Shown: positions 1-64,000 of the stretch, piece after piece
How the letters are laid out: every line of letters starts with the position of its first letter
Position numbering within the stretch: position 1 is the first letter of the stretch
NCBI RefSeq assembly: GCF_003149025.1
Contig: NZ_QGDV01000001.1
Location: forward strand, 124,001-188,000
From: Rathayibacter iranicus NCPPB 2253 = VKM Ac-1602
GTDB taxonomy: Bacteria; Actinomycetota; Actinomycetes; Actinomycetales; Microbacteriaceae
DNA: 64,000 bases
Reading direction: 5' to 3'
Position numbers and translations under genes: made by a program
The notes under the pieces: model-generated
Told to the model about the DNA's origin: nothing
The model's database searches: none
What the model saw: only the letters and a program-made list of their open reading frames with translations

Positions 1-457
1 GATCATTATCACGAGCCCGTACTTCGTCCCGGACGAGGCGATGCTCTACGCGATCACGACGGCGACGAGGCGCGGCGTGCACGTGGAACTCTTCGTCTCC
101 GAGATCGGGGACCAGGCAGTCGTCTACCACGCTCAGCGCTCCTACTACGAGACGCTGCTCACCGCGGGCGTGCAAATTTGGATGTACCGCACGCCGACCA
201 TCCTGCACGCCAAGCACTTCACCATTGACGACGATGTTGCTGTCATCGGCTCCAGCAACATGGACATGCGATCGTTCACATTGAACCTCGAGGTCTCGCT
301 CATGGTGCGCGGTTCTGAATTCGTCGAAGACCTGCGTCAGGTGCAGCAGGAGTATCGCGAGCACTCACGGGAACTGACTCTGCGGGAGTGGCACCAGCAG
401 CCCCTCCGCTCGACACTGCTCGACAATCTCGCGCGACTCACCTCAGCGCTGCAGTGA
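1..457 (+). CDS. Cardiolipin synthase / phospholipase D family protein, C-terminal part
   Basis: The gene enters from the left edge; the reading frame is already open at base 2, so the start codon lies outside. About 151 residues are visible. They begin with the ITSPYFVPDE stretch typical of cardiolipin synthases and carry the second HxK(x)4D phosphatidyl-transfer motif, HAKHFTIDDD, from base 206, followed by GSSNMDMRSF and a conserved C-terminal helix. Enzymes of this family join phosphatidylglycerol units (or CDP-DAG and PG) into cardiolipin at the membrane. The N-terminal membrane segments and the first HKD motif cannot be seen. A general phospholipase D-like protein is the only realistic alternative. 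Confidence 0.9.
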   Translation, partial: IIITSPYFVPDEAMLYAITTATRRGVHVELFVSEIGDQAVVYHAQRSYYETLLTAGVQIWMYRTPTILHAKHFTIDDDVAVIGSSNMDMRSFTLNLEVSLMVRGSEFVEDLRQVQQEYREHSRELTLREWHQQPLRSTLLDNLARLTSALQ

Positions 458-563
458 CGACCGTGCCAGATCCCCCATCAGGGGGAGTGCGAGTATAACT
501 CAGTTACCCTAGACTCGGGGCTCGGTGCCTAATTGCTCCGCGTCATGAAATGGAGTCCTCACG

Positions 564-1532
564 GTGGTCCCTCGAACGACCCTCCTTAACCCGGTATCCG
601 TCCCGATGAGTCCCGGGCTCCGCTCCGTCCGCCTTCGCGGAATGGATGGTCTCGCCGCTGTTCGTCGCACGGTCGACATCCGAGTCGAGAAGCCACTCGA
701 TTTTCGGATGGACCTTCTTGTCGGTGCGGTCGACCGGGTGCGTGTTCTGCACGTCGTCAGCACGGCATTCGCTGTGCGCTGGCCGGACGCGGGCTTGAGC
801 ACCGCCTCCTCCGCCTTTCTGCTGCCAATGGAGGGGACTCTTGGGCTCGAGACGGAGGCGGGATTCACGACGGTGACCGACGGCGGGTTGGCGCTCTCGG
901 CGGAGGAGCGGATCATGATCCAGACGTCGCGGCCCGCCCGCTTCCTCACTCTCTGCATCGACGCGGTCGAGGGCGATCGGATGCACCGACTCGACGGCGC
1001 GAACCGACTTCCTCCCTCCCCGGTCACTACCACCGCCCGGACCGTGCTCCGAGCGTTCCTAGCCGACCTCGATGTCGAGCACCCTGTGCAGTCCGAGTAC
1101 CTCCAGGGAACCGTGCTGCGCCTCGGGCGACTGCTCAGCGCGGTCCGGGAGGAGGACAGCGTCAGCCTGGGCGTGCACGACATGGTCGAGGCGGCCGTGC
1201 AGGTGATCTTGGCCGACTACGCTGACCCGCACCTCGATCCTGCAACGGTCGCCTTCCGCTGCCAGGTCAGCCTCCGCTCGTTGCAGCGGGCTATGGCTCA
1301 GGAGCGGCAGACCACCCTGCGCGACTTCATCGTGTCCATCCGCACCAAGAATGCGCTGCGCTTGGTCGCCGCCGCCAGTGACGAGGTGCCCCTCGCCGAT
1401 ATCGCGAGCAGCACTGGCTTTACGTCGCCCGACCGGCTCCGTCGAGCCATCGCCGCCGAGACGGGGCTCTCCCCGACGGAGTATCGGCGCAGGCGGCAGC
1501 TCGGCGGGCGCGAGGCGGTGTCCGCGGGGTAG
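564..1532 (+). CDS. AraC-family transcriptional regulator
   Basis: A protein of 322 residues when read from the GTG at 564, which has GGAG about 8 nt upstream; ATG codons at 606 and 642 are possible shorter starts. The last 100 residues form a double helix-turn-helix of AraC/XylS type, including the second-helix pattern ADIASSTGFTSPDRLRRA and the ending GLSPTEYRRRR. The N-terminal 200 residues form an AraC-binding-like sensory domain with no clear ligand signature. It is transcribed toward the NADH dehydrogenase gene but lies about 140 nt from it, and no operator was identified, so its target is unknown. Confidence 0.85.
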   Translation: MVPRTTLLNPVSVPMSPGLRSVRLRGMDGLAAVRRTVDIRVEKPLDFRMDLLVGAVDRVRVLHVVSTAFAVRWPDAGLSTASSAFLLPMEGTLGLETEAGFTTVTDGGLALSAEERIMIQTSRPARFLTLCIDAVEGDRMHRLDGANRLPPSPVTTTARTVLRAFLADLDVEHPVQSEYLQGTVLRLGRLLSAVREEDSVSLGVHDMVEAAVQVILADYADPHLDPATVAFRCQVSLRSLQRAMAQERQTTLRDFIVSIRTKNALRLVAAASDEVPLADIASSTGFTSPDRLRRAIAAETGLSPTEYRRRRQLGGREAVSAG

Positions 1533-1669
1533 GCGAACGCCGTAGCCTGTGGCTCCGGCGCGCGTCGCGCAAGGCCCTGGTCGTGCTCGGCGCCCGCGCG
1601 TACCGTCGGACCGTCCTCAGCACCACCCGGTTCCGTCTGATCGGCGCCGGGTTCGAGAAGGGAACGGAC

Positions 1670-3046
1670 ATGACGGCATCCGGCACGACGCGCATCCTCA
1701 TCCTCGGCGGTGGCTACGTCGGCCTCTACACAGCCTGGGGACTTGAGAAGCGGCGGGGGGAGGCGCCGATCGACGTCACCGTGGTCGAGCCGAACCCCTA
1801 CATGACCTACCAGCCGCTGCTTCCGGAGGTCGCGGGTGGCCACGTGCAGCCCCGGCATGTCACGGTCCCGCTCGTCTCGGCGCTCAAGCGCACCCGCGTC
1901 ATCCGTGGTGCGATCACCGGGGTAAGTCTGGCCGAGCGCAGCGCGTCCGTCGCGGCGATAGACGGCTCGACGCGCACGCTCGAATTCGATCAGGTTGTCT
2001 TTGCTCTTGGCGCCGTGACCCGCACCTTTCCTACGCCCGGTCTTTCCGAGCATGGCATCGGCTTCAAGACTGTAGAGGAGGCGGCGCACCTGCGCGACCG
2101 CGTCATCGAGAACATCGCGAAGGCGGCGCTCACGACCGACCCAGTGGAGCGCCGCCGCCTGCTCACCTTCGTCTTCATCGGTGGCGGCTACACCGGAGTC
2201 GAGGCGTTGAGCGAATTGCTCGACCTCAGCCGTCGCACTCTCGCCGCTCAGCCCTCGCTTTCGATGGGCGACGTCACGTGGCACCTCGTCGAAGCGCTCG
2301 ATCGCGTTGCTCCGGAGGTTGGCCCCGAGCTTTCGGAGTGGACGCTCAACCACCTCCGCTCGCGCGGCGTGCACATTCATCTGAAGACGACGATGCCCTC
2401 GTGCGAGGGCGGTGTCGTCGAACTCTCCTCCGGCGAGCGCATTCCCGCGGCGACCATCGTCTGGACCGCGGGCGTCAAGCCGAACCCGATCCTGGACGCG
2501 ACCGACGCGCCGCGCGGGCCGAGGGGGCACGTGATGGCGGATGCGCGCCTGCGCGTCGTCCGCGAGGATGGCGAGCCTGTCGGCGGAGCCTGGGCTGCCG
2601 GCGACGGGGCTCAGGTGCCGGATCTCACGGCCGACAAGCAGCCCGCCTATTACCCGCCGAATGCCCAAAATGCCGTTCGGCAGGCCAAGCTCCTCGCGCG
2701 CAACATCATCGCCGACCTCACCGGCGGCACCATGGAGGAGTACCGCCACGCCTCCGTCGGCACGGTCGCCGAGTATGGGATCGGCAAGGGCGCAGGCCTG
2801 ATTAAGGGCGTTCGGTTGCGGGGCTTCCCGGCCTGGCTCGCGCATCGCGCCTATCACGGCGTCGCGATGCCAACCCTCGACCGGAAGTGGCGGATCATCA
2901 CGGGTTGGCTCGCCGACGCGGTCGCTCCGCGCGACCTCTCGCCGATGAGCGCGCTGCAGGACCCGCGCCGCGCCTTCCGCGAGACCGCCGACGCGACCGA
3001 CCGTGCTGCCGCCGCTGCGGCGGGCAAGGCGCCCGACCCGTCCTGA
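1670..3046 (+). CDS. ndh: Type II NADH dehydrogenase (FAD-dependent NADH:quinone oxidoreductase)
   Basis: A 458-residue flavoprotein that passes electrons from NADH to quinone without pumping protons. The start is the ATG at 1670, preceded by a GAGAAGGGA ribosome-binding site; longer in-frame readings lack one. Two Rossmann motifs are visible: RILILGGGYVGLYTA near residues 8-22 for FAD and FVFIGGGYTGVEAL near 168-181 for NADH. The region AWAAGDGAQVPD near 305-316 is the conserved FAD-contacting segment, followed by YYPPNAQNAVRQ, which lines the quinone site in this family. There is no transmembrane segment, so membrane attachment would be peripheral. A 46-bp palindrome follows the stop codon. 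Confidence 0.92.
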   Translation: MTASGTTRILILGGGYVGLYTAWGLEKRRGEAPIDVTVVEPNPYMTYQPLLPEVAGGHVQPRHVTVPLVSALKRTRVIRGAITGVSLAERSASVAAIDGSTRTLEFDQVVFALGAVTRTFPTPGLSEHGIGFKTVEEAAHLRDRVIENIAKAALTTDPVERRRLLTFVFIGGGYTGVEALSELLDLSRRTLAAQPSLSMGDVTWHLVEALDRVAPEVGPELSEWTLNHLRSRGVHIHLKTTMPSCEGGVVELSSGERIPAATIVWTAGVKPNPILDATDAPRGPRGHVMADARLRVVREDGEPVGGAWAAGDGAQVPDLTADKQPAYYPPNAQNAVRQAKLLARNIIADLTGGTMEEYRHASVGTVAEYGIGKGAGLIKGVRLRGFPAWLAHRAYHGVAMPTLDRKWRIITGWLADAVAPRDLSPMSALQDPRRAFRETADATDRAAAAAAGKAPDPS

Positions 3047-3063
3047 CGTACCCCGCACCCACT

Positions 3064-3109
3064 GTCCAAAAGTTGTCGCACTCGAGCTCGAGTGCGACAA
3101 CTTTTGGAC
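3064..3109. repeat. Perfect 46-bp palindrome between convergent genes
   Basis: Two exact 23-base arms, reading GTCCAAAAGTTGTCGC outward and meeting at CTCGAGCTCGAG, with no spacer. It sits 17 nt after the ndh stop and 21 nt before the stop of the oppositely transcribed LCP gene. The arms contain AAAA on one side and TTTT on the other, so in RNA either strand could act as a terminator. The lack of a loop also allows a cruciform or protein-binding site. Confidence 0.8.
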
Positions 3110-3130
3110 TCTCGCGCTCGTTGCTCCCGC

Positions 3131-4579
3131 TTAGGGGACGCTGCAGGCCGGCTCTGTGGCGCCCTGGGCCGACGGCGTCGAGACGGCCGGTCCGTTCACC
3201 CCGGCGTCCGGCTCGGGCACGCTGATCCGTGTCGCTTCGGAGTCATCTCCTCCGCCGATCGCCGCAAGAACCGTTCGGTGTATGAGTTCCGTGTCCGGCC
3301 GCTCCGGCAGCGTCAACGGTTCGCCGAGCTCGACGCGGACGAAGGGATGGGTGCGTGCCGAGTTCGCGAGCCGGGCCAGAGCGGGAAGGGCGCTGGTCGG
3401 GAGGCTCGTCGCGACGTTCTCGGATCCGGAGCGCGCGAGGGCGGTGAAGCGGGTGAGGATGGTCAGCGGATCGACCTGGCGAAAGAGGGCGGCTTGGAGA
3501 CAAGCCTGGCGTTCGGAGCGGTCGGCGTCGGATGTGTTCACTCGGGAGCGGGCGTACCACAGCGCCTGGGAGCCGTCGAGGTGCTGCAGACCGGTAGGGA
3601 TCGGCGGCCCATACTCGACCGGCCGTCCGCTACCGTCGTCGGGCACTCCCGCCTGGAGCACCGGCCTGGTGTTCACGACCGAGACCCCGCCCAGCGCATC
3701 GACGAGGTCGATGAATCCGGTCATCCGGATCGAGACCGTGGCCGAGATAGGCAGACCTGCGTACCCCTCTACTGCATCGCGCATGGCGGCGGCGCCGGGA
3801 TCCGGGTCGCCCGGGTACAGCTCAGGATGAGTCGCTCCGTACTGATAGAGATGGTTCACTCCGCAACCGGCCATACACCGGGTGCCCTCCGGCAGTGCGC
3901 GGGCCAGAGCGGAGCCCTCGGGATAGAGATAGTTCGACGCCGTCCGCGGGATGCCGAAGAGGACGCTCCGACCGGTGACGGCATCGACGCTGACGAGGGT
4001 CAGCGAGTCGGGCAAGAGCACCTGGTCGCGGTTCGGATCGGCGTCGAGCCCCATCACCAGAATGTTGTAGCGCCCATCGACGGGCGTGATGCCGCGGCCG
4101 GAGGCGAAGACCGAGGTGAGCAGATCGTGCTGCGCGACGGCGGCGGTTACCCACCACGTCGTCGCGCCCAGGGGCAGAGCCGCCGCGACCACGGTGACAA
4201 GGGCGAGCGCCGCTCGAGCCCGCCGTCGCGGACGCACGAGGAACGCCGCAGTGACAGGGCCCGAGAGCCAAAAGAGACCGAGACCCGCACCGAGCGTGCC
4301 TGCGACGGCGACAGCCATCGGATCGGTGGCGAGTCGCACGAGGAGGGACGGATCGGACGCGATCATCCCACACAGGACGAGTATCCCGACGCTCGCGGTC
4401 GCGGCGACTCCCAGACGCACAGCAGCGGCTCGACGCGCACCGAGGAGGCGGTGTCCGAGCCCCGGGATGAGCAGCGATCCGGCGACTGCGGCGAGGACCT
4501 TTCTCGTGCTCACCGGATCAGATATGGGGACGGGCGGGCGAGGAGATCTGCTCCCCGACCCGCCCGTCCCGTCACTCAT
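3131..4579 (-). CDS. LytR-CpsA-Psr (LCP) family wall-polymer ligase with multi-pass N-terminus
   Basis: A 482-residue protein. LCP enzymes move teichoic-acid-like or polysaccharide polymers from lipid carriers to peptidoglycan on the outer face of the membrane. The N-terminal 150 residues contain four hydrophobic segments, more than the single anchor of most LCP proteins. The catalytic domain starts near residue 168 with YNILVMGLDAD and includes the pyrophosphate-binding arginines in FGIPRTAS and LWYARSRVNTSDADRSERQ. The start is the ATG at 4579, only 11 nt after the stop of the surface-protein gene, so the two are probably one transcript. This suggests related roles at the cell envelope. Confidence 0.88.
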   Translation of the reverse strand: MSDGTGGSGSRSPRPPVPISDPVSTRKVLAAVAGSLLIPGLGHRLLGARRAAAVRLGVAATASVGILVLCGMIASDPSLLVRLATDPMAVAVAGTLGAGLGLFWLSGPVTAAFLVRPRRRARAALALVTVVAAALPLGATTWWVTAAVAQHDLLTSVFASGRGITPVDGRYNILVMGLDADPNRDQVLLPDSLTLVSVDAVTGRSVLFGIPRTASNYLYPEGSALARALPEGTRCMAGCGVNHLYQYGATHPELYPGDPDPGAAAMRDAVEGYAGLPISATVSIRMTGFIDLVDALGGVSVVNTRPVLQAGVPDDGSGRPVEYGPPIPTGLQHLDGSQALWYARSRVNTSDADRSERQACLQAALFRQVDPLTILTRFTALARSGSENVATSLPTSALPALARLANSARTHPFVRVELGEPLTLPERPDTELIHRTVLAAIGGGDDSEATRISVPEPDAGVNGPAVSTPSAQGATEPACSVP

Positions 4580-4590
4580 GTTCCGAGATC

Positions 4591-5580
4591 TCAGGCGCTC
4601 GCGCGGCGACGATGCGCCACGATGAGCCCGCCCGCTCCGGCGAGGAGGAGAGCGGAGGCGGCGAGGGCAAATCCGCCTGCCTCGACTCCGGTCTCGGCGA
4701 GGTGCGGCGAGGCTGCGGTCGGTTTCGAGCCGGTGTCTGTGGCGGAAACCGTGGCGACGGGAGTTTCGGTCGGTGTGTCGGTCGGGGTCGCCTTCGCGGC
4801 AGCACCGCCGTCGAGCGTCGCGCTGGTCAAGATGCGCCCGTAGGAGTCCATCAGGGCGACCCTGTGCGGATCAGTCGTCCACTCGGCGCCGATGGTCTGG
4901 GTGACGGCGGCGTTGGCGATCGTCGGAGTGCCGAGCGTCGTCCGGTCGGAGTAGATGACGACACTGGTCGACAGCCCGTCCAGGTCGTTGTCCCCTTCCC
5001 AGGAGACGTTCGAGAACGTGAGATCGAAGGGCTGGCCCAGCGCGTAGCTCGAGGGTGCGACGGTCGCAGTGGTGAACGGAATGATGTAGGGCTCGTAGCT
5101 GCTCTCCGCGGGCGCGACGACCGTGGGCACGGCGCCCTGGATGACAGCGGTACCAGCGATCGGATCGACGTCGTACGTGACTTCTTCGCCGCGGTAGATT
5201 GCCGCGGTCGCCTCTGGCTGGGGCGGCAATTCGAAGTCCGGAACGACTGCGCTCGGGCTAAAGAAGTACAGGTTGACGGGGCCGGCGAAGTTGACGATCC
5301 GGGCCGAGCCCTCTGCATCGAGCGACGCCTTCTCCAGCGTGAGCCTTCCGCCCTTGCCGGAGAGCGAGCTGGGCAACTGTGATTGGACGAAGACGTCGTA
5401 GCCCGCGTAGGCCGGGCCGGCATCGACGGTGATGCCGCCACCGTTGTAGCCGAGGGCCTCCTCGCCACTTGTCGTCTCGGAGGTGGGGGCGGCCGAGGCA
5501 GGGGCCGCTGTGGCAAGGACGAGGCCGAGGGTCGCTGCGGCGAGAGCTGCGGTGACGAACGGATGGGAGCGTGCTGTCAT
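4591..5580 (-). CDS. Sortase-anchored surface protein with LAETG signal
   Basis: A secreted protein of 329 residues from the ATG at 5580. The longer open frame (to 5712) has no start as good and would hide the signal peptide. Residues 1-30 form a signal peptide ending in APASA. The last 37 residues carry LAETG, a hydrophobic helix and the basic tail HRRRASA, a cell-wall sorting signal of the class E (LAxTG) type common in Actinobacteria. Before it lies a Thr/Pro-rich stalk (TPTDTPTETPVATVSATDTG). The extracellular part is beta-rich and matches no enzyme I know. It precedes the LCP gene by 11 nt. A decayed relative of its C-terminal part lies upstream at 5806-5872. Confidence 0.82.
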   Translation of the reverse strand: MTARSHPFVTAALAAATLGLVLATAAPASAAPTSETTSGEEALGYNGGGITVDAGPAYAGYDVFVQSQLPSSLSGKGGRLTLEKASLDAEGSARIVNFAGPVNLYFFSPSAVVPDFELPPQPEATAAIYRGEEVTYDVDPIAGTAVIQGAVPTVVAPAESSYEPYIIPFTTATVAPSSYALGQPFDLTFSNVSWEGDNDLDGLSTSVVIYSDRTTLGTPTIANAAVTQTIGAEWTTDPHRVALMDSYGRILTSATLDGGAAAKATPTDTPTETPVATVSATDTGSKPTAASPHLAETGVEAGGFALAASALLLAGAGGLIVAHRRRASA

Positions 5581-6235
5581 GTGGTGCTTCTTTCGGAAGT
5601 GTCGAGGCCCCCTCACGGCGAGTGGTGCTCGGATATTTTGGCGCAGATTTTCTTCGCCATGCGTCCGTGACGTTTTCTGCGAGTCCTCCTTCGTCGAGAA
5701 GATCGCGTCCATCGCATGCCTCCCGCAGATCGGGCGTCAATGTGGTATGGACGACCGGCGCCGATTCAGCGGGAGTTGCTGCGGGAGCTGACGCCGTCTC
5801 CGCTTGCGCCATTGAGGGTCGCGAGCGCGAGGACCCGGCCGGAGGAATCCATCACGAAGCGCGGCCACCTTGACGGAGTCGATCCAGTTACGGCAAAGCT
5901 GGCGCACAACGTCGGATCCTGACCGGGCGTAGCGCCAGGTCTCGAGATCCCGCAGTCTCGGAGCCGACGGCTCGTCCTCGACCTGCCCCACGTCGAGGAG
6001 GTCCGATCGCGGCCGACCATGGCCTTTCCGCGCGATCGCGTGCCGATCACTGGTCGGTTCGTGACGGCCCGAACTCTGGCGCGCCCTGCCTACCCCTGTC
6101 GGGGGATACCGCATCCCACTCCTTCTCCTCAGCCGCCCTCACGCCCAGGGCGAACAGGCCTCCGCAGCGGGCTCAACGCTGGCTACAGTCGACGTATCGG
6201 AGCCCACCCCTGCGGGTTCTGTAGGGAGTGACAGC
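5581..6235. other. 655-nt gap between divergent surface-protein and clpC genes
   Basis: It should hold the promoters of both divergent genes. Apart from the surface-protein remnant described separately, I see no intact gene. Open frames here have poor codon statistics and no ribosome-binding sites. The right end supplies the clpC leader; TGTAGGGAGTGACAGC stands directly before its ATG. Confidence 0.6.
5806..5872 (-). pseudogene. Remnant of a second surface-protein copy (C-terminal fragment)
   Basis: Read leftward, this stretch encodes RFVMDSSGRVLALATLNG, which lines up with RVALMDSYGRILTSATLDG in the neighbouring LAETG surface protein. The order and strand are the same. Homology fades on both sides and there is no start, stalk or sorting signal, so only a scrap of a former tandem paralogue seems to remain. 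The match is short, so chance similarity cannot be excluded. Confidence 0.45.
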
Positions 6236-8746
6236 ATGTTCGAGAGATTCACCGATCGCGCGCGGCGCGTCGTCGTCCTGGCCCAGGAAGAGGCCAAGAT
6301 GCTCAATCACAACTACATCGGCACGGAGCACATCCTGCTCGGGCTGATCCATGAGGGCGAGGGAGTTGCCGCCAAGGCGCTCGAATCCCTCGGCATTTCG
6401 CTCGACGCAGTGCGCGAGCAGGTGCAGGACATCATCGGCCAGGGGCAGCAGCAGCCGACCGGCCACATCCCCTTCACGCCTCGAGCGAAGAAGGTCCTCG
6501 AGCTGTCCCTGCGCGAAGCGCTGCAGCTCGGTCACAACTACATCGGGACCGAGCACATCCTGCTCGGCCTCATCCGCGAGGGCGAGGGTGTCGCGGCCCA
6601 GGTGCTGGTCAAGCTCGGCGCCGACCTGAACCGCGTGCGTCAGCAGGTCATCCAGCTGCTCTCCGGCTACCAGGGCAAGGAGCAGGTCGCCGTGGGCGGT
6701 GAGCAGCAGCAGCCTCAGGGAGGTTCGCAGATCCTCGACCAGTTCGGACGCAACCTCACACAGGCGGCGCGCGACAACAAGCTCGACCCGGTCATCGGGC
6801 GCGAGAAGGAGATCGAGCGGGTCATGCAGATCCTCTCCCGCCGCTCCAAGAACAACCCTGTCCTGATCGGTGAGCCCGGCGTCGGCAAGACCGCCGTTGT
6901 CGAAGGACTCGCACAGGCGATCGTGCGCGGAGACGTGCCCGAGACGCTCAAGGATAAGCAGCTCTACACGCTTGACCTCGGCTCGCTCATCGCCGGCTCC
7001 CGCTATCGCGGAGATTTCGAGGAGCGCCTGAAGAAGGTCACGAAGGAGATCCGCACCCGCGGCGACATCATCACCTTCATCGACGAGATCCACACCCTCG
7101 TCGGCGCAGGGGCCGCAGAAGGTGCGATCGACGCCGCGTCGATCCTCAAGCCGCTGCTTGCCCGCGGCGAGCTGCAGACCATTGGCGCGACCACGCTCGA
7201 TGAGTACCGCAAGCACTTCGAAAAGGACGCCGCTCTTGAGCGCCGCTTCCAGCCGATCCAGGTCGCGGAGCCGTCGCTGCCCCACACGATCAACATCCTT
7301 AAGGGACTGCGCGACCGCTACGAGGCGCACCACAAGGTGTCCATCACCGACGGCGCGATCGTCTCGGCGGCCAACCTGGCCGACCGTTATATCAGCGACC
7401 GTTTCCTGCCGGACAAGGCGATCGACCTGATCGATGAGGCTGGCGCACGCCTGCGTCTCTCGATCCTTTCGGCGCCGCCGGAGCTACGCGACTTCGACGA
7501 TCGCATCGCCGTCGTCCGCGCGGCCAAGGAGGCCGCAATCGAAGATCAGGACTTCGAGAAGGCCGCTTCACTCCGCGATGAGGAGAAGCAGCTGCTCGGT
7601 GAGCGCCTGCGCCTCGAAAAGCAGTGGAAGTCCGGCGATGTCAAGGCCACCGGGGTGGTCGATGAAGGTCTGATCGCCGAAGTCCTCGCCCAGGCGACGG
7701 GCATCCCGGTCTTCAAACTGACCGAAGAGGAGTCTTCGCGGCTCGTCTTCATGGAGAAGGCTCTGCACCAGCGGGTTATCGGTCAGGAGGAGGCTATCGC
7801 GGCCCTCTCGCGGACCATCCGCCGCACTCGTGCCGGCCTTAAGGACCCCAAACGCCCCTCCGGGTCGTTCATCTTCGCTGGCCCGACTGGTGTCGGAAAG
7901 ACCGAGCTCGCCAAGGCTCTCGCCGAGTTCCTCTTCGACGACGAAAACGCGATGATCTCGCTTGATATGTCGGAGTACGGGGAGAAGCACACGGTCTCGC
8001 GGCTGTTCGGCGCCCCTCCCGGGTTCGTCGGCTTCGAGGAGGGTGGCCAGCTCACCGAGAAGGTGCGGCGCAAGCCGTTCAGCGTGGTCCTTTTTGATGA
8101 GATCGAGAAGGCGCACCCGGACATCTTCAATTCGCTCTTGCAGATCCTGGAGGAAGGTCGACTGACCGACGGCCAGGGCCGTGTCGTCGACTTCAAGAAC
8201 ACCGTCATCATCATGACCACCAACCTCGGTGCTCGTGACATCGCCGGCGGTCCCGTCGGGTTCCAGATCGAGGGCGACACTGCGACCGGCTACGACCGCA
8301 TGCGCGGCAAGGTCAACGAGGAGCTGAAGAAGCACTTCAAGCCTGAATTCCTCAACCGCGTGGACGATGTCATCGTCTTCCCGCAGCTGTCGAAGCCCGA
8401 GCTGCTGCAGATTGTCGACCTGTTCATTAAGCGCCTGAGCGATCGTTTGCTCGACCGTGACATGACTGTCGAGTTGACGCAGTCGGCCAAGGAGCGGCTG
8501 ATCGAGGTCGGGTTCGACCCGGCTCTCGGCGCTCGCCCTCTTCGTCGCGCGATCCAGCGCGAGATCGAGGACCAGCTGTCCGAGCGGATCCTGCACGGGG
8601 AACTCGGCGCAGGCGACCACGTTCATGTGGACTTTGTGGACAACGGCTTCGTGTTCACCACAACGCCGCGGCTGATCTCGATCAGTGCCGGTGCGTCTTC
8701 CGGAGCGGCCACCGCCGGCCCGGCGACGCCCGACCTGATGGCGTAG
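6236..8746 (+). CDS. clpC: ClpC, AAA+ unfoldase of the Clp protease
   Basis: An 836-residue Hsp100 ATPase that unfolds proteins and feeds them to ClpP. Two N-terminal repeats share [13 protein letters not shown] (near residues 24 and 99). The first AAA+ module has Walker A GEPGVGKT and Walker [14 protein letters not shown]-like coiled segment follows ([17 protein letters not shown], near 436), which marks ClpC rather than ClpB. The second module has [12 protein letters not shown] and [13 protein letters not shown], and ends with the C-terminal D2-small domain [21 protein letters not shown]. Length and order are normal for ClpC. GGGAG lies about 8 nt before the ATG. A hairpin terminator follows at 8763-8792. 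In Actinobacteria it is usually essential. Confidence 0.97.
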
Positions 8747-8762
8747 CGGTTCCGACCGATTC

Positions 8763-8792
8763 GTGCCCGTCCCTCCTCAGCGGGGCGGGCAC
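8763..8792 (+). terminator. Hairpin after clpC
   Basis: Arms GTGCCCGTCCC and GGGGCGGGCAC pair over 11 positions (one G-T) around an 8-nt loop, 17 nt after the clpC stop. A short GTCGTCGTTT follows. Confidence 0.7.
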
Positions 8793-8824
8793 GTCGTCGT
8801 TTCCCGGTCAGTTGTGGTGGAGGC

Positions 8825-8864
8825 ACCGACTGTGCGGCGAGACAACCGACTGTGCGGCGAGACA
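8825..8864. repeat. 20-bp direct tandem repeat, two copies
   Basis: ACCGACTGTGCGGCGAGACA occurs twice head to tail without a difference, in the spacer between clpC and the acetyltransferase gene; a third, partial copy may begin just after. No role can be read from it. Confidence 0.75.
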
Positions 8865-8909
8865 CCAGTCGGGGCGGCGCCTCGCGGTGGGGCCGGCGCC
8901 TTGCGGCCC

Positions 8910-8915
8910 TAGGCT
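8910..8915 (+). promoter_or_regulatory. Probable -10 element of a leaderless transcript (argA)
   Basis: TAGGCT, followed by exactly 6 nt and then the GTG start at 8922. The spacing implies transcription starting at or next to the start codon. No Shine-Dalgarno sequence is present. Confidence 0.55.
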
Positions 8916-8921
8916 GGACGG

Positions 8922-9431
8922 GTGGCTGATTGGAAGTACCCAGTGCGCCGGGCGCGCACGAGCGATGTCCCGTTCATCCAGCAGCTGAGTGAGCCGCTTG
9001 TGAACGAGCGCGTCCTCCTCGGCAAGGACCGCGTCGTGCTCTACGGCGCCGTTCAGGAGTTCCGGATCGCGGAGGACGGTGACGGCACCGCCATCGGCTG
9101 CGGCGCGCTGCACGTGATGTGGGACGACATCGCGGAGGTGCGCACACTCGCGGTCGCGAAGGACTGGCTTGGCAGGGGCGTCGGCCATCACATCCTGGAG
9201 CGCCTCGAGAATGACGCCCGTGAACTCGGCCTCACGCGGCTGTTTTGCCTCACCTTCGAGGTCGACTTTTTCGCTCGGCACGGCTTCGAGCCGATCGGCG
9301 AAAAGGTTGTCGATCCTGAGGTGTACGCCGAGCTGCTGCGCTCGCCCGACGAGGGCGTCGCCGAGTTCCTCGACCTCGCCCGGGTCAAGCCGAACACTCT
9401 CGGCAATACCCGCATGCTCAAGACGCTCTGA
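8922..9431 (+). CDS. argA: Amino-acid N-acetyltransferase (GNAT-type N-acetylglutamate synthase)
   Basis: A 169-residue single-domain acetyltransferase of the Mycobacterium Rv2747 type, which makes N-acetylglutamate from glutamate (or glutamine) and acetyl-CoA for arginine synthesis. The GNAT core shows VRTLAVAKDWLGRGVGHHIL near residues 66-85, whose R/Q-x-x-G-x-G/A loop binds acetyl-CoA. The C-terminal DFFARHGFEPIGEKV and LARVKPNTLGNTRMLKTL are characteristic of this subfamily. The start is a GTG that fits a leaderless promoter. It is not next to other arg genes, as usual for this ArgA type. Confidence 0.85.
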   Translation: MADWKYPVRRARTSDVPFIQQLSEPLVNERVLLGKDRVVLYGAVQEFRIAEDGDGTAIGCGALHVMWDDIAEVRTLAVAKDWLGRGVGHHILERLENDARELGLTRLFCLTFEVDFFARHGFEPIGEKVVDPEVYAELLRSPDEGVAEFLDLARVKPNTLGNTRMLKTL

Positions 9432-9445
9432 CAGCTCATTCGTCG

Positions 9446-9451
9446 TAGCCT
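9446..9451 (+). promoter_or_regulatory. Probable -10 element of a leaderless transcript
   Basis: TAGCCT with 6 nt to the GTG start at 9458, the same geometry as upstream of argA. Confidence 0.55.
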
Positions 9452-9457
9452 GTCCCG

Positions 9458-10075
9458 GTGACTCCGCCGCCCCGCCGCTTACCCTCTCGGGTCTACCGGC
9501 GACGCCGGGCCGCGGTCCTGCTCGCGCTGGTCGTGATCGTCGCCGGCCTCGCGATCGTCCTCTCGCTGCAGCCCTGGGCAGGCGCCCCCGATGCGCAGCC
9601 GAGCCCCACTCCGACGACCTCGCTGCCCACGCTGTACCCCTCGACCTCCCCCGAAGCGACGCCCGGTGCGGCCCCCGCGTGCACGGCCGACTCCGTCGCC
9701 GTGACGGCCGTCACTGACGCATCGAGTTACGCGCCCGGTGCAGAACCGCAGCTTTCACTCTCGTTGACCAACACGTCCAGCGCCGACTGCCTGATCGACG
9801 CTGGCACGAGCAAGCAGGTCTTTACCATCACCAGCGGGTCGGAGCAGATCTGGACCTCGACCGACTGCCAGACCGGCGCCACCGACCTCCCGATGCTGCT
9901 CCAGGCCGGCCGCTCGGTGACGGGCAGCGCGCTGACCTGGGACCGCACTCGCTCCTCCGCGGAGACGTGCTCGGGCGGGCGCGAAGCGGTCGGGGCGGGA
10001 GGTGCCGCCTACAATCTGTCGGTGTCGGTCGCGGGGATTCCCTCGGCCTCGCCGACCCAATTCCTGCTTCAGTAG
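9458..10075 (+). CDS. Single-pass membrane or secreted protein, uncharacterised actinobacterial type
   Basis: A 205-residue protein from a GTG start. A basic N-terminus (RRLPSRVYRRRRAA) leads into one membrane helix at about residues 17-37, then a Pro/Ser/Thr-rich linker and an extracellular domain of about 140 residues. The domain carries four cysteines (CTADS, CLIDA, CQTGA, CSGGR) that could form two disulfides. The beta-rich pattern with SSADCLIDAG resembles proteins found throughout Microbacteriaceae without assigned function. No enzyme motif is visible. It follows argA by 26 nt but seems to have its own promoter. Confidence 0.8.
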   Translation: MTPPPRRLPSRVYRRRRAAVLLALVVIVAGLAIVLSLQPWAGAPDAQPSPTPTTSLPTLYPSTSPEATPGAAPACTADSVAVTAVTDASSYAPGAEPQLSLSLTNTSSADCLIDAGTSKQVFTITSGSEQIWTSTDCQTGATDLPMLLQAGRSVTGSALTWDRTRSSAETCSGGREAVGAGGAAYNLSVSVAGIPSASPTQFLLQ

Positions 10076-10181
10076 TCCGCTCCGGGGGACGTTCCTCGCG
10101 GGGAACGTGCGCGGCATACAGAGGCATGTCGGGGCGCCTCGGCAGGGTTTTGCTCGGGCCGGCCGACCGTTGTGGCCGAAT

Positions 10182-10379
10182 ATGACTCGCCGGCGCAGGC
10201 TCTCCGCGGCCCTGCTCGGGACGCCGGCGAAAGCGTCCGCCGTAGCCCTCCTCGGCGCCGCTGTCCGCGGGCTGGTGAGGATCGAGGAGACGGGGGGCGA
10301 CCGGAAGCCGGACGACGCAGTGCGGGTCTTCGATCCGTCGTCGATTTTGGTGAGCGGTGGTGGTGGTGGTGGAGCATAG
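10182..10379 (+). CDS. Small hypothetical protein with polyglycine tail
   Basis: A 65-residue frame from the ATG at 10182. It begins with a basic segment (MTRRRRLSAALLG), continues as an amphipathic or weakly hydrophobic helix and ends in SGGGGGGA. Its third codon positions are GC-rich like its neighbours. There is no clear ribosome-binding site, and the family is unknown to me. It is the only plausible gene in the spacer between 10076 and 10396 and ends 17 nt before the convergent radA stop. Confidence 0.35.
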   Translation: MTRRRRLSAALLGTPAKASAVALLGAAVRGLVRIEETGGDRKPDDAVRVFDPSSILVSGGGGGGA

Positions 10380-10396
10380 GCGGGGCGGGTTGCCGA

Positions 10397-11782
10397 TCAC
10401 CCTGCGGGGACGCGCTCAGGTCGGACGCTTTCGGCCCGGATGCGCTCGGGCACGGGAACGAGCGCGTGGGTGATGGCACTCGAGAGCGTGAAGGCGCTCG
10501 AGTCGAGGTGGGAGGGGTGGCCGAGCCGTGTCGCCTCGCCGGCGCGCTGCTTCGCGCCCGAGGCTGGGCGGATGTCGCCGGAGAGGCTGATCTCGCCGAA
10601 GGCCGCGATCCCCGGGCGCAGCGGTGTATAGGCGTGAGCGGAGGCGATGGCGACCGCGATGGCGAGGTCGGCCGCCGGCTCCATCAGCTTGACCCCGCCC
10701 ACCGTTGAGACATACACGTCGCAGCGGCGTAGCGGGAGGCCCGCCTGCCGTTCGAGGACCGCCAGGATCATTGCTACGCGGGAGGGATCGACGCCGTTCG
10801 TCACTCGACGAGGATGTTCGCCGTCGTTCGCGATCACCAGTGCCTGGATCTCAACGGGCAGCGCGCGACGCCCCTCCATCGCGACAGTGACGCAGATCCC
10901 GGGCGTCGGGAAACGGGTTCGGCTGAGGAAGAGGCCGCTCGGGTCGGGAATTTCGGCGATGCCCTCGGCGGTCATCTCGAAGCAACCGACCTCGTCCGTT
11001 GGGCCGAAGCGGTTCTTGAGCGAGCGTACGAAACGAAGGGCAGTCTGACGGTCGCCCTCGAAATGACAGACAACGTCGACCAAGTGCTCGAGCAGGCGTG
11101 GGCCGGCGATCGAACCGTCCTTCGTCACGTGTCCCACGAGCACGAGGGGGAGCGCCCGCTCTTTGCAGACCCTGATGAGAGTCGCCGCCACTTCGCGCAC
11201 CTGGCTCGGGCCGCCCGGGAGGCCGTCAATGGTGCTGCTCGCGACGGTCTGCACCGAGTCGACGATGAGGAGGTCCGGTCGGACATCGTCGATATGGCCG
11301 AGAACGGTGCCGAGGTCGGTCTCGGCCGCAAGGAAGAGGCTTTCGTGCATGGCACCCGTGCGCTCGGCCCGCATCCGCACCTGCGCGGCCGACTCCTCCG
11401 CACTGACGTAGAGAACCCGCTGGCCCTTGGCCGCAGCCCGGCTCGCCACCTCGAGCAGGAGTGTCGACTTGCCCACCCCCGGCTCTCCGGAGAGCAGGAC
11501 GACCGCGCCGGCGACGATGCCTCCTCCAAGAACCCGGTCGAGTTCGCCTACGCCGGTGGGACGGTGGGCGGCTGACGTCGTCTCGATCTGCGTGATCGGC
11601 CGAGCGACCCGACCGGCGGCGGGAGCGACGGCCGTCACCGCGCGCACGAGGCTGGTGCGCTCAGTGCTCTCGACTACGGAGCCCCACTGCTGGCACTCGC
11701 CGCAGCGGCCGACCCACTTCGCGGTCGTCCAGCCACATTCTGAGCAGCGGTATGCGGCGGTGCGTGTCTTCGAGGAGGCCAT
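10397..11782 (-). CDS. radA: DNA repair protein RadA
   Basis: A 461-residue ATPase that helps process branched recombination intermediates together with RecA. An N-terminal C4 zinc finger (CSECGWTTAKWVGRCGEC) is followed by a RecA-like core with Walker A GEPGVGKST near residue 101 and Walker B LLIVDSVQT. The RadA-specific KNRFG motif appears in SLKNRFGPTDEVG. The C-terminal Lon-like domain (PLRRCDVYVSTVGGVKLMEP) is complete. Length is normal. The start is the ATG at 11782; the 280 nt upstream separate it from the divergent hydrolase gene. Confidence 0.95.
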   Translation of the reverse strand: MASSKTRTAAYRCSECGWTTAKWVGRCGECQQWGSVVESTERTSLVRAVTAVAPAAGRVARPITQIETTSAAHRPTGVGELDRVLGGGIVAGAVVLLSGEPGVGKSTLLLEVASRAAAKGQRVLYVSAEESAAQVRMRAERTGAMHESLFLAAETDLGTVLGHIDDVRPDLLIVDSVQTVASSTIDGLPGGPSQVREVAATLIRVCKERALPLVLVGHVTKDGSIAGPRLLEHLVDVVCHFEGDRQTALRFVRSLKNRFGPTDEVGCFEMTAEGIAEIPDPSGLFLSRTRFPTPGICVTVAMEGRRALPVEIQALVIANDGEHPRRVTNGVDPSRVAMILAVLERQAGLPLRRCDVYVSTVGGVKLMEPAADLAIAVAIASAHAYTPLRPGIAAFGEISLSGDIRPASGAKQRAGEATRLGHPSHLDSSAFTLSSAITHALVPVPERIRAESVRPERVPAG

Positions 11783-12061
11783 GAGGTCCTTTCGGGGCGG
11801 GGAAGCAGACGAGCGCGACGCTACGGGGGACCCCCGACAATGTCGTTTCGTCGGGCGTCGCGTCGACGGCCGTCGTTGCGTCGGCTACGGCTGCGTCGGA
11901 CGCCGCTTTATCGAACGTGTATTCGACACTACCTTCGACCACCGACGCGGGAGCCGGGCCACGCCACTCCTGGGGACACACCGGCAGAAAACGCGCTGTG
12001 GAGGACGCTCTCGCTCCAGCGCTGCCCAGCCAGCGTCGGAGGTCTGCGCGAGACTGAGGGC

Positions 12062-12952
12062 ATGCCCTCGACAGTGCACGTTCTCAAGTCAGGCCGCCCG
12101 CTCGGAGTCACCTGGTCGGGCCCCGACGGCGCGGAGCGGGTTCTCGTGCTGGCGCACCCGGCGCCCGGGTCGTCCGATTTCGATCCCGACCCCGTCGCGA
12201 CCGCAGGCCACGGAGTTCGCCTGCTCTCCTTCGACCGTCCGGGCTACGGCGCCTCCGGGCTCCTGACCGACCTCGACGTGGCCGGCGCGGGTGCCGGTGC
12301 AAGCCCCGAGCAGGCCGCCGCCGACATCGCCGAGTACCTCGCGGCCGCAGGTATCGCCTCCGTCTGTGCGGCAGGCTGGTCGGCAGGCGGGCGTGTCGCT
12401 TTGGCTCTTTCCGCCAACTACCCCGGGCTGGTCCAGCGCGTCGCCGTGATCGCGACGCCCGCGCCCGACGACGCGGTCCCCTGGGTTGGTGATGAGAACC
12501 GCGCAGTGTTCGAGGCCCTCGCCGCTCTCCCGCTCGCCGAGGCCGTCCGTTCGCTCAGCGCCTCCCTTGATGCGGCCATCGGCATTGCCCCTGGCCCCGA
12601 CGCGCTACTTGGGATGCTCGGCGCCGCCGAGGCGGACACCTCGGTTCTCGAAGCCCCCGGCGTCCGCAAGCGCCTCGACCGCATGCTCGAGCGCGCAGTC
12701 GCTCAGGGCACGCTCGGGGTGGCGGCTGACCTCATCGGATACGGCGTGCAGGAGTGGGGCTTCGCGGTCGAGGATGTGGTGTCGCCGACGCTGCTGCTCT
12801 ACGGCGCGGAGGACGCGGTCGTCGGCCGCCGTCACGCCGAGTGGTACGCCGGGCGCTTGCCCGACTCGCGCCTCGATTTCGTCCCAGATCGAGGCCATCT
12901 GCTCGCACTATCGGAGTGGGAGCGCGTGCTTACGTTCCTCCTTTCGGCCTGA
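12062..12952 (+). CDS. Alpha/beta hydrolase
   Basis: A 296-residue protein with the alpha/beta-hydrolase fold. The oxyanion region is LVLAHPAPGSSDF, the nucleophile elbow is GWSAGG (Ser near residue 109), the acidic residue lies in LLYGAEDAVVG and the catalytic His in PDRGHLLAL. The substrate cannot be predicted. The ATG at 12062 is chosen because homology begins there and GAGACT stands 6 nt upstream, similar to the leaderless -10 elements of neighbours. It stands alone, upstream of tRNA-Ser. Confidence 0.85.
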   Translation: MPSTVHVLKSGRPLGVTWSGPDGAERVLVLAHPAPGSSDFDPDPVATAGHGVRLLSFDRPGYGASGLLTDLDVAGAGAGASPEQAAADIAEYLAAAGIASVCAAGWSAGGRVALALSANYPGLVQRVAVIATPAPDDAVPWVGDENRAVFEALAALPLAEAVRSLSASLDAAIGIAPGPDALLGMLGAAEADTSVLEAPGVRKRLDRMLERAVAQGTLGVAADLIGYGVQEWGFAVEDVVSPTLLLYGAEDAVVGRRHAEWYAGRLPDSRLDFVPDRGHLLALSEWERVLTFLLSA

Positions 12953-13004
12953 TCACCGCTGATCGGCGTGGACGGTCCGATTGGCGTGGATTCCGGCCGT
13001 CGCC

Positions 13005-13010
13005 TACACT
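13005..13010 (+). promoter_or_regulatory. -10 element of tRNA-Ser
   Basis: TACACT ends 7 nt before the first base of the mature tRNA, so the primary transcript would carry almost no 5' leader. Confidence 0.5.
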
Positions 13011-13017
13011 CGTCCTC

Positions 13018-13107
13018 GGTACCGTGTCCGAGCGGCCGAAGGAGCATGTCTCGAAAACATGTGTGGGCTTGCGTCCACCGTGGGTTCAAATCCCACCGGT
13101 ACCGCCA
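13018..13107 (+). tRNA. tRNA-Ser (anticodon CGA)
   Basis: Acceptor arms GGTACCG and CGGTACC pair perfectly. The anticodon arm is CATGT-CTCGAAA-ACATG with anticodon CGA. A long variable arm (GTGGGCTTGCGTCCACC) marks a class II tRNA. The T loop is GTTCAAAT. The CCA end is encoded (13105-13107). Confidence 0.95.
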
Positions 13108-13110
13108 CTG

Positions 13111-13156
13111 TGAGGCCCTCTACTTTCCCGGAATGACGCGGAAGTAGGGGGCCTCA
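13111..13156 (+). terminator. Terminator after tRNA-Ser
   Basis: A 16-bp stem, TGAGGCCCTCTACTTT with GAAGTAGGGGGCCTCA (two wobble pairs), encloses a 14-nt loop and begins 3 nt after the tRNA. Confidence 0.85.
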
Positions 13157-13159
13157 GCT

Positions 13160-13420
13160 CTTGAGCGCTTGGGTGGTATTCCACGCCGACATCTGTCGCA
13201 TTGCGAGGGTGATTGAGTGCCGCTGCGATGGTTCACCGGTCGTCGTTGGCCAGGTCCGAAGATATTGAGTTTCTCCTTGGTGAGCACCGGTCGCGCTAGT
13301 CGGGAGTTCTCTTTCGCTCGGGGAGCGATCCGCAGTCTTCGTGAACGACATTGGCGAACGAGATGTGCTCTGCCTCGTGATGTGCTCTGCCTCGTCAGGA
13401 GTTCGATGCAGACGTGAGTC
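13160..13420 (-). pseudogene. Degenerate XRE-type helix-turn-helix gene
   Basis: No intact frame exists. Read leftward through several frame changes, the stretch gives pieces that line up in the right order and spacing with an HTH_3 domain: FANVV, LRIAPRAKE, ELPTSATGAH, NIFGPGQRRPV and TIAAALNH, then DVGVEYHPSAQE. The consensus order is L-R-x-A-R, E-L-A-x-x-x-G-V-H, I-S-x-x-E-x-G-x-R-x-P and I-A-x-A-L-x-V. An exact 17-bp tandem duplication (13362-13395) may be one of the disruptions. The position directly behind a tRNA suggests the scrap of an integrated element. Confidence 0.4.
13362..13395. repeat. Exact 17-bp tandem duplication
   Basis: GATGTGCTCTGCCTCGT occurs twice without a spacer in the degenerate spacer after tRNA-Ser. 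The unit is not a multiple of three, so it would shift any reading frame. Confidence 0.85.
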
Positions 13421-13571
13421 CCGGTGCTCGGGTTGGGTACCAGTGCATCCATGACGACCGCGGGGCTCTGTCGAACCTCCGCTCATCCTGCGTACGACCC
13501 ACGCTTCCACCAAAGCAGGGGCCTTCACGGTTACGGAGCCGCGTCACTCCGCGCCTGTCTCGTCGAGCCTC

Positions 13572-13868
13572 TCAGCCCTCGCGGAGTAGCCACGACTGCG
13601 CTGCTCGAAGTGCCCGACGCAGGCGCTCGACCGCATGGTCCACGTGCGTGCAGCAGACGTCGGAAAAGGAGCCCATGCCGCCCCAGAGCTGCAGTGCCTC
13701 GGCGGCGGCACGGCGAAGGTCGCGGCGGGTAGTCACCTCAGCGAACAGCTGGTCGAGCCAGATGGCGGCATTCGACCTCGCGCGGTCGTCCTGCACCCAA
13801 GCCAACTCGCGGAACTCATCGATCGCCGCAGCGATCTCGGCCATGACCGCTGTCGTCGTCCGCTCCAT
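13572..13868 (-). CDS. Conserved hypothetical protein with GGMGSFSDV motif
   Basis: A 98-residue, mostly helical soluble protein with LWGGMGSFSDVCC near residue 61, a pattern I associate with a small uncharacterised family. Arg, Ala and Asp/Glu dominate. The ATG at 13868 has TAGACT exactly 6 nt upstream on its own strand, the leaderless geometry shared by other genes here, which supports the start and the reality of the gene. No partner gene is adjacent and no function can be given. Confidence 0.7.
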   Translation of the reverse strand: MERTTTAVMAEIAAAIDEFRELAWVQDDRARSNAAIWLDQLFAEVTTRRDLRRAAAEALQLWGGMGSFSDVCCTHVDHAVERLRRALRAAQSWLLREG

Positions 13869-13874
13869 GCGGAA

Positions 13875-13880
13875 AGTCTA
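13875..13880 (-). promoter_or_regulatory. Probable -10 element of a leaderless transcript
   Basis: TAGACT on the minus strand, 6 nt before the ATG at 13868. Confidence 0.5.
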
Positions 13881-14033
13881 GAAGCTGTTCCGGTGCGGCG
13901 TGCACTAATCGACGTTGCGCCCTTCGGAGAGCGGCCCGCATTACGGCACCGACCGTCGTTGTCTAGCGACGCCCGGTTGGCGATCAGCGTCGGTGCGACT
14001 CCGACTCCGGTGCGGCGATCACGAGGGGAGTCA

Positions 14034-14240
14034 ATGCTCCGGATCGGCGTGGTCTGGTGGGGCGCTCGGCCAACCCGGCAGATGGCGCACGGTGCGCTCA
14101 TCACGCGGACGGAAGCGGGGAGTGCGCTGGTGGATCACGCTTTCCCGAGTTCTGCGGGCGTGCCTGATTCAGTGCGGGAGGAGGCTTTCCATTCTCTGCG
14201 CGCGGTGCTCGCGATCGTTGATGCCGTCGAACGTCGATGA
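14034..14240 (+). CDS. Small hypothetical protein
   Basis: A 68-residue frame from an ATG with GAGGGGAG 4 nt upstream. It reads MLRIGVVWWGARPTRQ at the N-terminus and ends in a helical AFHSLRAVLAIVDAVERR. Codon use is intermediate. I do not recognise the family; it may be real or the end of a decayed gene. It occupies the otherwise empty stretch before the FUSC-type gene. Confidence 0.35.
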   Translation: MLRIGVVWWGARPTRQMAHGALITRTEAGSALVDHAFPSSAGVPDSVREEAFHSLRAVLAIVDAVERR

Positions 14241-14256
14241 TGTCGGTGGCGCTCAC

Positions 14257-14262
14257 TACCGT
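14257..14262 (+). promoter_or_regulatory. Probable -10 element of a leaderless transcript
   Basis: TACCGT lies 6 nt before the ATG at 14269. Confidence 0.45.
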
Positions 14263-14268
14263 GGACCC

Positions 14269-15309
14269 ATGAGCCTGACCTCCAGCTTTACCGTGCCGAC
14301 TAGGCCACCGGTCCTGCAGCTGGTGAAGACGGCGGTGGCCACTGCCGTCACCTGGATGCTCGCAGCGCTGATCTTCCCCGGGACGTTGCCGGTCTTCGGG
14401 GCTATCGCGGCGTTGTTGGTTGTCGCGCCGAGCATCAACCAGTCGTTCTCGAAGGCACTCGAGCGCTCCGTCGGTGTGATCATCGGCGTCATCGTCGGTT
14501 CGGTGATTGGCACCCTGCTCGGTGGCGACAGCATCATCGTGCTTGTCGCGATCGTTGCCGCGATCGTCGTGGGCTGGGTGGTGCGGCTCACCCCGGCGTC
14601 CGCTGTACAGATCCCGATCAGCGCGATGCTGGTGCTTTCGGTTGGCGCAGTGACTCCGAACTACGCGCTCGACCGCATTCTCGAGACGCTCGTGGGCGCG
14701 GCTGTCGGAGTCGTGGTCAACGTTTTGATCGTGCCCCCGGTCGCGCTCGCTCCGGCCGAGCGGGCGGTCGGCGACCTGACCGCGCAGCTCTCGGCAAGCC
14801 TCGACGACCTGGCCGACGCGCTGCAGGAGCCGGTGCCCGCTCGCCGCCTCGACGAATTGCTGATCACCGCACGACTCTTGCAAACCATGCAGCACAAGGC
14901 GGAGGAGGCCATCGCGACAGGCGAGGAATCGTTGCGACTGAATCCTCGACGCTCTGCGCACCGCGATCGGCTGCTCGCCCTTGATTCGGTCATGCCGCGG
15001 CTCGGACGCATCGTGACCCGAGTGCGCGGGATGACCCGCACCGTGCACGATCTCTATGACGAGGACTTGGTCGGCGAGCCGACGATCTCGGCCATCGCTG
15101 TGCAACTGCACCGGGCCGCTCATGATCTCCGGCTGCTCGTGCAGTCCGCGGTCGACCTCCCGGAGCCGGAGGCGATCACCGACGAGCTGCCCGCCCTCAC
15201 GGCCCCACTGGTGATTGCGACGCCGCATCCACAGCACTGGATCCTGCTGGGTGCACTGGCAGAAGATCTCCGCCGCATCCGCGAGGAGATTGTGGGCAGG
15301 GAGCCCTGA
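14269..15309 (+). CDS. FUSC / aromatic-acid-exporter-type membrane protein
   Basis: A 346-residue integral membrane protein. The first 165 residues hold six hydrophobic helices arranged as in FUSC/ArAE proteins, with the characteristic SINQSFSKALERSVGVIIGVIVGS early and TLVGAAVGVVVNVLIVPP at the end. The remaining 180 residues form a soluble helical domain rich in Arg and Leu. Homologues are presumed exporters of aromatic acids or similar compounds, but substrates are mostly unproven. It starts at the ATG at 14269, with a possible leaderless -10 before it, and ends 15 nt from the convergent hydrolase gene. Confidence 0.8.
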   Translation: MSLTSSFTVPTRPPVLQLVKTAVATAVTWMLAALIFPGTLPVFGAIAALLVVAPSINQSFSKALERSVGVIIGVIVGSVIGTLLGGDSIIVLVAIVAAIVVGWVVRLTPASAVQIPISAMLVLSVGAVTPNYALDRILETLVGAAVGVVVNVLIVPPVALAPAERAVGDLTAQLSASLDDLADALQEPVPARRLDELLITARLLQTMQHKAEEAIATGEESLRLNPRRSAHRDRLLALDSVMPRLGRIVTRVRGMTRTVHDLYDEDLVGEPTISAIAVQLHRAAHDLRLLVQSAVDLPEPEAITDELPALTAPLVIATPHPQHWILLGALAEDLRRIREEIVGREP

Positions 15310-15324
15310 GCGTGGTGTGCCCGG

Positions 15325-16443
15325 TCAGTGCTCGTGTCCGTCGCGGTCGACCAGCTCGCTGTGGTCGGGTGCCTCGTCGTGCAGTGCCGACGGGTCACTC
15401 GCTTCCGCATGCTGCGTCTTGCCCTCGGCGATGAGCGAGTCGTCATCGACGAGGATGCCCGCGAGCTCGGTGATGCGGCCGCGGAGAGCGCCAAGCGGAT
15501 CTCCGATAGCCGCATCTTCCTCCGAGTGGTCGACTTCGGAATCGGGGTAACGCCGCAGAACCGCCTCCCCGTGATCTGGCTGCGGAGCGCGGGCGTGCTC
15601 GACGCAGAGTCGCGCCACCTCCTCGGCGTGAGCGTGCATCACCGAATGCGAGGCTCCCGGGATCTCCCAGGCACGCGCGTGCGGGATGGCCACGGCGATC
15701 TCCTCGGCCCACTCCCGCGGCACGAGGCGGTCGAATTCGCCGCGGATGACGAGCGTCGAGGCGCGGATCTGCGGCACAGTGTCCTCGATCCGGTACTGCA
15801 TCATCTCGGGCAGCACACGCGAGAACCAGCGCGGACCGCAGAGCAGGTAGGCGCCGGCCGCGAGCAGGGCCACTTGCAGCGGCTCCCTGACGCTGGATTG
15901 CGCGAAGCGCAGGGCGGCGGTCGGGATGCTGCGCTCGTGCCGGTTCATTACTGGGCCGAGTAAGACGATGGTGCTGAGCTCTGGCCGTCGCGCCGCAAGT
16001 TCGGCGACGACCTGTGTGCCCATCGAATGGCCGAGGACCACGGGATCCTCGAGCCCGAGCTTGTCGATCACCGCTCCGACCAGGTCGGCGTAGTCGCCGA
16101 TGTCCATCCGGCGTGAGTCGACTGGGTGCGGCACTCCGCCAAAGCCCGGCAAATCGAGGGCGTGCACAGGTCCGAACTCGTTGAGTGCGGGTGCCAGCCG
16201 CTCGAAGTAGGTGGCTGCGACACCGATGCCAGGGACGAGGACGAAGGTCCGCTCGCCGTCGCGCCCTACGGTGCTAACCCGGGCCCAAACATCGCCGTCG
16301 TGCACACGCTGGACCGAGACATCGGTGCTGCGGTAGCGGCGGCGGGGGTCTCGACGTCGGGAGAGTGTCGTCGCGACGACGTCCCGGAGTGCGCGGCGCA
16401 GAGTTGAGGCGAGGGTAGGGAGGAGGTCGCTCGGACGGAGCAC
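15325..16443 (-). CDS. Alpha/beta hydrolase with acidic C-terminal extension
   Basis: A 372-residue protein. The alpha/beta-hydrolase core runs from about residue 60 to 290: oxyanion segment FVLVPGIGVAATYF, nucleophile elbow GHSMGT (Ser near residue 148), acid residue in VIRGEFDRLVP and His in PGASHSVMHAH. About 80 additional residues at the C-terminus are rich in Asp, Glu and His (DEAPDHSELVDRDGHEH) and are likely disordered. The start is the GTG at 16443. Substrate unknown. It converges with the FUSC-type gene at a 15-nt gap. Confidence 0.83.
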   Translation of the reverse strand: MLRPSDLLPTLASTLRRALRDVVATTLSRRRDPRRRYRSTDVSVQRVHDGDVWARVSTVGRDGERTFVLVPGIGVAATYFERLAPALNEFGPVHALDLPGFGGVPHPVDSRRMDIGDYADLVGAVIDKLGLEDPVVLGHSMGTQVVAELAARRPELSTIVLLGPVMNRHERSIPTAALRFAQSSVREPLQVALLAAGAYLLCGPRWFSRVLPEMMQYRIEDTVPQIRASTLVIRGEFDRLVPREWAEEIAVAIPHARAWEIPGASHSVMHAHAEEVARLCVEHARAPQPDHGEAVLRRYPDSEVDHSEEDAAIGDPLGALRGRITELAGILVDDDSLIAEGKTQHAEASDPSALHDEAPDHSELVDRDGHEH

Positions 16444-16500
16444 AAGTGCCTCCTTCAGTCGGGGATGGATCGCTGCGAGCCTAGGCGGTCACCGCCGGGC

Positions 16501-17028
16501 TCAGATCAGCATGTCTTCCGATCTGTGGAGGATCAGCCGTGCCGGCCCGATGTGGAGGGAGCCACCGGTCAGCGGTGTCGTACGCACTCCACCGTGTCGT
16601 CGCATCGCGCGGAAGGCGCCGGGGGCGAGGGAGACGTCCATCCACGCGCAGGGATTGGCCGGCCGGCCGCCCTGGAACTCGATCCGCTCGTCTCCCTGTT
16701 CGACAGCGAACGTGCGTCCCGTGAGGGCGTCGATGTCGGCGCCGCGGACCACGATGTTGCGCCGGGCGTCCGAGGGGTCAAAGGGTCCGGTGCCAAGTTC
16801 GGCGGCGATGCGCTCAAGGGTCTCGACGGCGAAGAAGGTGATCGCCGCCGTGCGGTGGGCGCGTTGCGCAAAGTAACGGTCGCCGACAATGCCGAGGCCA
16901 GCGCGGATCCGGATCTGCTCGGGCTGCTCGTTACCCTCGGAGGGAATCGGCCCGTCGGAAGGGCGGCCCTCGAAGCGGTGCAGCGGTGAGACGACGAACT
17001 GCACGAGCTCAATCGCGGCAGCCTCCAT
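16501..17028 (-). CDS. MOSC domain-containing protein
   Basis: A 175-residue single-domain MOSC protein, related to the molybdenum-cofactor sulfurase C-terminal domain. Recognisable parts are GIVGDRYF near residue 47, FFAVETLERIA, the RRNIVVRG segment and NPCAWMD with the conserved cysteine near 126. MOSC proteins are thought to carry sulfide to metal centres; the partner here is unknown. I place the start at the ATG at 17028 (MEAAAIELVQFVVSPLHR) rather than the GTG 9 nt upstream, because homologues begin there and TAGCGT sits 7 nt before it. Confidence 0.82.
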   Translation of the reverse strand: MEAAAIELVQFVVSPLHRFEGRPSDGPIPSEGNEQPEQIRIRAGLGIVGDRYFAQRAHRTAAITFFAVETLERIAAELGTGPFDPSDARRNIVVRGADIDALTGRTFAVEQGDERIEFQGGRPANPCAWMDVSLAPGAFRAMRRHGGVRTTPLTGGSLHIGPARLILHRSEDMLI

Positions 17029-17035
17029 GAGTGCC

Positions 17036-17041
17036 ACGCTA
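17036..17041 (-). promoter_or_regulatory. Probable -10 element for the MOSC gene
   Basis: TAGCGT on the minus strand, 7 nt before the ATG at 17028, consistent with a leaderless transcript. Confidence 0.4.
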
Positions 17042-17212
17042 CCGGCGCTTCAGTGCCGCGAGACGTCCACGTGAGTGGCGAGATAGTGCGTCAGGAGCGG
17101 CGCCTCACCGTCTGGGTATGCGCTCAGCGCTGCCCTCCGTGATTCGCGGAGGGGGTCCGCGGCATGTATAGTCGTACCTCGTTGCGTGCGCCTCCGGGCG
17201 ACGCGATGCACT

Positions 17213-17285
17213 GCGCCCGTAGCTCAACGGATAGAGCATCTGACTACGGATCAGAAGGTTGGGGGTTCGAATCCCTCCGGGCGCA
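17213..17285 (+). tRNA. tRNA-Arg (anticodon ACG)
   Basis: Acceptor arms GCGCCCG and CGGGCGC pair completely. The anticodon stem-loop CTGA-CTACGGA-TCAG shows anticodon ACG. The D arm is GCTCAACGGATAGAGC and the T arm GGGGGTTCGAATCCCTC. The discriminator base is A. CCA is not encoded. Confidence 0.95.
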
Positions 17286-17303
17286 CTCTGGTTGAGACAG
17301 AGC

Positions 17304-17335
17304 AGAACGGCCCGCTTCGGTGGGCCGTTCTCGTT
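17304..17335 (+). terminator. Terminator after tRNA-Arg
   Basis: A 10-bp stem, AGAACGGCCC with GGGCCGTTCT, encloses an 8-nt loop and is followed by CGTTT. Confidence 0.85.
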
Positions 17336-17497
17336 TCTCCTAGTGATCGTCTGGGTTTTCCGGTTCGTCCGTGAATCATCGGCTTCCTGGTCGGTCCGGC
17401 TTGATGCCCGCTTCCCACGACTAGAAGTTCGTCGGGTTCGATGTGGTCTTCTACCGTGGTGAGCGCGACTCTGCGCAGCCCTCCCCCGAAGGATGAC

Positions 17498-17810
17498 ATG
17501 ACGAATCCGGTCGAGACGGTTGCGCGCACCTCGTGCGCTGCTTTTCCGGTGTTCTGGGTGTCCCTCCGCCCATCACCTTGACTCGGATCACACCGTTTTT
17601 ACCTGATCGCCCGGCACTTCTCGGAAGGAAACCTGGAGACGTTTTTCTGGGATCAGGCCTACGGTGGCACTCTGCTCTCGTGGACTGCCGGCGCCATGAT
17701 GCTCGTACTCGGCGGGAGCGTCGAGGTTCTTCTCATGGCCGAAATCCTGTGGGGCTCTCGCTGCAGCCTGGCTTTTCCCCGGGCTTCCCGCCTCTGAAAG
17801 AGTTGTCATC
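17498..17810 (+). pseudogene. Remnant of a multi-pass (GT-C type) glycosyltransferase gene
   Basis: In one frame an ATG at 17498 opens MTNPVETVARTSCAAFPVFW and stops at 17579. The same frame continues as RFYLIARHFSEGNLETFFW, then DQAYGGTLLSWTAGAMMLV and a further hydrophobic stretch, ending at 17810. FFW-x-Q-A-Y-G-G-T is the pattern of the first extracytoplasmic loop in dolichyl-phosphate-mannose-type (GT39/ArnT-like) membrane glycosyltransferases, and two hydrophobic helices follow it. The rest of such a protein (over 300 residues) is missing and there is an internal stop. It lies about 200 nt after tRNA-Arg, an insertion hot-spot setting. Confidence 0.5.
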
Positions 17811-17875
17811 GGAGAGATAATGGTGTACTTCTTCGCCGAGCCATTCGACGTCTACGCCCAGTCAGGGGAGCTCGT

Positions 17876-18190
17876 CTAGACCGCTGCCAGCAAGAGGTCG
17901 GGCGCGATCTGGGTGTCGGACAGGAGGTGGGTCCGCGCGGTAGACGTCGGAACGCGCATTTCCCTGGGTCCAGCCGTTCAGGAGTTCGAGTAGAGCCTTG
18001 ACCGCGTCGAGATCGGGGAACGATCGATGTGCTGAGTGCCGTTACGCAACTTGTAGCGGGCGATGAGACCTCGTACGCGTCGTTCGTGAACTGGCTCCCT
18101 GCCTCGAACCGCTCGGGCGTCGCTCCCGAGGCATGGTCGCTCACCGAGTAGGGCGGTTCCAGGCCTTCGACGCTCGCGAACCTCATTTGC
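17876..18190 (-). pseudogene. Frameshifted remnant of an unidentified gene
   Basis: Read leftward, three consecutive frames give one plausible protein end: LIARYKLRNGTQHIDRS, then FPDLDAVKALLELLNGWTQG continuing NARSDVYRA, then THLLSDTQIAPDLLLAAV with a stop at 17876-17878. Each junction needs one small insertion or deletion. The pieces have coding-like composition and together resemble a C-terminal helical domain. I do not recognise the family. A competing rightward reading (ASFVNWLPASNRSGVAPEAW, ending at 18150) also looks partly coding, so the strand is not certain upstream of 18060. Confidence 0.4.
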
Positions 18191-18380
18191 CCCGAACGAG
18201 GGGGGAATTCGCTGCATTGCGGGCCGCTCCATCCCTCCCCAGGTGTTATCTCGCGCCGTTCTCCCCAGAAGTGCTACCTCTCGCCGCGGCAGGACCCCGG
18301 CCGTCAATAGCCTCCTCCCGTGGGGGCTGAACGATCGCCACCGGCGCAGTGCGTTCGGGCGGCAGAAGAGAGGACATCGG

Positions 18381-21266
18381 ATGAATCGAACGGAACAGTC
18401 GGGGCGGGACGAGCGTCGACGGTCTCGGGCGTGGACGGCACGCGCTCTCGTCGGAACGACGATGGGCTGTGTGCTCGTCGGCGGCCTACTCGGAGGAGGG
18501 CTGGCTCCATCTCCGGCGATGGCGGCCGACGCTCCGCACACGACAATCGAGAACACGCTGCTTCACGGCGGCGCCACGAATGCGGGAGTGACGACGATTT
18601 CGGCGTACGTGCGCACAGGTGAAACGCTCCGTGTCGATCTGCATCCGCTGAAGGGCGGCTCCGGCGCGGGAGAGGGGGAGAGCGGCGGCGGGACGGCGAA
18701 GGTGACCGCCCCTGACGGCGCGGTCCTCGATCAGCAGGTCTTTCCACGGGGCGCACCACCGACCACGACCGCCGGCGGAACTTTCACTGCGTCCGAGTCA
18801 GGCGTCTACCTGATCGAGGTAGCGGACGACGACGTGACCGCTCCGGTCAACCTCGTCTGGAACGTCGGCGTCGAGGACGACCGTGGTTCCGCGCTTGCGG
18901 GCAGAGTGTGGTCCACCTCGTACGGCATCCAGTCGGGGGCTCGCGAGTCCTACTCCACTCCCGAAGAGCGGCGGTCCTCCTTCTCCCTGCATGCGGTGAC
19001 AGAGACGGGCGCACGCTACGAACTCGGTCTGCGTGGATACGACGGAGTCGCCTCGACTCTGCAGGCCACCAACAAGGGGAACGTGCGAGTCGGTTCCTCC
19101 GATCCTTCGTATCTCTCGGTGCCCATGCCACAGTCCTCCGAGGCAGGAGGAATCGGAGCGCAATATGTGCAGGCGTCCGGCCGCTCGGGGATTGATGGTC
19201 TTCAGACCTACAAGCTCTTCCTCGATCCACCGTCGGCAGACCTGCCGGAGTCGATTGCCCCGGAATACCGCGCTCCGACCATCGACGGGCTGGCCTACAA
19301 GCGCTCGTCGACGGGCTCGAACGCAGGGACCGTGACGGGGAGCCTCGGCACCCAACCGGGAACAATCGTCATCGACATAGACGCGGACGGCGACGGAGCA
19401 TATGACGGCGACCGGGATGTCCACCTCACCCGGATCGCGGGGAGCACGGGGCCATTCTCAGTGGACTGGGACGGTCTCGACGGGAAGGGCGGAACAGTCG
19501 ACAGTGCGGCTCGCGACGTCACCTTCCGTGCTGCTGTTGGTCGCACGAACGAGTTCCACTTCACTCGCGTGGACGCTGAGTCCTCCAGTGGCGGCGTGTC
19601 GATCCAACGATCGACGGGAGGGGACGGGAGCAGGTCGACGATTCACTGGGACGATTCTCTCTTCGCTCAGTCGGGTTCGGAACGCTACTCGAGCACCACG
19701 GCGGAAACCTCCGGTGAGGCGGGTAGCGACTCGACCGCAGGGATCCACCGCTGGGAGGGGGATGACTCGGGCAAGGGTCGCGCGCCCAACGAGAACGACT
19801 CGGTGCACGGTTCCTACGGAGACCTACGGGCGATCGACGACTGGTCCTTCGGATCCGACAGCGCGGTCGCCGTCACCGGCCTCGACCCGCTCGTTCCGCA
19901 CGTGACGATCGCGAAAACGTCGTCTGTTGACTCCGCCACTCCGCTCGTGCCCGGTGCACGGGTTCCATACCGGGTTGTGCTCACCTCGGACGGCTCCGGA
20001 GATTACCCCGACGCGTCCGTGATCGACTACCTCGACGAGGGAGTGCTGGACGACGCCGACCTCGACCCGGCTTCGATCCGCACCTCCCGCGGTTCGGCGG
20101 CGGTAGACCAGTCGACGGGTCGCATCGCCTGGTCCGCCGGGACGCTCCCGGTCGGGGCGACCGCGGAATTCGCGTTCGATGTGATTGTGAACGGGGCGGG
20201 CGATGATGCGCTGACGAACACGGCCTGCCTTGCCGGAGCTCGGTTCGTACCCTCCGAGTCGAGCACCGGGACCGACGCGAACCCTTGCGCCACCGTCTCG
20301 CACACCGTCCGTAGTGGCGGGCTACTGCTGCGCAAGACCGCCTCTCAGGAGAGCGCGGAGCACGGTGGCACCGCCGGCTTTGACATCGTCGTGGCGAACA
20401 CGGGATCGATCGACGCTGTCGATGTCGGGATCACCGATGTGCCGACGCTTGACCGACTCCTGGAGCCGACCATCGACGACGGCGTAGGAGGTACGCAGCC
20501 TGCCACGGAGCCCGTCACCGGTCTGACGATTCCTGCTGGTGGGCAGCTCTCGCTGCACGTGAGCGGGAGGATCGCCGACGGGTTCGACGCGATGTCTGTG
20601 CCGAACCGCGTCGCGATCACGCAGCAGCCAGAGGGCTTCGACCCGCCGACGATTGAGAGTGCCTGCGCCGACGACGCCGGATTCTCCTGCGCGGAAATTA
20701 CCGTGCCCGCCGTGCCCGGACGCCTTTCGATCGACAAGACCGCCATCGATGAGACCGTCGACCACGGCGAGCGGGCCGGCTTCCACATCGTGATTGCCAA
20801 CGAGGGAGCGCGCCCCGCCGAGGGCGTCACCCTGACGGACGTCCCTGAACTGGAGCACCTCAGTGAGGTGACAATGTCGCAGGACGGCGGTCCCGCGTCC
20901 TCCGACCTCTCCGTTGAGAATCTGTCCCTGGCGCCCGGAACGTCGACCACCTTCACGGTGACCGGCCGGGTCGCCGACGGAGTGGACGCATGGACCATTC
21001 CGAATCGCGCGCGTCTCGAAGGCGTACCCGACGACTTCGAGCCGACGTCGGTTGCTCACCCCTGCGCTGACGACGCCTCCGCCAGCTGCGCGCGGGTCGC
21101 GGTGCCTCCGATCGGAGTCGTGCCGACAGTGCTCGCTTCGACGGCGGCGCTGGCCTCAACAGGGGTGCCGGTCGGACCCCTCGTCGGCAGTGCAGCAACG
21201 CTCCTCCTCGCCGGCGGAGCACTGATGGCGATGCGCCGTCGTTCGCGCTCGACCCACGTCAACTAA
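18381..21266 (+). CDS. Large sortase-anchored surface protein with DUF11 repeats
   Basis: A 961-residue secreted protein. The ATG at 18381 is followed by a basic stretch and a signal peptide ending SPAMAAD near residue 48, preceded by AAGAGAGGA. The N-terminal 500 residues are beta-rich with a calcium-like DIDADGDGAYDGDRD segment near residue 333. From about residue 510 there are three related modules. The first (VTIAKTSSVDSATPLVPGA) and two clearer copies (LRKTASQESAEHGG and IDKTAIDETVDHGE) match DUF11/conserved-repeat domains, each with a Cys pair near its end. It ends with LASTG near 924, a hydrophobic helix and RRRSRSTHVN, a class E sorting signal. The role is probably adhesive or structural. 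A strong hairpin terminator follows. Confidence 0.85.
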   Translation: MNRTEQSGRDERRRSRAWTARALVGTTMGCVLVGGLLGGGLAPSPAMAADAPHTTIENTLLHGGATNAGVTTISAYVRTGETLRVDLHPLKGGSGAGEGESGGGTAKVTAPDGAVLDQQVFPRGAPPTTTAGGTFTASESGVYLIEVADDDVTAPVNLVWNVGVEDDRGSALAGRVWSTSYGIQSGARESYSTPEERRSSFSLHAVTETGARYELGLRGYDGVASTLQATNKGNVRVGSSDPSYLSVPMPQSSEAGGIGAQYVQASGRSGIDGLQTYKLFLDPPSADLPESIAPEYRAPTIDGLAYKRSSTGSNAGTVTGSLGTQPGTIVIDIDADGDGAYDGDRDVHLTRIAGSTGPFSVDWDGLDGKGGTVDSAARDVTFRAAVGRTNEFHFTRVDAESSSGGVSIQRSTGGDGSRSTIHWDDSLFAQSGSERYSSTTAETSGEAGSDSTAGIHRWEGDDSGKGRAPNENDSVHGSYGDLRAIDDWSFGSDSAVAVTGLDPLVPHVTIAKTSSVDSATPLVPGARVPYRVVLTSDGSGDYPDASVIDYLDEGVLDDADLDPASIRTSRGSAAVDQSTGRIAWSAGTLPVGATAEFAFDVIVNGAGDDALTNTACLAGARFVPSESSTGTDANPCATVSHTVRSGGLLLRKTASQESAEHGGTAGFDIVVANTGSIDAVDVGITDVPTLDRLLEPTIDDGVGGTQPATEPVTGLTIPAGGQLSLHVSGRIADGFDAMSVPNRVAITQQPEGFDPPTIESACADDAGFSCAEITVPAVPGRLSIDKTAIDETVDHGERAGFHIVIANEGARPAEGVTLTDVPELEHLSEVTMSQDGGPASSDLSVENLSLAPGTSTTFTVTGRVADGVDAWTIPNRARLEGVPDDFEPTSVAHPCADDASASCARVAVPPIGVVPTVLASTAALASTGVPVGPLVGSAATLLLAGGALMAMRRRSRSTHVN

Positions 21267-21278
21267 CCACTCCACCTC

Positions 21279-21309
21279 GGCCCCGGGTCGCCCTCCGCGA
21301 CCCGGGGCC
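21279..21309 (+). terminator. Terminator after the surface-protein gene
   Basis: A 12-bp perfect stem, GGCCCCGGGTCG with CGACCCGGGGCC, encloses a 7-nt loop. Confidence 0.85.
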
Positions 21310-21338
21310 CTCACCGGCTCTTCGAAAGGCACCACCGC

Positions 21339-21767
21339 ATGACCCACGACGACTTCCCGTTCCGCATCACCGAGCGCTTCCCGTTGCCTGATGGGCGAAG
21401 CGGCATCACCGCGTGGTCGGCGCTGGACCCGGAGCAGCTTGAGCAGCAGTTGCGGACACGGTCCGGCCACGCTCATCCCGAACGGGAACCCATGCGACGT
21501 CTGCATCGCTCTCGACCGCGCACCGTCCTCGTCGAGGAACGGGTAGACGGCGTGCTCCGGCCCATCGACCCGCACCTTCTCGCGCGGACTGATCCGCGCT
21601 GGCGGACCGCGCTCTTGCGCTCTCGTCGGCCGGACTGGCTCCGCCGAATCATCGGCCCCAAAGACGTCCCGACCACTCAAGCGCCGGCGAACGTCTCCCG
21701 CTGGGTCGAGCCGTCCCTGCCTGGCGGAGAAACCTGGCCGATCGGAGGAAGGAATGAGCGCATATGA
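21339..21767 (+). CDS. Hypothetical protein, Arg/Pro-rich
   Basis: A 142-residue protein from the ATG at 21339 with GAAAGG about 10 nt upstream. It starts MTHDDFPFRITERFPLPDGR and is rich in Arg, Pro and Trp, with no membrane segment or known motif. It follows the surface-protein terminator and is the only well-formed gene before the decayed region. A second frame starts at 21754 behind a very good GGAGGAAGG site (MSAYDEPSPILESG), overlapping its end by 14 nt. That frame soon loses coding character and may be a truncated downstream gene. Confidence 0.5.
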   Translation: MTHDDFPFRITERFPLPDGRSGITAWSALDPEQLEQQLRTRSGHAHPEREPMRRLHRSRPRTVLVEERVDGVLRPIDPHLLARTDPRWRTALLRSRRPDWLRRIIGPKDVPTTQAPANVSRWVEPSLPGGETWPIGGRNERI

Positions 21768-21821
21768 CGAGCCGAGCCCGATCCTCGAAAGCGGGCGTTC
21801 GGAGTTATCCCTTGGCCGGGC

Positions 21822-22573
21822 TCAGACGGCCGCTTCCAGCTTCGCGTTCACTGTGAGCGGTGGCTCGATATCCGCGGCCATTGACTCGTCATCGACGCCT
21901 TCGCCGTTCGCGGGCTCGGTCGACCGTGCGGCGCCAAGAAGACCGGAGCGCTCGAGGCCAGCGAGGAGGACGGCGAAGGCCTCCTCGAGGGCGGTGGTGT
22001 CGCGCAGGAGGACGCACTCCCCGCCAGCGGGGTCGAGGCGGACCGTCCGGTAGGTCAAGCGGTGCATACCCTCGACGAGGGTGATGCTGCCAAGGACGGC
22101 GCGGCTTCGGTGGGCGCGGGCGATCCAGCGGTTGGCGTGGGTGCGGAGCAGAATCATGACCGGGACCGTCCTCGGTGACGTGGTGCTGAGCAGAAGTGTC
22201 TCTTGCGATGTGTGGATCCTCTCGAAGCTCTCTGCGGGATAGGCGGCGATTTCCTGTGCGATAGTGCAGAGTCGAGCGGGGATAGTGGCCGAGAGTGCGC
22301 GAGGCATGCAGCGCTTGCCAGAATTCCAAAGGATCGCCGGTGTCGCGGACGAGCACCCCCATTGCCCGGCTCGCCCGGCCTGCGTCGCTCCGAGCCGGAG
22401 TTACGCACCCTCATGCCAACCCGCCACCCGTCGTCGCCCGCGCGCGCGAGGCGCACCTCGACATCGACCAGAGAAGCGAAGATCGCGCGCCTCCCGAGCA
22501 TGACCGCGACGACCGCCAGCCCTGCGATGACCAGTCCGCCGAGTACGCGGACGACTCCGACGAAGATCTCCAT
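21822..22573 (-). pseudogene. Membrane-anchored hypothetical protein gene with two frameshifts
   Basis: Three overlapping leftward frames join into one protein of about 240 residues. The first gives MEIFVGVVRVLGGLVIAGLA, a membrane helix continuing to VGMRVRNSG. Near 22395 it passes to a second frame (ASRAMGVLVRDTGDPLEFWQ). Near 22310 that passes to a third frame (PARLCTIAQEIAAYPAESFE, on through MILLRTHANRWIARAHRSR to VLLAGLERSGLLG). Each frame is coding-like only in its own section, and they follow in order, which two indels explain best. A shorter gene starting at the ATG at 22157 could still be expressed. The family is unknown to me. Confidence 0.55.
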
Positions 22574-22641
22574 AAGTGCCAGTCAAGTAGGCGTTGCTCC
22601 CTGTCTCTCCGCCTCGCCTCTCGGCAGGGACGCTTCTGGCG

Positions 22642-23037
22642 TCAGTCGCCCACAGGGGACAGGAGGCGGACGGCGGGACGGTCCGGCGCAGCCCAGTTCA
22701 GCGCGGCCAGTTCATCCGGAGTGAGCCAGAGAAGACGGTCGTGATCGCTGCTTGCCGTGGGACGCTCGTAGAGGAGAGTCGCGTGGTAACAGTGCAGACG
22801 GATAGTGAGGGCGCTGGTGGCGGTGTCATCGACGGTCAGCAGCTTCCCGACCGCTATGTGAATTCCTAGTTCCTCGCGAATTTCGCGCGATACTGCGGCT
22901 TGGGGTGTTTCCTCCGCCTCGATCTTGCCGCCGGGGAATTCCCACAGCCCACCGGATATCTTGTCGGCGCGCCGTCTGCAAGCGAGAATGTGGCCGTCGT
23001 CGGTGATGATCGCGGCCGCGACGCTAAGAATGCGCAT
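22642..23037 (-). CDS. Nudix hydrolase, MutT-like (deoxy)nucleoside triphosphate pyrophosphohydrolase
   Basis: A 131-residue Nudix enzyme. It keeps the full box: GGKIEAEETPQAAVSREIRE followed by ELG, matching G-x5-E-x7-R-E-U-x-E-E-x-G-U near residues 37-59. The size, the N-terminal VAAAIITDDGHILACRRRAD and the GGLWEFPGGK run are typical of 8-oxo-dGTP-cleaving MutT/NudG proteins that clean oxidised nucleotides from the pool. The start is the ATG at 23037 with GGGGG just upstream; the longer frame to 23118 lacks homology. Exact substrate preference cannot be read. Confidence 0.88.
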   Translation of the reverse strand: MRILSVAAAIITDDGHILACRRRADKISGGLWEFPGGKIEAEETPQAAVSREIREELGIHIAVGKLLTVDDTATSALTIRLHCYHATLLYERPTASSDHDRLLWLTPDELAALNWAAPDRPAVRLLSPVGD

Positions 23038-23185
23038 GCCCCCTATCTTGGCGAATCGTGTGTCGGCGAGATTCAGCGGTGGCACAGACCGACAGAACGC
23101 GGGATGACCTCCTGTCAACCTCGATTCCGTAGGTGTCGCGGCGACGCTGACTCGGTGCGGACGGCACCGCCGGGCGTCGGCCGCG

Positions 23186-23536
23186 TCATTTCAACGGATC
23201 GTTCCCCCAGTTCATCAGCGAGTAGCGCCACTTCGTCTCCGTGACATCGCCCGAGGGACGCTGCGTCGAGTGCCGGTGCACGTATCCCGTGACCTTCCTC
23301 ATGTGGGCGTAATCGTCGTCGTCGAGGTCGGAATGAGCGGTGCCGAGGATATCGATAATGCGACGCCCGCTCTCGTGGCCGACCGACTCGCCATCGCCCT
23401 CGGGCTTGTGGCCGACCTCCTGCGACTCGTCGGTGCTGAGCCAATGCTCGAGTTCTTTCGACGTCATGTTGACGGCGTCGTGAAACTCATCACGGATCGT
23501 TTGCTTGTCGTCGTCGGTGATCTCGCCGGTCGTCAT
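23186..23536 (-). CDS. DUF3140 domain-containing protein
   Basis: A 116-residue acidic soluble protein. It shows the DUF3140 pattern: VNMTSKELEHWLSTDESQEVG near residues 22-42, GHESGRRIIDIL near 53, and DDDYAHMRKVTGYVHRH near 72, then the conserved ending WRYSLMNWGNDPLK. Homologues are widespread in Actinobacteria and some fungi and have no proven role; the Lys/Trp-rich middle suggests nucleic-acid contact. GAGGGG lies upstream of the ATG at 23536. Confidence 0.88.
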   Translation of the reverse strand: MTTGEITDDDKQTIRDEFHDAVNMTSKELEHWLSTDESQEVGHKPEGDGESVGHESGRRIIDILGTAHSDLDDDDYAHMRKVTGYVHRHSTQRPSGDVTETKWRYSLMNWGNDPLK

Positions 23537-23690
23537 TGCGGATGCCCCTCTACCTCGTACCTGTGAGACCAGCGCAGCGTGCCGGAGGGTGAGACGTCAA
23601 GCCCCGTGCGCTCTTCCGGGGCGCGCGTACCGTCGAAAGGGTTCGTCCTGTCCCGAGCCGCTCGGGCTCCCACCAGAGAAGAGGCCCTCA

Positions 23691-24245
23691 ATGCCCTCAC
23701 GCAATACGCTCGTTCGCAGCCTGCACGACCTCGGAGCCGCCGCCTGGTTCGGCGGATCCCTGATGGGCGCCGTCGGCCTGAACGGCGCCGCGTCTACCTC
23801 CGCCGACCCCGCTGAGCGCCTCCGCCTCGCCTCGGACGGTTGGGCGCGCTGGACCCCGGTGCAGCTCGCCGCGATCGCCGCCCACGGCGTTGGCGGCATC
23901 GGGCTGATCCTCGCCAACAAGACCCGTCTGGCCAACCAGCAGGAGAGCCGCACAAACACGGCCGTGAAGACGGTCGTTACCGGGCTTGCCGGTGCCGCAT
24001 CGGTCATCGCTGCGATCGCCGGCGCGACCCAGGCGAAGCACGCGGACGAGGGCGCTCCTGGGGTCACCGAGGCCTCGCCGGACACATCGCCTGAGCTGAC
24101 TACCGCGCTTCGTGTGCAGAAGGTCACGCAGTGGGCGATTCCGGTGCTGACGTCCGTCATCATCATCCTCGGCGCCCAGCAGGGCGAGCAGCAGCGTCCG
24201 GTGAAGGGCCTGTTCGAGACAACCGCGCGGATGTTCCGCCACTAA
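23691..24245 (+). CDS. Integral membrane protein, uncharacterised
   Basis: A 184-residue protein with about four hydrophobic segments (near residues 13-33, 58-80, 96-116 and 148-166). The N-terminus MPSRNTLVRSLHDLGAAAWF with GGSLMGAVGLNG is a pattern seen in many actinobacterial membrane proteins of unknown function. The middle QAKHADEGAPGVTEASPDT looks like an exposed loop. GAAGAGG precedes the ATG at 23691. An inverted repeat begins 9 nt after the stop. Confidence 0.75.
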   Translation: MPSRNTLVRSLHDLGAAAWFGGSLMGAVGLNGAASTSADPAERLRLASDGWARWTPVQLAAIAAHGVGGIGLILANKTRLANQQESRTNTAVKTVVTGLAGAASVIAAIAGATQAKHADEGAPGVTEASPDTSPELTTALRVQKVTQWAIPVLTSVIIILGAQQGEQQRPVKGLFETTARMFRH

Positions 24246-24251
24246 AGACGC

Positions 24252-24320
24252 CGCAACGTCGGCTGAGAGTGCTCGTTATCTACCACTGTGGATGAGCGTG
24301 ATTCTCAGCCGACGTTGTGC
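24252..24320. repeat. Long intergenic inverted repeat
   Basis: Exact 15-bp arms, CAACGTCGGCTGAGA (24254-24268) and its complement (24303-24317), flank a 34-nt centre. Flanking bases GCCG and CCGC extend the symmetry loosely. It lies directly after the membrane-protein gene and could terminate transcription. Its layout resembles the repeats at 29035 and 30245, though the sequence differs. Confidence 0.7.
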
Positions 24321-24630
24321 CGCGCGGTGACGAAGGTCGACAGGCGACCGCTCCTGGACTGTCGCGATCAGGTGGTGAAGTTCCAAAAGTAGGAAGAATG
24401 TCTGGGAGTTCTCCTCCATTCCGCCTGTTCTCGTGCTCGGGCGAGCATCCATCCTGAGTTGAGAACGCACAAGTGCAGCCACCTACCAGACACCGGAAAG
24501 ATCGCGCCAGCTGGTAACAAAGCCGGCTAGTGACGCAGCTGGGCACGAGATCGAGTCGTCGGAGCGGCACTCTGTGCAAACGTCGAGTTCGCTCGCCTTA
24601 AGCGGGGCCGCGCCCGGCTGCCTCGGCAAG
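24321..24630. other. Gene-free spacer
   Basis: About 310 nt of somewhat lower GC. Short frames exist on both strands but none has a ribosome-binding site or coding-like composition. I see no RNA gene or mobile-element end in it. Confidence 0.5.
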
Positions 24631-24664
24631 CGGGTCCCGCGCAGCACGCGGCGCGCGGGACCCG
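24631..24664 (-). terminator. Terminator of the manganese catalase gene
   Basis: An 11-bp stem, GGGTCCCGCGC with GCGCGGGACCC, lies directly after the stop on the minus strand. Confidence 0.75.
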
Positions 24665-24669
24665 GGCCG

Positions 24670-25623
24670 TCACTTCGAGGTCGGACCGTAGAAGGAGCTG
24701 ATCTCGTCAAGCTCCATCTCGGCGGTGGTCTGGATGAGCGTGAGCAGCTCGGGGTCCAGGCCAGGGGAGAACTCCTCGAAGCGCTCCGGCGCGATCACCG
24801 AGGGGACGCCCTCGGGTGCCTGTTCCTTCGACTCCAGATCTGTCCCGTCCTGCGAGGGCGAGGCGCCGCGGAAGATCTTGCCCGCCTCCGACGCGCCTTC
24901 AAGGTCGAACGTGTACTGCTTGCTCTGGAGGCCGAGGTCGACGAGCTTCTTTACCTCGGGGAACTTTTCGGCGTTGGTCTTCGGGATGGGGAGAGTCTTT
25001 CTCCAGTCAATGCCGAGTGTCTCGAGCGCCTTCGCGTAGCCGTTCTCGTGCGCCTGGTCGCGCACGATCAAATAGGCGATGGTCGAGCGTGCCGTCTTAT
25101 TGTCCGTCATTTCATAAATGCGGCACTTCTGCAGGCGCCCGGTCGACTCGAGCATGAGGTTGTACAGCAGGTCGAGTACGAGGTTGCCCGAGTTGTAGAC
25201 GTAGCTGCCGCTCCATGGGTTTCCCGCAGCGTCCACAGGCAGCGCACCCTGGGCGCCCACGAGATAGTGGTGGATGTTGCTCGTGTCAAGGGCGATGTTC
25301 AGCGGAGTCGCGCCGCCGGCACCCGGTGTGTCGAGCGGATCCGTGGGCTTGCCCTGGTAGCGCGGCGATCCGTCCAGCAGGCGCGAGATAGTCGTGCCGA
25401 TCAGCTCAACGTGGCTGATCTCCTCTGTACCGATGCCCTGGATGAGGTCGCGATACGGCTTCGCGTCCGCGCCGCGGAAGTTCATGGCCTGGAAGAGGTA
25501 CTGCATCATGGTGCGCATCTCGCCGAACTGGCCGCCGAGCCCCTCCTGGAGCGCGTTTGCGGCGGCCGGATCTGGCTCGTCCTGCTCGATGTTGTTGATC
25601 AGCCGTTGTACGTGGAAGAACAT
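24670..25623 (-). CDS. Manganese catalase (non-haem)
   Basis: A 317-residue protein of the ferritin-like manganese catalase family, which splits hydrogen peroxide with a dinuclear Mn centre. The metal ligands lie in the helix GLGGQFGEMRTMMQYL near residue 28-43 and in GTEEISHVELIG (E-x-x-H, near 66-77), with a second pair in STIAYLIVRDQAHENGYAKAL (E/H near residue 180-200). The loop NPWSGSYVYNSGN is conserved in the family. GGAGG lies 6 nt before the ATG at 25623. It stands alone with its own terminator and probably belongs to the oxidative or desiccation stress response. Confidence 0.92.
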   Translation of the reverse strand: MFFHVQRLINNIEQDEPDPAAANALQEGLGGQFGEMRTMMQYLFQAMNFRGADAKPYRDLIQGIGTEEISHVELIGTTISRLLDGSPRYQGKPTDPLDTPGAGGATPLNIALDTSNIHHYLVGAQGALPVDAAGNPWSGSYVYNSGNLVLDLLYNLMLESTGRLQKCRIYEMTDNKTARSTIAYLIVRDQAHENGYAKALETLGIDWRKTLPIPKTNAEKFPEVKKLVDLGLQSKQYTFDLEGASEAGKIFRGASPSQDGTDLESKEQAPEGVPSVIAPERFEEFSPGLDPELLTLIQTTAEMELDEISSFYGPTSK

Positions 25624-25721
25624 GATTGCCTCCGGGAATCGTCGAACGTTTCCCTCAGCCTGGGTCGAGCTTGCGCTTCACGGAGCCCCCTTGCCAGGAA
25701 CATGCGGCTGTGCAACCCGGC

Positions 25722-26807
25722 CTACCGCGCCGCGAACGCCTCCCGATACAACCGGGTCAGTTCGGGCGAGCTGGGTCCGCTCAGGCCGCAGGTCAGGATC
25801 GTGTCGCCGTCGGCTGCAAGCAGGTAGTCGACGCCGTTCTCGAACGTGATCGGGGCGCCGTCGATGGCCGACTCGGCGGCCTGGGTCACCGTGACCGAGT
25901 CGCCGACCTCTCCGGCGTAGCGATCGAGGACGTGCAACGTGACGACCGCTGCGTCGATGCCGCTGACCTCGGCGCGGAAAGCGACCTGCGCCGGGGCGAG
26001 GGCCGCCTCCGTGACCGGCGAGCACACCGCTCCCGGGCCGCCGGTGGCGTACAGCCGGAATGATGACGTCGATCCGCCGCCGACGCCGAGCGCGAAGGGG
26101 AGCAGGAGGGACGCGGCGGCGCCGGCGCTGAGCACCCCCACTCCTGCGATGAGCCACGGCGAGCGGCGGCGGGACGTCGCGGGAGGTCGCTCGGTGCCGG
26201 GTCCTCCGGCGGCCGCGGCGATGTGAGCGGCGAGTTCCACCGGCGCGAGCGGAGGCAGGGAGCCGGCGGGATCGACGCGCCGAAGCAGCGTGCGTGGATC
26301 GTCCCCGCCACCCGACGCGGAGAGGGAGAGTTCGGTGAACTCGCGGCGCGCGCGATCAAGGCGCAGCGCGACGGCGTCTGCCGGCTCGGCCTGGACGACT
26401 CCGATACCGGGGACAGTGAGCCCCTCCCACGACCACAGCCGGAGTAGTTCGGCGTCACTCTCGCGGACCCGCGCCAGCGCGAGGCGTACTGCCGCTTCCA
26501 CGTCGGAGTGCTCGTCGGCGTGTTGCAGCGGCGGCTCGGCGACGTCGATTCGCTGGGCGAGGAAAACCTGCCGACGCTGGAGCCGCTGCGCGGACTGGAG
26601 GTGCAGTCGGGCGACGCCGAGCGCCCAGGCGACGGGATCGACGTCGGTCAGGTCGTCTGCGCGCTGGTGCAGTACCTCGAGAGTCGCGGCGAGCACACCG
26701 TCGGCCTGCGACTCGTCGGTGCGCCGCCAGAGGTAGCGACGGACAGGATCGGCGACCGTGGCGACGAGAGCAGCGAATCGCTCGGGGCCGACAAGGGGAG
26801 CTGACAT
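25722..26807 (-). CDS. Sigma-70-like protein fused to a transmembrane and extracytoplasmic domain
   Basis: A 361-residue protein from the ATG at 26807. Residues 10-80 look like ECF sigma region 2 (RRYLWRRTDESQADGVLAAT, then DPVAWALGVARLHLQSAQR). Residues 100-160 look like region 4 (VRLALARVRESDAELLRLW, SWEGLTVPGIGVVQ). Then follow a linker, one membrane helix (LIAGVGVLSAGAAASLLLPF, near 230) and about 110 residues outside the cell with two cysteines (AVCSPV and LTCGLSG). A sigma domain tied to the membrane on the same chain is unusual; regulated proteolysis or an anti-sigma-like role could explain it. It lies upstream of and divergent from the uracil permease. Confidence 0.65.
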   Translation of the reverse strand: MSAPLVGPERFAALVATVADPVRRYLWRRTDESQADGVLAATLEVLHQRADDLTDVDPVAWALGVARLHLQSAQRLQRRQVFLAQRIDVAEPPLQHADEHSDVEAAVRLALARVRESDAELLRLWSWEGLTVPGIGVVQAEPADAVALRLDRARREFTELSLSASGGGDDPRTLLRRVDPAGSLPPLAPVELAAHIAAAAGGPGTERPPATSRRRSPWLIAGVGVLSAGAAASLLLPFALGVGGGSTSSFRLYATGGPGAVCSPVTEAALAPAQVAFRAEVSGIDAAVVTLHVLDRYAGEVGDSVTVTQAAESAIDGAPITFENGVDYLLAADGDTILTCGLSGPSSPELTRLYREAFAAR

Positions 26808-26915
26808 GCCTCCGCTGCTCCCTTCTCCGGCTATCGGGTGGACTGCCCGCCACGCGCAGGTGGTCGCTAGCCTAAGCGTCAACCCCCGCCTCCCTTTCCC
26901 CCGCCGAGGAGCCCC

Positions 26916-28241
26916 ATGCCCATCTGGACTTTGCACGGAGACGGCCGCACCGTCGAGCCTGGCGCTGTCGTCGCCCCCAGCGAACGGCTCGGTTGGCCGG
27001 CGACGGTGGCGATCGGCATCCAGCACGTCATCGCGATGTTCGGCGCCACGTTCCTGGTGCCGGTGCTCACCGGCTTCCCGGTCTCCACGACGCTGCTGTT
27101 CTCGGGAGTCGGCACGCTCCTGTTCCTCCTCATCACGCGCAACCGGCTTCCCAGCTATCTCGGCTCGAGTTTCGCGTTTATCGCACCGGTCACGGCCGCG
27201 ACCACCGTGGGCGGCACGGGGTCGGCGCTCGCCGGAGTCGTGGCCGTCGGTCTCCTGCTCGCCGCGGTCGGTGTCGTGGTGCAGGTGGTCGGCCTCGGCT
27301 GGATCGACCGCCTGATGCCGCCGGTGGTCGCCGGTGCGATCGTGGCGCTGATCGGCTTCAACCTGGCTCCGACCGCCTACATGAGTTTCAAGGAGGCGCC
27401 CGTCACGGGCACGATCACTCTCGCCGCGATCATCCTGTCGAGCGTGTTCTTCCGCGGTTTCCTCGGCCGCGTCTCGATCTTCCTCGGCGTGGTAATCGGC
27501 TACGTGGCCGCGCTTCTGTTCGACGAAATCGACTATTCTTCGGTCGCCGCGGCCGACTGGTTGGGGCTGCCGCCCTTCACGTTCCCCGACTTCGCGTCCG
27601 GATCGACGTGGTCGGGCATCGCGATGTTCCTCCCTGTCGTGCTTGTGCTGGTCGCCGAGAACGTCGGGCACGTCCGCGGTGTCGCGTCGATGACCGACGC
27701 CTCCGCCAACGCGAGCACTGGCCGCGCCCTGATCGCCGATGGTGTGGCGACCACCATCTCCGGTGCGTTCGGCGGTTCCGGCACCACGACCTACGGCGAG
27801 AACATCGGAGTCATGGCCGCGACCCGCGTCTACTCCACCGCCGTCTACTGGGTCGCCGGAGTGACGGCGGTCCTGCTCAGCCTCTCGCCCAAGGTCGGCG
27901 CGGTCTTCAACTCCATCCCCGCGGGAGTGCTCGGTGGCACGACCACCGCCCTGTATGGCCTGATCGGCATCATCGGCATCAAAATCTGGATCGACAACAG
28001 CGTCGACTTCACCCGTCCGGTCAACCAGTACACGGCTGCGGTCTCGCTGGTGATCGCGATCGCCGGCTTCTCGTTCACGTCCGGGGGCTTCCAGCTCGGC
28101 GGCATTGTGCTCGGTGCGGGCGCCGCCCTGGTGATCTACCACCTCGGCAACGCGATCGCCCGGTGGCGGCGCACGGGGGCGGATGACGGCGGGCCACTCC
28201 CCGCCATCGGCCAGCTGGGCGGCGACCCCCAGGACGGCTGA
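26916..28241 (+). CDS. Uracil/xanthine permease (nucleobase:cation symporter-2 family)
   Basis: A 441-residue carrier with 14 predicted helices, importing uracil or a related base with protons. The start MPIWTLHGDGRTVEPGAVV is typical of actinobacterial uracil permeases and is preceded by GAGGAG. Family marks are QHVIAMFGATFLVPVLTGFP near residue 38-57, the substrate-site helix VLVLVAENVGHVRG near 250-263 with its key Glu, and FGGSGTTTYGENIGVMAATR near 287-306 with the second key Glu. UraA-like uracil transport is the best guess; xanthine or urate cannot be excluded. Confidence 0.9.
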   Translation: MPIWTLHGDGRTVEPGAVVAPSERLGWPATVAIGIQHVIAMFGATFLVPVLTGFPVSTTLLFSGVGTLLFLLITRNRLPSYLGSSFAFIAPVTAATTVGGTGSALAGVVAVGLLLAAVGVVVQVVGLGWIDRLMPPVVAGAIVALIGFNLAPTAYMSFKEAPVTGTITLAAIILSSVFFRGFLGRVSIFLGVVIGYVAALLFDEIDYSSVAAADWLGLPPFTFPDFASGSTWSGIAMFLPVVLVLVAENVGHVRGVASMTDASANASTGRALIADGVATTISGAFGGSGTTTYGENIGVMAATRVYSTAVYWVAGVTAVLLSLSPKVGAVFNSIPAGVLGGTTTALYGLIGIIGIKIWIDNSVDFTRPVNQYTAAVSLVIAIAGFSFTSGGFQLGGIVLGAGAALVIYHLGNAIARWRRTGADDGGPLPAIGQLGGDPQDG

Positions 28242-28396
28242 CGCGCGGCGCTTCGGCGCGCAGGAGGTGGCACGTTTACCACGTTCGGGGGAGTCCGCAA
28301 CCCGGTGCGCTCCCAGGCGACTCCCGCCTAGCGTCGAGTATGACGACCGCAGCAGCGGACCGCCGCACACCGAGTGAGACAGCAAGGAGCACCACC

Positions 28397-28852
28397 GTGC
28401 CGCAGATCATCGAGACCGTCGACGTCAACGTCCCCGTCTCCGTCGCCTACAACCAGTGGACCCAGTTCGAGGAGTTCCCGCGCTTTCTTGACGAGGTCGA
28501 GTCGATCCAGCAGGTCACCGACACTCTTACCGTCTGGAAGGTGAAGGTCGGACCCGTCGAGCGGGAGTTCGAGGCCAACATCACCGAGCAGCACCCCGAC
28601 GAGCGCGTCGCGTGGAACAGCACCGGCGGCGAGACCGATCACGCGGGTGTTGTCACCTTCCACAAGCTCTCGGACGCCGAGACCCGGGTCACCGTGCAGT
28701 TGGACTGGGAGCCGAAGGGCTTCCTCGAGACGGTTGGCTCGCTCGTGGGCGCCGGCGGCCACGCTGTGAAGAAGGATCTGAAGAACTTCAAGGAGTACAT
28801 CGAGAAGCAGGGCTCGCCGGACGGCGCCTGGCGCGGCGACGTCGAGGCCTGA
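28397..28852 (+). CDS. SRPBCC-family protein (polyketide cyclase/dehydrase-like)
   Basis: A 151-residue START-like domain from the GTG at 28397 (GTG, then PQIIETVDVNVPVSVAYNQW), chosen because AAGGAG lies 7 nt upstream and homology begins there. An ATG at 28340 with TAGCGT 5 nt before it is a possible leaderless start of a longer form. Typical features are WTQFEEFPRFLDEVESIQQV near residue 20-39 and the closing amphipathic helix AVKKDLKNFKEYIEK. Such proteins bind hydrophobic ligands; close relatives often accompany stress genes. The downstream 54-residue gene starts 3 nt after its stop. Confidence 0.85.
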   Translation: MPQIIETVDVNVPVSVAYNQWTQFEEFPRFLDEVESIQQVTDTLTVWKVKVGPVEREFEANITEQHPDERVAWNSTGGETDHAGVVTFHKLSDAETRVTVQLDWEPKGFLETVGSLVGAGGHAVKKDLKNFKEYIEKQGSPDGAWRGDVEA

Positions 28853-28855
28853 GCC

Positions 28856-29020
28856 GTGTCAGACAGTAGCACCCCGACTGACGCCGATGGCGAGAAGAAG
28901 GACGGCGGCGTCGGTACCGACGGCACCATCCCCGCCTCCACGGACGGCCTCGCCGTCGGCGTCTCCGGCGACTCCCACTTCAACCCCGAAGAGGACACCC
29001 CCGCCGACTCCGACAGCTGA
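28856..29020 (+). CDS. Small acidic protein coupled to the SRPBCC gene
   Basis: A 54-residue frame from a GTG 3 nt after the SRPBCC stop. It contains MSDSSTPTDADGEKKDGGVG, then GTDGTIPASTDGLAVGVSGD and HFNPEEDTPADSDS. It has about 16 acidic residues, no Cys, Trp, Tyr or Met inside, and reads as intrinsically disordered. Proteins with the core GTDGTIPA-x-TDGLA and SHFNPEED appear to recur in Microbacteriaceae, as far as I recall. Tight coupling suggests joint expression with the SRPBCC protein. It is short enough to be missed by length-limited gene callers. Confidence 0.65.
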   Translation: MSDSSTPTDADGEKKDGGVGTDGTIPASTDGLAVGVSGDSHFNPEEDTPADSDS

Positions 29021-29034
29021 CTCCCCGCCCTCCC

Positions 29035-29093
29035 GCGAGATGCCACTTGAGTACGCGACACGCCGAGGAACGTGTAAGCAAGTGGCATCTCGC
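29035..29093. repeat. Dispersed palindromic repeat, copy 1
   Basis: Perfect 15-bp arms, GCGAGATGCCACTTG and CAAGTGGCATCTCGC, flank a 29-nt centre with GTACGCGACACGCCGAGGA. The centre and outer arms are shared with the element at 30245-30302. It lies between convergent genes and may also terminate transcription. Confidence 0.75.
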
Positions 29094-29131
29094 ACGTCCG
29101 TGCCGAGAGGGCTGAGAAGCGAGGGGACGGG

Positions 29132-30202
29132 TCAGCGCCAGGCGCGGGCGTACTGCGGGGGCACGGGGAGCGGGGCGCCGAGTTCGTGGGCGATGCGCAT
29201 CGGCGCATGAGGGTCGCGGAGGAGTTCCCTTGCCAGCAGCACGACGTCAGCATCGCCAACCGCGACGATTCCCTCCGCCTGCTCAGCGGTAGTGATCAGT
29301 CCCACGGCGCCGACCGGCGCGCCTGTCGCCCTCCGCAGATCCCGGGCGAACGGAACCTGGTAGAGCGGGGCGACCGGGATGTCGGTGCCGCTGACGAGTC
29401 CGCCGGTGGACACGTCGAACAGATCGACGCCGTCGTCCCGTGCCCACTCCGACACGCGGATAGTCTCCTCCAGCGTCCAGCCGCCCTCGGCCCAGTCGGT
29501 GGCCGAGAAGCGCACCAGCAACACCAACTCGCCGATCTCAGCACGGACGGCCCGGACGACCTCGAGCAGCAGCCGGGCGCGGTTCTCGAGCGAGCCGCCG
29601 TACGAGTCGTCGCGCCGGTTCGCCAGCGGTGAGAGGAACTGGTGCAGCAAGTAGCCGTGTGCTGCGTGCAGTTCAATCACGTCGAAGCCGGCCTCGACGG
29701 CGCGGCGAGCGGAAGCACGGAAAGCCTCGACGAGGCCCGGCAACTCCTCGGCGCCCAGCTCGCGCGGCTCCGCATAGCCGTCGAAGGCGACAGCCGATGG
29801 TGCGACCGTTTCCCAGCCGCCCTCGTCGTGTGGGACCGAGCCACGCCCGCTCCACTCGCGGTAGGTCGAGGCCTTCCGCCCGGCGTGCGCGAGCTGGATG
29901 CCCGCGAGTGCGCCTCGCCCGTGCACGAAGTCGACAATTGGCGCCCATGCGTCGCGCTGCACGTCGTTCCACAGCCCGGTGTCCCAGGGACTGATCCGCC
30001 CAGTCGGCTCGACGGCGGTCGCCTCCGCGATCACCACTCCGACCCCGCCGCGCGCGAGTCCGCCGAGGTGCACGAGGTGCCACGGAGTCGGCACGCCGTC
30101 CTGCGCCTCCACCGAGTATTGGCACATGGGTGCGGCCCAGAGCCGATTGCGCGCGGTCCTCGACCGCAGCGTCAGCGCTTGGAATAGTGCAGTCTCGTTC
30201 AC
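29132..30202 (-). CDS. Old Yellow Enzyme-type NADH:flavin oxidoreductase (YqjM class)
   Basis: A 356-residue FMN enzyme that reduces activated C=C bonds with NADPH or NADH. The start is the GTG at 30202 (VNETALFQALTLRSR), with GGAGAG 5 nt upstream. An open frame runs farther but passes through a repeat element. Motifs: APMCQYS near residue 27 (Cys regulating FMN in YqjM-type proteins), the H-x-x-H-type substrate pair around WHLVHLGG and QLAHAGRKAS, ELHAAHGYLLHQFLSPLANR, DDSYGGSLENR, and the FMN-phosphate loop. The physiological substrate is unknown. Copies of one palindromic repeat flank the gene. Confidence 0.9.
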   Translation of the reverse strand: MNETALFQALTLRSRTARNRLWAAPMCQYSVEAQDGVPTPWHLVHLGGLARGGVGVVIAEATAVEPTGRISPWDTGLWNDVQRDAWAPIVDFVHGRGALAGIQLAHAGRKASTYREWSGRGSVPHDEGGWETVAPSAVAFDGYAEPRELGAEELPGLVEAFRASARRAVEAGFDVIELHAAHGYLLHQFLSPLANRRDDSYGGSLENRARLLLEVVRAVRAEIGELVLLVRFSATDWAEGGWTLEETIRVSEWARDDGVDLFDVSTGGLVSGTDIPVAPLYQVPFARDLRRATGAPVGAVGLITTAEQAEGIVAVGDADVVLLARELLRDPHAPMRIAHELGAPLPVPPQYARAWR

Positions 30203-30244
30203 GTCTCTCCATCCACGTCTCGTCGTCCCCTCCTCTCCCCGTGC

Positions 30245-30302
30245 GCGAGATGCCTCTTGGGTACGCGGCACGCCGAAGGAGGCGTACCGAAGGACATCTC
30301 GC
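30245..30302. repeat. Dispersed palindromic repeat, copy 2
   Basis: Begins GCGAGATGCCTCTTGGGTAC and ends GGACATCTCGC, with GTACGCGGCACGCCGAAGGA in the centre. Aligned with the copy at 29035-29093 about three quarters of the bases agree. Here the arms are less perfect. It lies between the oxidoreductase start and the aldo/keto reductase stop. Confidence 0.65.
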
Positions 30303-30356
30303 GGTGGGGGGTAGGGGCACAGGCTGCAACCGACGGCAGGGGGTGGGTATGCCGGA

Positions 30357-31328
30357 TCAGCGCGGCCAGAGCGAGCCGGGCGTGTCCTGCCAGGCACTGC
30401 TCGGGGGAGCGAGCGACTCCAGCTCTTCGAACAGCGCGTCCGGAATCTCGAGCGCGTCGTCGGCGACGAACGCGTCGTAGTGCTCTGCGGAGGTGGCGCC
30501 CACCACCGTGGTCGTCACGCGCCGGTCGCGGGTCGAGAACTGGAGCGCCGCGGCGGCCAGGGGTACGCCCGCGCGCTCGCACGCCGCCCCCATCGCCGCG
30601 ACAGCGTCGATGGGGGCGGTCGGCGCCGGCTGGTATGCGTAGGAGGCGACCGGCTCGGGCCACCGGGCGAGCGCCCCTCCGCCGTACACTGCCGCATTCA
30701 CCACGATGACGCCGTGCGCGACGGAGACGTCGATCAGCTCCTCGGCCGAGCGGTCGACCAGCGTGAAGCGGTTGTGCGTGATGACCGCGTCGAAGAGCCC
30801 GGTCTCGACGTAGTGGCGCAGCATGGGCGCCGGCCCGCCAGAGATGCCGATCGACAGGGCGACACCCGCGTCCTTCATCGCCACGAGCGCGCGAACGGGG
30901 CCGTCCTCGGCGAACGCCGTGTCGTAGGAAATGCGCTCCGGATCGTGCAGGTAGAGCAGGGGGAGGACATCCATCCCGAGGCGCTCGCGGCTCTCGTCGA
31001 GGCTGCGCCGCATCCGCTCGGCCGAGTAGCTGCCGGTGCTGGGATCGCGGTCGAGCTTGGTGACCACGGTGATCCCCTCGGGCACGCCGCCCCGGGCGAG
31101 CAGCGCCTCGCCGATAAGACGCTCGCTGTGGCCCTGGGCGTACTCGTTGGAGGTGTCGATCACCGAGACGGGGCGCGAGACAGCCTCGGAGTCGAGCACG
31201 CGGTCAAGCGCCGGCACCCGGTCGAGGTCGGCTACCCGCTCGGGTCGCCAGGACGTGCCCAGCGTGAGGCGGGTCACCCGCGCGCCAGAGGGTCCGAACG
31301 GCCGAAGTGCGGGGGTCTGCGGAGTCAT
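30357..31328 (-). CDS. Aldo/keto reductase
   Basis: A 323-residue (beta/alpha)8 oxidoreductase. The start is the ATG at 31328 (MTPQTPALRPFGPSGARVTR). The catalytic set is visible: Asp and Tyr in IDTSNEYAQGHSERLIGEAL near residues 58-77, Lys in VVTKLDRD near 90, and His in LLYLHDPE near 124. The order and lack of an obvious NADPH loop at the end resemble the L-fucose/D-threo-aldose 1-dehydrogenase group of this superfamily. It lies between the Old Yellow Enzyme gene and the divergent SDR gene. Substrate is only inferred. Confidence 0.85.
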   Translation of the reverse strand: MTPQTPALRPFGPSGARVTRLTLGTSWRPERVADLDRVPALDRVLDSEAVSRPVSVIDTSNEYAQGHSERLIGEALLARGGVPEGITVVTKLDRDPSTGSYSAERMRRSLDESRERLGMDVLPLLYLHDPERISYDTAFAEDGPVRALVAMKDAGVALSIGISGGPAPMLRHYVETGLFDAVITHNRFTLVDRSAEELIDVSVAHGVIVVNAAVYGGGALARWPEPVASYAYQPAPTAPIDAVAAMGAACERAGVPLAAAALQFSTRDRRVTTTVVGATSAEHYDAFVADDALEIPDALFEELESLAPPSSAWQDTPGSLWPR

Positions 31329-31456
31329 CCGTCCAGCCTGGCAGTGGGGGAGTGGTCGCCGCACCCTGTCTCAGGATGAACTCTCGGTGCACGCTGCGTG
31401 CTCGCGGCCGGGGGACCGGTGGGAATGCAGCACGCCGCCAGGCGTTGGGACAGGGC

Positions 31457-32548
31457 ATGCCCTCCTCCACGCCCCTTCACCCGTCCAGCACCCAGAGCGC
31501 CCTCGTCGTCGGTGCGACGGGCATCGGAGGCTCAGCCCTCGTCGACCTCCTGACCGAATGCGAGTGGCCGGTGATCGCCCTGTCGCGGCGGCCGGTCGCC
31601 GCACGTCCGGGCGTCACTCCGTTGGCCGCCGACCTCCGCTCGGCCGATGACCTCGCGCGCGTCCTCTCCGACCAGCGACCCACCCACGTCTTCTTCACCG
31701 CGTGGTCGCGGCAGGCGAGCGAGGAGGAGAACATCGCCGTGAATGGCGGGATGGTCCGAGACCTCCTCGCCGCCCTCGCGCACGCTCCCCTTGAACACGT
31801 CGCCCTCGTGACGGGTCTGAAGCACTACCTCGGCCCCTTCGAGGCGTACGGTCAGGGCGCCATGCCTGACACTCCGTTCCATGAGGAGGAGGAGCGCCTT
31901 GATGCGCCGAACTTCTACTACGCGCAGGAGGACGAACTTTTCGCCGCAGCGGAGCGGGCCGGTTTCACCTGGTCAGTGCATCGCTCGCACACGGTAATCG
32001 GCCACGCCGTGGGGAACGCCATGAACATGGGGCTCACCCTGGCGGTCGCTGCGTCGATCCACCGGGCCCAGGGCACTCCCTTTGTGTTCCCCGGCTCGCT
32101 GACGCAGTGGAATGGGCTGACCGATATGACGGACTCGACGATCCTGGCTGAGCAGATGCTGTGGGCGGCGACATCCGAGGCGGGCCGTGATGAGGCGTTC
32201 AACGTAGTCAACGGTGACGTGTTCCGCTGGCGCTGGATGTGGGCCCGGATCGCCGAGTACTTCGGAGTCGAGCCCGTCGGACCCGGCGAGGAGCCGCAGC
32301 CGCTCGAGCGGCAGATGGCGGAGTCGGGCGCCACGTGGCAGCGCCTCGTGCGAGAGCACGGCCTGATCGAGCCCGACCTCGAGCGCGTCGCCTCGTGGTG
32401 GCACACGGACGCCGACCTCGGGCGGATGATCGAGGTCGTCACCGACATCGGCAAGTCGCGCGTCGCCGGCTTCAGCACCTACCACCGCACCGTCGACTCG
32501 TTCACGGCGCTGTTCGACCGCTACCGCGCGGAGCGATTGATCCCGTAG
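31457..32548 (+). CDS. Atypical SDR-family NAD(P)-dependent oxidoreductase (progesterone 5-beta-reductase-like)
   Basis: A 363-residue extended SDR from the ATG at 31457. The cofactor motif is ALVVGATGIGGSALVDLL near residues 15-32. The family signature LVTGLKHYLGPFEAYG near 115-130 and FYYAQEDELFAAAERAGFTW (Tyr-x-x-x-Asp instead of Tyr-x-x-x-Lys) matches the PRISE group, named after plant progesterone 5-beta-reductase and iridoid synthase. Such enzymes reduce enones. Together with the Old Yellow Enzyme and the aldo/keto reductase it makes a cluster of carbonyl- and enone-reducing enzymes. Confidence 0.85.
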   Translation: MPSSTPLHPSSTQSALVVGATGIGGSALVDLLTECEWPVIALSRRPVAARPGVTPLAADLRSADDLARVLSDQRPTHVFFTAWSRQASEEENIAVNGGMVRDLLAALAHAPLEHVALVTGLKHYLGPFEAYGQGAMPDTPFHEEEERLDAPNFYYAQEDELFAAAERAGFTWSVHRSHTVIGHAVGNAMNMGLTLAVAASIHRAQGTPFVFPGSLTQWNGLTDMTDSTILAEQMLWAATSEAGRDEAFNVVNGDVFRWRWMWARIAEYFGVEPVGPGEEPQPLERQMAESGATWQRLVREHGLIEPDLERVASWWHTDADLGRMIEVVTDIGKSRVAGFSTYHRTVDSFTALFDRYRAERLIP

Positions 32549-32662
32549 GGGTCATACCTTTCCGGGAAAGGAGGCGCTCCGTCGTCCCTGTCACGCGCGC
32601 TCCGTGCCGTCGCCAGGTGTGCATCCAACCCATCGTGGGCGCGCCGTCAGCGGCGAGGTTAC

Positions 32663-33253
32663 TCAGTCGACCGATCGCGAGGAGTCGAGCTCTCGAATTC
32701 GGTTGACAGCCCTGCGCAAGCTGTCGCTCCTCCCCACGGCGAGAGCGGGCCGCCACACCGTCGATGCGAAGTCGTTGATCCGCGAGACGAAGAGGGGGCC
32801 GATTGCGCCGCCGGACGCGGTGACATCCCGTCGGATCGCTGCAGATCGTGAATCGGCACACAGTGCGAGCAGTGTCCTTGTGGCATGAGGAAGGGCCTCG
32901 GGATCGACGGGCACACGTGCACGTGACACGGCGAAGTACGAGGAGAACGCCTCAGCGTCCGCGAGAAGCCATGCCTCGGACATCGTGTGTGCGACACGGA
33001 GAGAAAATGACGCGTTCCACCGTGAGATCTGTGCCCCCAGCTCCGCCCGCAGTGACACTGGGCACCGTGAGTCGGAGTCGCGAAAGACTACCCAGGGTGT
33101 CTGCGCCGACGCGTTGTTGTATTTGGGGATGAGGGGATCGAGACGCGTCTTCCCTCCCGCGACACGGACCTTATTCACGGACTTCCCCGCCTCCCGTGCG
33201 ACGGCCGAAGCCATCTCTCGATCTGATTCACCCTCCACAGCGATATTGATCAC
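32663..33253 (-). CDS. TOPRIM-like (OLD-type) nuclease partner of an ATPase
   Basis: A 196-residue protein beginning at a GTG that overlaps the ATPase stop by 4 nt (GTGA), so translation is coupled. It opens with INIAVEGESDREMASAVARE, the beta-strand and catalytic glutamate of a TOPRIM fold, and WVVFRDSDSRCP near residue 55 supplies the D-x-D pair. The segment AHTMSEAWLLADAEAFSSYF near 88 resembles that seen in DUF4276/OLD-like TOPRIM proteins encoded next to ATPases. Such pairs (PARIS AriA/AriB, RloA/RloB-like, Gabija-like) act in phage defence. I cannot assign it to one named family; it is shorter than AriB. Confidence 0.72.
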   Translation of the reverse strand: MINIAVEGESDREMASAVAREAGKSVNKVRVAGGKTRLDPLIPKYNNASAQTPWVVFRDSDSRCPVSLRAELGAQISRWNASFSLRVAHTMSEAWLLADAEAFSSYFAVSRARVPVDPEALPHATRTLLALCADSRSAAIRRDVTASGGAIGPLFVSRINDFASTVWRPALAVGRSDSLRRAVNRIRELDSSRSVD

Positions 33254-34413
33254 TTCCGCTTCTTTCCTTGGGCGGTGATCAGGCCTGTGAGATCCTGCGG
33301 CGCGATCAATCCATCGACGATGTCAGACATCGGAAGCTCAGCGTCCAGCTCTCCCGAGACTTCGGTGATTTCCGATATCAGGTGCGCGACCGTGCCGTCT
33401 TCGGTGACTCTCAGCACGAGCACCTCCTCAGCCCGGATTCCCTCGTCATCGAGCAGCTCTGGGGCGTGTGTCGAAAGGACCACCTGGAGATTTCGATCTC
33501 TCTGGGTGGCAGCGAGAACGGTTGGCAGCGTGCGGACGATCGCGGAGTTGAGGGACAGTTCCGGTTCTTCGAGCAGCAGGACTCCGCCGTTTGATGGAGC
33601 ACTAATCAAAGTCCAGAGCAACCCGATCAGTCGGAGCGTCCCGTCGGAGAAGTCGGCCTCGCTCTGACGCGCGGGCGTCTCCCGCCAATTCTTATAACCG
33701 GCGATGAGGTGCGGTCGCCCCGCCGAGTCAACCTCCAACTTGAGGGATTGGAACTCGGGCACTGCGGATTGCAAAGCTGTTTCCATCCGACGGAGCCACG
33801 CGTTCTTCGTCGCCGTGGGCACGGCATTCATCTGTGCAATGAAGTCGGCCCCATATGGATCACCGGCAAGGGCCCCTATCCGCGCGGGATCACGGATGAT
33901 CTGAGGTACGAGATGAAAGTACTGCGTCTTGGCGAAGTAATCGGCGAGCACCCGGAACTGCTGATTCGCAGCTATCTGCTCTAGGTGCGTCTGTGTGAGA
34001 CGAACGCTGTCTGTCGCGTCCTCGCGATCGGGACGTTGCAGAAGAACTATCCCGTTCTTCTCTACTCGCTCTTGATCGACAATCGGGCGGTTCAGCCCGC
34101 CCTTCTCGCCGCGGATCGACAAGACGTATCGCCATTCGTCCTCGCCATCGCTCAGCCGGAGGTCGATAATGAGCCGACCGCCCTGGTTGTTTCGCGCGAA
34201 GAGGCTACGAACTTTGCTGATGCCGCCGCGGCGTTCTATCGCCGACGTCAAGCCTCCACCTGCCCCAGCGATGTCGCCGAGGAACCGAAAGAGGTCGAGT
34301 AGATTGGACTTGCCTGACGCATTGGGCCCGACGACGAAGAGGCGATTGTCAAGCGGAAAGTCCAAGGTCTTGAAATTCCGCCAATTGCTCGCCGTCACGT
34401 GAGTGATCCGCAC
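33250..34413 (-). CDS. SMC/RecF-like AAA ATPase of a putative defence module
   Basis: A 387-residue ABC-type ATPase of the AAA_21 class. The start is the GTG at 34413 with GAGGAG 6 nt upstream. The N-terminus ITHVTASNWRNFKTLDFPL leads to Walker A VVGPNASGKSNLLD near residue 28-41. The signature region is FSDGTLRLIGLLWTL near 255, Walker B LLLEEPELSLN near 276-286 and the switch His in VVLSTHAPELLDDE near 305-318. No long coiled coil is present, so it is a compact OLD-type ATPase without the C-terminal TOPRIM domain, which the next gene supplies. GC is lower than in neighbouring genes, a hint of transfer. Confidence 0.8.
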   Translation of the reverse strand: MRITHVTASNWRNFKTLDFPLDNRLFVVGPNASGKSNLLDLFRFLGDIAGAGGGLTSAIERRGGISKVRSLFARNNQGGRLIIDLRLSDGEDEWRYVLSIRGEKGGLNRPIVDQERVEKNGIVLLQRPDREDATDSVRLTQTHLEQIAANQQFRVLADYFAKTQYFHLVPQIIRDPARIGALAGDPYGADFIAQMNAVPTATKNAWLRRMETALQSAVPEFQSLKLEVDSAGRPHLIAGYKNWRETPARQSEADFSDGTLRLIGLLWTLISAPSNGGVLLLEEPELSLNSAIVRTLPTVLAATQRDRNLQVVLSTHAPELLDDEGIRAEEVLVLRVTEDGTVAHLISEITEVSGELDAELPMSDIVDGLIAPQDLTGLITAQGKKRK

Positions 34414-34544
34414 GGTGAACTCCTCCTCGGATCGATAAGTGCTCCTCAGCCTACGGGCACTCCTCTGGCGAAGCGGTTGCTGAACTGATCAAGGCCGCGC
34501 CCACGTCCGTCGACCTGTTCGGCGGTCGGTCAAAGCGTCTCTGT

Positions 34545-34871
34545 TCAGCTGGAGGACGCGTCGGCGTCGCGGGCCTGCTCGGCAGCGTCCGTCGTCTCTG
34601 TGTCGATGGCCTGGTCGCTCTTTGCAGTAGCCCCCGCTGTCGCGGGCGGAACTGGTACGTGCGCTTCGGGTGACATCTGGTGCCGGACGAAGCGAAGGGT
34701 GAAGCTGCGGCGGCCGATGCCGTCGATCCGCTCGGCGAGGACGCGGACACCGAGCACGGCCACAATCCGCCACTGCGCAGTCTCGTTGCCGACAATGGCG
34801 CAGAACTTGTCCCCGGGCCGTAGAGGTGTGCTGTCGGCGGTAGGTGAGGGGCTGGTCGCGTCGCGGCTCAT
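34545..34871 (-). CDS. Hypothetical protein
   Basis: A 108-residue protein from the ATG at 34871, chosen because AGGAG lies 8 nt upstream. The middle reads GDKFCAIVGNETAQWRIVAV, then LAERIDGIGRRSFTLRFVRH, a small beta-rich domain. The ends are Ser/Thr/Ala/Asp-rich and likely disordered. I do not recognise the family. A long perfect hairpin precedes the gene. The next gene upstream on the same strand ends at 35204. Confidence 0.6.
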   Translation of the reverse strand: MSRDATSPSPTADSTPLRPGDKFCAIVGNETAQWRIVAVLGVRVLAERIDGIGRRSFTLRFVRHQMSPEAHVPVPPATAGATAKSDQAIDTETTDAAEQARDADASSS

Positions 34872-34940
34872 GAGGTCGACTCCTGTGAAAGGCGGACCTC
34901 GGGATGACGCGTGCCGTACGCCACGCAGCCGGACGCCGGA

Positions 34941-34977
34941 CGCCGGACGCACAGGAGGGGGGCCTGTGCGTCCGGCG
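34941..34977 (-). terminator. Strong hairpin upstream of the 34545-34871 gene
   Basis: Perfect 15-bp arms, CGCCGGACGCACAGG and CCTGTGCGTCCGGCG, enclose a 7-nt loop. A triple CCGGACG run overlaps the left arm. It could terminate upstream transcription or act as a leader element of the small gene. Confidence 0.6.
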
Positions 34978-35123
34978 ACCGGTTATGGGTGCGACAGAAG
35001 GATCGAGCCCGCCGAACCGATCCTGTGCCGCATTGGAAGTGTAGGGGGGTGTTTCTGACAGTGGCGCGTAGTGTCAACCACTTGCGCAGCACCTGCCAGA
35101 CCTTTCAGCAGTGGCGAGAACGG

Positions 35124-35159
35124 CACGACCCGCGTCCCTGCGGGGGGAAGCGGGTCGTG
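35124..35159 (-). terminator. Terminator of the DUF7882-type gene
   Basis: A 10-bp stem, CACGACCCGC with GCGGGTCGTG, lies about 45 nt after the stop of the gene at 35204-35545. Confidence 0.7.
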
Positions 35160-35203
35160 GAGAGTGTCGGAGGCCGATCGGGTACGCGCTCCGGCGCGAG
35201 AAG

Positions 35204-35545
35204 TCAGGCCGCGGGCTCCGCCCGGCGCAGGGGTACGGCGGCGTTGTTCACCGGCTCGGGGACGATACGAAGACCGGCGCCGCTGTTGGCGCGTTCCATC
35301 AGTGCCTCGACCCATTCAGGATTGATCGTGGGCTGACGGCTGCCCTTGAACTCGAACTGGATCGGGATGGTCGGGTGCATCCACACGCCGCGGCGGCCCG
35401 TTCCAGCCTGCGGACTGGCATCGAGGGTGAGCAGGAATCGCTCGTCGCGTCGGAACTTGTTGATGATCACGATCTGGAGGTGAGCGAGGGCGCGATCTTC
35501 GACCTCGATGGCGGCGGGAGGGGTGCCGTACAGGATGTTGCCCAT
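35204..35545 (-). CDS. Small conserved Microbacteriaceae protein (DUF7882 type)
   Basis: A 113-residue protein. The N-terminal 90 residues follow a pattern common in Microbacteriaceae: MGNILYGTPPAAIEVEDRAL, then AHLQIVIINKFRRDERFLLT, then WMHPTIPIQFEFKGSRQP and NPEWVEALMERANSGAGLRI. Members are often mislabelled as ATP-dependent DNA ligase, although they carry no ligase motif; the current family name, as I recall it, is DUF7882. The real function is unknown. The ATG at 35545 has no strong ribosome-binding site. Confidence 0.75.
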   Translation of the reverse strand: MGNILYGTPPAAIEVEDRALAHLQIVIINKFRRDERFLLTLDASPQAGTGRRGVWMHPTIPIQFEFKGSRQPTINPEWVEALMERANSGAGLRIVPEPVNNAAVPLRRAEPAA

Positions 35546-35753
35546 GGTTGTCTCCGATCTAGCGAGCGAATGGCTGACAAAAATCAGCGTATATCGCTAG
35601 ATAACCTTCCTACTAGTTGAGCTAGCTATAAACATCCAAGAGTGCGTTTTCTGTCCAGCCGCTCGACCAGGAACTGCTTGCAGATCGTCGGCAGAGCGGA
35701 TCTCCGGCGTGCGAAGCCGAATTCGCAGGCCCTGGGGCCGAGGGAGCCGCGTC

Positions 35754-36332
35754 TCAGGCGCGACGCTGCTCCAAGACATCGTTCGCGTCGTACTCGCCGG
35801 CCGGCAGCTCAGTGGAGCGGTCGACCGATCGGATCGCCGCCGGGCGTTCGACGATGTCGCGCATGGTTTGCAGGAAACGAATGACGGTGTCGGCCTCGGA
35901 GGGATTCAGCGTCTCGGCTGCCTCAAGCATCCGCTGGTGCGTCTCGTCGAGAGTCTCACGGACCTCGCGGTGGGACGTGGCGGTCGCAACAATACGGATA
36001 GCCCGCCGGTCGCTCGGGTGCGGCTCCCGCACCACATGACCGCTCTTGACGAGCCGATCTATGAGGACAGTGGTCGACGCAGACGAGATGCCGAGGTAGG
36101 CAGCCAGGTCCTTCGCGCTCACGGGCACACCCTTTTGCTGGCGCCGCATCAGGAACTGGACGGCGAGGAGATCGTTCTCGCCCATTCCCATCGACCCCCG
36201 CGTCCGCCGACGCATGGCTGCTTCCGCTGTGCGGAACGCTCGCATCGCGGCGAGCACCTCGACTGCTCCCGGCTCGGTCGTCTCGCCCGAGTACCAAAAG
36301 GCTTCGGTGCGCTTCAGCGTGACCTCGTCCAT
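35754..36332 (-). CDS. MarR-family transcriptional regulator
   Basis: A 192-residue regulator with the winged helix of MarR proteins. The recognition region is VSAKDLAAYLGISSASTTVL near residues 69-88, and the wing is RLVKSGHVVREPHPSDRRAI near 92-111. The C-terminal helices mediate dimerisation. The ATG at 36332 has TAGACT exactly 6 nt upstream, so a leaderless transcript is likely. No obvious target gene adjoins; the TetR gene nearby is transcribed in the same direction but is separate. Confidence 0.88.
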   Translation of the reverse strand: MDEVTLKRTEAFWYSGETTEPGAVEVLAAMRAFRTAEAAMRRRTRGSMGMGENDLLAVQFLMRRQQKGVPVSAKDLAAYLGISSASTTVLIDRLVKSGHVVREPHPSDRRAIRIVATATSHREVRETLDETHQRMLEAAETLNPSEADTVIRFLQTMRDIVERPAAIRSVDRSTELPAGEYDANDVLEQRRA

Positions 36333-36338
36333 CTGAAT

Positions 36339-36344
36339 AGTCTA
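36339..36344 (-). promoter_or_regulatory. Probable -10 element of the leaderless marR transcript
   Basis: TAGACT on the minus strand, 6 nt before the ATG at 36332. Confidence 0.5.
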
Positions 36345-36537
36345 GGCAGGCGAGTATTAAGAAGGTCTAGTTAATCCCGCCTCGGACAAGACCCTTGCAG
36401 CACCTGCCGGAGATCCACTATTGCCGCGGGTTTCGTTGGCGCCGTCTCAGTGCTTTCGCTCACCGGCTGGCGTGATCCGCGAACGACGAGCCGGATGCTC
36501 CTCTCGGCGCTCGGGCAATGGGTACTCGCCGGCGCCC

Positions 36538-37119
36538 TCAGGGTGAGCGAACGAGCCGCGTCTCGGCATCGATCAGGATCTCGGCCGCGCGGCGGGCGTG
36601 CAGCGCGGCTTCCGGGCTCCCGGAGATGGCCGCCGTCGTCTGGGCGCCCTCGGCCAGGATGGCGAGCTGTGCGGCGAGCTCGGAGCCTCCTCCCGCTTCT
36701 TTTGCTAGGCGGGCGAGAAATGTTTGAAAGGAGTCCTTGTGCTCGCGGGCAAGCAGGGCGACTCCGGGATTCGACGAGCCGAGTTCGCCAAAAGCGTTGA
36801 TAAAGCCGCAGCCGCGGAAGGAGTCCTCTGAGAACCAATCGAAGAGAAAGTCGTAGATGGCGAGCAGCTTGCCACGCGGACCTGTGGCCGCCGCAACCCG
36901 GGCGCTGACGCCGATCGTCCACTGCTCGTGACGGCCGTGCAGCACGGCGACAATGACGGACTCTTTGCTGGGGAACTCCGAGTAGAGGCGCTTGAGCGAG
37001 ACGCCGGCCGCAGTCCGCAGCTCGTCCATGCCGACAGACTGGATGCCACGCTCGTAGTAGAGGCGGTCGGCGGCCGCAAGGATCGCCTCGCGGGGCGGGT
37101 GCTCGACGAGCGCTGTCAT
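36538..37119 (-). CDS. TetR-family transcriptional regulator
   Basis: A 193-residue regulator. The N-terminal helix-turn-helix is AILAAADRLYYERGIQSVGM then LRTAAGVSLKRLYSEFPSKE near residues 12-50. The ligand domain includes FRGCGFINAFGELG, a pattern typical of TetR proteins of the YxaF/LmrA type. I choose the ATG at 37119 because GGGGGA is 6 nt before it; an ATG 6 nt farther upstream is also in frame. Target and ligand unknown. Confidence 0.87.
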   Translation of the reverse strand: MTALVEHPPREAILAAADRLYYERGIQSVGMDELRTAAGVSLKRLYSEFPSKESVIVAVLHGRHEQWTIGVSARVAAATGPRGKLLAIYDFLFDWFSEDSFRGCGFINAFGELGSSNPGVALLAREHKDSFQTFLARLAKEAGGGSELAAQLAILAEGAQTTAAISGSPEAALHARRAAEILIDAETRLVRSP

Positions 37120-37341
37120 GGACATTCCCCCATGGTAAGCGCTGCGGGAACGTGCGTTCTCGGTGTGGAGCCGTCTGATGTGCAGGGGATCTGAGCCTGG
37201 CTCTCGGCGCATCGACAGTCGCGATGCCGCGGGCACCCCGGTGAATCGGACGGGGTCCCTGCGGATCGGACACTGCGGCGCTCCCGGCTGCTAGCGTCGC
37301 GCTCGGGCGCGCAGTGGCGCCGGGAAAGGGAGGCGGGGCAC

Positions 37342-37500
37342 ATGGTCGTCGCGATGCAGGCCACCGGGTTCGAGCGCGCCGCCCAGGTCGGCGAGCTGCT
37401 GATGCGAGGCGGAGGCTTCGGAGCCGATCCCGGCACGGCTCCGCGCAACGCGGCTCGACTCGAACTCGCGGCGCGCGACAAGGTGGTGCTGCTGCTCTGA
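37342..37500 (+). CDS. Short frame coupled to alkA
   Basis: A 52-residue frame from an ATG with GGGAGG 7 nt upstream, ending in a TGA that overlaps the likely alkA start (CTGA). It reads MVVAMQATGFERAAQVGELL, then MRGGGFGADPGTAPRNAARL and ELAARDKVVLLL. GC-rich third positions support coding. No family is recognised. Since alkA has no start codon or ribosome-binding site of its own, this frame may exist to drive coupled translation. Confidence 0.5.
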   Translation: MVVAMQATGFERAAQVGELLMRGGGFGADPGTAPRNAARLELAARDKVVLLL

Positions 37501-38345
37501 CCGCGACGACTGACCTTTACGCCAATGGACCCTTCGACTCCGTGGGTGCCGCGAACCTGCTCCGCAACCATGCTCTCCCGGGCGTGGAGCGAGTGTCGGA
37601 GGACGGCCGGCGGCTGGAGCGCCTGCTGACGATCGACGGCGTCGCCCACCCCGTGGCGGTCGAGCTGACGGCGACAGGGGTGCGACTCGAGGCTGCGCCA
37701 GCGGTGCTGATTCCGGCCGCGGCCGCTCTGCGCGCGTGGTTCGACCTCGACTCCGACGTCGTCGCGAGTGGCCGTGTGCTGTCGCACGAGCCGCTGCTCG
37801 CCCGCTCGATAATGGCGCGACCTGGCCTGCGAGCGACCCAGTATCCGGAGGCTTTCGAAGCGGCCGTGATGGCGGTCCTCGGCCAACAGGTGTCGGTCGC
37901 CGCGGCCCGCACCTTCGGCGGGCGCATGGTGGCGGCGTTCGGAGTCGCAGGGGAGCGAGGGCTGGTGACCTTCCCGAGTCCGCAGGCTCTGCTCGTCCCG
38001 GCGTTCGATGAGCTGCGGGCGGCGATCGGAATCACGAACGCCCGTGCGCGGACCGTGTGCGCCGTGGCCGAAGCATTCCTCGCCGGTCTCGCGCTCGACC
38101 GGGCCGGCGACCTGCCCGAGCAGCGTCGTCTCCTGCTTGCGATTCCCGGCATCGGTCCCTGGACTGCTGATTACCTCGCGCTGCGGCTGCTCGGCGACCC
38201 GGATGCGTTTCCTGCGGGCGACCTGGTGCTGCGGAGGGCGCTCGGACGGGTGAGCGCGGCCGAGGCGGAGGCGGCCTCGCAAGCCTGGCGGCCACATCGC
38301 GCGCTCGCAGCCTTCCACCTCTGGGCGAGCACGGGGGCGGTGTAG
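37497..38345 (+). CDS. alkA: AlkA-type DNA-3-methyladenine glycosylase II
   Basis: A 282-residue base-excision repair enzyme that removes alkylated bases. The N-terminal beta domain (YANGPFDSVGAANLLRNHAL, PGVERV) matches AlkA; the HhH-GPD core has VLGQQVSVAAARTFGGRMV near residue 130, the hairpin LLAIPGIGPWTADYLALRLL near 214-233 and the catalytic Asp in DAFPAGDLVLRRALG near 238-252. The only in-frame start that keeps the conserved N-terminus is the CTG at 37497, overlapping the upstream stop as CTGA; the next candidate, GTG 37542, would cut the first strand. This rare start deserves checking for a sequencing error. Confidence 0.85.
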   Translation: MTATTDLYANGPFDSVGAANLLRNHALPGVERVSEDGRRLERLLTIDGVAHPVAVELTATGVRLEAAPAVLIPAAAALRAWFDLDSDVVASGRVLSHEPLLARSIMARPGLRATQYPEAFEAAVMAVLGQQVSVAAARTFGGRMVAAFGVAGERGLVTFPSPQALLVPAFDELRAAIGITNARARTVCAVAEAFLAGLALDRAGDLPEQRRLLLAIPGIGPWTADYLALRLLGDPDAFPAGDLVLRRALGRVSAAEAEAASQAWRPHRALAAFHLWASTGAV

Positions 38346-38389
38346 TGGAGGACCGACCCCGCGCTTCTGATAGCTACTTCTCGCTGTAG

Positions 38390-38860
38390 CTAGTGCAAGC
38401 TCGCTGTATATTCAACAACCGCGTAAATCAAGGTGACTAATCCAGCCCCCGCAACGACCAACACGGAGGATCGCCAAGTGTAAAACGATCGTGTGGCAAA
38501 AAGGGATGCGAACAAGAGAATTGATACGCTCATAAATATACCACTGCCGTCTACCCAGTAGTGGACCGGAGCAAAATTGTCGAATAAGAATCCGACCGCG
38601 AAAGTCAAGGCCGAGCAAAAGACGGACGCTCGCGCGAAGGGTTTCCACGGTAGCTCCGCGTCGTGCTCTGGCCGATCCTCGGAGAGGACACGACGCGGAA
38701 CCGTGAGCAGAGCGGGTAGCGCTACGACCACGAATACCGACGACACTACCGCGGCAAAAACCTCAGCGCTGACCAACATTCCTCCCAGGGAGACTGGCGC
38801 GTTGCCAATGAGTCCAGAAACGAGGCAGGCTGCAAGCCATCGAAGACGCACTCTGCTCAC
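38390..38860 (-). CDS. Four-helix membrane protein in a low-GC patch
   Basis: A 156-residue protein from the GTG at 38860 with GGAGG 7 nt upstream. Four hydrophobic segments lie near residues 7-27, 31-55, 78-98 and 103-150 (the last probably two short helices). A basic/acidic loop TVPRRVLSEDRPEHDAELPW separates the halves. No family is recognised. Codon use is less GC-rich than in the flanks. It lies 22 nt after the stop of the secreted-protein gene, so the two are probably cotranscribed. Confidence 0.65.
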   Translation of the reverse strand: MSRVRLRWLAACLVSGLIGNAPVSLGGMLVSAEVFAAVVSSVFVVVALPALLTVPRRVLSEDRPEHDAELPWKPFARASVFCSALTFAVGFLFDNFAPVHYWVDGSGIFMSVSILLFASLFATRSFYTWRSSVLVVAGAGLVTLIYAVVEYTASLH

Positions 38861-38882
38861 AATAAAACCTCCCTACGCGATC

Positions 38883-40175
38883 TTAGCCAGAAACAGTCTC
38901 GTCGATATTCTCCGAAGGGCAAACGCCCGGAAGGAGGCAGAGGAAATTGGTGCCTGTGCCTTGGTAGAGTGTCTTCCAAGACTCACTTCCGTCACTATTC
39001 GAGAACCGCGCGTAAGCCTCGTGAGATGGAACTGGCTGACGGGAACCCTGAATTGACACAGAGCCACTTCGATAGATTTTTACCCAGGTCAAAGAGTACC
39101 GGATAGCACCAGCGAGACAGAAAGGGTCTCCAACTTCGTGAGAAACACCGAACGTCACGAGATCGCCGGAGCGCGTCGGATTTTGAAACACCATGCCCGC
39201 ATCCGAAGCTGTGCGAGTCTCGATAACGTCACCTTTGGAGTTCAACTTCCGCGTCGGCCCTACACTCTTCACATAGGCGAGATCGTATGGCTCAGTATTA
39301 TCCCAATTTACATTGAAGAACATTTGTGTCCGGTAGGATGACGTTTCATATGGAGCCCCTGCGCCCGGGCCAATGAAGTCGCGGTTATCTCCCTTGAACG
39401 ACTCGCCGTCCCCAAGCCCGCATCCGACCTTTGCTTCAAAATTGCTCACCGTGGCGTCCGGGATGAATGTTTTATAATCGTATGCTGTCGTGCTCGGCTG
39501 GTATCTGAGCGGATAAACTATCTGATCGCTGTGATTGGTGTCGGCGCTAAGTGCACTGACGGTCATTGCTCGGCTCGCAACGTTCCCCTGAGCGTCCGCT
39601 TTCCCTTCGAGGACATAGTCGTAAGAATCCCCAGGCTTCAACCCGGTATCTGTGAAGCGACCGTTCGACGAAGTTCCGCGAATGTCTCCGTCTCGGAGAA
39701 CGCTGTACTCTCCGCCTGGCGGCGTGTCCCAGTCGAAGCTAGCAGAGTCCGAGGTAATTGCTGACGCAAACTCTGGCGCCGCTTCCAATGGCGTATGACG
39801 ATCAACTGCATCGCCAAAATTACCTGATGTGAAAACATTGCCATTGATGGTCGTGACTTCGGGCTTCGGAATTGACGCCGTATTATTGCTAGCATTGCTA
39901 GCATCCATGGATGGCGCATACTGCACCGTGACAAGTGCATCCTGATCATTTACATGGACAATCTGAATGGTCTCCCCCTCGTCCGATTTACCCACGACCG
40001 TCTCTTTAGCTAAACTGGATGCATCGGCGACGCTAGCTCCTGTGGCTTCGAGTTCGACTACTAAACTAGCGTCTTTTGTCTCGCTCGCAAAAGCAAGCGA
40101 CGGAATGTACGCCCCTGAGATGCATAGCGGTAATGTAATTGCCGTAACCACCCGTAGTCGATTTATGCGCTTCAT
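38883..40175 (-). CDS. Secreted protein with FnIII-like domain, low GC
   Basis: A 430-residue exported protein. GGAAGG precedes the ATG at 40175; MKRINRLRVVTAITLPLCIS begins a signal peptide cut near ASETK. Residues 130-205 look like a fibronectin type III domain (FDWDTPPGGEYSVLRDGDIR, then GRFTDTGLKPGDSYDYVLEG). The C-terminal 200 residues are beta-rich with aromatic patches (YRTQMFFNVNWDNTEPYDLA) and two paired cysteines in GVCPSE and FLCLLPG, plus GCGLGDG and FCLAG. No enzyme motif or anchor is seen. GC of about 50 percent against about 70 percent around it points to horizontal origin. It is upstream of the four-helix protein. Confidence 0.75.
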   Translation of the reverse strand: MKRINRLRVVTAITLPLCISGAYIPSLAFASETKDASLVVELEATGASVADASSLAKETVVGKSDEGETIQIVHVNDQDALVTVQYAPSMDASNASNNTASIPKPEVTTINGNVFTSGNFGDAVDRHTPLEAAPEFASAITSDSASFDWDTPPGGEYSVLRDGDIRGTSSNGRFTDTGLKPGDSYDYVLEGKADAQGNVASRAMTVSALSADTNHSDQIVYPLRYQPSTTAYDYKTFIPDATVSNFEAKVGCGLGDGESFKGDNRDFIGPGAGAPYETSSYRTQMFFNVNWDNTEPYDLAYVKSVGPTRKLNSKGDVIETRTASDAGMVFQNPTRSGDLVTFGVSHEVGDPFCLAGAIRYSLTWVKIYRSGSVSIQGSRQPVPSHEAYARFSNSDGSESWKTLYQGTGTNFLCLLPGVCPSENIDETVSG

Positions 40176-40239
40176 GTAGAACCTTCCGTAATTTATTCGA
40201 TAGTGACCGCATTAGCTGTCGGAAATTCTGGAGTCATCA

Positions 40240-40623
40240 GTGGCACAACTTCGCAGTCGTCTGCGTGTTGATCCCGCACGGTGCATGTCCTTGTATCTCA
40301 ACGAGCCTGAAGGATTATCGGTGCGGGTAGGTAGCATCATTCGCGGCGGCTACTACCTAAAGGCCACCGCGACGGTCTCCCTGTCGAGGTCCAGCTTCGG
40401 GCGCGCCGACGAGGACGGCGGGTATAGCTCCTATCGTCCGTGGGTCGCCCTTTCCAGCACCTCTGACCCTAATGCTCGGCTCGGCGTGCAGGCTAATGTG
40501 GCGCGGGATGTGAATTTACATAGCCCCCCTGCGGGTCTCGGGAAGGCGGACAGAGTAGCTAGTCAGCCGTCAACAGGAACCTTCGCACGCTGTCCTACGC
40601 AGGGGAGTAGGCAGGAGCGCTGA
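40240..40623 (+). CDS. Hypothetical protein, possibly a fragment
   Basis: A 127-residue frame from a GTG with TGGAG 6 nt upstream. The first 90 residues (SLYLNEPEGLSVRVGSIIRG, then GYYLKATATVSLSRSSFGRA) look beta-rich and coding-like; the last 35 (PTQGSRQER and before) do not. It lies divergent from the low-GC secreted protein. I do not recognise it; it may be a truncated gene whose end was lost when the neighbouring remnant decayed. Confidence 0.35.
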   Translation: MAQLRSRLRVDPARCMSLYLNEPEGLSVRVGSIIRGGYYLKATATVSLSRSSFGRADEDGGYSSYRPWVALSSTSDPNARLGVQANVARDVNLHSPPAGLGKADRVASQPSTGTFARCPTQGSRQER

Positions 40624-40828
40624 GGCATTCACTACGAAGATCCCATACTCGCGAGCGCGTGACCGCTCGAACTCGTATACGTCTACATATTCCTTGTCCA
40701 TAACGCGCCAAGCTGTCGCGATATCGAGGTTGCGGCATCGAGATCGGCGAGAGTGATCCATGGCTCGCCGCGGCTATCACTTCATCACCCTTACGGGAGG
40801 GAAAGGTCAGCTTGGCACTCTCGATCAT
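40570..40828 (-). pseudogene. Degenerate coding remnant
   Basis: Three successive leftward frames give coding-like pieces in order: MIESAKLTFPSRKGDEVIAA from 40828, then GEPWITLADLDAATSISRQL ending at a TAG, then MDKEYVDVYEFERSRAREYG with IFVVNASALLPTPL. No single frame covers them. They probably come from one small gene broken by indels. Together with the low-GC pair this marks a region of acquired and decaying DNA. Confidence 0.3.
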
Positions 40829-40945
40829 CGAGACTCGGCACCGCAAAGAGCTACGAAAAATCAGGTGTCGGACGAGGGGAACGGCGCCCATGTCGTCCGC
40901 GCAATCGCTTACCGCGACGGCCCCTTGCCCGGGTCGTCAGCCCGA

Positions 40946-41308
40946 CTAGGTCAGGTACTCGACATCGTCATACAGGATCGGCGCATCCTCCGCCTCCGGA
41001 TCCTCGATCGGCACGTCCTCGTGCTCGAGAATAACGGCCACTCCGGGAGAGACCAGCACGCAGACCTCGCGCTCACCGGCGGCCGTGAAGCTCACCATGT
41101 CGCCGCGGTTACGCACCGCCTCGACAAGGCTTTTCTCCAGCGCCTTCGTGTCGAGCGAGGCGGCTAAGAGAAAGCGGCGACCGTCGATGCTCAGGGTGGT
41201 GCGTCGCACCATCGCTCCAGACCCAGGAGTAGTGCCACGCCCGCCGTGTTCCGCGGTGACCGCCTTGACCCGCAGTGCTGAGGAGTGCATCCGGATCACG
41301 GCATTCAT
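40946..41308 (-). CDS. Conserved hypothetical protein, second gene of a pair
   Basis: A 120-residue protein. The ATG at 41308 overlaps the stop of the upstream gene as ATGA, so translation is coupled. The core reads TTLSIDGRRFLLAASLDTKA, then LVEAVRNRGDMVSFTAAGER and EVCVLVSPGVAVILEHEDVP, a compact alpha/beta fold with an acidic C-terminal tail (EDPEAEDAPILYDDVEYL). It has no recognised motif. The tight pairing suggests a common task with its partner. Confidence 0.7.
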   Translation of the reverse strand: MNAVIRMHSSALRVKAVTAEHGGRGTTPGSGAMVRRTTLSIDGRRFLLAASLDTKALEKSLVEAVRNRGDMVSFTAAGEREVCVLVSPGVAVILEHEDVPIEDPEAEDAPILYDDVEYLT

Positions 41309-41751
41309 GCGGACTCCGGCCGGGACTCGTGGTGACGATGGCCCTGGGAGCGGCGGTCCTCTTTCATTTCGGACTCGAGCAAATGCCGTCGCCCGCCGGC
41401 AAGGGTCTCGCGGGCGGCGCGCTCGTTCTCGCGGAAGGAGCTGTAATAGGAGTCGTCGTAGTCCTCCACGATCTGGAACGTCCAGCGCCCCTCGATGACG
41501 TTGCGCCCAACAAGCTCCGAGTCGAGCCGCTCGGCGATCTCGTGGTGTCCGGCCGCGCGGAAGGCCTCCACGGCCTCGCCTAGCGCAAGATCGGCCGCTC
41601 CGGTGAGCCGGTGGAAGCCGTAGAGCAGACCTCGGGCGTGCTCGACCGTTTCCAGCGCCTCCGAGAGCTTTCCGAGCGCCGCCACCGTGGCATCATCGAG
41701 ACCCTCCGGGCGCAGGTGCGCGGAGTCCGGGTGGTCGTGTGAGCTGCTCAT
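41305..41751 (-). CDS. Conserved actinobacterial protein, helical
   Basis: A 148-residue soluble helical protein. The N-terminal half (LSEALETVEHARGLLYGFHR, LTGAADLALGEAVEAF) and the segment RNVIEGRWTFQIVEDYDDSY followed by YSSFRENERAARETLAGGRR are strongly patterned and recur in Actinobacteria, to my recollection, in a family without function. A TAAGCT hexamer stands 7 nt before the ATG at 41751, so it may be leaderless. It overlaps the next gene by 4 nt. Confidence 0.75.
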   Translation of the reverse strand: MSSSHDHPDSAHLRPEGLDDATVAALGKLSEALETVEHARGLLYGFHRLTGAADLALGEAVEAFRAAGHHEIAERLDSELVGRNVIEGRWTFQIVEDYDDSYYSSFRENERAARETLAGGRRHLLESEMKEDRRSQGHRHHESRPESA

Positions 41752-41771
41752 CTCAGGGAGCTTAGGCCGAC

Positions 41772-42371
41772 CTAAAACCCCTGTGACCCCCTTGCGCCGC
41801 CGCCGGGAACGGTTCGTGCCGGAGGCGCAAGGGGCGTCAGCCGGACCTCGCGAAGCGTTCCGGCCTCGGCCACCGCGGTCAGAAACGTGCAGACCGGCTG
41901 GCGTCGTCGATCCGTCGGCGAGCCGGGATTCAGCAGGCGCAGGCCACCCGGGGAGACGGTGTCCCAGGGAATGTGGCTGTGCCCGAACACCAGGACGTCG
42001 GCGCCCGGGAAGTTCGCGTCGGCGCGAGCCTCCCGGCCTGTCGCCGGCCCGGTCTCGTGCACGACTCGAACGTCGAGGCCGGCGATGCTTGCTTGCGCGA
42101 CCTCGGGCAGCCGCGCTCGCAGAGCCTCCGGATCGTTATTGCCCCAGACCGCCAGGAGCCTCGCCGCGTGGTGTTCCAGCATGTCCAGCGTCGCTTCGTC
42201 GACCCAGTCGCCCGCGTGCACGACGAGGTCGGCCTCCTCGACGGCCCGCCACACGTCGTCGGGCAGGGCCTTCGCCCGCTTGGGTAGATGGGTGTCGGCG
42301 AGCAGCAGGAGGCGAACCGGCCCGTCGAGCCGAGGCGGAGCGCCGTCGGGCCCGGGGCGGAGCAACGGCAT
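41772..42371 (-). CDS. YfcE/MJ0936-type metallophosphoesterase
   Basis: A 199-residue calcineurin-like phosphodiesterase. Metal ligands appear in order: D and H in LLLLADTHLPKRA near residue 21-33, D in LVVHAGDWVDEA near 48-59, N in LAVWGNNDPEAL near 73-84, H in VRVVHETGP near 102, and the closing VLVFGHSHIPW near 126-136. This set is complete. The start ATG at 42371 shares one base with the stop of the DUF4180 gene (TGATG), so the two are coupled. The substrate is unknown. Confidence 0.88.
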   Translation of the reverse strand: MPLLRPGPDGAPPRLDGPVRLLLLADTHLPKRAKALPDDVWRAVEEADLVVHAGDWVDEATLDMLEHHAARLLAVWGNNDPEALRARLPEVAQASIAGLDVRVVHETGPATGREARADANFPGADVLVFGHSHIPWDTVSPGGLRLLNPGSPTDRRRQPVCTFLTAVAEAGTLREVRLTPLAPPARTVPGGGARGSQGF

Positions 42372-42793
42372 CAGCGGGCGGGGCCGGGAGTTGGCTCCAC
42401 GCGGGGATCGGCACCCGGGTCGGTCGTGGTTGCCCAGGCGCGGAGGCGGGCGTCGAGTGCGTCGAGGTCCGCCACGAACCACAGATGGTTGCCGCGGTTG
42501 GACTCGACCACGAAGGCCTGTAGCGCGCTCGACGCGGATACGGATCCGCTCACGTCACCGAGGATCACGAGGCGCTTGCCGTAGTTGACGAACTTCTGCA
42601 CGAACTCGCCTGCGATGCCGGAGCGGAGGCGGAAGAACTCGGGATCGAGTCGGCCGACCGGCACGACGATCGTCTCAGCCTCGCCGCCGTAGGTCTCGCC
42701 GATGAGCGTGAGCGCGTCCTCACCAGTGGACAGCGCCGCTCCTTCCTCATCGGTGAGTACGACGGGGACGCCCTGGCGGGTCTCGGTTCTCAT
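42371..42793 (-). CDS. DUF4180 domain-containing protein
   Basis: A 140-residue protein. Homology to DUF4180 covers ALTLIGETYGGEAETIVVPV near residue 26, RLDPEFFRLRSGIAGEFVQK (LD-P-x-FF-x-L-x-S-G-x-A-GE-x-x-QK), FVNYGKRLVILGDVS and FVVESNRGNHLWFVADLDAL. The family has no proven activity. ATG codons at 42793 and 42805 are both possible starts; I take 42793. It is cotranscribed with the phosphoesterase gene, with which it overlaps by one base. Confidence 0.85.
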   Translation of the reverse strand: MRTETRQGVPVVLTDEEGAALSTGEDALTLIGETYGGEAETIVVPVGRLDPEFFRLRSGIAGEFVQKFVNYGKRLVILGDVSGSVSASSALQAFVVESNRGNHLWFVADLDALDARLRAWATTTDPGADPRVEPTPGPAR

Positions 42794-42844
42794 CGCCCCA
42801 GCCAATCACGTCGGTGCTGGCGCGACGAGGGGCGCCGGGATGTT

Positions 42845-43903
42845 TCAGGCGTTGGGCGGAACTCCGGTACCGGCACCGCGTTGGCGGGTACGAGGTGACC
42901 GGGGTGCGGGAGTGGCAGCAACAGTCTCGGGGGTCATGATGGTGAAGCCATTGTCCCGGATGAGTTCGAGGTCAGCGGCGGCGGCTTGCCCTTCCGCCGT
43001 GAGGTAGTCCCCGAGGAAGATCGAGTTCGCGAGGTGGAGCGCGAGAGGCTGCAGGCTTCGCAGGTGAAGTTCTCGTCCGCCGGCGAGACGGATCTCGGCA
43101 TCGGGGTGGATCAGCCGAGCCAGCGCGATGATGCGGATGCACTGCGCCGGAGTGAGCGTCCAGCGGTCCGCCATCGGGGTGCCGTCGAAGGGCACCAGGA
43201 AGTTGATCGGAATCGACTCGGCCTCCAGCTCCCGGAGGGCCATGAGCGCCTCCACGATCTGTTCGTCGGACTCACCCATCCCCACGATGAGGCCGCTGCA
43301 GGGGGAGAGGCCCGCTCGATGCGCCTTCGCGATGGTCTCGACACGGTCCGCGTAGGTGTGGGTGCGAACGATGTCATCGTGGAACGACTCGGCAGTGTTG
43401 ATGTTGTGGTTGTAGGCATGGACTCCGGCGGCAGCGAGCCGGTCGGCTTGGCCGTTCTTAAGGAGACCGAGACAGGCGCACACTTCGATATCCGGATGTA
43501 GATGCTTGAGCTGTGACGTGATCTGGCAGACGCGCTCGATGTCTCGGTGCAGCGGCCCGCGGCCACTCGCGACCAGGCAGACCCGAACTGCACCGCCGGC
43601 GATCCCCGCGGACGCCTGGGCAACCGCGTCATCGGGAGTTAGCCAGGAATACGTCACAATCGCAGCGGTCGATCCGAGGGCCTGCGAACAGTAGCCGCAA
43701 TCCTCCTGGCACAGTCCCGACTTCAGATTGACGAGGTAGTTGAGTTTGATCCGATCACCGAAGTATTCGCGGCGGAGCCTGCTCACCGCGGTGACGAGCG
43801 CGAGCAGATCGGAGTCGGGGGCTCGAAGAATGCGCAGAGCGTCGGCAGAGGCGAGGGCGGTGCCGCCAAGGACGTCCTCCACGAGTTCCTCGAATGCGTT
43901 CAC
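42845..43903 (-). CDS. bioB: Biotin synthase
   Basis: A 352-residue radical-SAM enzyme that inserts sulfur into dethiobiotin. The SAM cluster motif [13 protein letters not shown] (C-x3-C-x2-C) is near residues 62-74. The auxiliary cluster cysteines lie in [12 protein letters not shown] and EVCACLGLL, with [11 protein letters not shown] following, and the Arg ligand in RLAGGRE. The order [20 protein letters not shown] is standard. The start is the GTG at 43903. No other bio gene adjoins, so the rest of the pathway must be elsewhere or dethiobiotin is imported. The C-terminal 30 residues ([16 protein letters not shown]) are an unstructured addition. Confidence 0.96.
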
Positions 43904-44083
43904 CGGCTAGCACGCTCGCTCGTGACTGGCTTCATCGCCGCGGGGGCGGGAGGGCCTTGGTGTCCGACAACCTGACCGATCATGCTTCCCCTCACCAACG
44001 CCCCTCAGCACGACGTGTTCTCAACGCTAGCAACGCTCCCCACGAAGGACGCCCCCTCTCCAGCCGCGGCTCTCCCCCTTCGC

Positions 44084-44174
44084 GGGGGAACCCCGAACCG
44101 TCACCGATGTCTGGAGACTTCACAGCCGAGGGAGCCCTGAGCAGCGGGTTCCCTCAACGGTCGGAGGTTCCCCC
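44084..44174. repeat. Dispersed inverted repeat (GGGAACCCC type), copy 1
   Basis: Arms GGGGGAACCCCGAACCGT (44084-44101) and ACGGTCGGAGGTTCCCCC (44157-44174) pair with few mismatches around a 55-nt centre; a small hairpin TCCCCC/GGGGGA overlaps the left arm. The arms recur at 58093-58154. It overlaps the stop codon of the HxlR gene and lies upstream of bioB. Confidence 0.65.
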
Positions 44175-44471
44175 GATGTCGAGCGGCACCCGCGTGTGGT
44201 CTGTGCCCCACCGGGTGAGGGCGAGGACTGGCTCGCGCAGGGCGAGCCCGTGATCGGTCAGTGCGTAGGCGCGGGTGTTGTGCCGGAGGGGCAGGCGGGA
44301 GAGGACGCCGGCCGCCTCGAGTTCGCGCAGGCGGGTCGTGAGGATATTGGTCGGCGCACCGAGGTCGCGCTGCAAGTCTCCGTAGCGCTGCGGACCGTCG
44401 AGCAGCCGCTCGACGATGAGCAGCGCCCACCGCGCTCCGATCACGTCGAGCGCTGCGGCGAGGACGCTCAC
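44154..44471 (-). CDS. HxlR-family transcriptional regulator
   Basis: A 105-residue winged-helix protein. Family marks are LDVIGARWALLIVERLLDGP near residue 8-27, RYGDLQRDLGAPTNILTTRL near 29-48, and LEAAGVLSRLPLRHNTRAYA followed by LTDHGLAL. Many HxlR proteins sense aldehydes or quinones. It overlaps the preceding VOC gene by 4 nt, suggesting that it controls its own operon. Its last codons lie inside a repeat element. Confidence 0.9.
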   Translation of the reverse strand: MSVLAAALDVIGARWALLIVERLLDGPQRYGDLQRDLGAPTNILTTRLRELEAAGVLSRLPLRHNTRAYALTDHGLALREPVLALTRWGTDHTRVPLDIGGTSDR

Positions 44472-44872
44472 GCCGTTGGATCTGCGTCCGGCTTCATCCA
44501 GAACGGGGAGTAGTGGTAGCCGTCGGGGTCATCGAACTGGCGCTGGTACATGAACGGATAGTCGTCGGTGTCGCCGATCCGCCCGCCCGCTGCCTCGGCG
44601 CGCTCGGTGAGTTCGTCGACTGCCTCGCGGCTGTCGAGGTCGAAGGACACGGTCACCTTCGAGGGCGTGTCGGGTCCGCCGATCAGCTCGTCGGTGGCAC
44701 CGACGCTCGCGTACATCTCGCGGCTGCCGAGCATGACGTACTGCTCGGGCGTGATCGCGAAGCAGGACACATGGTGGTCGGACATCTCGGCATTGAGAAT
44801 CCAGCCGAGGGCGGTATAAAAGGCGGTCGAGCGCTCGACGCTCTCGACCGGGCAGGTGATGAAAAGGCTCAT
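44468..44872 (-). CDS. VOC-superfamily (glyoxalase-like) protein
   Basis: A 134-residue protein with two beta-alpha-beta-beta-beta modules. It begins MSLFITCPVESVERSTAFYT with ALGWILNAEMSDHHVSCFAI and ends with RIGDTDDYPFMYQRQFDDPD and GYHYSPFWM, as in extradiol-dioxygenase-like VOC proteins near HxlR or SRPBCC genes. Potential metal ligands are few, so catalysis is uncertain. It is the first gene of a two-gene unit with the HxlR regulator (4-nt overlap). Confidence 0.85.
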   Translation of the reverse strand: MSLFITCPVESVERSTAFYTALGWILNAEMSDHHVSCFAITPEQYVMLGSREMYASVGATDELIGGPDTPSKVTVSFDLDSREAVDELTERAEAAGGRIGDTDDYPFMYQRQFDDPDGYHYSPFWMKPDADPTA

Positions 44873-44929
44873 CTGCCGACACTTGCGAAAAGCAAGCGCA
44901 ACGTCAAGAGCCTCACCGCGGCGGAGCCG

Positions 44930-47140
44930 TCACCGGAACGATCGCAGGCGCAAGCTGTTCAGCACCACGAAGACGCTCGAGAAGGCCATAGCGGCTCCAG
45001 CGACAAGCGGGCCGAGCAGCCCGGCCATCGCCAAGGGAATCGCGGCGACGTTGTACGCGAAGGCCCAGAAGAGGTTGCCGCGGATGATGCCGAGGGTGCG
45101 GCGCCCGAGGCGGAGGGCGTCGGGCACGCGACCGAGGTCGTCGCCGACGAGAGTGATGTCGCTGGCCTCGATCGCGGCGTCGGAGCCGGCGCCCATCGCG
45201 ATGCCGACATCGGCTGCCGCGAGCGCCGCGGCGTCGTTGACACCGTCCCCGACGAATGCGACCCGGCGGCCCTCGGCGCGCAACCGCGAAATGACGGCCA
45301 GTTTTTCCTCCGGCAGCACCTCGGCGATCACCTCGTCGATCCCCACGGCGGAGGCAACGGCCCGCGCGGCACCGGGATTGTCGCCCGTGAGCACCAGCAC
45401 CCGCAGTCCGCGCGCGCGAAGCGTCTGCACGGTGTGGGGGGCTTCCGACCGTGGTTCGTCGCGCAGCACCGCGAAGCCACGCAGCGCGCCATCCCAGCCG
45501 ACGCCGACGACGGTGCCTCCCTCTGCGGTGGCTCGCTCGGCTCGCTCGGCGAGATCCCCCGGCGCGAAGCCCCACTGCTCCTCTAGCCAGCGCAGCCGGC
45601 CGGCGACGACCAGCCGGCCCTGCACCCGGGCGCGCACGCCGAAGCCGGCGCTCGCGCGGAACCCGGTCGCTTCAGGGACGTCCAGATCTGCGGCTCCGGC
45701 CACGATCGCGGCGGCAAGCGGATGCTCGGACCCGCGCTCGAGCGCGGCGAGCATCCGTAGGCTCTCGTCATCGCTCGACTCGACCACTTGGAAGGCGCCG
45801 GTGGTGAGAGTGCCGGTCTTATCGAACACGACCGTGTCGATGCCGCGGCTGGCTTCAAGCACCTCTGGCCCGCGCAAGAGGATCCCGAGCTGCGAGCCGC
45901 GGCCGGTGCCCACGAGCACGGCGGTGGGAGTGGCCAGGCCCAGCGCGCACGGGCAGGCGACGATCAGAACCGCGACGGCCGGCGAGACGGCAGCGGCGAG
46001 CCCGGCGCCGGCGATCAGCCAGCCGACGAGGGTCGCGAGTGCGAGCACCACCACGACCGGAACGAACACGGACGAGACGCGGTCGGCGAGCCGCTGCACG
46101 CGCGCCTTGCCCGCCTGCGCGTCCGAGACGAGTCGACCCATCCGGGCGAGCGTGGTCTCGGAGCCGACGCGATCGACGCGGACGCTCAGCAGCCCGTGCG
46201 CGTTGAGGACGCCGCCGGTGACAAAGGAGCCGGGCCCCACCTCGACGGGTACGCTCTCGCCGGTCAGCATGCTCGCGTCCACGGCGCTGGAACCTTCGAG
46301 TACGGTGCCGTCGGCGGCCACGGTCTCGCCGGGGCGCACGAGGAGGCGGTCGCCAACGGCCAGCGCGGACGCGGGGATTCGCTCCTCCTGCCCGTCGGCG
46401 CTCACCCGCACGGCGTCCTTCGCACCGAGGCGGAGCAGCGCCCGCAGCGCAGCGCCGGCGTCACGCTTGGAGCGCGCCTCCAGGTACCGGCCGGCGAGCA
46501 CCAGCACGGGCACGGCGGCAGCGACCTCGAGGTAGATCTCGTCGTGTCCGGAGCTGCTGCCGAGCAGCTGGAAGGGCATGCTCATCCCGGGCCGGCCTGC
46601 GTCGCCAAAGAAGAGCGCCCACACCGACCAGAGGAACGCGGCGCTGACCCCGAGGCTAATCAGGGTGTCCATCGTGGTGGAGCCGTGCCGCAGCGCCCGC
46701 GAGGCGGTGCGGTGGAAGGGTAGCGCGCCCCACACAGCGACCGGCGACGCGAGTGCGAGGCACAGCCACTGCCAGTTCGCGAACTGCAGCGGGGGGATCA
46801 TCGAGAGCACGACGACCGGCACGGCCAGCAGCGTCGAGACGCGAAGTCGGGTGCGCAGCGAGCGGCGCTCGATATCGTCGCGGGTGGCGCTGTCAGCCGG
46901 GGCGGCGGTGATCGGAGCGGAGGGGAGCGTCGCGCTGTAGCCCGCGGCCTCGACGGCGGCGATCGCGTCGGCGGGACTCGTACCCTCGGGGAGGGTCAGC
47001 GTTGCCCGCTCGAGCGCGAGGTTCACGGTGGCGTGCACGCCGGGCAGCGCGTCCAGGCGCCGTTCCACACGAGCGACGCAGGAGGCGCAGGTCATCCCTC
47101 CGATGGCGAGTTCGAGCGGAGTGCCGGCCGTCTCGGCCAC
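44930..47140 (-). CDS. copA: Copper-exporting P-type ATPase
   Basis: A 736-residue heavy-metal P1B ATPase that pumps Cu(I) out of the cytoplasm. An N-terminal HMA domain has GMTCASCVARVE near residue 14. Then come eight membrane helices, the actuator loop ASMLTGESVPVE, the transport motif IVACPCALGLATPTAV (CPC), phosphorylation site VVFDKTGTLTTG, the SEHPLA His-Pro pair, and GDGVNDAAALAAADVGIAMG. The CPC plus the C-terminal YN and M-x-x-S segment AMAFSSVFVVLNSLRL indicate Cu(I) specificity (CopA group). The start is the GTG at 47140, just after the copZ stop, so the two form an operon. Confidence 0.95.
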   Translation of the reverse strand: MAETAGTPLELAIGGMTCASCVARVERRLDALPGVHATVNLALERATLTLPEGTSPADAIAAVEAAGYSATLPSAPITAAPADSATRDDIERRSLRTRLRVSTLLAVPVVVLSMIPPLQFANWQWLCLALASPVAVWGALPFHRTASRALRHGSTTMDTLISLGVSAAFLWSVWALFFGDAGRPGMSMPFQLLGSSSGHDEIYLEVAAAVPVLVLAGRYLEARSKRDAGAALRALLRLGAKDAVRVSADGQEERIPASALAVGDRLLVRPGETVAADGTVLEGSSAVDASMLTGESVPVEVGPGSFVTGGVLNAHGLLSVRVDRVGSETTLARMGRLVSDAQAGKARVQRLADRVSSVFVPVVVVLALATLVGWLIAGAGLAAAVSPAVAVLIVACPCALGLATPTAVLVGTGRGSQLGILLRGPEVLEASRGIDTVVFDKTGTLTTGAFQVVESSDDESLRMLAALERGSEHPLAAAIVAGAADLDVPEATGFRASAGFGVRARVQGRLVVAGRLRWLEEQWGFAPGDLAERAERATAEGGTVVGVGWDGALRGFAVLRDEPRSEAPHTVQTLRARGLRVLVLTGDNPGAARAVASAVGIDEVIAEVLPEEKLAVISRLRAEGRRVAFVGDGVNDAAALAAADVGIAMGAGSDAAIEASDITLVGDDLGRVPDALRLGRRTLGIIRGNLFWAFAYNVAAIPLAMAGLLGPLVAGAAMAFSSVFVVLNSLRLRSFR

Positions 47141-47141
47141 C

Positions 47142-47480
47142 TCAGCTCAGGGGCGCGAGCCGGTAGCCCGCGTCGGCGACGGCGGCGGCGATCTCCTCGC
47201 GGCCGAGTGGACGGGAGGAGCTGACGGTAACGGTCGAGACTCCGTCCGGGACGAGTGCGATATCGACGCCGGAGACATCGGGATAGGCGGCCAGTTCTTG
47301 CGTGATGCTGCGGACGCAGTGCTCGCAGGTCATACCGGCAACGCCGACGCTCTGCACGGAAGCACCGGATGTCGTGGAGTGCCCGTGGCTTTCGTGGCCC
47401 CCGCAGGCTCCACCGCCTCCGCAGGCGCAGCCGCCCTGTGTGCCGCTTGCGGTCAGGCCGAGGTCGATTCTGGTGCTCAT
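47142..47480 (-). CDS. copZ: CopZ-like heavy-metal-binding chaperone with Cys/His-rich N-terminus
   Basis: A 112-residue protein. Residues 46-112 form an HMA (ferredoxin-like) domain with VAGMTCEHCVRSITQELAAY, the Cu(I)-binding M-T-C-x-x-C loop. Before it lies a Gly-rich extension with four Cys and four His (GGCACGGGGACGGHESHGHS), which could store extra metal. The ATG at 47480 has AGGA nearby. It is the first gene of the copper operon; copA follows with a 1-nt gap. A CsoR-like operator stands 37 nt upstream. Confidence 0.9.
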   Translation of the reverse strand: MSTRIDLGLTASGTQGGCACGGGGACGGHESHGHSTTSGASVQSVGVAGMTCEHCVRSITQELAAYPDVSGVDIALVPDGVSTVTVSSSRPLGREEIAAAVADAGYRLAPLS

Positions 47481-47516
47481 GAAGTCCTCCTGCATCGTGC
47501 GACCGGGCGGCTCGAA

Positions 47517-47531
47517 TACCCCCCGGGGGTA
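47517..47531 (-). promoter_or_regulatory. CsoR-like copper operator upstream of copZ-copA
   Basis: TACCCCCCGGGGGTA is a nearly perfect palindrome with the TA-C-run/G-run-TA layout of CsoR operators in Actinobacteria. It lies in the promoter region, 37 nt before the copZ start. No csoR gene is found in this window, so the repressor would have to be encoded elsewhere. Confidence 0.65.
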
Positions 47532-47634
47532 CCTCCATGGTAAGCCGATCACGACTTCCCGGCAAGGTGGAAGAGCGCAGGGGTGAGAATCGTCCGGGCG
47601 GGAGGAACCGCCGCACGAGCAGAGGAGGAGAGGT

Positions 47635-48282
47635 ATGGACCCCGCATCGACGCCGCACTGGGGTGCTCCTTCGAGCCGCACGCCACCATCCGTCCCTCTC
47701 CCCGCGCGCGTCCGGTTCGAGCCGACCGCCCTGGTCGGCTCTACGCTGCGGGTCGGCGCGCTCCCGGCCAGCCTCCGCGCCCGCATGCGGCAGGCGGCTC
47801 CGGAGCGGCAGCGCCGCCTCCTCGCGCTCGCCGACGTGACCGAGGGCTTCGCCGTGCTGCATACCCGCGAGTTCACGCGGGCACTGCGCCGGATCGCTGC
47901 TCCGGCCGCCGCGGCCCCCGGCGACGCCGCCTCCGTGCTGGCAGTTGGCCGTGACGGCGTGGAACTTGCTGCCGAGCGCGCCGACGCACTCCGCATCGCC
48001 GAGTGGGAGGGGATCGTTTCGGTCGGAGTGGGGACGACGCCCGCGGGCGCGCATCGGGTTCGTGCCCTCGTCCTTGCGGTGCTCGCTCCGGGGAGGGCGC
48101 CCGCCGGGTCTGCCGCCGCCCGTGCGGTGGCGGAGGCGCTCGCCGCTCGCCGCCGCCCGCGCACGGTCCTGATCCCGCTTGTCGTCGCCTCGCCGGCCCC
48201 GCTGGGTTGGCGCGTCGCGGATGATCGCACGTTCCTCCTCGCGCTTGACCGGTTGCGGCAGGCGCAGGAGGAGCACAGGTGA
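47635..48282 (+). CDS. Hypothetical protein, Ala/Arg-rich
   Basis: A 215-residue protein from an ATG with GAGGAGGAGAGG just upstream. It is rich in Ala, Arg and Leu with a repeated helical pattern (FEPTALVGSTLRVGALPASL, LADVTEGFAVLHTREFTRAL, RVADDRTFLLALDRLRQAQE). No membrane helix or family mark is recognised. Its stop overlaps the start of the DUF2809 gene by 4 nt (GTGA). Confidence 0.65.
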   Translation: MDPASTPHWGAPSSRTPPSVPLPARVRFEPTALVGSTLRVGALPASLRARMRQAAPERQRRLLALADVTEGFAVLHTREFTRALRRIAAPAAAAPGDAASVLAVGRDGVELAAERADALRIAEWEGIVSVGVGTTPAGAHRVRALVLAVLAPGRAPAGSAAARAVAEALAARRRPRTVLIPLVVASPAPLGWRVADDRTFLLALDRLRQAQEEHR

Positions 48283-48659
48283 TCCGGGGGCGCTTCCGGT
48301 TCGCCGTTGCCGCTCTCGCCACGCTGGGCCTCGGCCTCGCGCTGCGTTTCGTGCTGACGGGGCTGCTCGCCGACATCACCGGGGGAGTGGCCTACGTCGT
48401 GCTGGTAGCGCTGCTGGTCGCGGTGCTGCTGCCGCGGATCCCGGCAGTGACGGCCGCGGGGATCGCGCTGGCCTGGTCGATCGCGATGGAGCAGTTGCAG
48501 GCGATCGGAGTCGCCTCGCGGCTCGTCGAACTCTGGGCGCCGCTCGCCCTCGTCGTCGGCACTACGTTCTCCTGGCTCGACATCGCGGCCTACGTCCTCG
48601 GCGCCGTCGTCGCGGCCGCCGCCGTGACCGCGGTCGCTCCCCGCGAGGTTCCGGAGTGA
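48279..48659 (+). CDS. DUF2809 membrane protein
   Basis: A 126-residue protein from a GTG that overlaps the previous stop. Four hydrophobic helices are separated by short loops (FAVAALATLGLGLALRFVLT, ADITGGVAYVVLVALLVAVL, WAPLALVVGTTFSWLDIAAY). The middle segment ALAWSIAMEQLQAIGVASRL with the E-x-x-Q region, and FSWLDIAAYVLG, is the DUF2809 signature. The function is unknown. Confidence 0.82.
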   Translation: MIRGRFRFAVAALATLGLGLALRFVLTGLLADITGGVAYVVLVALLVAVLLPRIPAVTAAGIALAWSIAMEQLQAIGVASRLVELWAPLALVVGTTFSWLDIAAYVLGAVVAAAAVTAVAPREVPE

Positions 48660-48725
48660 TCCGGGTGCCGAGACGTCCCGCTCTCGCGAAGACACCGCCC
48701 GCCGCGGGCAGCGCCGCCGCGATCG

Positions 48726-48731
48726 TAGGGT
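48726..48731 (+). promoter_or_regulatory. Probable -10 element of the leaderless dgt transcript
   Basis: TAGGGT, 6 nt before the ATG at 48738. Confidence 0.5.
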
Positions 48732-48737
48732 TGCTCC

Positions 48738-50372
48738 ATGGATGAGTTGGCCTCCCTCGGCGCGGAAGCACTCGCAGGCGCGCGGAGCGGAAGCCCCGAG
48801 GCGCTCGGACTCCCGTCCGCCATCCGCAGGCACGACTACCGCCGCGACCGGCGCATCCCCGAACCTGTCGACCGCTTCGCGACGGGAGAGGAGTATCCCG
48901 AGTACCGGGTCGACCTCGAGCGGATTCGGTTCTCGCCCTACTTCGCCCGCCTCTCCGCGGTCACCCAGGTGATCTCTCCCTCTGGAGTCGGCCAAGTCGT
49001 GCACAACCGGCTCACCCACTCGATCAAGGTGACCGCGGTAGCCCGCGCCATCGCGATGCAGCTGACCACGACTGATCCAGCACAGCGCGAGCTTGTCGAG
49101 CGGCTCGGCGGCTGCGACCCGGTCGTCGTGCAGGCCGCCGCGAGCGCGCACGACCTCGGCCACCCTCCGTTCGGTCACCTCGGCGAGCAGGCGCTCGACC
49201 GGCTCGCCCGCGACCGGCTCGGCCTCGTCGAGGGCTTCGAAGGCAATGCGCAGTCGTTCCGGATCCTCTCTGAGCTCGATGTCTGCGAGACGGTGGAGGC
49301 GGGACTCAACCTCACGGCCGCGTCCCGCGCCGCCGTCCTCAAGTACCCGTGGGGGCGGACCGTCTGCCGACCGGCCATCGACTCCGCCGACCCGACAGAG
49401 CTGCCGCGCGGCTCCACCGCCAGTCGGTGGGAGACCGCACCGCCGAAATTCTCGGCGTACACGCTCGACCTCGACGACATGCTCGACGCGCGCTCTGGCT
49501 TCGCGGTGATCGCTCCCTGGCAGCAGACCCTCGAGTGCTCGGTGATGGATGTCGCCGACGACATCGCCTACTCGCTACACGACCTGGACGACTTCTATCG
49601 CGCGGGCGTGCTGCAGCAGGCGGCGGTCGCGGTCGAGTTCCGGGCGTTTCTGCGCGAGCAGAACGCGCTGGCTGCGCTCGACGCGGCGGAACTGTGGGCA
49701 CGGGCGCCCGGGCACTCCCTCGAGATGTTGCGGCGGAGGATGGTCGCGCGGGACCCGTGGATCGCGAGCGACGAGCACTTCCGCGCCTCCGTCGAGCGGG
49801 TCTCGACCGAGCTGGTGGAGGGGCTGCTGGCGGTCCCGTTCGACGGCTCGACCCGGACCGAGCGAGCGATCGAGGCGTTCGTTTCCTCCTGGATCGGCCG
49901 ATTGCAGCGCTCGGTGGTGGTGCTCGCCGAGCCGAACGTCCGCTCGGGCCACCTCTCGCTCCTCCCCGACGCGTGGCACGACGTGACGGTGCTCAAGTTC
50001 GTGCACACGCGCTTCGTCATCGACCGGCCAGACTTTGCCACCTACCAGCGCGGTCAGTCGCAGGTGCTCGAGACGCTGGTCACTCACCTCGACGCCTGGC
50101 TCGCGGATCCGCGCGATGGCTCACGCGCGCCGCAGAAGCTGCTCGATCTGATCGAGCTCGCGACCGACGGCTACTTCCGGCTGCGCGCCGACCACCCGGA
50201 CTGGCTGCCGACCGCCGACCGCGGGCGACCGACGTCCGATCCGGCGGTGCTGCATCGGCTCGGGCGGGGCCGCGGGGTCGTCGACTACGTCGCGACGCTC
50301 ACCGACGAGCAGGCGATGGCACTCGCCGCCCGGCTCCGCGGTGACCGCGAGCCGTGGGCGATGGGTACGTAG
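48738..50372 (+). CDS. dgt: Deoxyguanosinetriphosphate triphosphohydrolase-like HD-domain protein
   Basis: A 544-residue enzyme that hydrolyses dGTP or other dNTPs to the nucleoside and tripolyphosphate. The HD metal site is visible: first His in VHNRLTHSIKVTAVARAIA near residue 88-106 (H-T-H-S), His-Asp in AASAHDLGHPPFGHLGEQAL near 134-153, and the distant Asp in MDVADDIAYSLHDLDDFYRA near 272-291. The family pattern GNAQSFRILSEL is present. The ATG at 48738 fits a leaderless -10. It is longer than the enterobacterial Dgt and matches the actinobacterial form. Confidence 0.9.
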   Translation: MDELASLGAEALAGARSGSPEALGLPSAIRRHDYRRDRRIPEPVDRFATGEEYPEYRVDLERIRFSPYFARLSAVTQVISPSGVGQVVHNRLTHSIKVTAVARAIAMQLTTTDPAQRELVERLGGCDPVVVQAAASAHDLGHPPFGHLGEQALDRLARDRLGLVEGFEGNAQSFRILSELDVCETVEAGLNLTAASRAAVLKYPWGRTVCRPAIDSADPTELPRGSTASRWETAPPKFSAYTLDLDDMLDARSGFAVIAPWQQTLECSVMDVADDIAYSLHDLDDFYRAGVLQQAAVAVEFRAFLREQNALAALDAAELWARAPGHSLEMLRRRMVARDPWIASDEHFRASVERVSTELVEGLLAVPFDGSTRTERAIEAFVSSWIGRLQRSVVVLAEPNVRSGHLSLLPDAWHDVTVLKFVHTRFVIDRPDFATYQRGQSQVLETLVTHLDAWLADPRDGSRAPQKLLDLIELATDGYFRLRADHPDWLPTADRGRPTSDPAVLHRLGRGRGVVDYVATLTDEQAMALAARLRGDREPWAMGT

Positions 50373-50571
50373 CCGCCGGTTCAGCCCTTGTCACGAGCCC
50401 AACATGGCCTCCGATTGGGGGTGCCCGCGCCGGTGGGTTGACACCGCGCCCGCCGTGTGTCGCACCCTCTACTGACGCGCAATCACGGGCCAGGAGGGCT
50501 TCCGCCGTCGCCGAGTTCGCACGCTGGAGTCGCCCAGCAGCCATCCAGGAAGCGTTACCTGAACGACAGCG

Positions 50572-50577
50572 TAAAAT
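50572..50577 (+). promoter_or_regulatory. Possible -10 element of the ole operon
   Basis: TAAAAT, an AT-rich hexamer rare in this GC-rich DNA, lies 44 nt before the TTG start of oleA, leaving room for a leader with GGGAG. No good -35 is visible. Confidence 0.4.
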
Positions 50578-50621
50578 CACGGAGGCACATGCCAGGATCG
50601 ACAACTCGACAGGGAGTTCCG

Positions 50622-51644
50622 TTGGACGGAAACGCAACGACCACGCACCGCAACGTCGCATTGCTCTCCGTCGCGACCACGATGGCTCCGCGAGTGACGA
50701 CGTCGGCCGAGATCGATGCGCGACTGGCCCCGGCACTCAAGCGCCTCCGACTCCCCACCGGCCTTCTTCAGCGGGTCGCCGGCGTACACGAGCGCCGCAA
50801 CTGGGGAACGGAGCAGGGCTTTGACGGTGCCGCGATCGATGCCGGCAAGCGGGCCCTGGCCGAGGCGGGCATCCGCCCCGACCAGATCGGGCTGATCATC
50901 AATACGTCGGTCACCCGCAAGCACCTCGAGCCGTCGGTCGCCGTGCGCCTGCATCACGGTCTCGGCTTGCCGTCATCGGCCGTCAACTTCGACATCGCCA
51001 ACGCCTGCCTGGGTTTCGTCAACGGCATAACCCTCGCCGCGCAGCTCATCGACTCCGGACAGATCCGCTACGCGATGATCATTGATGGCGAGGACGCCGA
51101 CGAGATTCAGGCCAACACCATTGACCGTCTGAGCCGCGATGGCGTCAAGCGCAAGGACTTCATGAGCGAGTTCGCGAGCCTCACCCTCGGCTCGGGCGCC
51201 GCCGCCGCGATCCTCGGCCCGGCCGACGAGCACCCCAAGGGGCACCGCATCCTCGGCGGAATCACTCGCGCGGCCACGCAATTCAACGAGCTCTGCGTCG
51301 GCAGCGTCGACGGTATGTTCACCGATGCGAAGGCCCTCCTCAAAGGTGGGATGGAACTCGTCGTCTCCGCCTGGAAAGAGGCCACGCGCGACTGGAACTG
51401 GGGTGGGATGGACCGCTACATCATGCATCAGGTGTCGGATGTGCACACCAACGCCCTGGTAAAGGCGGTCGGTCTCGATCGCAGCCGCGTCCCCACGACG
51501 TACCCGACGCTCGGCAACGTTGGACCCGCGTCGATCCCGATCACCCTCGCGCACGAGGCCGAGACCCTACAGCCCGGCAACCGCGTGCTGCTCATGGGAG
51601 TGGGCTCGGGGATCAATACCGCAATGCTCGAGATCGCCTGGTGA
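50622..51644 (+). CDS. oleA: OleA, thiolase-fold enzyme for head-to-head acyl-CoA condensation
   Basis: A 340-residue enzyme that joins two fatty acyl-CoA molecules non-decarboxylatively into a beta-keto acid. The catalytic set is Cys129 (NFDIANACLGFVNGI), His269 (RYIMHQVSDVHT) and Asn299 (TLGNVGPAS). The early segment NATTTHRNVALLSVATTMAP is OleA-like and differs from FabH. I place the start at the TTG at 50622, since homologues begin MDGN here and GGGAG lies 6 nt upstream; an ATG at 50589 is the alternative. The stop overlaps oleBC by 4 nt. It is the first gene of a three-gene operon. Confidence 0.92.
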   Translation: MDGNATTTHRNVALLSVATTMAPRVTTSAEIDARLAPALKRLRLPTGLLQRVAGVHERRNWGTEQGFDGAAIDAGKRALAEAGIRPDQIGLIINTSVTRKHLEPSVAVRLHHGLGLPSSAVNFDIANACLGFVNGITLAAQLIDSGQIRYAMIIDGEDADEIQANTIDRLSRDGVKRKDFMSEFASLTLGSGAAAAILGPADEHPKGHRILGGITRAATQFNELCVGSVDGMFTDAKALLKGGMELVVSAWKEATRDWNWGGMDRYIMHQVSDVHTNALVKAVGLDRSRVPTTYPTLGNVGPASIPITLAHEAETLQPGNRVLLMGVGSGINTAMLEIAW

Positions 51645-54343
51645 CCGCGCTTCACCCGGCCGCGCGGATCCGCGGCGCGCTCGGTGCGACCGATGTTGCC
51701 CGGCTACCCCCTGCCGGGCTCGACGGGCTCGACCCGGCCTGGTCCCGCCTCGTCGATGCGCCGGACGCGCAGGGGGTGACGCGCCGCTGGCACCTGCTGG
51801 ACACAGGTAACGAGCTCGGCGTCCGGCCGGTCGGCACGATCCTCTGCGTGCACGGCAACCCGACCTGGTCGTACCTCTGGCGCCGCCTCGCCGCGGCCAC
51901 GCTCGAGTCCGCTCGCCGGGGCGGTCCCGCGTGGCGCGTGGTCGCGGTCGACCAGCTCGAGATGGGCTTCTCCGAGCGCACGGGTGCACTGCATCCGCTC
52001 GCCGACCGCGTACAGGAACTCTCGAACCTGACGTCTGTGCTCGGGCTCGACGATGTCGTCACCCTCGGCCACGACTGGGGCGGAGTCGTGTCGCTGGGCT
52101 GGGCCGTGGATCATCCGGAGCAGCTGCGCGGGACGATGCTCCTGAATACCGCGGTCCACCGGAGCGCCGACGCGCCGATCCCCGCGCCGCTGCGGCTCGC
52201 GCTCGCCTCGGGCGTCTTGGGCGCGTCCACCGTCGGCACTCCGGCGTTCCTCGAGACGACGCTCGCGCTCGGGCATCCGGCACTGCCGGCGTCCGTCAAA
52301 GAGGGGTACCGAAGCCCCTATCGCTCGGCCTCGCGCCGAGGGGGAGTGGGTGGGTTCGTCGCTGATATCCCGGTCGACTCCGCACACCCGAGCGACCCAG
52401 AACTCCAGCGCATCGCCGACGGAGTCTGTGCTCTCGCCACTCCCGCCCTGATGCTCTGGGGTCCGCTCGATCCGATCTTCTCTGACCGCTACCTCGATGA
52501 CCTGGTCGACCGCCTGCCGCACGCTCAAGTGCACCGCTTCGAGGGCGCGGGCCACCTGCTTGCCGAGGACGTCGACTACGCCTCGGCAGTGCTCACCTGG
52601 CTCGGCGACCTCGCTGCGGGTGACGACCCTTTCGGCGGTGATCCCGCTCCGGATGTCCGCCGGCCAACAGCGTCCGTCGAGCCGCTGTGGGCGCACCTCG
52701 ACCGCAACGCAGCGGACGACTCGCTCGCCCTGGTCGAGATGGCGCCTCCCGGAGGTGGCGGGCCGCGCTCGATCTCGTGGCGCCTGCTCTCACAACGAGT
52801 CCGCGAGCTGGCCGCGGGGCTCCGGGCCTCCGGTGTCGGTCCTGGCGACCGAGTCTCACTGCTCGTGCCGCCCGGCGCCGATCTCACCGCTGCGCTCTAT
52901 GCGTGCCTGCGCATCGGAGCCGTCGTGGTCGTCGCCGACGCGGGCCTGGGTCTGCGCGGCCTGACCCGCGCGGTCCGCGGCGCCTGGCCCGACCTCGTGG
53001 TGGGCGCCCTGCCGGGGCTGAGCGTCGCACGCGCGTTGCGCTGGCCCGGTGCACGTGTGTCGACGCAGACTCTGCCGCGTGCCTCTGCCGCCGCCCTGGG
53101 CGTCGACGCGTCGCTCAGCCAGCTGATCGAGATCGGCCGCGCCGAGCTGGCCGCGGATCCGGAGGCGCTGGGCGAGCCGCCTGCCGCCGACTTGGTCGCC
53201 GCGATCCTCTTCACCTCCGGATCGACGGGGCCGGCCAAAGGAGTCGTGTACACGCACCGCCAGCTCGCCGGTGTCCGCGATGCGCTCGCTCGCCAGTACG
53301 GAGTGGGCCCGGGCACGGGGCTCGTCGCCGGCTTCGCACCGTTCGCGCTGCTCGGGCCCGCGCTCGGCACGCGCTCCGCGACTCCCGACATGGACGTGAC
53401 TGCGCCGCGCACCCTGACTGCCGCGGCCGTCGCCGCGGCTGCCGCCCGGGTCGACGCCACCGTGCTGTTTCTCTCTCCCGCCGCCCTCGCCAATGTGGTT
53501 GCCACCGCCGACGCGCTCGACGCCGACGATCGGCGTGCGCTCGCGGGCGTCCGCACGTTCCTCTCCGCCGGCGCCCCGGTCTCGGCGGGGCTACTCGGCG
53601 AGGCGCAGGCGCTGATGCCGAACGCCTCCGCCCGCACCCCCTACGGCATGACGGAAGCGCTGCTGCTCACCGATACCTCGCTCGAGGGCATCCGCGCCGC
53701 CGCGTCCGACGAGGACCCGCGCGGAGGGGTCTGCGTCGGCCCCCCCGCCGCGGGAGTGCGGCTGCGGATCGCCCCGCTCGACTCCGCCGGCCACCCGCTT
53801 GACGAACCCGTCGAGATGACCGGGCTCACCGGTGAGATCGTGGTCTCGGCCGGCCACGTCGAGGACCACTATGAGCGGCTCTGGCTGACCGACCGCTCCG
53901 CTCGGATCGGCGCTGCCGCGGGCGAGCGCTGGCACCGCACCGGCGACGTCGGCCGGATCGACGCTGATGGCCGACTCTGGGTCGAAGGCCGGCTGCCGCA
54001 CGTGATCGTCACGGCGGAGGGAGTGGTCACCCCGGTCGGTCCCGAGCAGCGGATCGAGGCGGGGGTCGCTGCCGTCGCCCGCGCCGCCGTCGTGGGGGTC
54101 GGTCCGCGCGGCGTCTCGCAACTCGTCGCCGTGGTCGAGCTGCGCTCGGGCGCTCGCCGCGTGGCGTTGGCCGACGCCGGTCTCGCCGCCGCCGTGCGCG
54201 CCGCCGTGGGCGCCCGGGTCGCCGCTGTGCTCGTCGTCCCCGCGCTGCCGACCGACATCCGGCACAACTCGAAGATCGACCGGGCCGCACTCGCTCGCTG
54301 GGCCGAGGGCGTCCTGGCCGGCGGGCGGATGGCCGCGCCGTGA
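51641..54343 (+). CDS. oleBC: OleBC fusion: beta-lactone decarboxylase plus beta-lactone synthetase
   Basis: A 900-residue two-domain protein. Residues 1 to about 330 are OleB, a haloalkane-dehalogenase-like hydrolase with oxyanion loop LCVHGNPTWSY, nucleophile Asp145 in TLGHDWGGVVSLGW, and His in GAGHLLAEDV. It splits the beta-lactone into the cis-olefin and CO2. Residues from about 350 are OleC, an AMP-ligase-type enzyme with FTSGSTGPAKGVVYTHRQLA near 525 and RTPYGMTEALLLTD near 666. It closes the beta-hydroxy acid to a beta-lactone with ATP. Fused OleBC is the common arrangement in Actinobacteria. The start is a GTG overlapping oleA, and the stop overlaps oleD. Confidence 0.93.
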   Translation: MTALHPAARIRGALGATDVARLPPAGLDGLDPAWSRLVDAPDAQGVTRRWHLLDTGNELGVRPVGTILCVHGNPTWSYLWRRLAAATLESARRGGPAWRVVAVDQLEMGFSERTGALHPLADRVQELSNLTSVLGLDDVVTLGHDWGGVVSLGWAVDHPEQLRGTMLLNTAVHRSADAPIPAPLRLALASGVLGASTVGTPAFLETTLALGHPALPASVKEGYRSPYRSASRRGGVGGFVADIPVDSAHPSDPELQRIADGVCALATPALMLWGPLDPIFSDRYLDDLVDRLPHAQVHRFEGAGHLLAEDVDYASAVLTWLGDLAAGDDPFGGDPAPDVRRPTASVEPLWAHLDRNAADDSLALVEMAPPGGGGPRSISWRLLSQRVRELAAGLRASGVGPGDRVSLLVPPGADLTAALYACLRIGAVVVVADAGLGLRGLTRAVRGAWPDLVVGALPGLSVARALRWPGARVSTQTLPRASAAALGVDASLSQLIEIGRAELAADPEALGEPPAADLVAAILFTSGSTGPAKGVVYTHRQLAGVRDALARQYGVGPGTGLVAGFAPFALLGPALGTRSATPDMDVTAPRTLTAAAVAAAAARVDATVLFLSPAALANVVATADALDADDRRALAGVRTFLSAGAPVSAGLLGEAQALMPNASARTPYGMTEALLLTDTSLEGIRAAASDEDPRGGVCVGPPAAGVRLRIAPLDSAGHPLDEPVEMTGLTGEIVVSAGHVEDHYERLWLTDRSARIGAAAGERWHRTGDVGRIDADGRLWVEGRLPHVIVTAEGVVTPVGPEQRIEAGVAAVARAAVVGVGPRGVSQLVAVVELRSGARRVALADAGLAAAVRAAVGARVAAVLVVPALPTDIRHNSKIDRAALARWAEGVLAGGRMAAP

Positions 54344-55476
54344 AGGTTCTGGTGACCGGGGCGAGCGGGCTGCTCGGCGGAGCGGTCGCGGCCGGACTCG
54401 TCGCGCAGGGTCACGACGTGCGCACCTTCCAGCGCCGAGCCTCCGGGGTGGTGGGCGTCGAGGAGGCGCGCGGCTCGCTGACCGACCCGCGCGCGGTGGA
54501 GGAGGCGGTCGCCGACTCCGAGGCCGTCGTGCACCTCGCCGCCAAGGTCTCGCTGGCGGGTGACCCCGGCGACTTCGACCGCGTCAACATCGACGGGACG
54601 CGTCGGCTCCTCGCCGCGGCATCCCGTGCCGGGGTGCGCCGTTTCGTGCAGATTTCGTCCCCCTCGGTCGCGCACGCCGGATCCTCGATCACCGGCGACG
54701 ACGCCGAGCCCGCGGATCCCGAGCACGCCCGCGGCGACTATGCGCGCACGAAGGCGCGGGCCGAGTTGCTGGCCCTCGCGGCCGACGCGCCGGATTTCGC
54801 GGTCGTCGCCGTCCGTCCGCACCTGGTTTGGGGACCGGGGGACACGCAGCTCGTCGCCCGCATCGTCGAGCGCGCTCGCGCCGGCCGACTGCCGTTGCTC
54901 GGCCACGGCCAGGCGTTGATCGACTCGACCTACATCGACAACGCCGCCTCTGCGATCATCGCCGCTCTTGGGCGCGCCGAGGAGGTGCACGGCCGCTCCT
55001 ACGTCGTCACCAACGGCGAGCCGCGGCCCGTCGCCGAACTACTCGCCGGAATCTGCCGCGCATCCGGAGTCGAGCCGCCGCGCTGGTCGGTGCCCGCATC
55101 CGTCGCCCGCGTCGCCGGCTCGCTCGTCGAGCGGATCTGGGCCGTCCGCCCCGGCACCGACGAGCCGCCGATGACCCGTTTCCTCGCCGAGCAGCTCTCG
55201 ACCGCACACTGGTTCGACCAGCGCCGCACCCGCGCCGACCTGCACTGGACCCCCGCCGTCCCCCTCGACGAGGGCCTCCGCCGCCTCCCCGCCCCCATCT
55301 CGCCGCCCCACATCTCGCGAAATGTCGCGAGATCGGGTGACACGGACGAGACACCGGTCCGTTCCGGCACATCTCGTCCGTCTGGTGCGATCTCGCGGCG
55401 GCCAACGCTCGCGCGCACGCTCGGCGAGCGGATCGGGCGTGCCTCCGTGCATCGAGCGTGCGCCGCGACCCGCTGA
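54340..55476 (+). CDS. oleD: OleD, 2-alkyl-3-oxoalkanoate reductase
   Basis: An extended SDR of 378 residues that reduces the OleA product with NADPH. The cofactor motif is MKVLVTGASGLLGGAVAAGL at the N-terminus; the catalytic Tyr134 and Lys138 lie in YARTKARAE, with Ser in VQISSPSVAHAG. The start GTG overlaps the oleBC stop (GTGA). The enzyme should end near residue 310 (LHWTPAVPLDEGLRRL). The final 60 or so residues are encoded by the palindromic spacer and look unlike protein (ARSGDTDETPVRSGTSRPSG), so the normal stop seems to have been replaced by repeat DNA. Confidence 0.92.
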   Translation: MKVLVTGASGLLGGAVAAGLVAQGHDVRTFQRRASGVVGVEEARGSLTDPRAVEEAVADSEAVVHLAAKVSLAGDPGDFDRVNIDGTRRLLAAASRAGVRRFVQISSPSVAHAGSSITGDDAEPADPEHARGDYARTKARAELLALAADAPDFAVVAVRPHLVWGPGDTQLVARIVERARAGRLPLLGHGQALIDSTYIDNAASAIIAALGRAEEVHGRSYVVTNGEPRPVAELLAGICRASGVEPPRWSVPASVARVAGSLVERIWAVRPGTDEPPMTRFLAEQLSTAHWFDQRRTRADLHWTPAVPLDEGLRRLPAPISPPHISRNVARSGDTDETPVRSGTSRPSGAISRRPTLARTLGERIGRASVHRACAATR

Positions 55477-55513
55477 CGCCGTTCCGGGACACCTCGCGAC
55501 ATTTCGCGGGGGA
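55312..55513. repeat. Nested palindromes between oleD and padR
   Basis: Three inverted repeats lie here. ATCTCGCGA and TCGCGAGAT (55312-55333) form a hairpin with loop AATG. ACGGACGAGA and TCTCGTCCGT (55342-55381) form a second. The first hairpin sequence reappears inverted as CCTCGCGACATTTCGCGGG at 55492-55510, giving a long outer repeat. The left part is inside the oleD reading frame. Confidence 0.7.
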
Positions 55514-55526
55514 AGAGGGGCACGGA

Positions 55527-56141
55527 TCAGTCGGCGAGGATGAGGTACAGCGCGCGACGGGTCTCGTCGAGCTTCGCGGAGGCGGCGGCACGCTGCGCCT
55601 CGCTCGCCCCGCGGAACTGCTGCACGACGCCCATCAGCTTGCCGATGTTCTCCATGAACGCGCGGTCGGCGTCGCTCGCGCCAGGAGTGGCCTCCCAGGC
55701 CGCGGCGAGTTCATCGGCATACTCGCGCACATAGGTGCCGCCCGCATCCGTGAGCTGGTACTCGGTGCCGCGACCCTCGCCGACGGCCGTGATAAGGCCC
55801 TCGTCGACGAGCTGCTGGAGGGTGGGGTAAACGGAGCCGGGGCTGGGGCGCCACGACCCGTTCGTCTTCTCGGCGATGGCCTTGATGAGGCCGTAGCCGT
55901 TCGAGGAGGCCTCGGCCAGGAGGGAGAGGAGCGCCGCGCGGACATCACCGCGTCGTGCACGCCCTCCGCCGCGGCCGAAAGGACCACCGAAGCCGGGCCC
56001 GAAGCCGGGCCCGAAGCCGGGCCCGAAGCCGCGACCGTGGCCGCCGGGTCCGCGTCGCTGCCCGGCGTGCTCGTGACGGGTGGAGTGGTCGCCGTCGCGG
56101 GGGTCGCGGCGGTCGTCGGTGAAAAAGGTTCTGGGGTTCAT
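55527..56141 (-). CDS. PadR-family regulator with GFGP-repeat N-terminus
   Basis: A 204-residue protein. Residues 65-140 form a PadR winged helix: DVRAALLSLLAEASSNGYGL, then AIAEKTNGSWRPSPGSVYPT, then LQQLVDEGLITAVGEGRGTE and YQLTDAG. A C-terminal helical part of about 60 residues dimerises. The first 60 residues are charged and Gly-rich with GFGPGFGPGFGPGFGG, encoded by three perfect 12-bp DNA repeats. A palindrome CGATATATCG lies 94 nt upstream. It converges with the ole operon and may or may not control it. Confidence 0.88.
   Translation of the reverse strand: MNPRTFFTDDRRDPRDGDHSTRHEHAGQRRGPGGHGRGFGPGFGPGFGPGFGGPFGRGGGRARRGDVRAALLSLLAEASSNGYGLIKAIAEKTNGSWRPSPGSVYPTLQQLVDEGLITAVGEGRGTEYQLTDAGGTYVREYADELAAAWEATPGASDADRAFMENIGKLMGVVQQFRGASEAQRAAASAKLDETRRALYLILAD
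55989..56036. repeat. 12-bp coding tandem repeat in padR
   Basis: GAAGCCGGGCCC occurs three times in a row and then once with changes. On the minus strand it encodes the GFGP units of the PadR N-terminus. The length would vary easily without breaking the frame. Confidence 0.85.
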
Positions 56142-56234
56142 GGATGCACTGCTCTCTGTCGTGGAGGATCCGTGTCGATCGGATCCGGTCGCCCGTCTCG
56201 AGCGAGTGCCCGTGATCTGTCGGCGATGTAGTAA

Positions 56235-56244
56235 CGATATATCG
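56235..56244 (-). promoter_or_regulatory. Possible PadR operator
   Basis: CGATATATCG is a perfect 10-bp palindrome, with GTATCGCGAG nearby as a weaker half. AT-rich palindromes of this type, with TATAT cores, are known targets of PadR proteins. It lies 94 nt upstream of the padR start and 71 nt upstream of the divergent gene, so both could be controlled. Confidence 0.5.
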
Positions 56245-56314
56245 CCGCAGTATCGCGAGTCAACTCTTCTCGCGCTCGCTAGCCTGGGAACCTCTCCTCC
56301 GGAAGGCCACTCCC

Positions 56315-57133
56315 ATGCCGCTGTCCGATTCCGACCTCGAGGCCGTCCTCGACGCGACCCTGCTCACCGGCGCCGTCCTCACCGACCGCGCGAGCAACCT
56401 CGGCAACCTCCGCCGCCTCGCCGCCCGCGAGCCCGCGCACCTCTACGGCGTCGACGTTGCCGAGCACTGGACGCTCGAGAGCCTGCTCGCCCTGATGGGC
56501 GAGCGCGTCGGGATCAGCACCGACCCCTCGTTCGAGAGCGGCCAGGACCGCATCGACGCTCGGCTCACCGTCGAGCGCCTTGCCCGCTACCGCGACCGCT
56601 TCTCCTCCGCCGTGCGCCAGGGCGCGCTACTCCTGTTCGCCACGGCTCACCCGGCCACGCTGATGGACGTCTACCGCCGGTTCGCCTCGGCTGCGACGGC
56701 TGCGGGTGCCCGTGTGCTCGACGTCAATGCGCTGCCCTTCGCCTCGCCGGATGGCATCCGCGTGCCACTCGCCGACAAACACCAGGCGCTGTGGTGCACG
56801 GGCGGCGTGACCTGCGCCTACCGCGGCGGGAGTCTGCTGCACACTCACTCTCCCGAGCCGATGGACGCGCTGCTCGTTCGCCTCGACGAGCTCGGCATCC
56901 GCCCGGACCTGGTCATCGCCGATCATGGATGGGCGGGTGCGGCCGGTCGCCGAGGGTTCCCCGTCCTCGCAATCGCCGACTGCAACGACCCGGCGGTTTT
57001 CGTGGCGGAGGCGCAAGGCTCGATCGAGGTGGTCGTCCCCCTCGATGACGGGCTCGCCGTGCACCTCTACGATCCGGTGATCGACTATGTCGTGGCCGGA
57101 GTCTCGGAGCCCGCCCGCACTTCCGGCTCGTAG
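56315..57133 (+). CDS. Phosphatase-like actinobacterial protein
   Basis: A 272-residue soluble protein of a family generally labelled phosphatase in Actinobacteria. Conserved patches are LFATAHPATLMDVYRRFA near residue 108-125, LLHTHSPEPMDALLVRLDEL near 172-191, LVIADHGWAGAAGRRGFPVL near 197-216 and AIADCNDPAVFVAEAQGSIE with PLDDGLAVHLYDPVIDY. The repeated His, Asp and Gly in those patches suggest a metal or phosphate site, but the reaction is not established. The ATG is at 56315, with a TAGCCT element 29 nt upstream and GGAAGG 10 nt upstream. Confidence 0.75.
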   Translation: MPLSDSDLEAVLDATLLTGAVLTDRASNLGNLRRLAAREPAHLYGVDVAEHWTLESLLALMGERVGISTDPSFESGQDRIDARLTVERLARYRDRFSSAVRQGALLLFATAHPATLMDVYRRFASAATAAGARVLDVNALPFASPDGIRVPLADKHQALWCTGGVTCAYRGGSLLHTHSPEPMDALLVRLDELGIRPDLVIADHGWAGAAGRRGFPVLAIADCNDPAVFVAEAQGSIEVVVPLDDGLAVHLYDPVIDYVVAGVSEPARTSGS

Positions 57134-57224
57134 GATCACAGGTGGCTCGTCGCGATCCCACGGATCCGACGAGCCGACCGCGTTCCCGAGTCCCCGATTC
57201 GCCACCACTGCAGACGGAGCATCC

Positions 57225-58067
57225 GTGACCCAGCCCCAGGACGGCCTCCTTCCGCGCTTCGCCGTCGGCGTCGACATCGGCGGAACCTCGATCAAGGCCT
57301 CCCTGGTCGACGTCACCACCGGTGAGCGCGCGGCTCACCGCCTCGCAGTGGCGAATCCGCTCGGCAAGGAGCCGGAGGACTTTGCGACCGCCATCGCGCG
57401 CATCGTCCGCGATGTCTCACCGATCGCGGGCACGCCCGTTGGCGTCGGCTTCCCGGGCATCGTGCGCGGAGGGATCATCCGCCAGACCACGCACGTCTCG
57501 CAGCGCTGGGTCGGCCTCGATGCTCAGGCCCTCCTCTCGGAGGCGACCGGGGTCGACGTCGTGGTCGTCAACGACGCGGACGCGGCCGCTGTCGCCGAGC
57601 GCGAGTTCGGCGCGATGCGCGGCCGCGAGGGTCTGCTCCTCCTGACCACTCTCGGGACGGGAATCGGCACGGCGCTGGTGCACGAGGGCGTCGTCATCCC
57701 CAACTCCGAACTCGGCCATGTCCATATCGACGGCCCCGACTTCGAGCCGCGCGTCGGCTTCTCTGCGGTGCGCCGAGAGGGGATCACGCTCGAGGAGTGG
57801 GCGGCCCGCCTCAGCGTTTACTACCGCCACCTCGAGATGTTGCTCTCGCCCCAACTCTTCGTGATCGGAGGCGCGGCCGCACACGTTTTCGACGAGTTCG
57901 CCGGCTTCCTCGACATCGGTACCGACATCGTGCCCGCCCGCTTCGGCAACGACGCGGGCTTCACCGGCGCCGCAATGGTCGCGGTCTCCCCGGACCGCCT
58001 CGCCCCCTGGTACCGCTCCACGCGTGGCGCCTGCCTCGACCCCAACGCCCCCGCTATAGCCGACTGA
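57225..58067 (+). CDS. ppgK: Polyphosphate glucokinase (ROK family)
   Basis: A 280-residue sugar kinase that phosphorylates glucose with polyphosphate or ATP. The phosphate loop is VGVDIGGTSIKASLVDVTTG near residue 11-30. The glucose-binding Asp is in VVVVNDADAAAVAEREFG near 104-121, then LTTLGTGIGTALVHEGVV and NSELGHVHIDG near 152-162. The order IPNSELGH and the segment VGFPGIVRGGIIRQT match actinobacterial PPGK and not general ROK repressors. The start is the GTG at 57225 with GGAG 8 nt upstream. Confidence 0.92.
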   Translation: MTQPQDGLLPRFAVGVDIGGTSIKASLVDVTTGERAAHRLAVANPLGKEPEDFATAIARIVRDVSPIAGTPVGVGFPGIVRGGIIRQTTHVSQRWVGLDAQALLSEATGVDVVVVNDADAAAVAEREFGAMRGREGLLLLTTLGTGIGTALVHEGVVIPNSELGHVHIDGPDFEPRVGFSAVRREGITLEEWAARLSVYYRHLEMLLSPQLFVIGGAAAHVFDEFAGFLDIGTDIVPARFGNDAGFTGAAMVAVSPDRLAPWYRSTRGACLDPNAPAIAD

Positions 58068-58092
58068 CCCCCCCTCCGTCTCCCGCCACCGT

Positions 58093-58154
58093 GGGAACCC
58101 CCGACCGTCGAGACCGCCCGTACTACCGGGCTCCCCCGAGCGTTCGGGGTTCCC
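58093..58154. repeat. Dispersed inverted repeat (GGGAACCCC type), copy 2
   Basis: Arms GGGAACCCCCGACCGT (58093-58108) and AGCGTTCGGGGTTCCC (58139-58154) pair with few mismatches; a second small hairpin with CCCGTACTACCGGG lies in the centre. The arms match those at 44084-44174. It sits between convergent genes and can act as a two-way terminator. Confidence 0.65.
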
Positions 58155-58174
58155 TCGGCACAGGCCGCGCACGG

Positions 58175-59287
58175 TCAGCGCGCCAGCAACCGCCGGTAGA
58201 TGCCGTCGAGGCGAGCTGCCGCCGCGCCCCAGGAGTGGAGCGACGCCCATTCCACGCCGCCGCGGCCGAGCCGGGTCAGCTCCCCGCCGTCATCCAGCAG
58301 CGCACGCATCGCCTCCGCCCACACGTCAGGGTCGTCGGAGTCGAGCAGCACCCCGCTCATGTCGTCGCGCACCGCATCCACCAGACCGGTCGTCCGCCGC
58401 GCCAGCACAGGCGTCCCGCTCGCTGCCGCCTCCAGCGCGATCAACCCGAATGTCTCGGCCGCCGACGGCACCAGCGCCAGCCGAGCATTCCGGAGCCGCC
58501 GAGCCACCAGCTCCCGGCCGGCCGGCCCGTCGATCAGTACCCGGTCGCCGAGCGGAGCCGCCGCGGCACGCACCGCGTCGAGGTACGCCTCCCGTCCCGG
58601 AGCCGCCCCACCCACCAGCCGCAGCACGGGCCGCGAGGACGGCGCCATGGCCGCGAGCGCCCTGACGGCGAGAAGCTGCCCCTTCAGCGGCTGAACCCGG
58701 CCGACCAGCACGATGCCAGCACGCGCGCCACCTCCCGGCCGAAACCGTGCCGCCACGCCGGGCGGCACGACGACCACGCGCGACGGATCCGCGCCGTAGC
58801 GCCCCACGACGTCGTCCCGTTCGGAGACGCCCGCCACCACGATCGTGTCGGCTGCGGCGAGTACCGAGCGTTCCGCGTCGATCCGTCTCTGCGGCTCCGG
58901 CACGTCCCCAGGCGCGATTCGCGCGTTCTTGGCGAGCGAACTCGAGTGCATCGAGTGCACGTGTGGCAGGCCGGTGAGCATCCCGGCGAGGCCTGAGACC
59001 CAGTAGTGCGAGTGCACCACGTCAGCTCCTGCCGCCGCCCGTGCGAACTGCGCTGCCGCGGACGCCAGCGCGTACTTATCTCCCGTCGCCACCGGCACGC
59101 CGACCACCCGCACGCCCGGAGCCAGCAGGCGTACGTCGTCGCCGCGGGTCAGCACCTCGATCTCCCAGCCGAGTGCCGCCAGCTCGGGCAGTACCGCCGC
59201 CAGGTACACGTTCATCCCGCCCGCGTCACCCATCGACGGCTGCTCGAGCGGGGAGGTGTGCGCCGAGACGACGGACAGGCGAGGCAT
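58175..59287 (-). CDS. GT4-family glycosyltransferase
   Basis: A 370-residue GT-B enzyme that transfers a sugar from a nucleotide donor. The N-terminal acceptor half begins MPRLSVVSAHTSPLEQPSMG with DAGGMNVYLAAVLPELAALG, a start shared with MshA-like D-inositol-3-phosphate glycosyltransferases. The donor half holds VGRVQPLKGQLLAVRALAAM near residue 195-214 and the E-x7-E motif in VPSAAETFGLIALEAAASGT near 288-307. The start is the ATG at 59287, with TACGAT 6 nt before it; the frame to 59335 lacks homology. Mycothiol synthesis is possible but not proven. Confidence 0.88.
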   Translation of the reverse strand: MPRLSVVSAHTSPLEQPSMGDAGGMNVYLAAVLPELAALGWEIEVLTRGDDVRLLAPGVRVVGVPVATGDKYALASAAAQFARAAAGADVVHSHYWVSGLAGMLTGLPHVHSMHSSSLAKNARIAPGDVPEPQRRIDAERSVLAAADTIVVAGVSERDDVVGRYGADPSRVVVVPPGVAARFRPGGGARAGIVLVGRVQPLKGQLLAVRALAAMAPSSRPVLRLVGGAAPGREAYLDAVRAAAAPLGDRVLIDGPAGRELVARRLRNARLALVPSAAETFGLIALEAAASGTPVLARRTTGLVDAVRDDMSGVLLDSDDPDVWAEAMRALLDDGGELTRLGRGGVEWASLHSWGAAAARLDGIYRRLLAR

Positions 59288-59293
59288 CCCTCC

Positions 59294-59299
59294 ATCGTA
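59294..59299 (-). promoter_or_regulatory. Probable -10 element of a leaderless transcript
   Basis: TACGAT on the minus strand, 6 nt before the ATG at 59287. Confidence 0.45.
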
Positions 59300-59398
59300 G
59301 GCAGGCCTCCGAGTCGTCCGCGGATCCCGTCGCACGGCTCGCGGAGTCTTCGAGATCGGGTTGAATAGACGGATGCGCTCGTTTTGAGCGCGGAAAGC

Positions 59399-62300
59399 AT
59401 GAGGTTCATGGCCCGCCAGAGTCCCCCCGGGAAGGTGCTGCCGTTGGCCGCACCCGGGTCAGCGACCGCCGGGCACGAGCCCTTCTCCGATCAGGACATC
59501 CGCTCGCTCGTCGGCTCGGCCGCCTTCGCCAGGGGCGTCGCCTACGCCGCAGAGGGCCGCGTGCGCGAACTTCAGTGGTTCGGCGGGCGTACTCGTCTCT
59601 TCGGCCAGGTCCGCGGATCCGAGCGCTCGCCCTACGCGGTGAGCGTGCAGCTCCGCGACGAGGGTGAGCACTGGAGCCTGCTCGGCGGGGCCTGCAGCTG
59701 CCCGGTGAGCCACGAGTGCAAGCATGTCGCTGCCGTCCTCCTCGAGGCCCTGCGTCGCGAGCGCGAGGGCGGAACGGCCGGCCCTGTCTCCGGAGAGGCA
59801 GCCGACGCGGTTCCGGAGTGGCGCAGCGTGCTCGCCCCGCTCCTCGCGGGCGCGGAGCGCTCGCACACCGGCATCCCGCTCGGCCTACAGTTCGAGTTGC
59901 TTCCCGGCGAGCCCGTGCGCCGTCCGCCGGGCCGCTACAACTCCTACCGACCACCGCCCGAGCCGCGCCCACGCCTGGGCGTTCGACCGGTGCGGATGGG
60001 GGACCGCGACCGCTGGGTGCGCACTGGCGCCAGTTGGCGCGACCTCGGCTACCTGCATTACAGCCACGACTACGACGAGCGCCAGATCGACCTGATCCGC
60101 GAGATGCAGGCGCTGCTCTCGGGTCACAGCGCCTCGAGCTACTACTCGCCCGATACCTGGCTCTACCTCGACCAGTGCCGGAGTGAGGCCATCTGGGCGG
60201 CGCTGCACGGCGCTGTGCGCTCGGGTATCGGCCTGGTGATGGGCGATCGCGACCAGACCGCCCTAAAGATCCTCGACACCACCGCCACCGCCTCGATCGA
60301 CGTTACCCGGACCGCCGCAGGCCTAGAGCTGCGCTCACTGGTCGCGATCGGCGACCACCCGGCTCCGGAGGAGTTCGGTTTCATCGGCGATCCCGCCGTC
60401 GGCCTTTACACCTGGGAGGGCGGCGACGAGTTCCGCGCTCGTCCCGTCACGCTCATCCCGTTCGCTGCCCCGCTGCTGTCGTCGGCGCGCACGTTCCTGT
60501 GGAGCCGTGAGGCCATTCGCATCCCGGCGGAGGAGGAGGCGGCGTTCCTCACTGAGCATTACCAGCGCTTGCACCGCCTGTTCGACATCGTCTCGCTCGA
60601 TGGCTCCTTCGAGGCGCCGCCGGTCCCGCAGCCGCGTTTGGGCCTCACACTCGAGCACACCGAGGGCGCAGGTTTGCGTGGCTCGTGGTGGTGGCGCTAC
60701 GGAGTCGAGGGAGCGCGCGGCGCCGACGCCGAGCGCCTGCCGCTGCGGATCGGCGAGGACGCGGGCTACCGCGACCCTGAGGCCGAGCAGCGCGTCCTCG
60801 ATTCCCTTGTCGGAGCCGGCCTCGACCCGGAGTCGACCCCGGCGCTTGTCTCGCCGTCGAGCCGTCGCCTGCGCCCGACCTTCGACCTGCGCGGAATGCC
60901 GACTGTCGACTTCCTGACCGGCGAGTTCGAGCGCCTCCGCGAGCTCGGAACGGTCGAGATCGAGGAAGTCGGCGAGCGGGTCGACTACCGGGAGGCGCTC
61001 ACTGCGCCGGTTGTCGCCGTGCAGACCGTCGCTCAGCCCGATAGTCGCGACTGGTTCAACCTCGAGATCTCGGTCACCGTCAATGATGAGGCGGTGCCCC
61101 TGGCCGAAATCTTCCTTGCACTCGCCCGGGGCGACGAGTACATGGTGTTGCCCAGCGGCGTCTACTTCGCTCTCGACGATGAGCGCTTCGGCCGCCTCCG
61201 CGAGCTGATTGCCGAGGCGCGCGAACTCTCCGACGATCCGAGCGAGACCCTTCGGATCAGCCGGTTCCAATCCTCCCTCTGGGATGAACTGGTCGAACTC
61301 GGCGTCGTGGAGGCGCAGGCTGCGGCGTGGCGTCGCTCCATTGAAGGCCTCTCCGGATTCACTGCCACGGGTGCCCTGGAGTCGCGCGCGCTCCCCGAGG
61401 GCTTCGAGGTCGAGCTACGGCCCTACCAGCAGCTCGGCTACGACTGGCTCTCGTTCCTCTACGACAACCAGCTCGGCGGCGTCCTCGCCGACGACATGGG
61501 CCTGGGTAAGACTGTGCAGTCGCTCGCGCTCGTCACTCGAGTGATGCAGGAGCAGCGCGCCGCGGCCCAGGAGGCGGGCACGTCGCCGCGTCCGTTCCTC
61601 GTCGTGGCGCCAACCAGTGTCGTGCCCAACTGGGTCGGCGAGGCCAAGCGTTTCGCTCCTGGTCTGCGGGTGGTCGGTATCGATGAGACGTCGAAAAAGA
61701 AGCGGAGGGCGCTCACGAGCGTCATCGGTGAAGCCGAGTTAGTCATCACGTCCTACGCCCTGTTTCGCCTCGATTACGAGTCGTACTCGAGCATCCAGTG
61801 GTCGGGACTCCTGCTCGACGAGGCCCAGTTCGTGAAGAACCGGCAGTCGGCGACGCATCAGCTCGCCCGCCGGCTCGACGTGCCCTTCAAGCTCGCCATC
61901 ACGGGCACTCCGATGGAGAACAACGTGATGGAGCTGTGGTCGCTCCTCTCGATCGTCGCGCCGGGCCTGTTCCCCTCGCCCGCGGGCTTCGCCGAGTTCT
62001 ACCAAAAGCCGATCGAGCGCGAGGCCGACACCGAGAAGCTCGCGCAGCTGCGGCGACGCATCCGCCCCCTGATGCTGCGGCGCACCAAAGAACTCGTCGC
62101 CAAGGAGTTGCCGCCTAAGCAGGAGCAGACCCTTGAGGTCGAGCTCGGCCCCAAGCAGCGCAAGGTGTATGACACCTACCTGGCGCGGGAGCGGCAGCGT
62201 GTGTTGGGCCTGATCGGTGACTTCGAAAAGAACCGTTTCGCCATCTTCCGCGCCCTCACCGTCCTGCGCCAGGTCGCGCTCGACGCCGCGCTAGTCGATG

Positions 62301-62827
62301 AGGCGCACGAGAGCGTTCCTTCGACCAAGCTCGATTTGCTCGACGAACTGCTCGATGACGCTCTCGGCGAGGGACACCGCGTGCTGGTGTTCAGCCAGTT
62401 CACCCGCTTCCTCGGCCGTGTGCGCTCCCGGCTCGACGCCGCGGGGATCGACTACGCCTATCTCGACGGCGCGACGAAGAAGCGCGACGAAGTGATCGAG
62501 CGGTTCCGGTCCGGCGAGGCCGGCGTCTTCCTCATTTCGCTGAAGGCGGGCGGCTTCGGTCTCAACCTCACCGAGGCCGATTACTGCATCCTGCTCGATC
62601 CGTGGTGGAATCCGGCGACGGAGTCGCAGGCCGTCGACCGTGCGCACCGTATCGGCCAGACCCGCTCGGTGATGGTCTACCGACTCGTCGCGAAGGACAC
62701 GATCGAGGAGAAGGTCATGGCCCTCAAGGAGGCGAAGGCCGCGCTTTTCGCCGCCGTCATGTCCGATGACGGTGCGGCCGCCACCGGCGGGATCACCGCG
62801 GAGGACGTTCGCGAGCTGCTGGGCTGA
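59399..62827 (+). CDS. SWIM-zinc-finger SNF2-family helicase
   Basis: A protein of about 1142 residues with an N-terminal SWIM zinc finger (GGACSCPVSHECKHVAAVLL near residue 97-116), a long beta-rich middle, and a complete SNF2 ATPase. The ATPase begins LRPYQQLGYDWLSFLYDNQL near 678; Walker A is ADDMGLGKTVQSLALVTRVM near 699-718, the DEAQ box is GLLLDEAQFVKN near 802-813, and the C-terminal helicase half ends LLDPWWNPATESQAVDRAHR and IGQTRSVMVYRLVA. Such proteins (HelZ-like) remodel protein-DNA or RNA-polymerase complexes. ATGs at 59399 and 59408 are both possible starts. It ends 1 nt from the convergent downstream gene. Confidence 0.9.
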   Translation: MRFMARQSPPGKVLPLAAPGSATAGHEPFSDQDIRSLVGSAAFARGVAYAAEGRVRELQWFGGRTRLFGQVRGSERSPYAVSVQLRDEGEHWSLLGGACSCPVSHECKHVAAVLLEALRREREGGTAGPVSGEAADAVPEWRSVLAPLLAGAERSHTGIPLGLQFELLPGEPVRRPPGRYNSYRPPPEPRPRLGVRPVRMGDRDRWVRTGASWRDLGYLHYSHDYDERQIDLIREMQALLSGHSASSYYSPDTWLYLDQCRSEAIWAALHGAVRSGIGLVMGDRDQTALKILDTTATASIDVTRTAAGLELRSLVAIGDHPAPEEFGFIGDPAVGLYTWEGGDEFRARPVTLIPFAAPLLSSARTFLWSREAIRIPAEEEAAFLTEHYQRLHRLFDIVSLDGSFEAPPVPQPRLGLTLEHTEGAGLRGSWWWRYGVEGARGADAERLPLRIGEDAGYRDPEAEQRVLDSLVGAGLDPESTPALVSPSSRRLRPTFDLRGMPTVDFLTGEFERLRELGTVEIEEVGERVDYREALTAPVVAVQTVAQPDSRDWFNLEISVTVNDEAVPLAEIFLALARGDEYMVLPSGVYFALDDERFGRLRELIAEARELSDDPSETLRISRFQSSLWDELVELGVVEAQAAAWRRSIEGLSGFTATGALESRALPEGFEVELRPYQQLGYDWLSFLYDNQLGGVLADDMGLGKTVQSLALVTRVMQEQRAAAQEAGTSPRPFLVVAPTSVVPNWVGEAKRFAPGLRVVGIDETSKKKRRALTSVIGEAELVITSYALFRLDYESYSSIQWSGLLLDEAQFVKNRQSATHQLARRLDVPFKLAITGTPMENNVMELWSLLSIVAPGLFPSPAGFAEFYQKPIEREADTEKLAQLRRRIRPLMLRRTKELVAKELPPKQEQTLEVELGPKQRKVYDTYLARERQRVLGLIGDFEKNRFAIFRALTVLRQVALDAALVDEAHESVPSTKLDLLDELLDDALGEGHRVLVFSQFTRFLGRVRSRLDAAGIDYAYLDGATKKRDEVIERFRSGEAGVFLISLKAGGFGLNLTEADYCILLDPWWNPATESQAVDRAHRIGQTRSVMVYRLVAKDTIEEKVMALKEAKAALFAAVMSDDGAAATGGITAEDVRELLG

Positions 62828-62828
62828 G

Positions 62829-63665
62829 CTATTCCCGTACCTGCTCGAGCAGGGTCGCGACGGCCGCGCGGGTGTCGGCGGAGAGGCGTCCGAGCCGGTG
62901 CGCCGCGCGGATCGACGGGGATCGGTACGGATGTGCGAGTCTCCGTGCCGCGGTGCAGGGCAGCGCGAACTCTGCCACCACTCTCGCGTCGATGCCGTCG
63001 AGGCCACCGTCATCGCGTCGGAAGAGCAACTCACGCCCCTCGCGGGCGAGAGTCTCGGGCAGATCGGCCTCGCCGAGGGGAAGGCGCAGCACCGCCAGCA
63101 GTCCGGCAGCGAGCATTCGACGCGGCAGCGGACGTCCGAGGCGCGACGCCGCGTGCACAGTGAAGAAGTCGGCCTGCCGCTCCAGGATGCCGGTGATCGT
63201 CTCGGCGAGCCGCTCCATCTCGGGGTGCAGCGAAAGCCGAGCGAGCCTGCGGTAGGCGTGGACGGCGACACGCGCATCCACTGCCAGCGCGAGCGCGATC
63301 GGGCCCGCCAGCGCGGCGTAGGCACGCTCGGGCAGCGGATGCGCACCCGCCGGAGGCTCGGGCGGGTGGATATCGATGCCGCGGATCTGCGGTGAGGCCG
63401 CCAGCACGTCACCGAGCGCGTCAGCGATTCGCAGCCGTTCGGCTGCCCAGATGCTCGCGAAGGCGCGTATCTGCTCAGTGGGATGGGCGCGCACAACGGG
63501 CAGCACGCGGGCGACGGCGGCATGTTCGATCGCGCGGAGGAACGCGGTGGCGACGATCGCCTCCCGGTCCAGCGGCGCGTCCTCAAACTCTTTCAGGGAG
63601 AAGTACGTGCTGAGGCCGCGCTGCGCGTTGCGACGGTGGTCGTCGAGATCGAACGGTTCCACCAT
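62829..63665 (-). CDS. Hypothetical protein, helical
   Basis: A 278-residue soluble protein from the ATG at 63665 (a GTG 6 nt upstream is also in frame). It is built of helices: FDLDDHRRNAQRGLSTYFSL and VARVLPVVRAHPTEQIRAFA near the start, then RLSLHPEMERLAETITGILE and RQADFFTVHAASRLGRPLPR in the middle. The N-terminal part recalls ferritin-like bundles, but metal ligands are not convincing. It converges with the SNF2 helicase gene at a 1-nt gap. Family not recognised. Confidence 0.65.
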   Translation of the reverse strand: MVEPFDLDDHRRNAQRGLSTYFSLKEFEDAPLDREAIVATAFLRAIEHAAVARVLPVVRAHPTEQIRAFASIWAAERLRIADALGDVLAASPQIRGIDIHPPEPPAGAHPLPERAYAALAGPIALALAVDARVAVHAYRRLARLSLHPEMERLAETITGILERQADFFTVHAASRLGRPLPRRMLAAGLLAVLRLPLGEADLPETLAREGRELLFRRDDGGLDGIDARVVAEFALPCTAARRLAHPYRSPSIRAAHRLGRLSADTRAAVATLLEQVRE

Positions 63666-63791
63666 GCCCACGTCTGCTCCTCTACTGAGTCGTCTTGTCC
63701 ATCCTGGGCCCCACCGGCGACAGGCGGAAGAGAACGCGCCATGCCTGCGACACTGTGCTGGACGGCCGCTCCTGGTCGGAGACGCGTTCGC

Positions 63792-63797
63792 TAGCCT
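63792..63797 (+). promoter_or_regulatory. Probable -10 element of a leaderless transcript
   Basis: TAGCCT, 6 nt before the ATG at 63804, identical to the element at 9446. Confidence 0.5.
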
Positions 63798-63803
63798 CGA
63801 CGC

Positions 63804-64000
63804 ATGAGCGTGGTCGCACCTCCTCCCCGAGCCCTGGTGAGCGGAGTCGCGGGGGGCCTCCTCCTGATGGCGGTGTTCACGATGTGGTGGGCGAGCGACA
63901 CCTTTACTGGATGGCCGGTGCCGGCCGCGATGGTGGTCACCGTGTTCTGCGCCTGTGCTGCAGTGCTCTTCGTGGTGCAGGCCTTTCGCCTGCTGATCGC
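63804..64000 (+). CDS. Membrane protein, N-terminal part (cut by window end)
   Basis: The frame opens at an ATG behind a leaderless -10 and continues past the edge; 65 residues are visible. Two membrane helices are clear: LVSGVAGGLLLMAVFTMWWA near residue 11-30 and PAAMVVTVFCACAAVLFVVQ near 40-59. The function cannot be told from this fragment. Confidence 0.7.
   Translation, partial: MSVVAPPPRALVSGVAGGLLLMAVFTMWWASDTFTGWPVPAAMVVTVFCACAAVLFVVQAFRLLI

Follow-up and report, generated by a model that had tools for sequence, protein, structure and literature searches.

A HEC-01-like ATPase/TOPRIM gene pair in Rathayibacter iranicus as a candidate anti-phage system, with repeat-bracketed relatives in Actinomycetota

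A 64,000-nucleotide stretch of the Rathayibacter iranicus NCPPB 2253 (= VKM Ac-1602) genome (contig NZ_QGDV01000001.1, positions 124,001 to 188,000 of the forward strand; hereafter, the window) carries two overlapping genes that, judged by protein models, are a real and intact member of the HEC-01 family with a predicted function. The pair is likely a two-gene HEC-01 candidate anti-phage system, probably of the abortive-infection kind, that was acquired horizontally between convergent host genes. A first-pass annotation, made from the sequence alone, had placed the pair outside the named families of defence systems. This placement was overturned by the very finding named for it in advance, i.e., a match of both genes to one described system (near full-length PADLOC matches to HEC-01A and HEC-01B), provided that "described" is taken to include catalogued.

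Both open reading frames (ORFs), their GTGA overlap, and the motifs GPNASGKSN, LLLEEPE, LSTHAPE, VEGESD and FRDSD were all found where the annotation had located them. The features are as follows, with residue conservation referring to 57 aligned pairs:

33250..34413, minus strand: HEC-01A-like OLD/SMC-type ABC ATPase, 387 aa, GTG start (PDLC04180 and Pfam AAA_21 matches, alignment)
32663..33253, minus strand: HEC-01B-like TOPRIM protein, 196 aa, GTG start (PDLC04197 match, alignment, fold search)
33250..33253, minus strand: stop/start overlap GTGA, 4 bases, suggesting translational coupling
34303..34329, minus strand: Walker A, GPNASGKSN, ATPase residues 29-37 (G29, N31, A32 and G34-N37 invariant)
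33559..33579, minus strand: Walker B and next residues, LLLEEPE, ATPase residues 279-285 (E282, E283, P284 and E285 invariant)
33466..33468, minus strand: ATPase switch histidine H316, in LSTHAPE (conserved in at least 90%)
33233..33235, minus strand: TOPRIM glutamate E7, in VEGESD (invariant)
33071..33079, minus strand: TOPRIM DxD, D59 and D61, in FRDSD (invariant)
32549..34500, no strand: extra DNA relative to the same-genus genome G014 (empty site at locus L108; right edge approximate)

The GTG start of the ATPase gene (running from 34413 to 33250) is preceded by GAGGAGG. The left flank encodes NAD-epimerase/PRISE-like, aldo-keto reductase, FMN oxidoreductase and permease proteins, and the right flank a DUF7882 protein, MarR, TetR and AlkA. 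As the annotation had pointed out, the GC content of the pair (0.597 for the ATPase gene and 0.631 for the TOPRIM gene) lies below that of the two 5-kb flanks (0.695 and 0.642).

The ATPase matched the PADLOC model HEC-01A (PDLC04180) with an E-value of 1.9e-166 over residues 1-378 (model positions 1-378 of 382), while the TOPRIM protein matched HEC-01B (PDLC04197) with an E-value of 1.2e-71 over residues 2-189 (model positions 3-189 of 192). Near full-length matches to both models and two adjacent genes on one strand are thus the HEC-01 features present in the window. The name HEC-01 reportedly stems from a 2024 preprint by Payne. The runner-up PADLOC matches of the ATPase were another HEC-01A model (2.4e-43) and then AriA (PDLC02980; 1.4e-34), the latter far weaker than HEC-01A and within the bits range of the generic AAA_21; the AbiLi model matched with an E-value of 8.3e-21. 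Pfam returned AAA_21 (E-value of 2.8e-35) and, more weakly, AAA_15 for the ATPase, whereas DUF4276 scored 15.9 bits on the TOPRIM protein, below its cut-off of 30.2. No NCBIfam model exceeded its curated cut-off for either protein, and searches against PHROGs and PDB sequences yielded matches that were ATPase-type or N-terminal only for the ATPase, and nothing useful for the TOPRIM protein.

HEC denotes Hma-embedded candidate, the genes concerned having been found between Hma genes (PMC12111858). The window copy differs in that it stands alone, since none of its 10 neighbours matched a PADLOC protein model at 1e-5. Such an Hma-operon location is how HECs were found; it is perhaps not required, and it falls outside the protein models used for filing. 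In its passages on HECs, PMC12111858 mentions confirmed phage resistance without specifying the HECs meant, and gives phages for HEC-04, while PMC12988326, in the part concerned, states that activity has been demonstrated for several HECs (HEC-06 among them), and HEC-01 appears in a passage of PMC12724379 as a name within a list of systems. The literature examined contained no report of an activity test on HEC-01 itself, nor a description of its mechanism.

Readings of the pair as PARIS, Gabija, Septu, retron or RloB were dropped on profile evidence. The proposal that an OLD-type ATPase had been split from a small TOPRIM protein was borne out by the separate ORFs and their profile matches, and the annotation had also rightly set the pair apart by composition from PARIS (no AriB/DUF4435), Gabija (no UvrD-like helicase) and Septu (no HNH/PtuB). 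Specifically, no Pfam or PADLOC model for AriB, DUF4435, AbiLii, RloB, HNH or PtuB matched the TOPRIM protein at an E-value of 1. This separates it from the TOPRIM protein of PARIS (AriA/AriB), which moreover measures ca. 305 aa in the matched PARIS chains vs. 196 aa here (in line with the annotated shorter nuclease), although a TOPRIM effector fold is predicted to be common to both. It likewise separates the pair from RloA/RloB, from Septu with its HNH partner PtuB, and from AbiL (AbiLi/AbiLii), of which only the AbiLi side is matched. In Gabija GajA and class-2 OLD proteins the ATPase and TOPRIM domains are fused rather than encoded by separate genes, and the UvrD-like helicase GajB had no counterpart among the 10 scanned neighbours of the window pair. 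HEC-04/IbfA, for which the relevant part of PMC12111858 reports phage activity, combines the same two domains, but in one fused protein as compared by description.

Fold prediction yielded a TOPRIM fold for the small protein and an ABC-ATPase fold for the large one. The predicted TOPRIM fold was ca. 1 Z unit closer to class-2 OLD than to PARIS, which is a near tie, while AriA and GajA were absent from the best 50 ATPase fold matches listed, leaving room for families further down. A sensor ATPase in control of a TOPRIM nuclease effector is supported by the conserved gene order, the coupling and the intact motifs, together with folds akin to those of PARIS, Gabija and OLD. In such a system, the ATPase would act as a dimer or higher oligomer, keep the small TOPRIM nuclease inactive and read an infection cue. 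Once triggered, the TOPRIM protein would cut nucleic acid via E7, D59, D61 and metal ions, and this cleavage would stop the infected cell. The candidate substrates are tRNA, on the model of PARIS AriB, and DNA, on that of OLD/GajA; for AriB, tRNA cleavage and a proposed two-metal mechanism are given in the part of PMC12409363 that deals with it. Systems with ATPase and TOPRIM split in this way recur as an immune design, and HEC-01 is a catalogued example.

The conservation of the pair was examined in 80 loci out of 378 relatives found with the ATPase, which span Actinomycetota, Bacteroidota, Cyanobacteriota, Planctomycetota, archaea and others. A TOPRIM match lay behind the ATPase in 76 of these 80 (phmmer), both genes were apparently intact in 70 (69 in the kept set plus L058), and 33 of the 69 relatives with an intact pair shared the 4-base overlap (-4). 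Besides the three TOPRIM residues and the Walker residues listed above, the 57 aligned pairs had invariant ATPase signature (S256-G258) and D-loop (S287-N289) residues. The pairing is therefore not due to chance. Identity to the window proteins was higher for the ATPase than for the TOPRIM protein (e.g., 81/64, 80/61 and 73/52%), showing the former to be better conserved.

The TOPRIM gene was broken or missing in 8 of the 80 loci (L007, L011, L015, L016, L020, L022, L025 and L033), one of which (L025) also had its ATPase in two ORFs; in addition, L065 had a short TOPRIM gene and L027 a split ATPase gene. Among Actinomyces and relatives, L007, L015, L016 and L025 had lost or decayed TOPRIM genes, with the ATPase still open in the first three. 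In L011 (7751-9396), two ORFs follow the ATPase in the place of the TOPRIM gene, and by eye we take them to resemble an AbiEi/AbiEii-type pair. Locus L053 (1351-12568) contains an HTH gene plus HEC-01 ATPase twice, ca. 9.7 kb apart, perhaps reflecting a large tandem duplication.

An open ATPase next to a broken or missing TOPRIM gene was seen in 7 of the 80 loci and the reverse in 1, although these counts are biased by the use of the ATPase as query. This asymmetry, the coupling of the genes, and the existence of minimal mobile units resembling restriction-modification (RM) units, which PMC3874152 in its relevant part treats together with toxin-antitoxin systems, would fit a selfish toxin-antitoxin-like pair, in which the TOPRIM protein is the toxin, the ATPase restrains it, and phage defence is secondary or absent. 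We consider this unlikely, given an ATPase that is large, highly conserved (more so than the TOPRIM protein) and thereby unlike a simple antitoxin, and given that the kin systems HEC-04 and PARIS are reported to be anti-phage in the passages devoted to them.

Turning to the origin of the window copy, the comparison with other genomes of the genus indicates that the pair was gained horizontally between two convergent host genes. The epimerase gene of the left flank was present in 14 of 15 genus genomes and the ATPase gene in 3 of 15. In G014 (locus L108), the epimerase stop codon lies 5 bases from the stop codon of the next, convergent gene; this empty site implies that the ca. 2 kb holding just the two genes is extra DNA in the window. 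The comparison at this site covered 13 loci: in 10 the flanks are separated by ca. 4 kb of different DNA, in L108 by none, and L109 and L114 lacked a right-flank match. Moreover, G007 carries a 91% identical ATPase elsewhere in its genome (a flank gene of which had no match in the four relatives searched), and G009 carries a divergent ATPase (45%) with its own TOPRIM gene. The empty site and the displaced G007 copy uphold the annotated horizontally acquired cassette. A second ATPase, 30% identical, was found in the genome of the window itself (G000:C3:71569-72594, locus L082), with no HEC-01B-like partner detected by phmmer in the stretch fetched around it.

Throughout the broader lineage the ATPase is rare, as it was found in 3 of 299 family genomes (E-value of 1e-60), in 1 of 394 genomes of the class sample (1e-100; the carrier being the window's own genome), and in 3 of 366 Microbacterium genomes (1e-100). 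Close relatives were likewise scarce in records of mobile elements: none of the 72,556 plasmid records contained an ATPase relative at 1e-40 (with three distant Streptomyces ATPases of ca. 25% identity at 1e-5), none of the 50,697 phage records did at 1e-20, and a search of IMG/VR for close relatives gave 4 contigs. The ATPase tree required 11 changes of phylum, where 10 is the minimum possible, although it was built by a quick method from 57 of the 80-odd sequences picked by similarity to the window. Flanks were shared within groups, i.e., by four Actinomyces loci and by five cyanobacterial loci, suggesting vertical inheritance there. Directly upstream of the pair in cyanobacterial loci L041, L043, L061 and L071, we observed a gene for a putative Uma2-family endonuclease (assigned by Pfam in L041, L061 and L071, and by tblastn in L043).

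A particular setting emerged in the Phycisphaerae. In the order of G310 (Phycisphaerales bacterium), the gene was present in 8 of 148 genomes at 1e-80, and in all eight the pair is preceded by a CTP_transf_3 (kdsB-like) gene and followed by pyrG (encoding CTP synthase). Together with L063 and L074 this makes 10 planctomycete genomes (L029, L032, L048, L063, L066, L074, L079, L128, L131 and L132), with these genes on the same strand and the kdsB-like gene directly adjacent in 8. In the class of G310, 5 of 198 genomes carry the gene, and the four carriers other than G310 (L123-L126) had no kdsB or pyrG in the fetched stretch. The first-pass annotation had regarded constant metabolic neighbours as evidence against a defence role; such constancy was found in this one order, whereas the 63 loci compared did not share it. 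In the kdsB-HEC-01-pyrG lineage, the pair may be domesticated or tied to CTP metabolism.

This setting, the agreement of the ATPase tree with phyla, and the lack of close plasmid or phage relatives at the thresholds used are what one would expect if the nuclease/ATPase pair served a housekeeping or regulatory role (e.g., in nucleotide stress or DNA repair) rather than phage defence. That role is nevertheless quite improbable for the family, whose very patchy distribution (down to the single carrier in the class sample), insertions with empty sites (at the window site and in L002), TOPRIM decay in a tenth of the loci, and lack of kdsB and pyrG in the stretches fetched for four of the five G310-class carriers all argue against it. 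The reading as a candidate anti-phage system is preferred.

A survey of the neighbours of homologues for other defence genes, as the annotation had proposed, gave a less clear picture. Among the matches listed for the 214 near genes were the families DpdF, JetA, JetB, SoFic, type III methylase, PDC-S01, PDC-S03 and PsyrT, each PADLOC family with 1-3 proteins that may include repeats of one protein, but the 88 far genes also gave matches, PD-T4-6, PDC-S05, PDC-S17, mad6 and dCTPase models being among those listed. Since the best 25 families were listed and distinct proteins were uncounted, no enrichment near HEC-01 is claimed. Moreover, the neighbour scan, in which no clear defence island appeared around HEC-01 copies, is only indicative, because the codon-based gene caller was rough: for the 62 loci whose coordinates were known, it recovered the ATPase gene 51 times and the TOPRIM gene 40 times.

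Some of the actinobacterial copies, though not that of the window, proved to be bracketed by direct sequence repeats. When the 400-nt flanks were scanned for exact repeats of at least 16 nt, 6 of 26 Actinomycetota copies contained them (L002, 105 nt; L159, 51 nt; L028, 37 nt; L010, 32 nt; L110, 22 nt; L017, 16 nt) vs. 0 of 1560 shifted control positions, while none of the 49 copies from outside Actinomycetota did (controls: 12 of 2820 at 16 nt or more, 3 of them at 18 nt or more). A first scan had found repeats in 5 of 72 copies; of its 2223 controls, five had repeats of 16-17 nt (four of these in L077, the other in the Actinomyces locus L008) and none reached 18 nt. When mismatches were scored, copies reached 105 (L002), 43.7 (L028), 37.6 (L017) and 22 (L110), and controls up to 69 (in the repeat-rich L077), 29.6 (L030) and 21.7 (an Actinomyces locus). 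L110 and L017 are thus the weaker cases, having control scores or lengths near theirs, and the 16 nt of L017 are weak by themselves. With mismatches allowed, the repeats extend to ca. 58 (L028), 71 (L010) and 60 (L017) columns. Three of the repeat pairs are located as follows:

L002 (Microbacterium thalli), 9821-9925 and 11751-11855: exact repeats of 105 nt each
L159, 4322-4372 and 6191-6241: repeats
L110 (in G007), 9203-9224 and 11084-11105: exact repeats of 22 nt each

From repeat to repeat, the unit measures 1930 (L002), 1939 (L028), 1881 (L110), 1900 (L017), 1869 (L159) or 2359 (L010) bases, so that five of the six fall within 1.87-1.94 kb, with 1-52 nt between the TOPRIM stop codon and the exact repeat. 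The L159 repeat comprises the last 49 nt (3' side) of a tRNA-Leu gene, from position 34 (anticodon), plus 2 nt, and the L002 repeat is the 3'-terminal stretch of a DUF1697 gene; overall, five of the six repeats sit at the 3' end of a gene, and that of L010 is, by eye, close to one. The repeat sequences differ from each other, indicating that they derive from the targets. A search among 295 Microbacterium genomes, in which two candidates were scored per genome, matched the L002 repeat stretch in 70, i.e., twice in the carrier and once in each of 69 others, and in 6 of 19 fetched relatives (L135, L136, L138, L150, L152 and L153) the site was empty and uninterrupted, with the stretch occurring just once. 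Such a site was shown for L002 only, none being present among the loci fetched for L028, L010, L110, L017 and L159. No convincing repeat flanked L157 or L158, and the window copy had none either, with or without mismatch scoring; the same picture would result if its insertion were older and the repeat had decayed. Literature searches aimed near this question rather than exactly at it brought up no account of repeats flanking HEC-01.

These observations suggest that the bracketed ca. 1.9-kb unit of some Actinomycetota copies behaves as a minimal mobile unit, too compact to include a recombinase gene; its ends, inspected by eye, share no motif. An integrase acting in trans (or a lost island) and a long target duplication are about equally good accounts of how it moved. 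In the former case, quite possible if somewhat short of probable, the repeats would be att-like sites for an integrase supplied in trans, or the remnants of larger integrase islands (presumably CIME-like), and the 1.9-kb unit would not move itself. Tyrosine-integrase att sites habitually run from the anticodon region of a tRNA gene past its 3' end, as does the L159 repeat, and the other gene 3' ends hosting repeats fit as well. The similar size of five of the six units and the short distance between TOPRIM stop codon and repeat fit less well, and the differing repeats would call for another integrase each or, if they are remnants, require that every island was separately cut down to just this gene pair.

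A long target duplication is in turn favoured by the compact, similar-sized units at unrelated targets. RM units are described as inserting with long, variable target duplications in the pertinent parts of PMC3874152 and PMC3031569, the former putting the repeats "in the order of 100 bp". The bracketed HEC-01 copies resemble them as nuclease gene units between long, variable, target-derived repeats, but lack a methylase and are ATPase-TOPRIM pairs of Actinomycetota. A more speculative version, which we regard as very unlikely, is that the HEC-01 pair moves itself, the target duplications of 16-105 nt arising from staggered cuts that its ATP-gated TOPRIM protein makes at the 3' ends of genes; one enzyme would then act in defence as well as in movement, within a two-gene unit of 1.9 kb that has neither a transposase nor an integrase. 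The repeats offer a concrete way into the question, also raised for RM units, of how small defence cassettes can move when they lack their own recombinase. For specialists, the aspects that most deserve attention are the repeats in the flanks and the location between kdsB and pyrG.

Finally, elsewhere in the window (38883-40175), a 430-aa protein that had no Pfam match at 1e-5 looks secreted by eye and is encoded by DNA of unusually low GC content (0.53-0.57).
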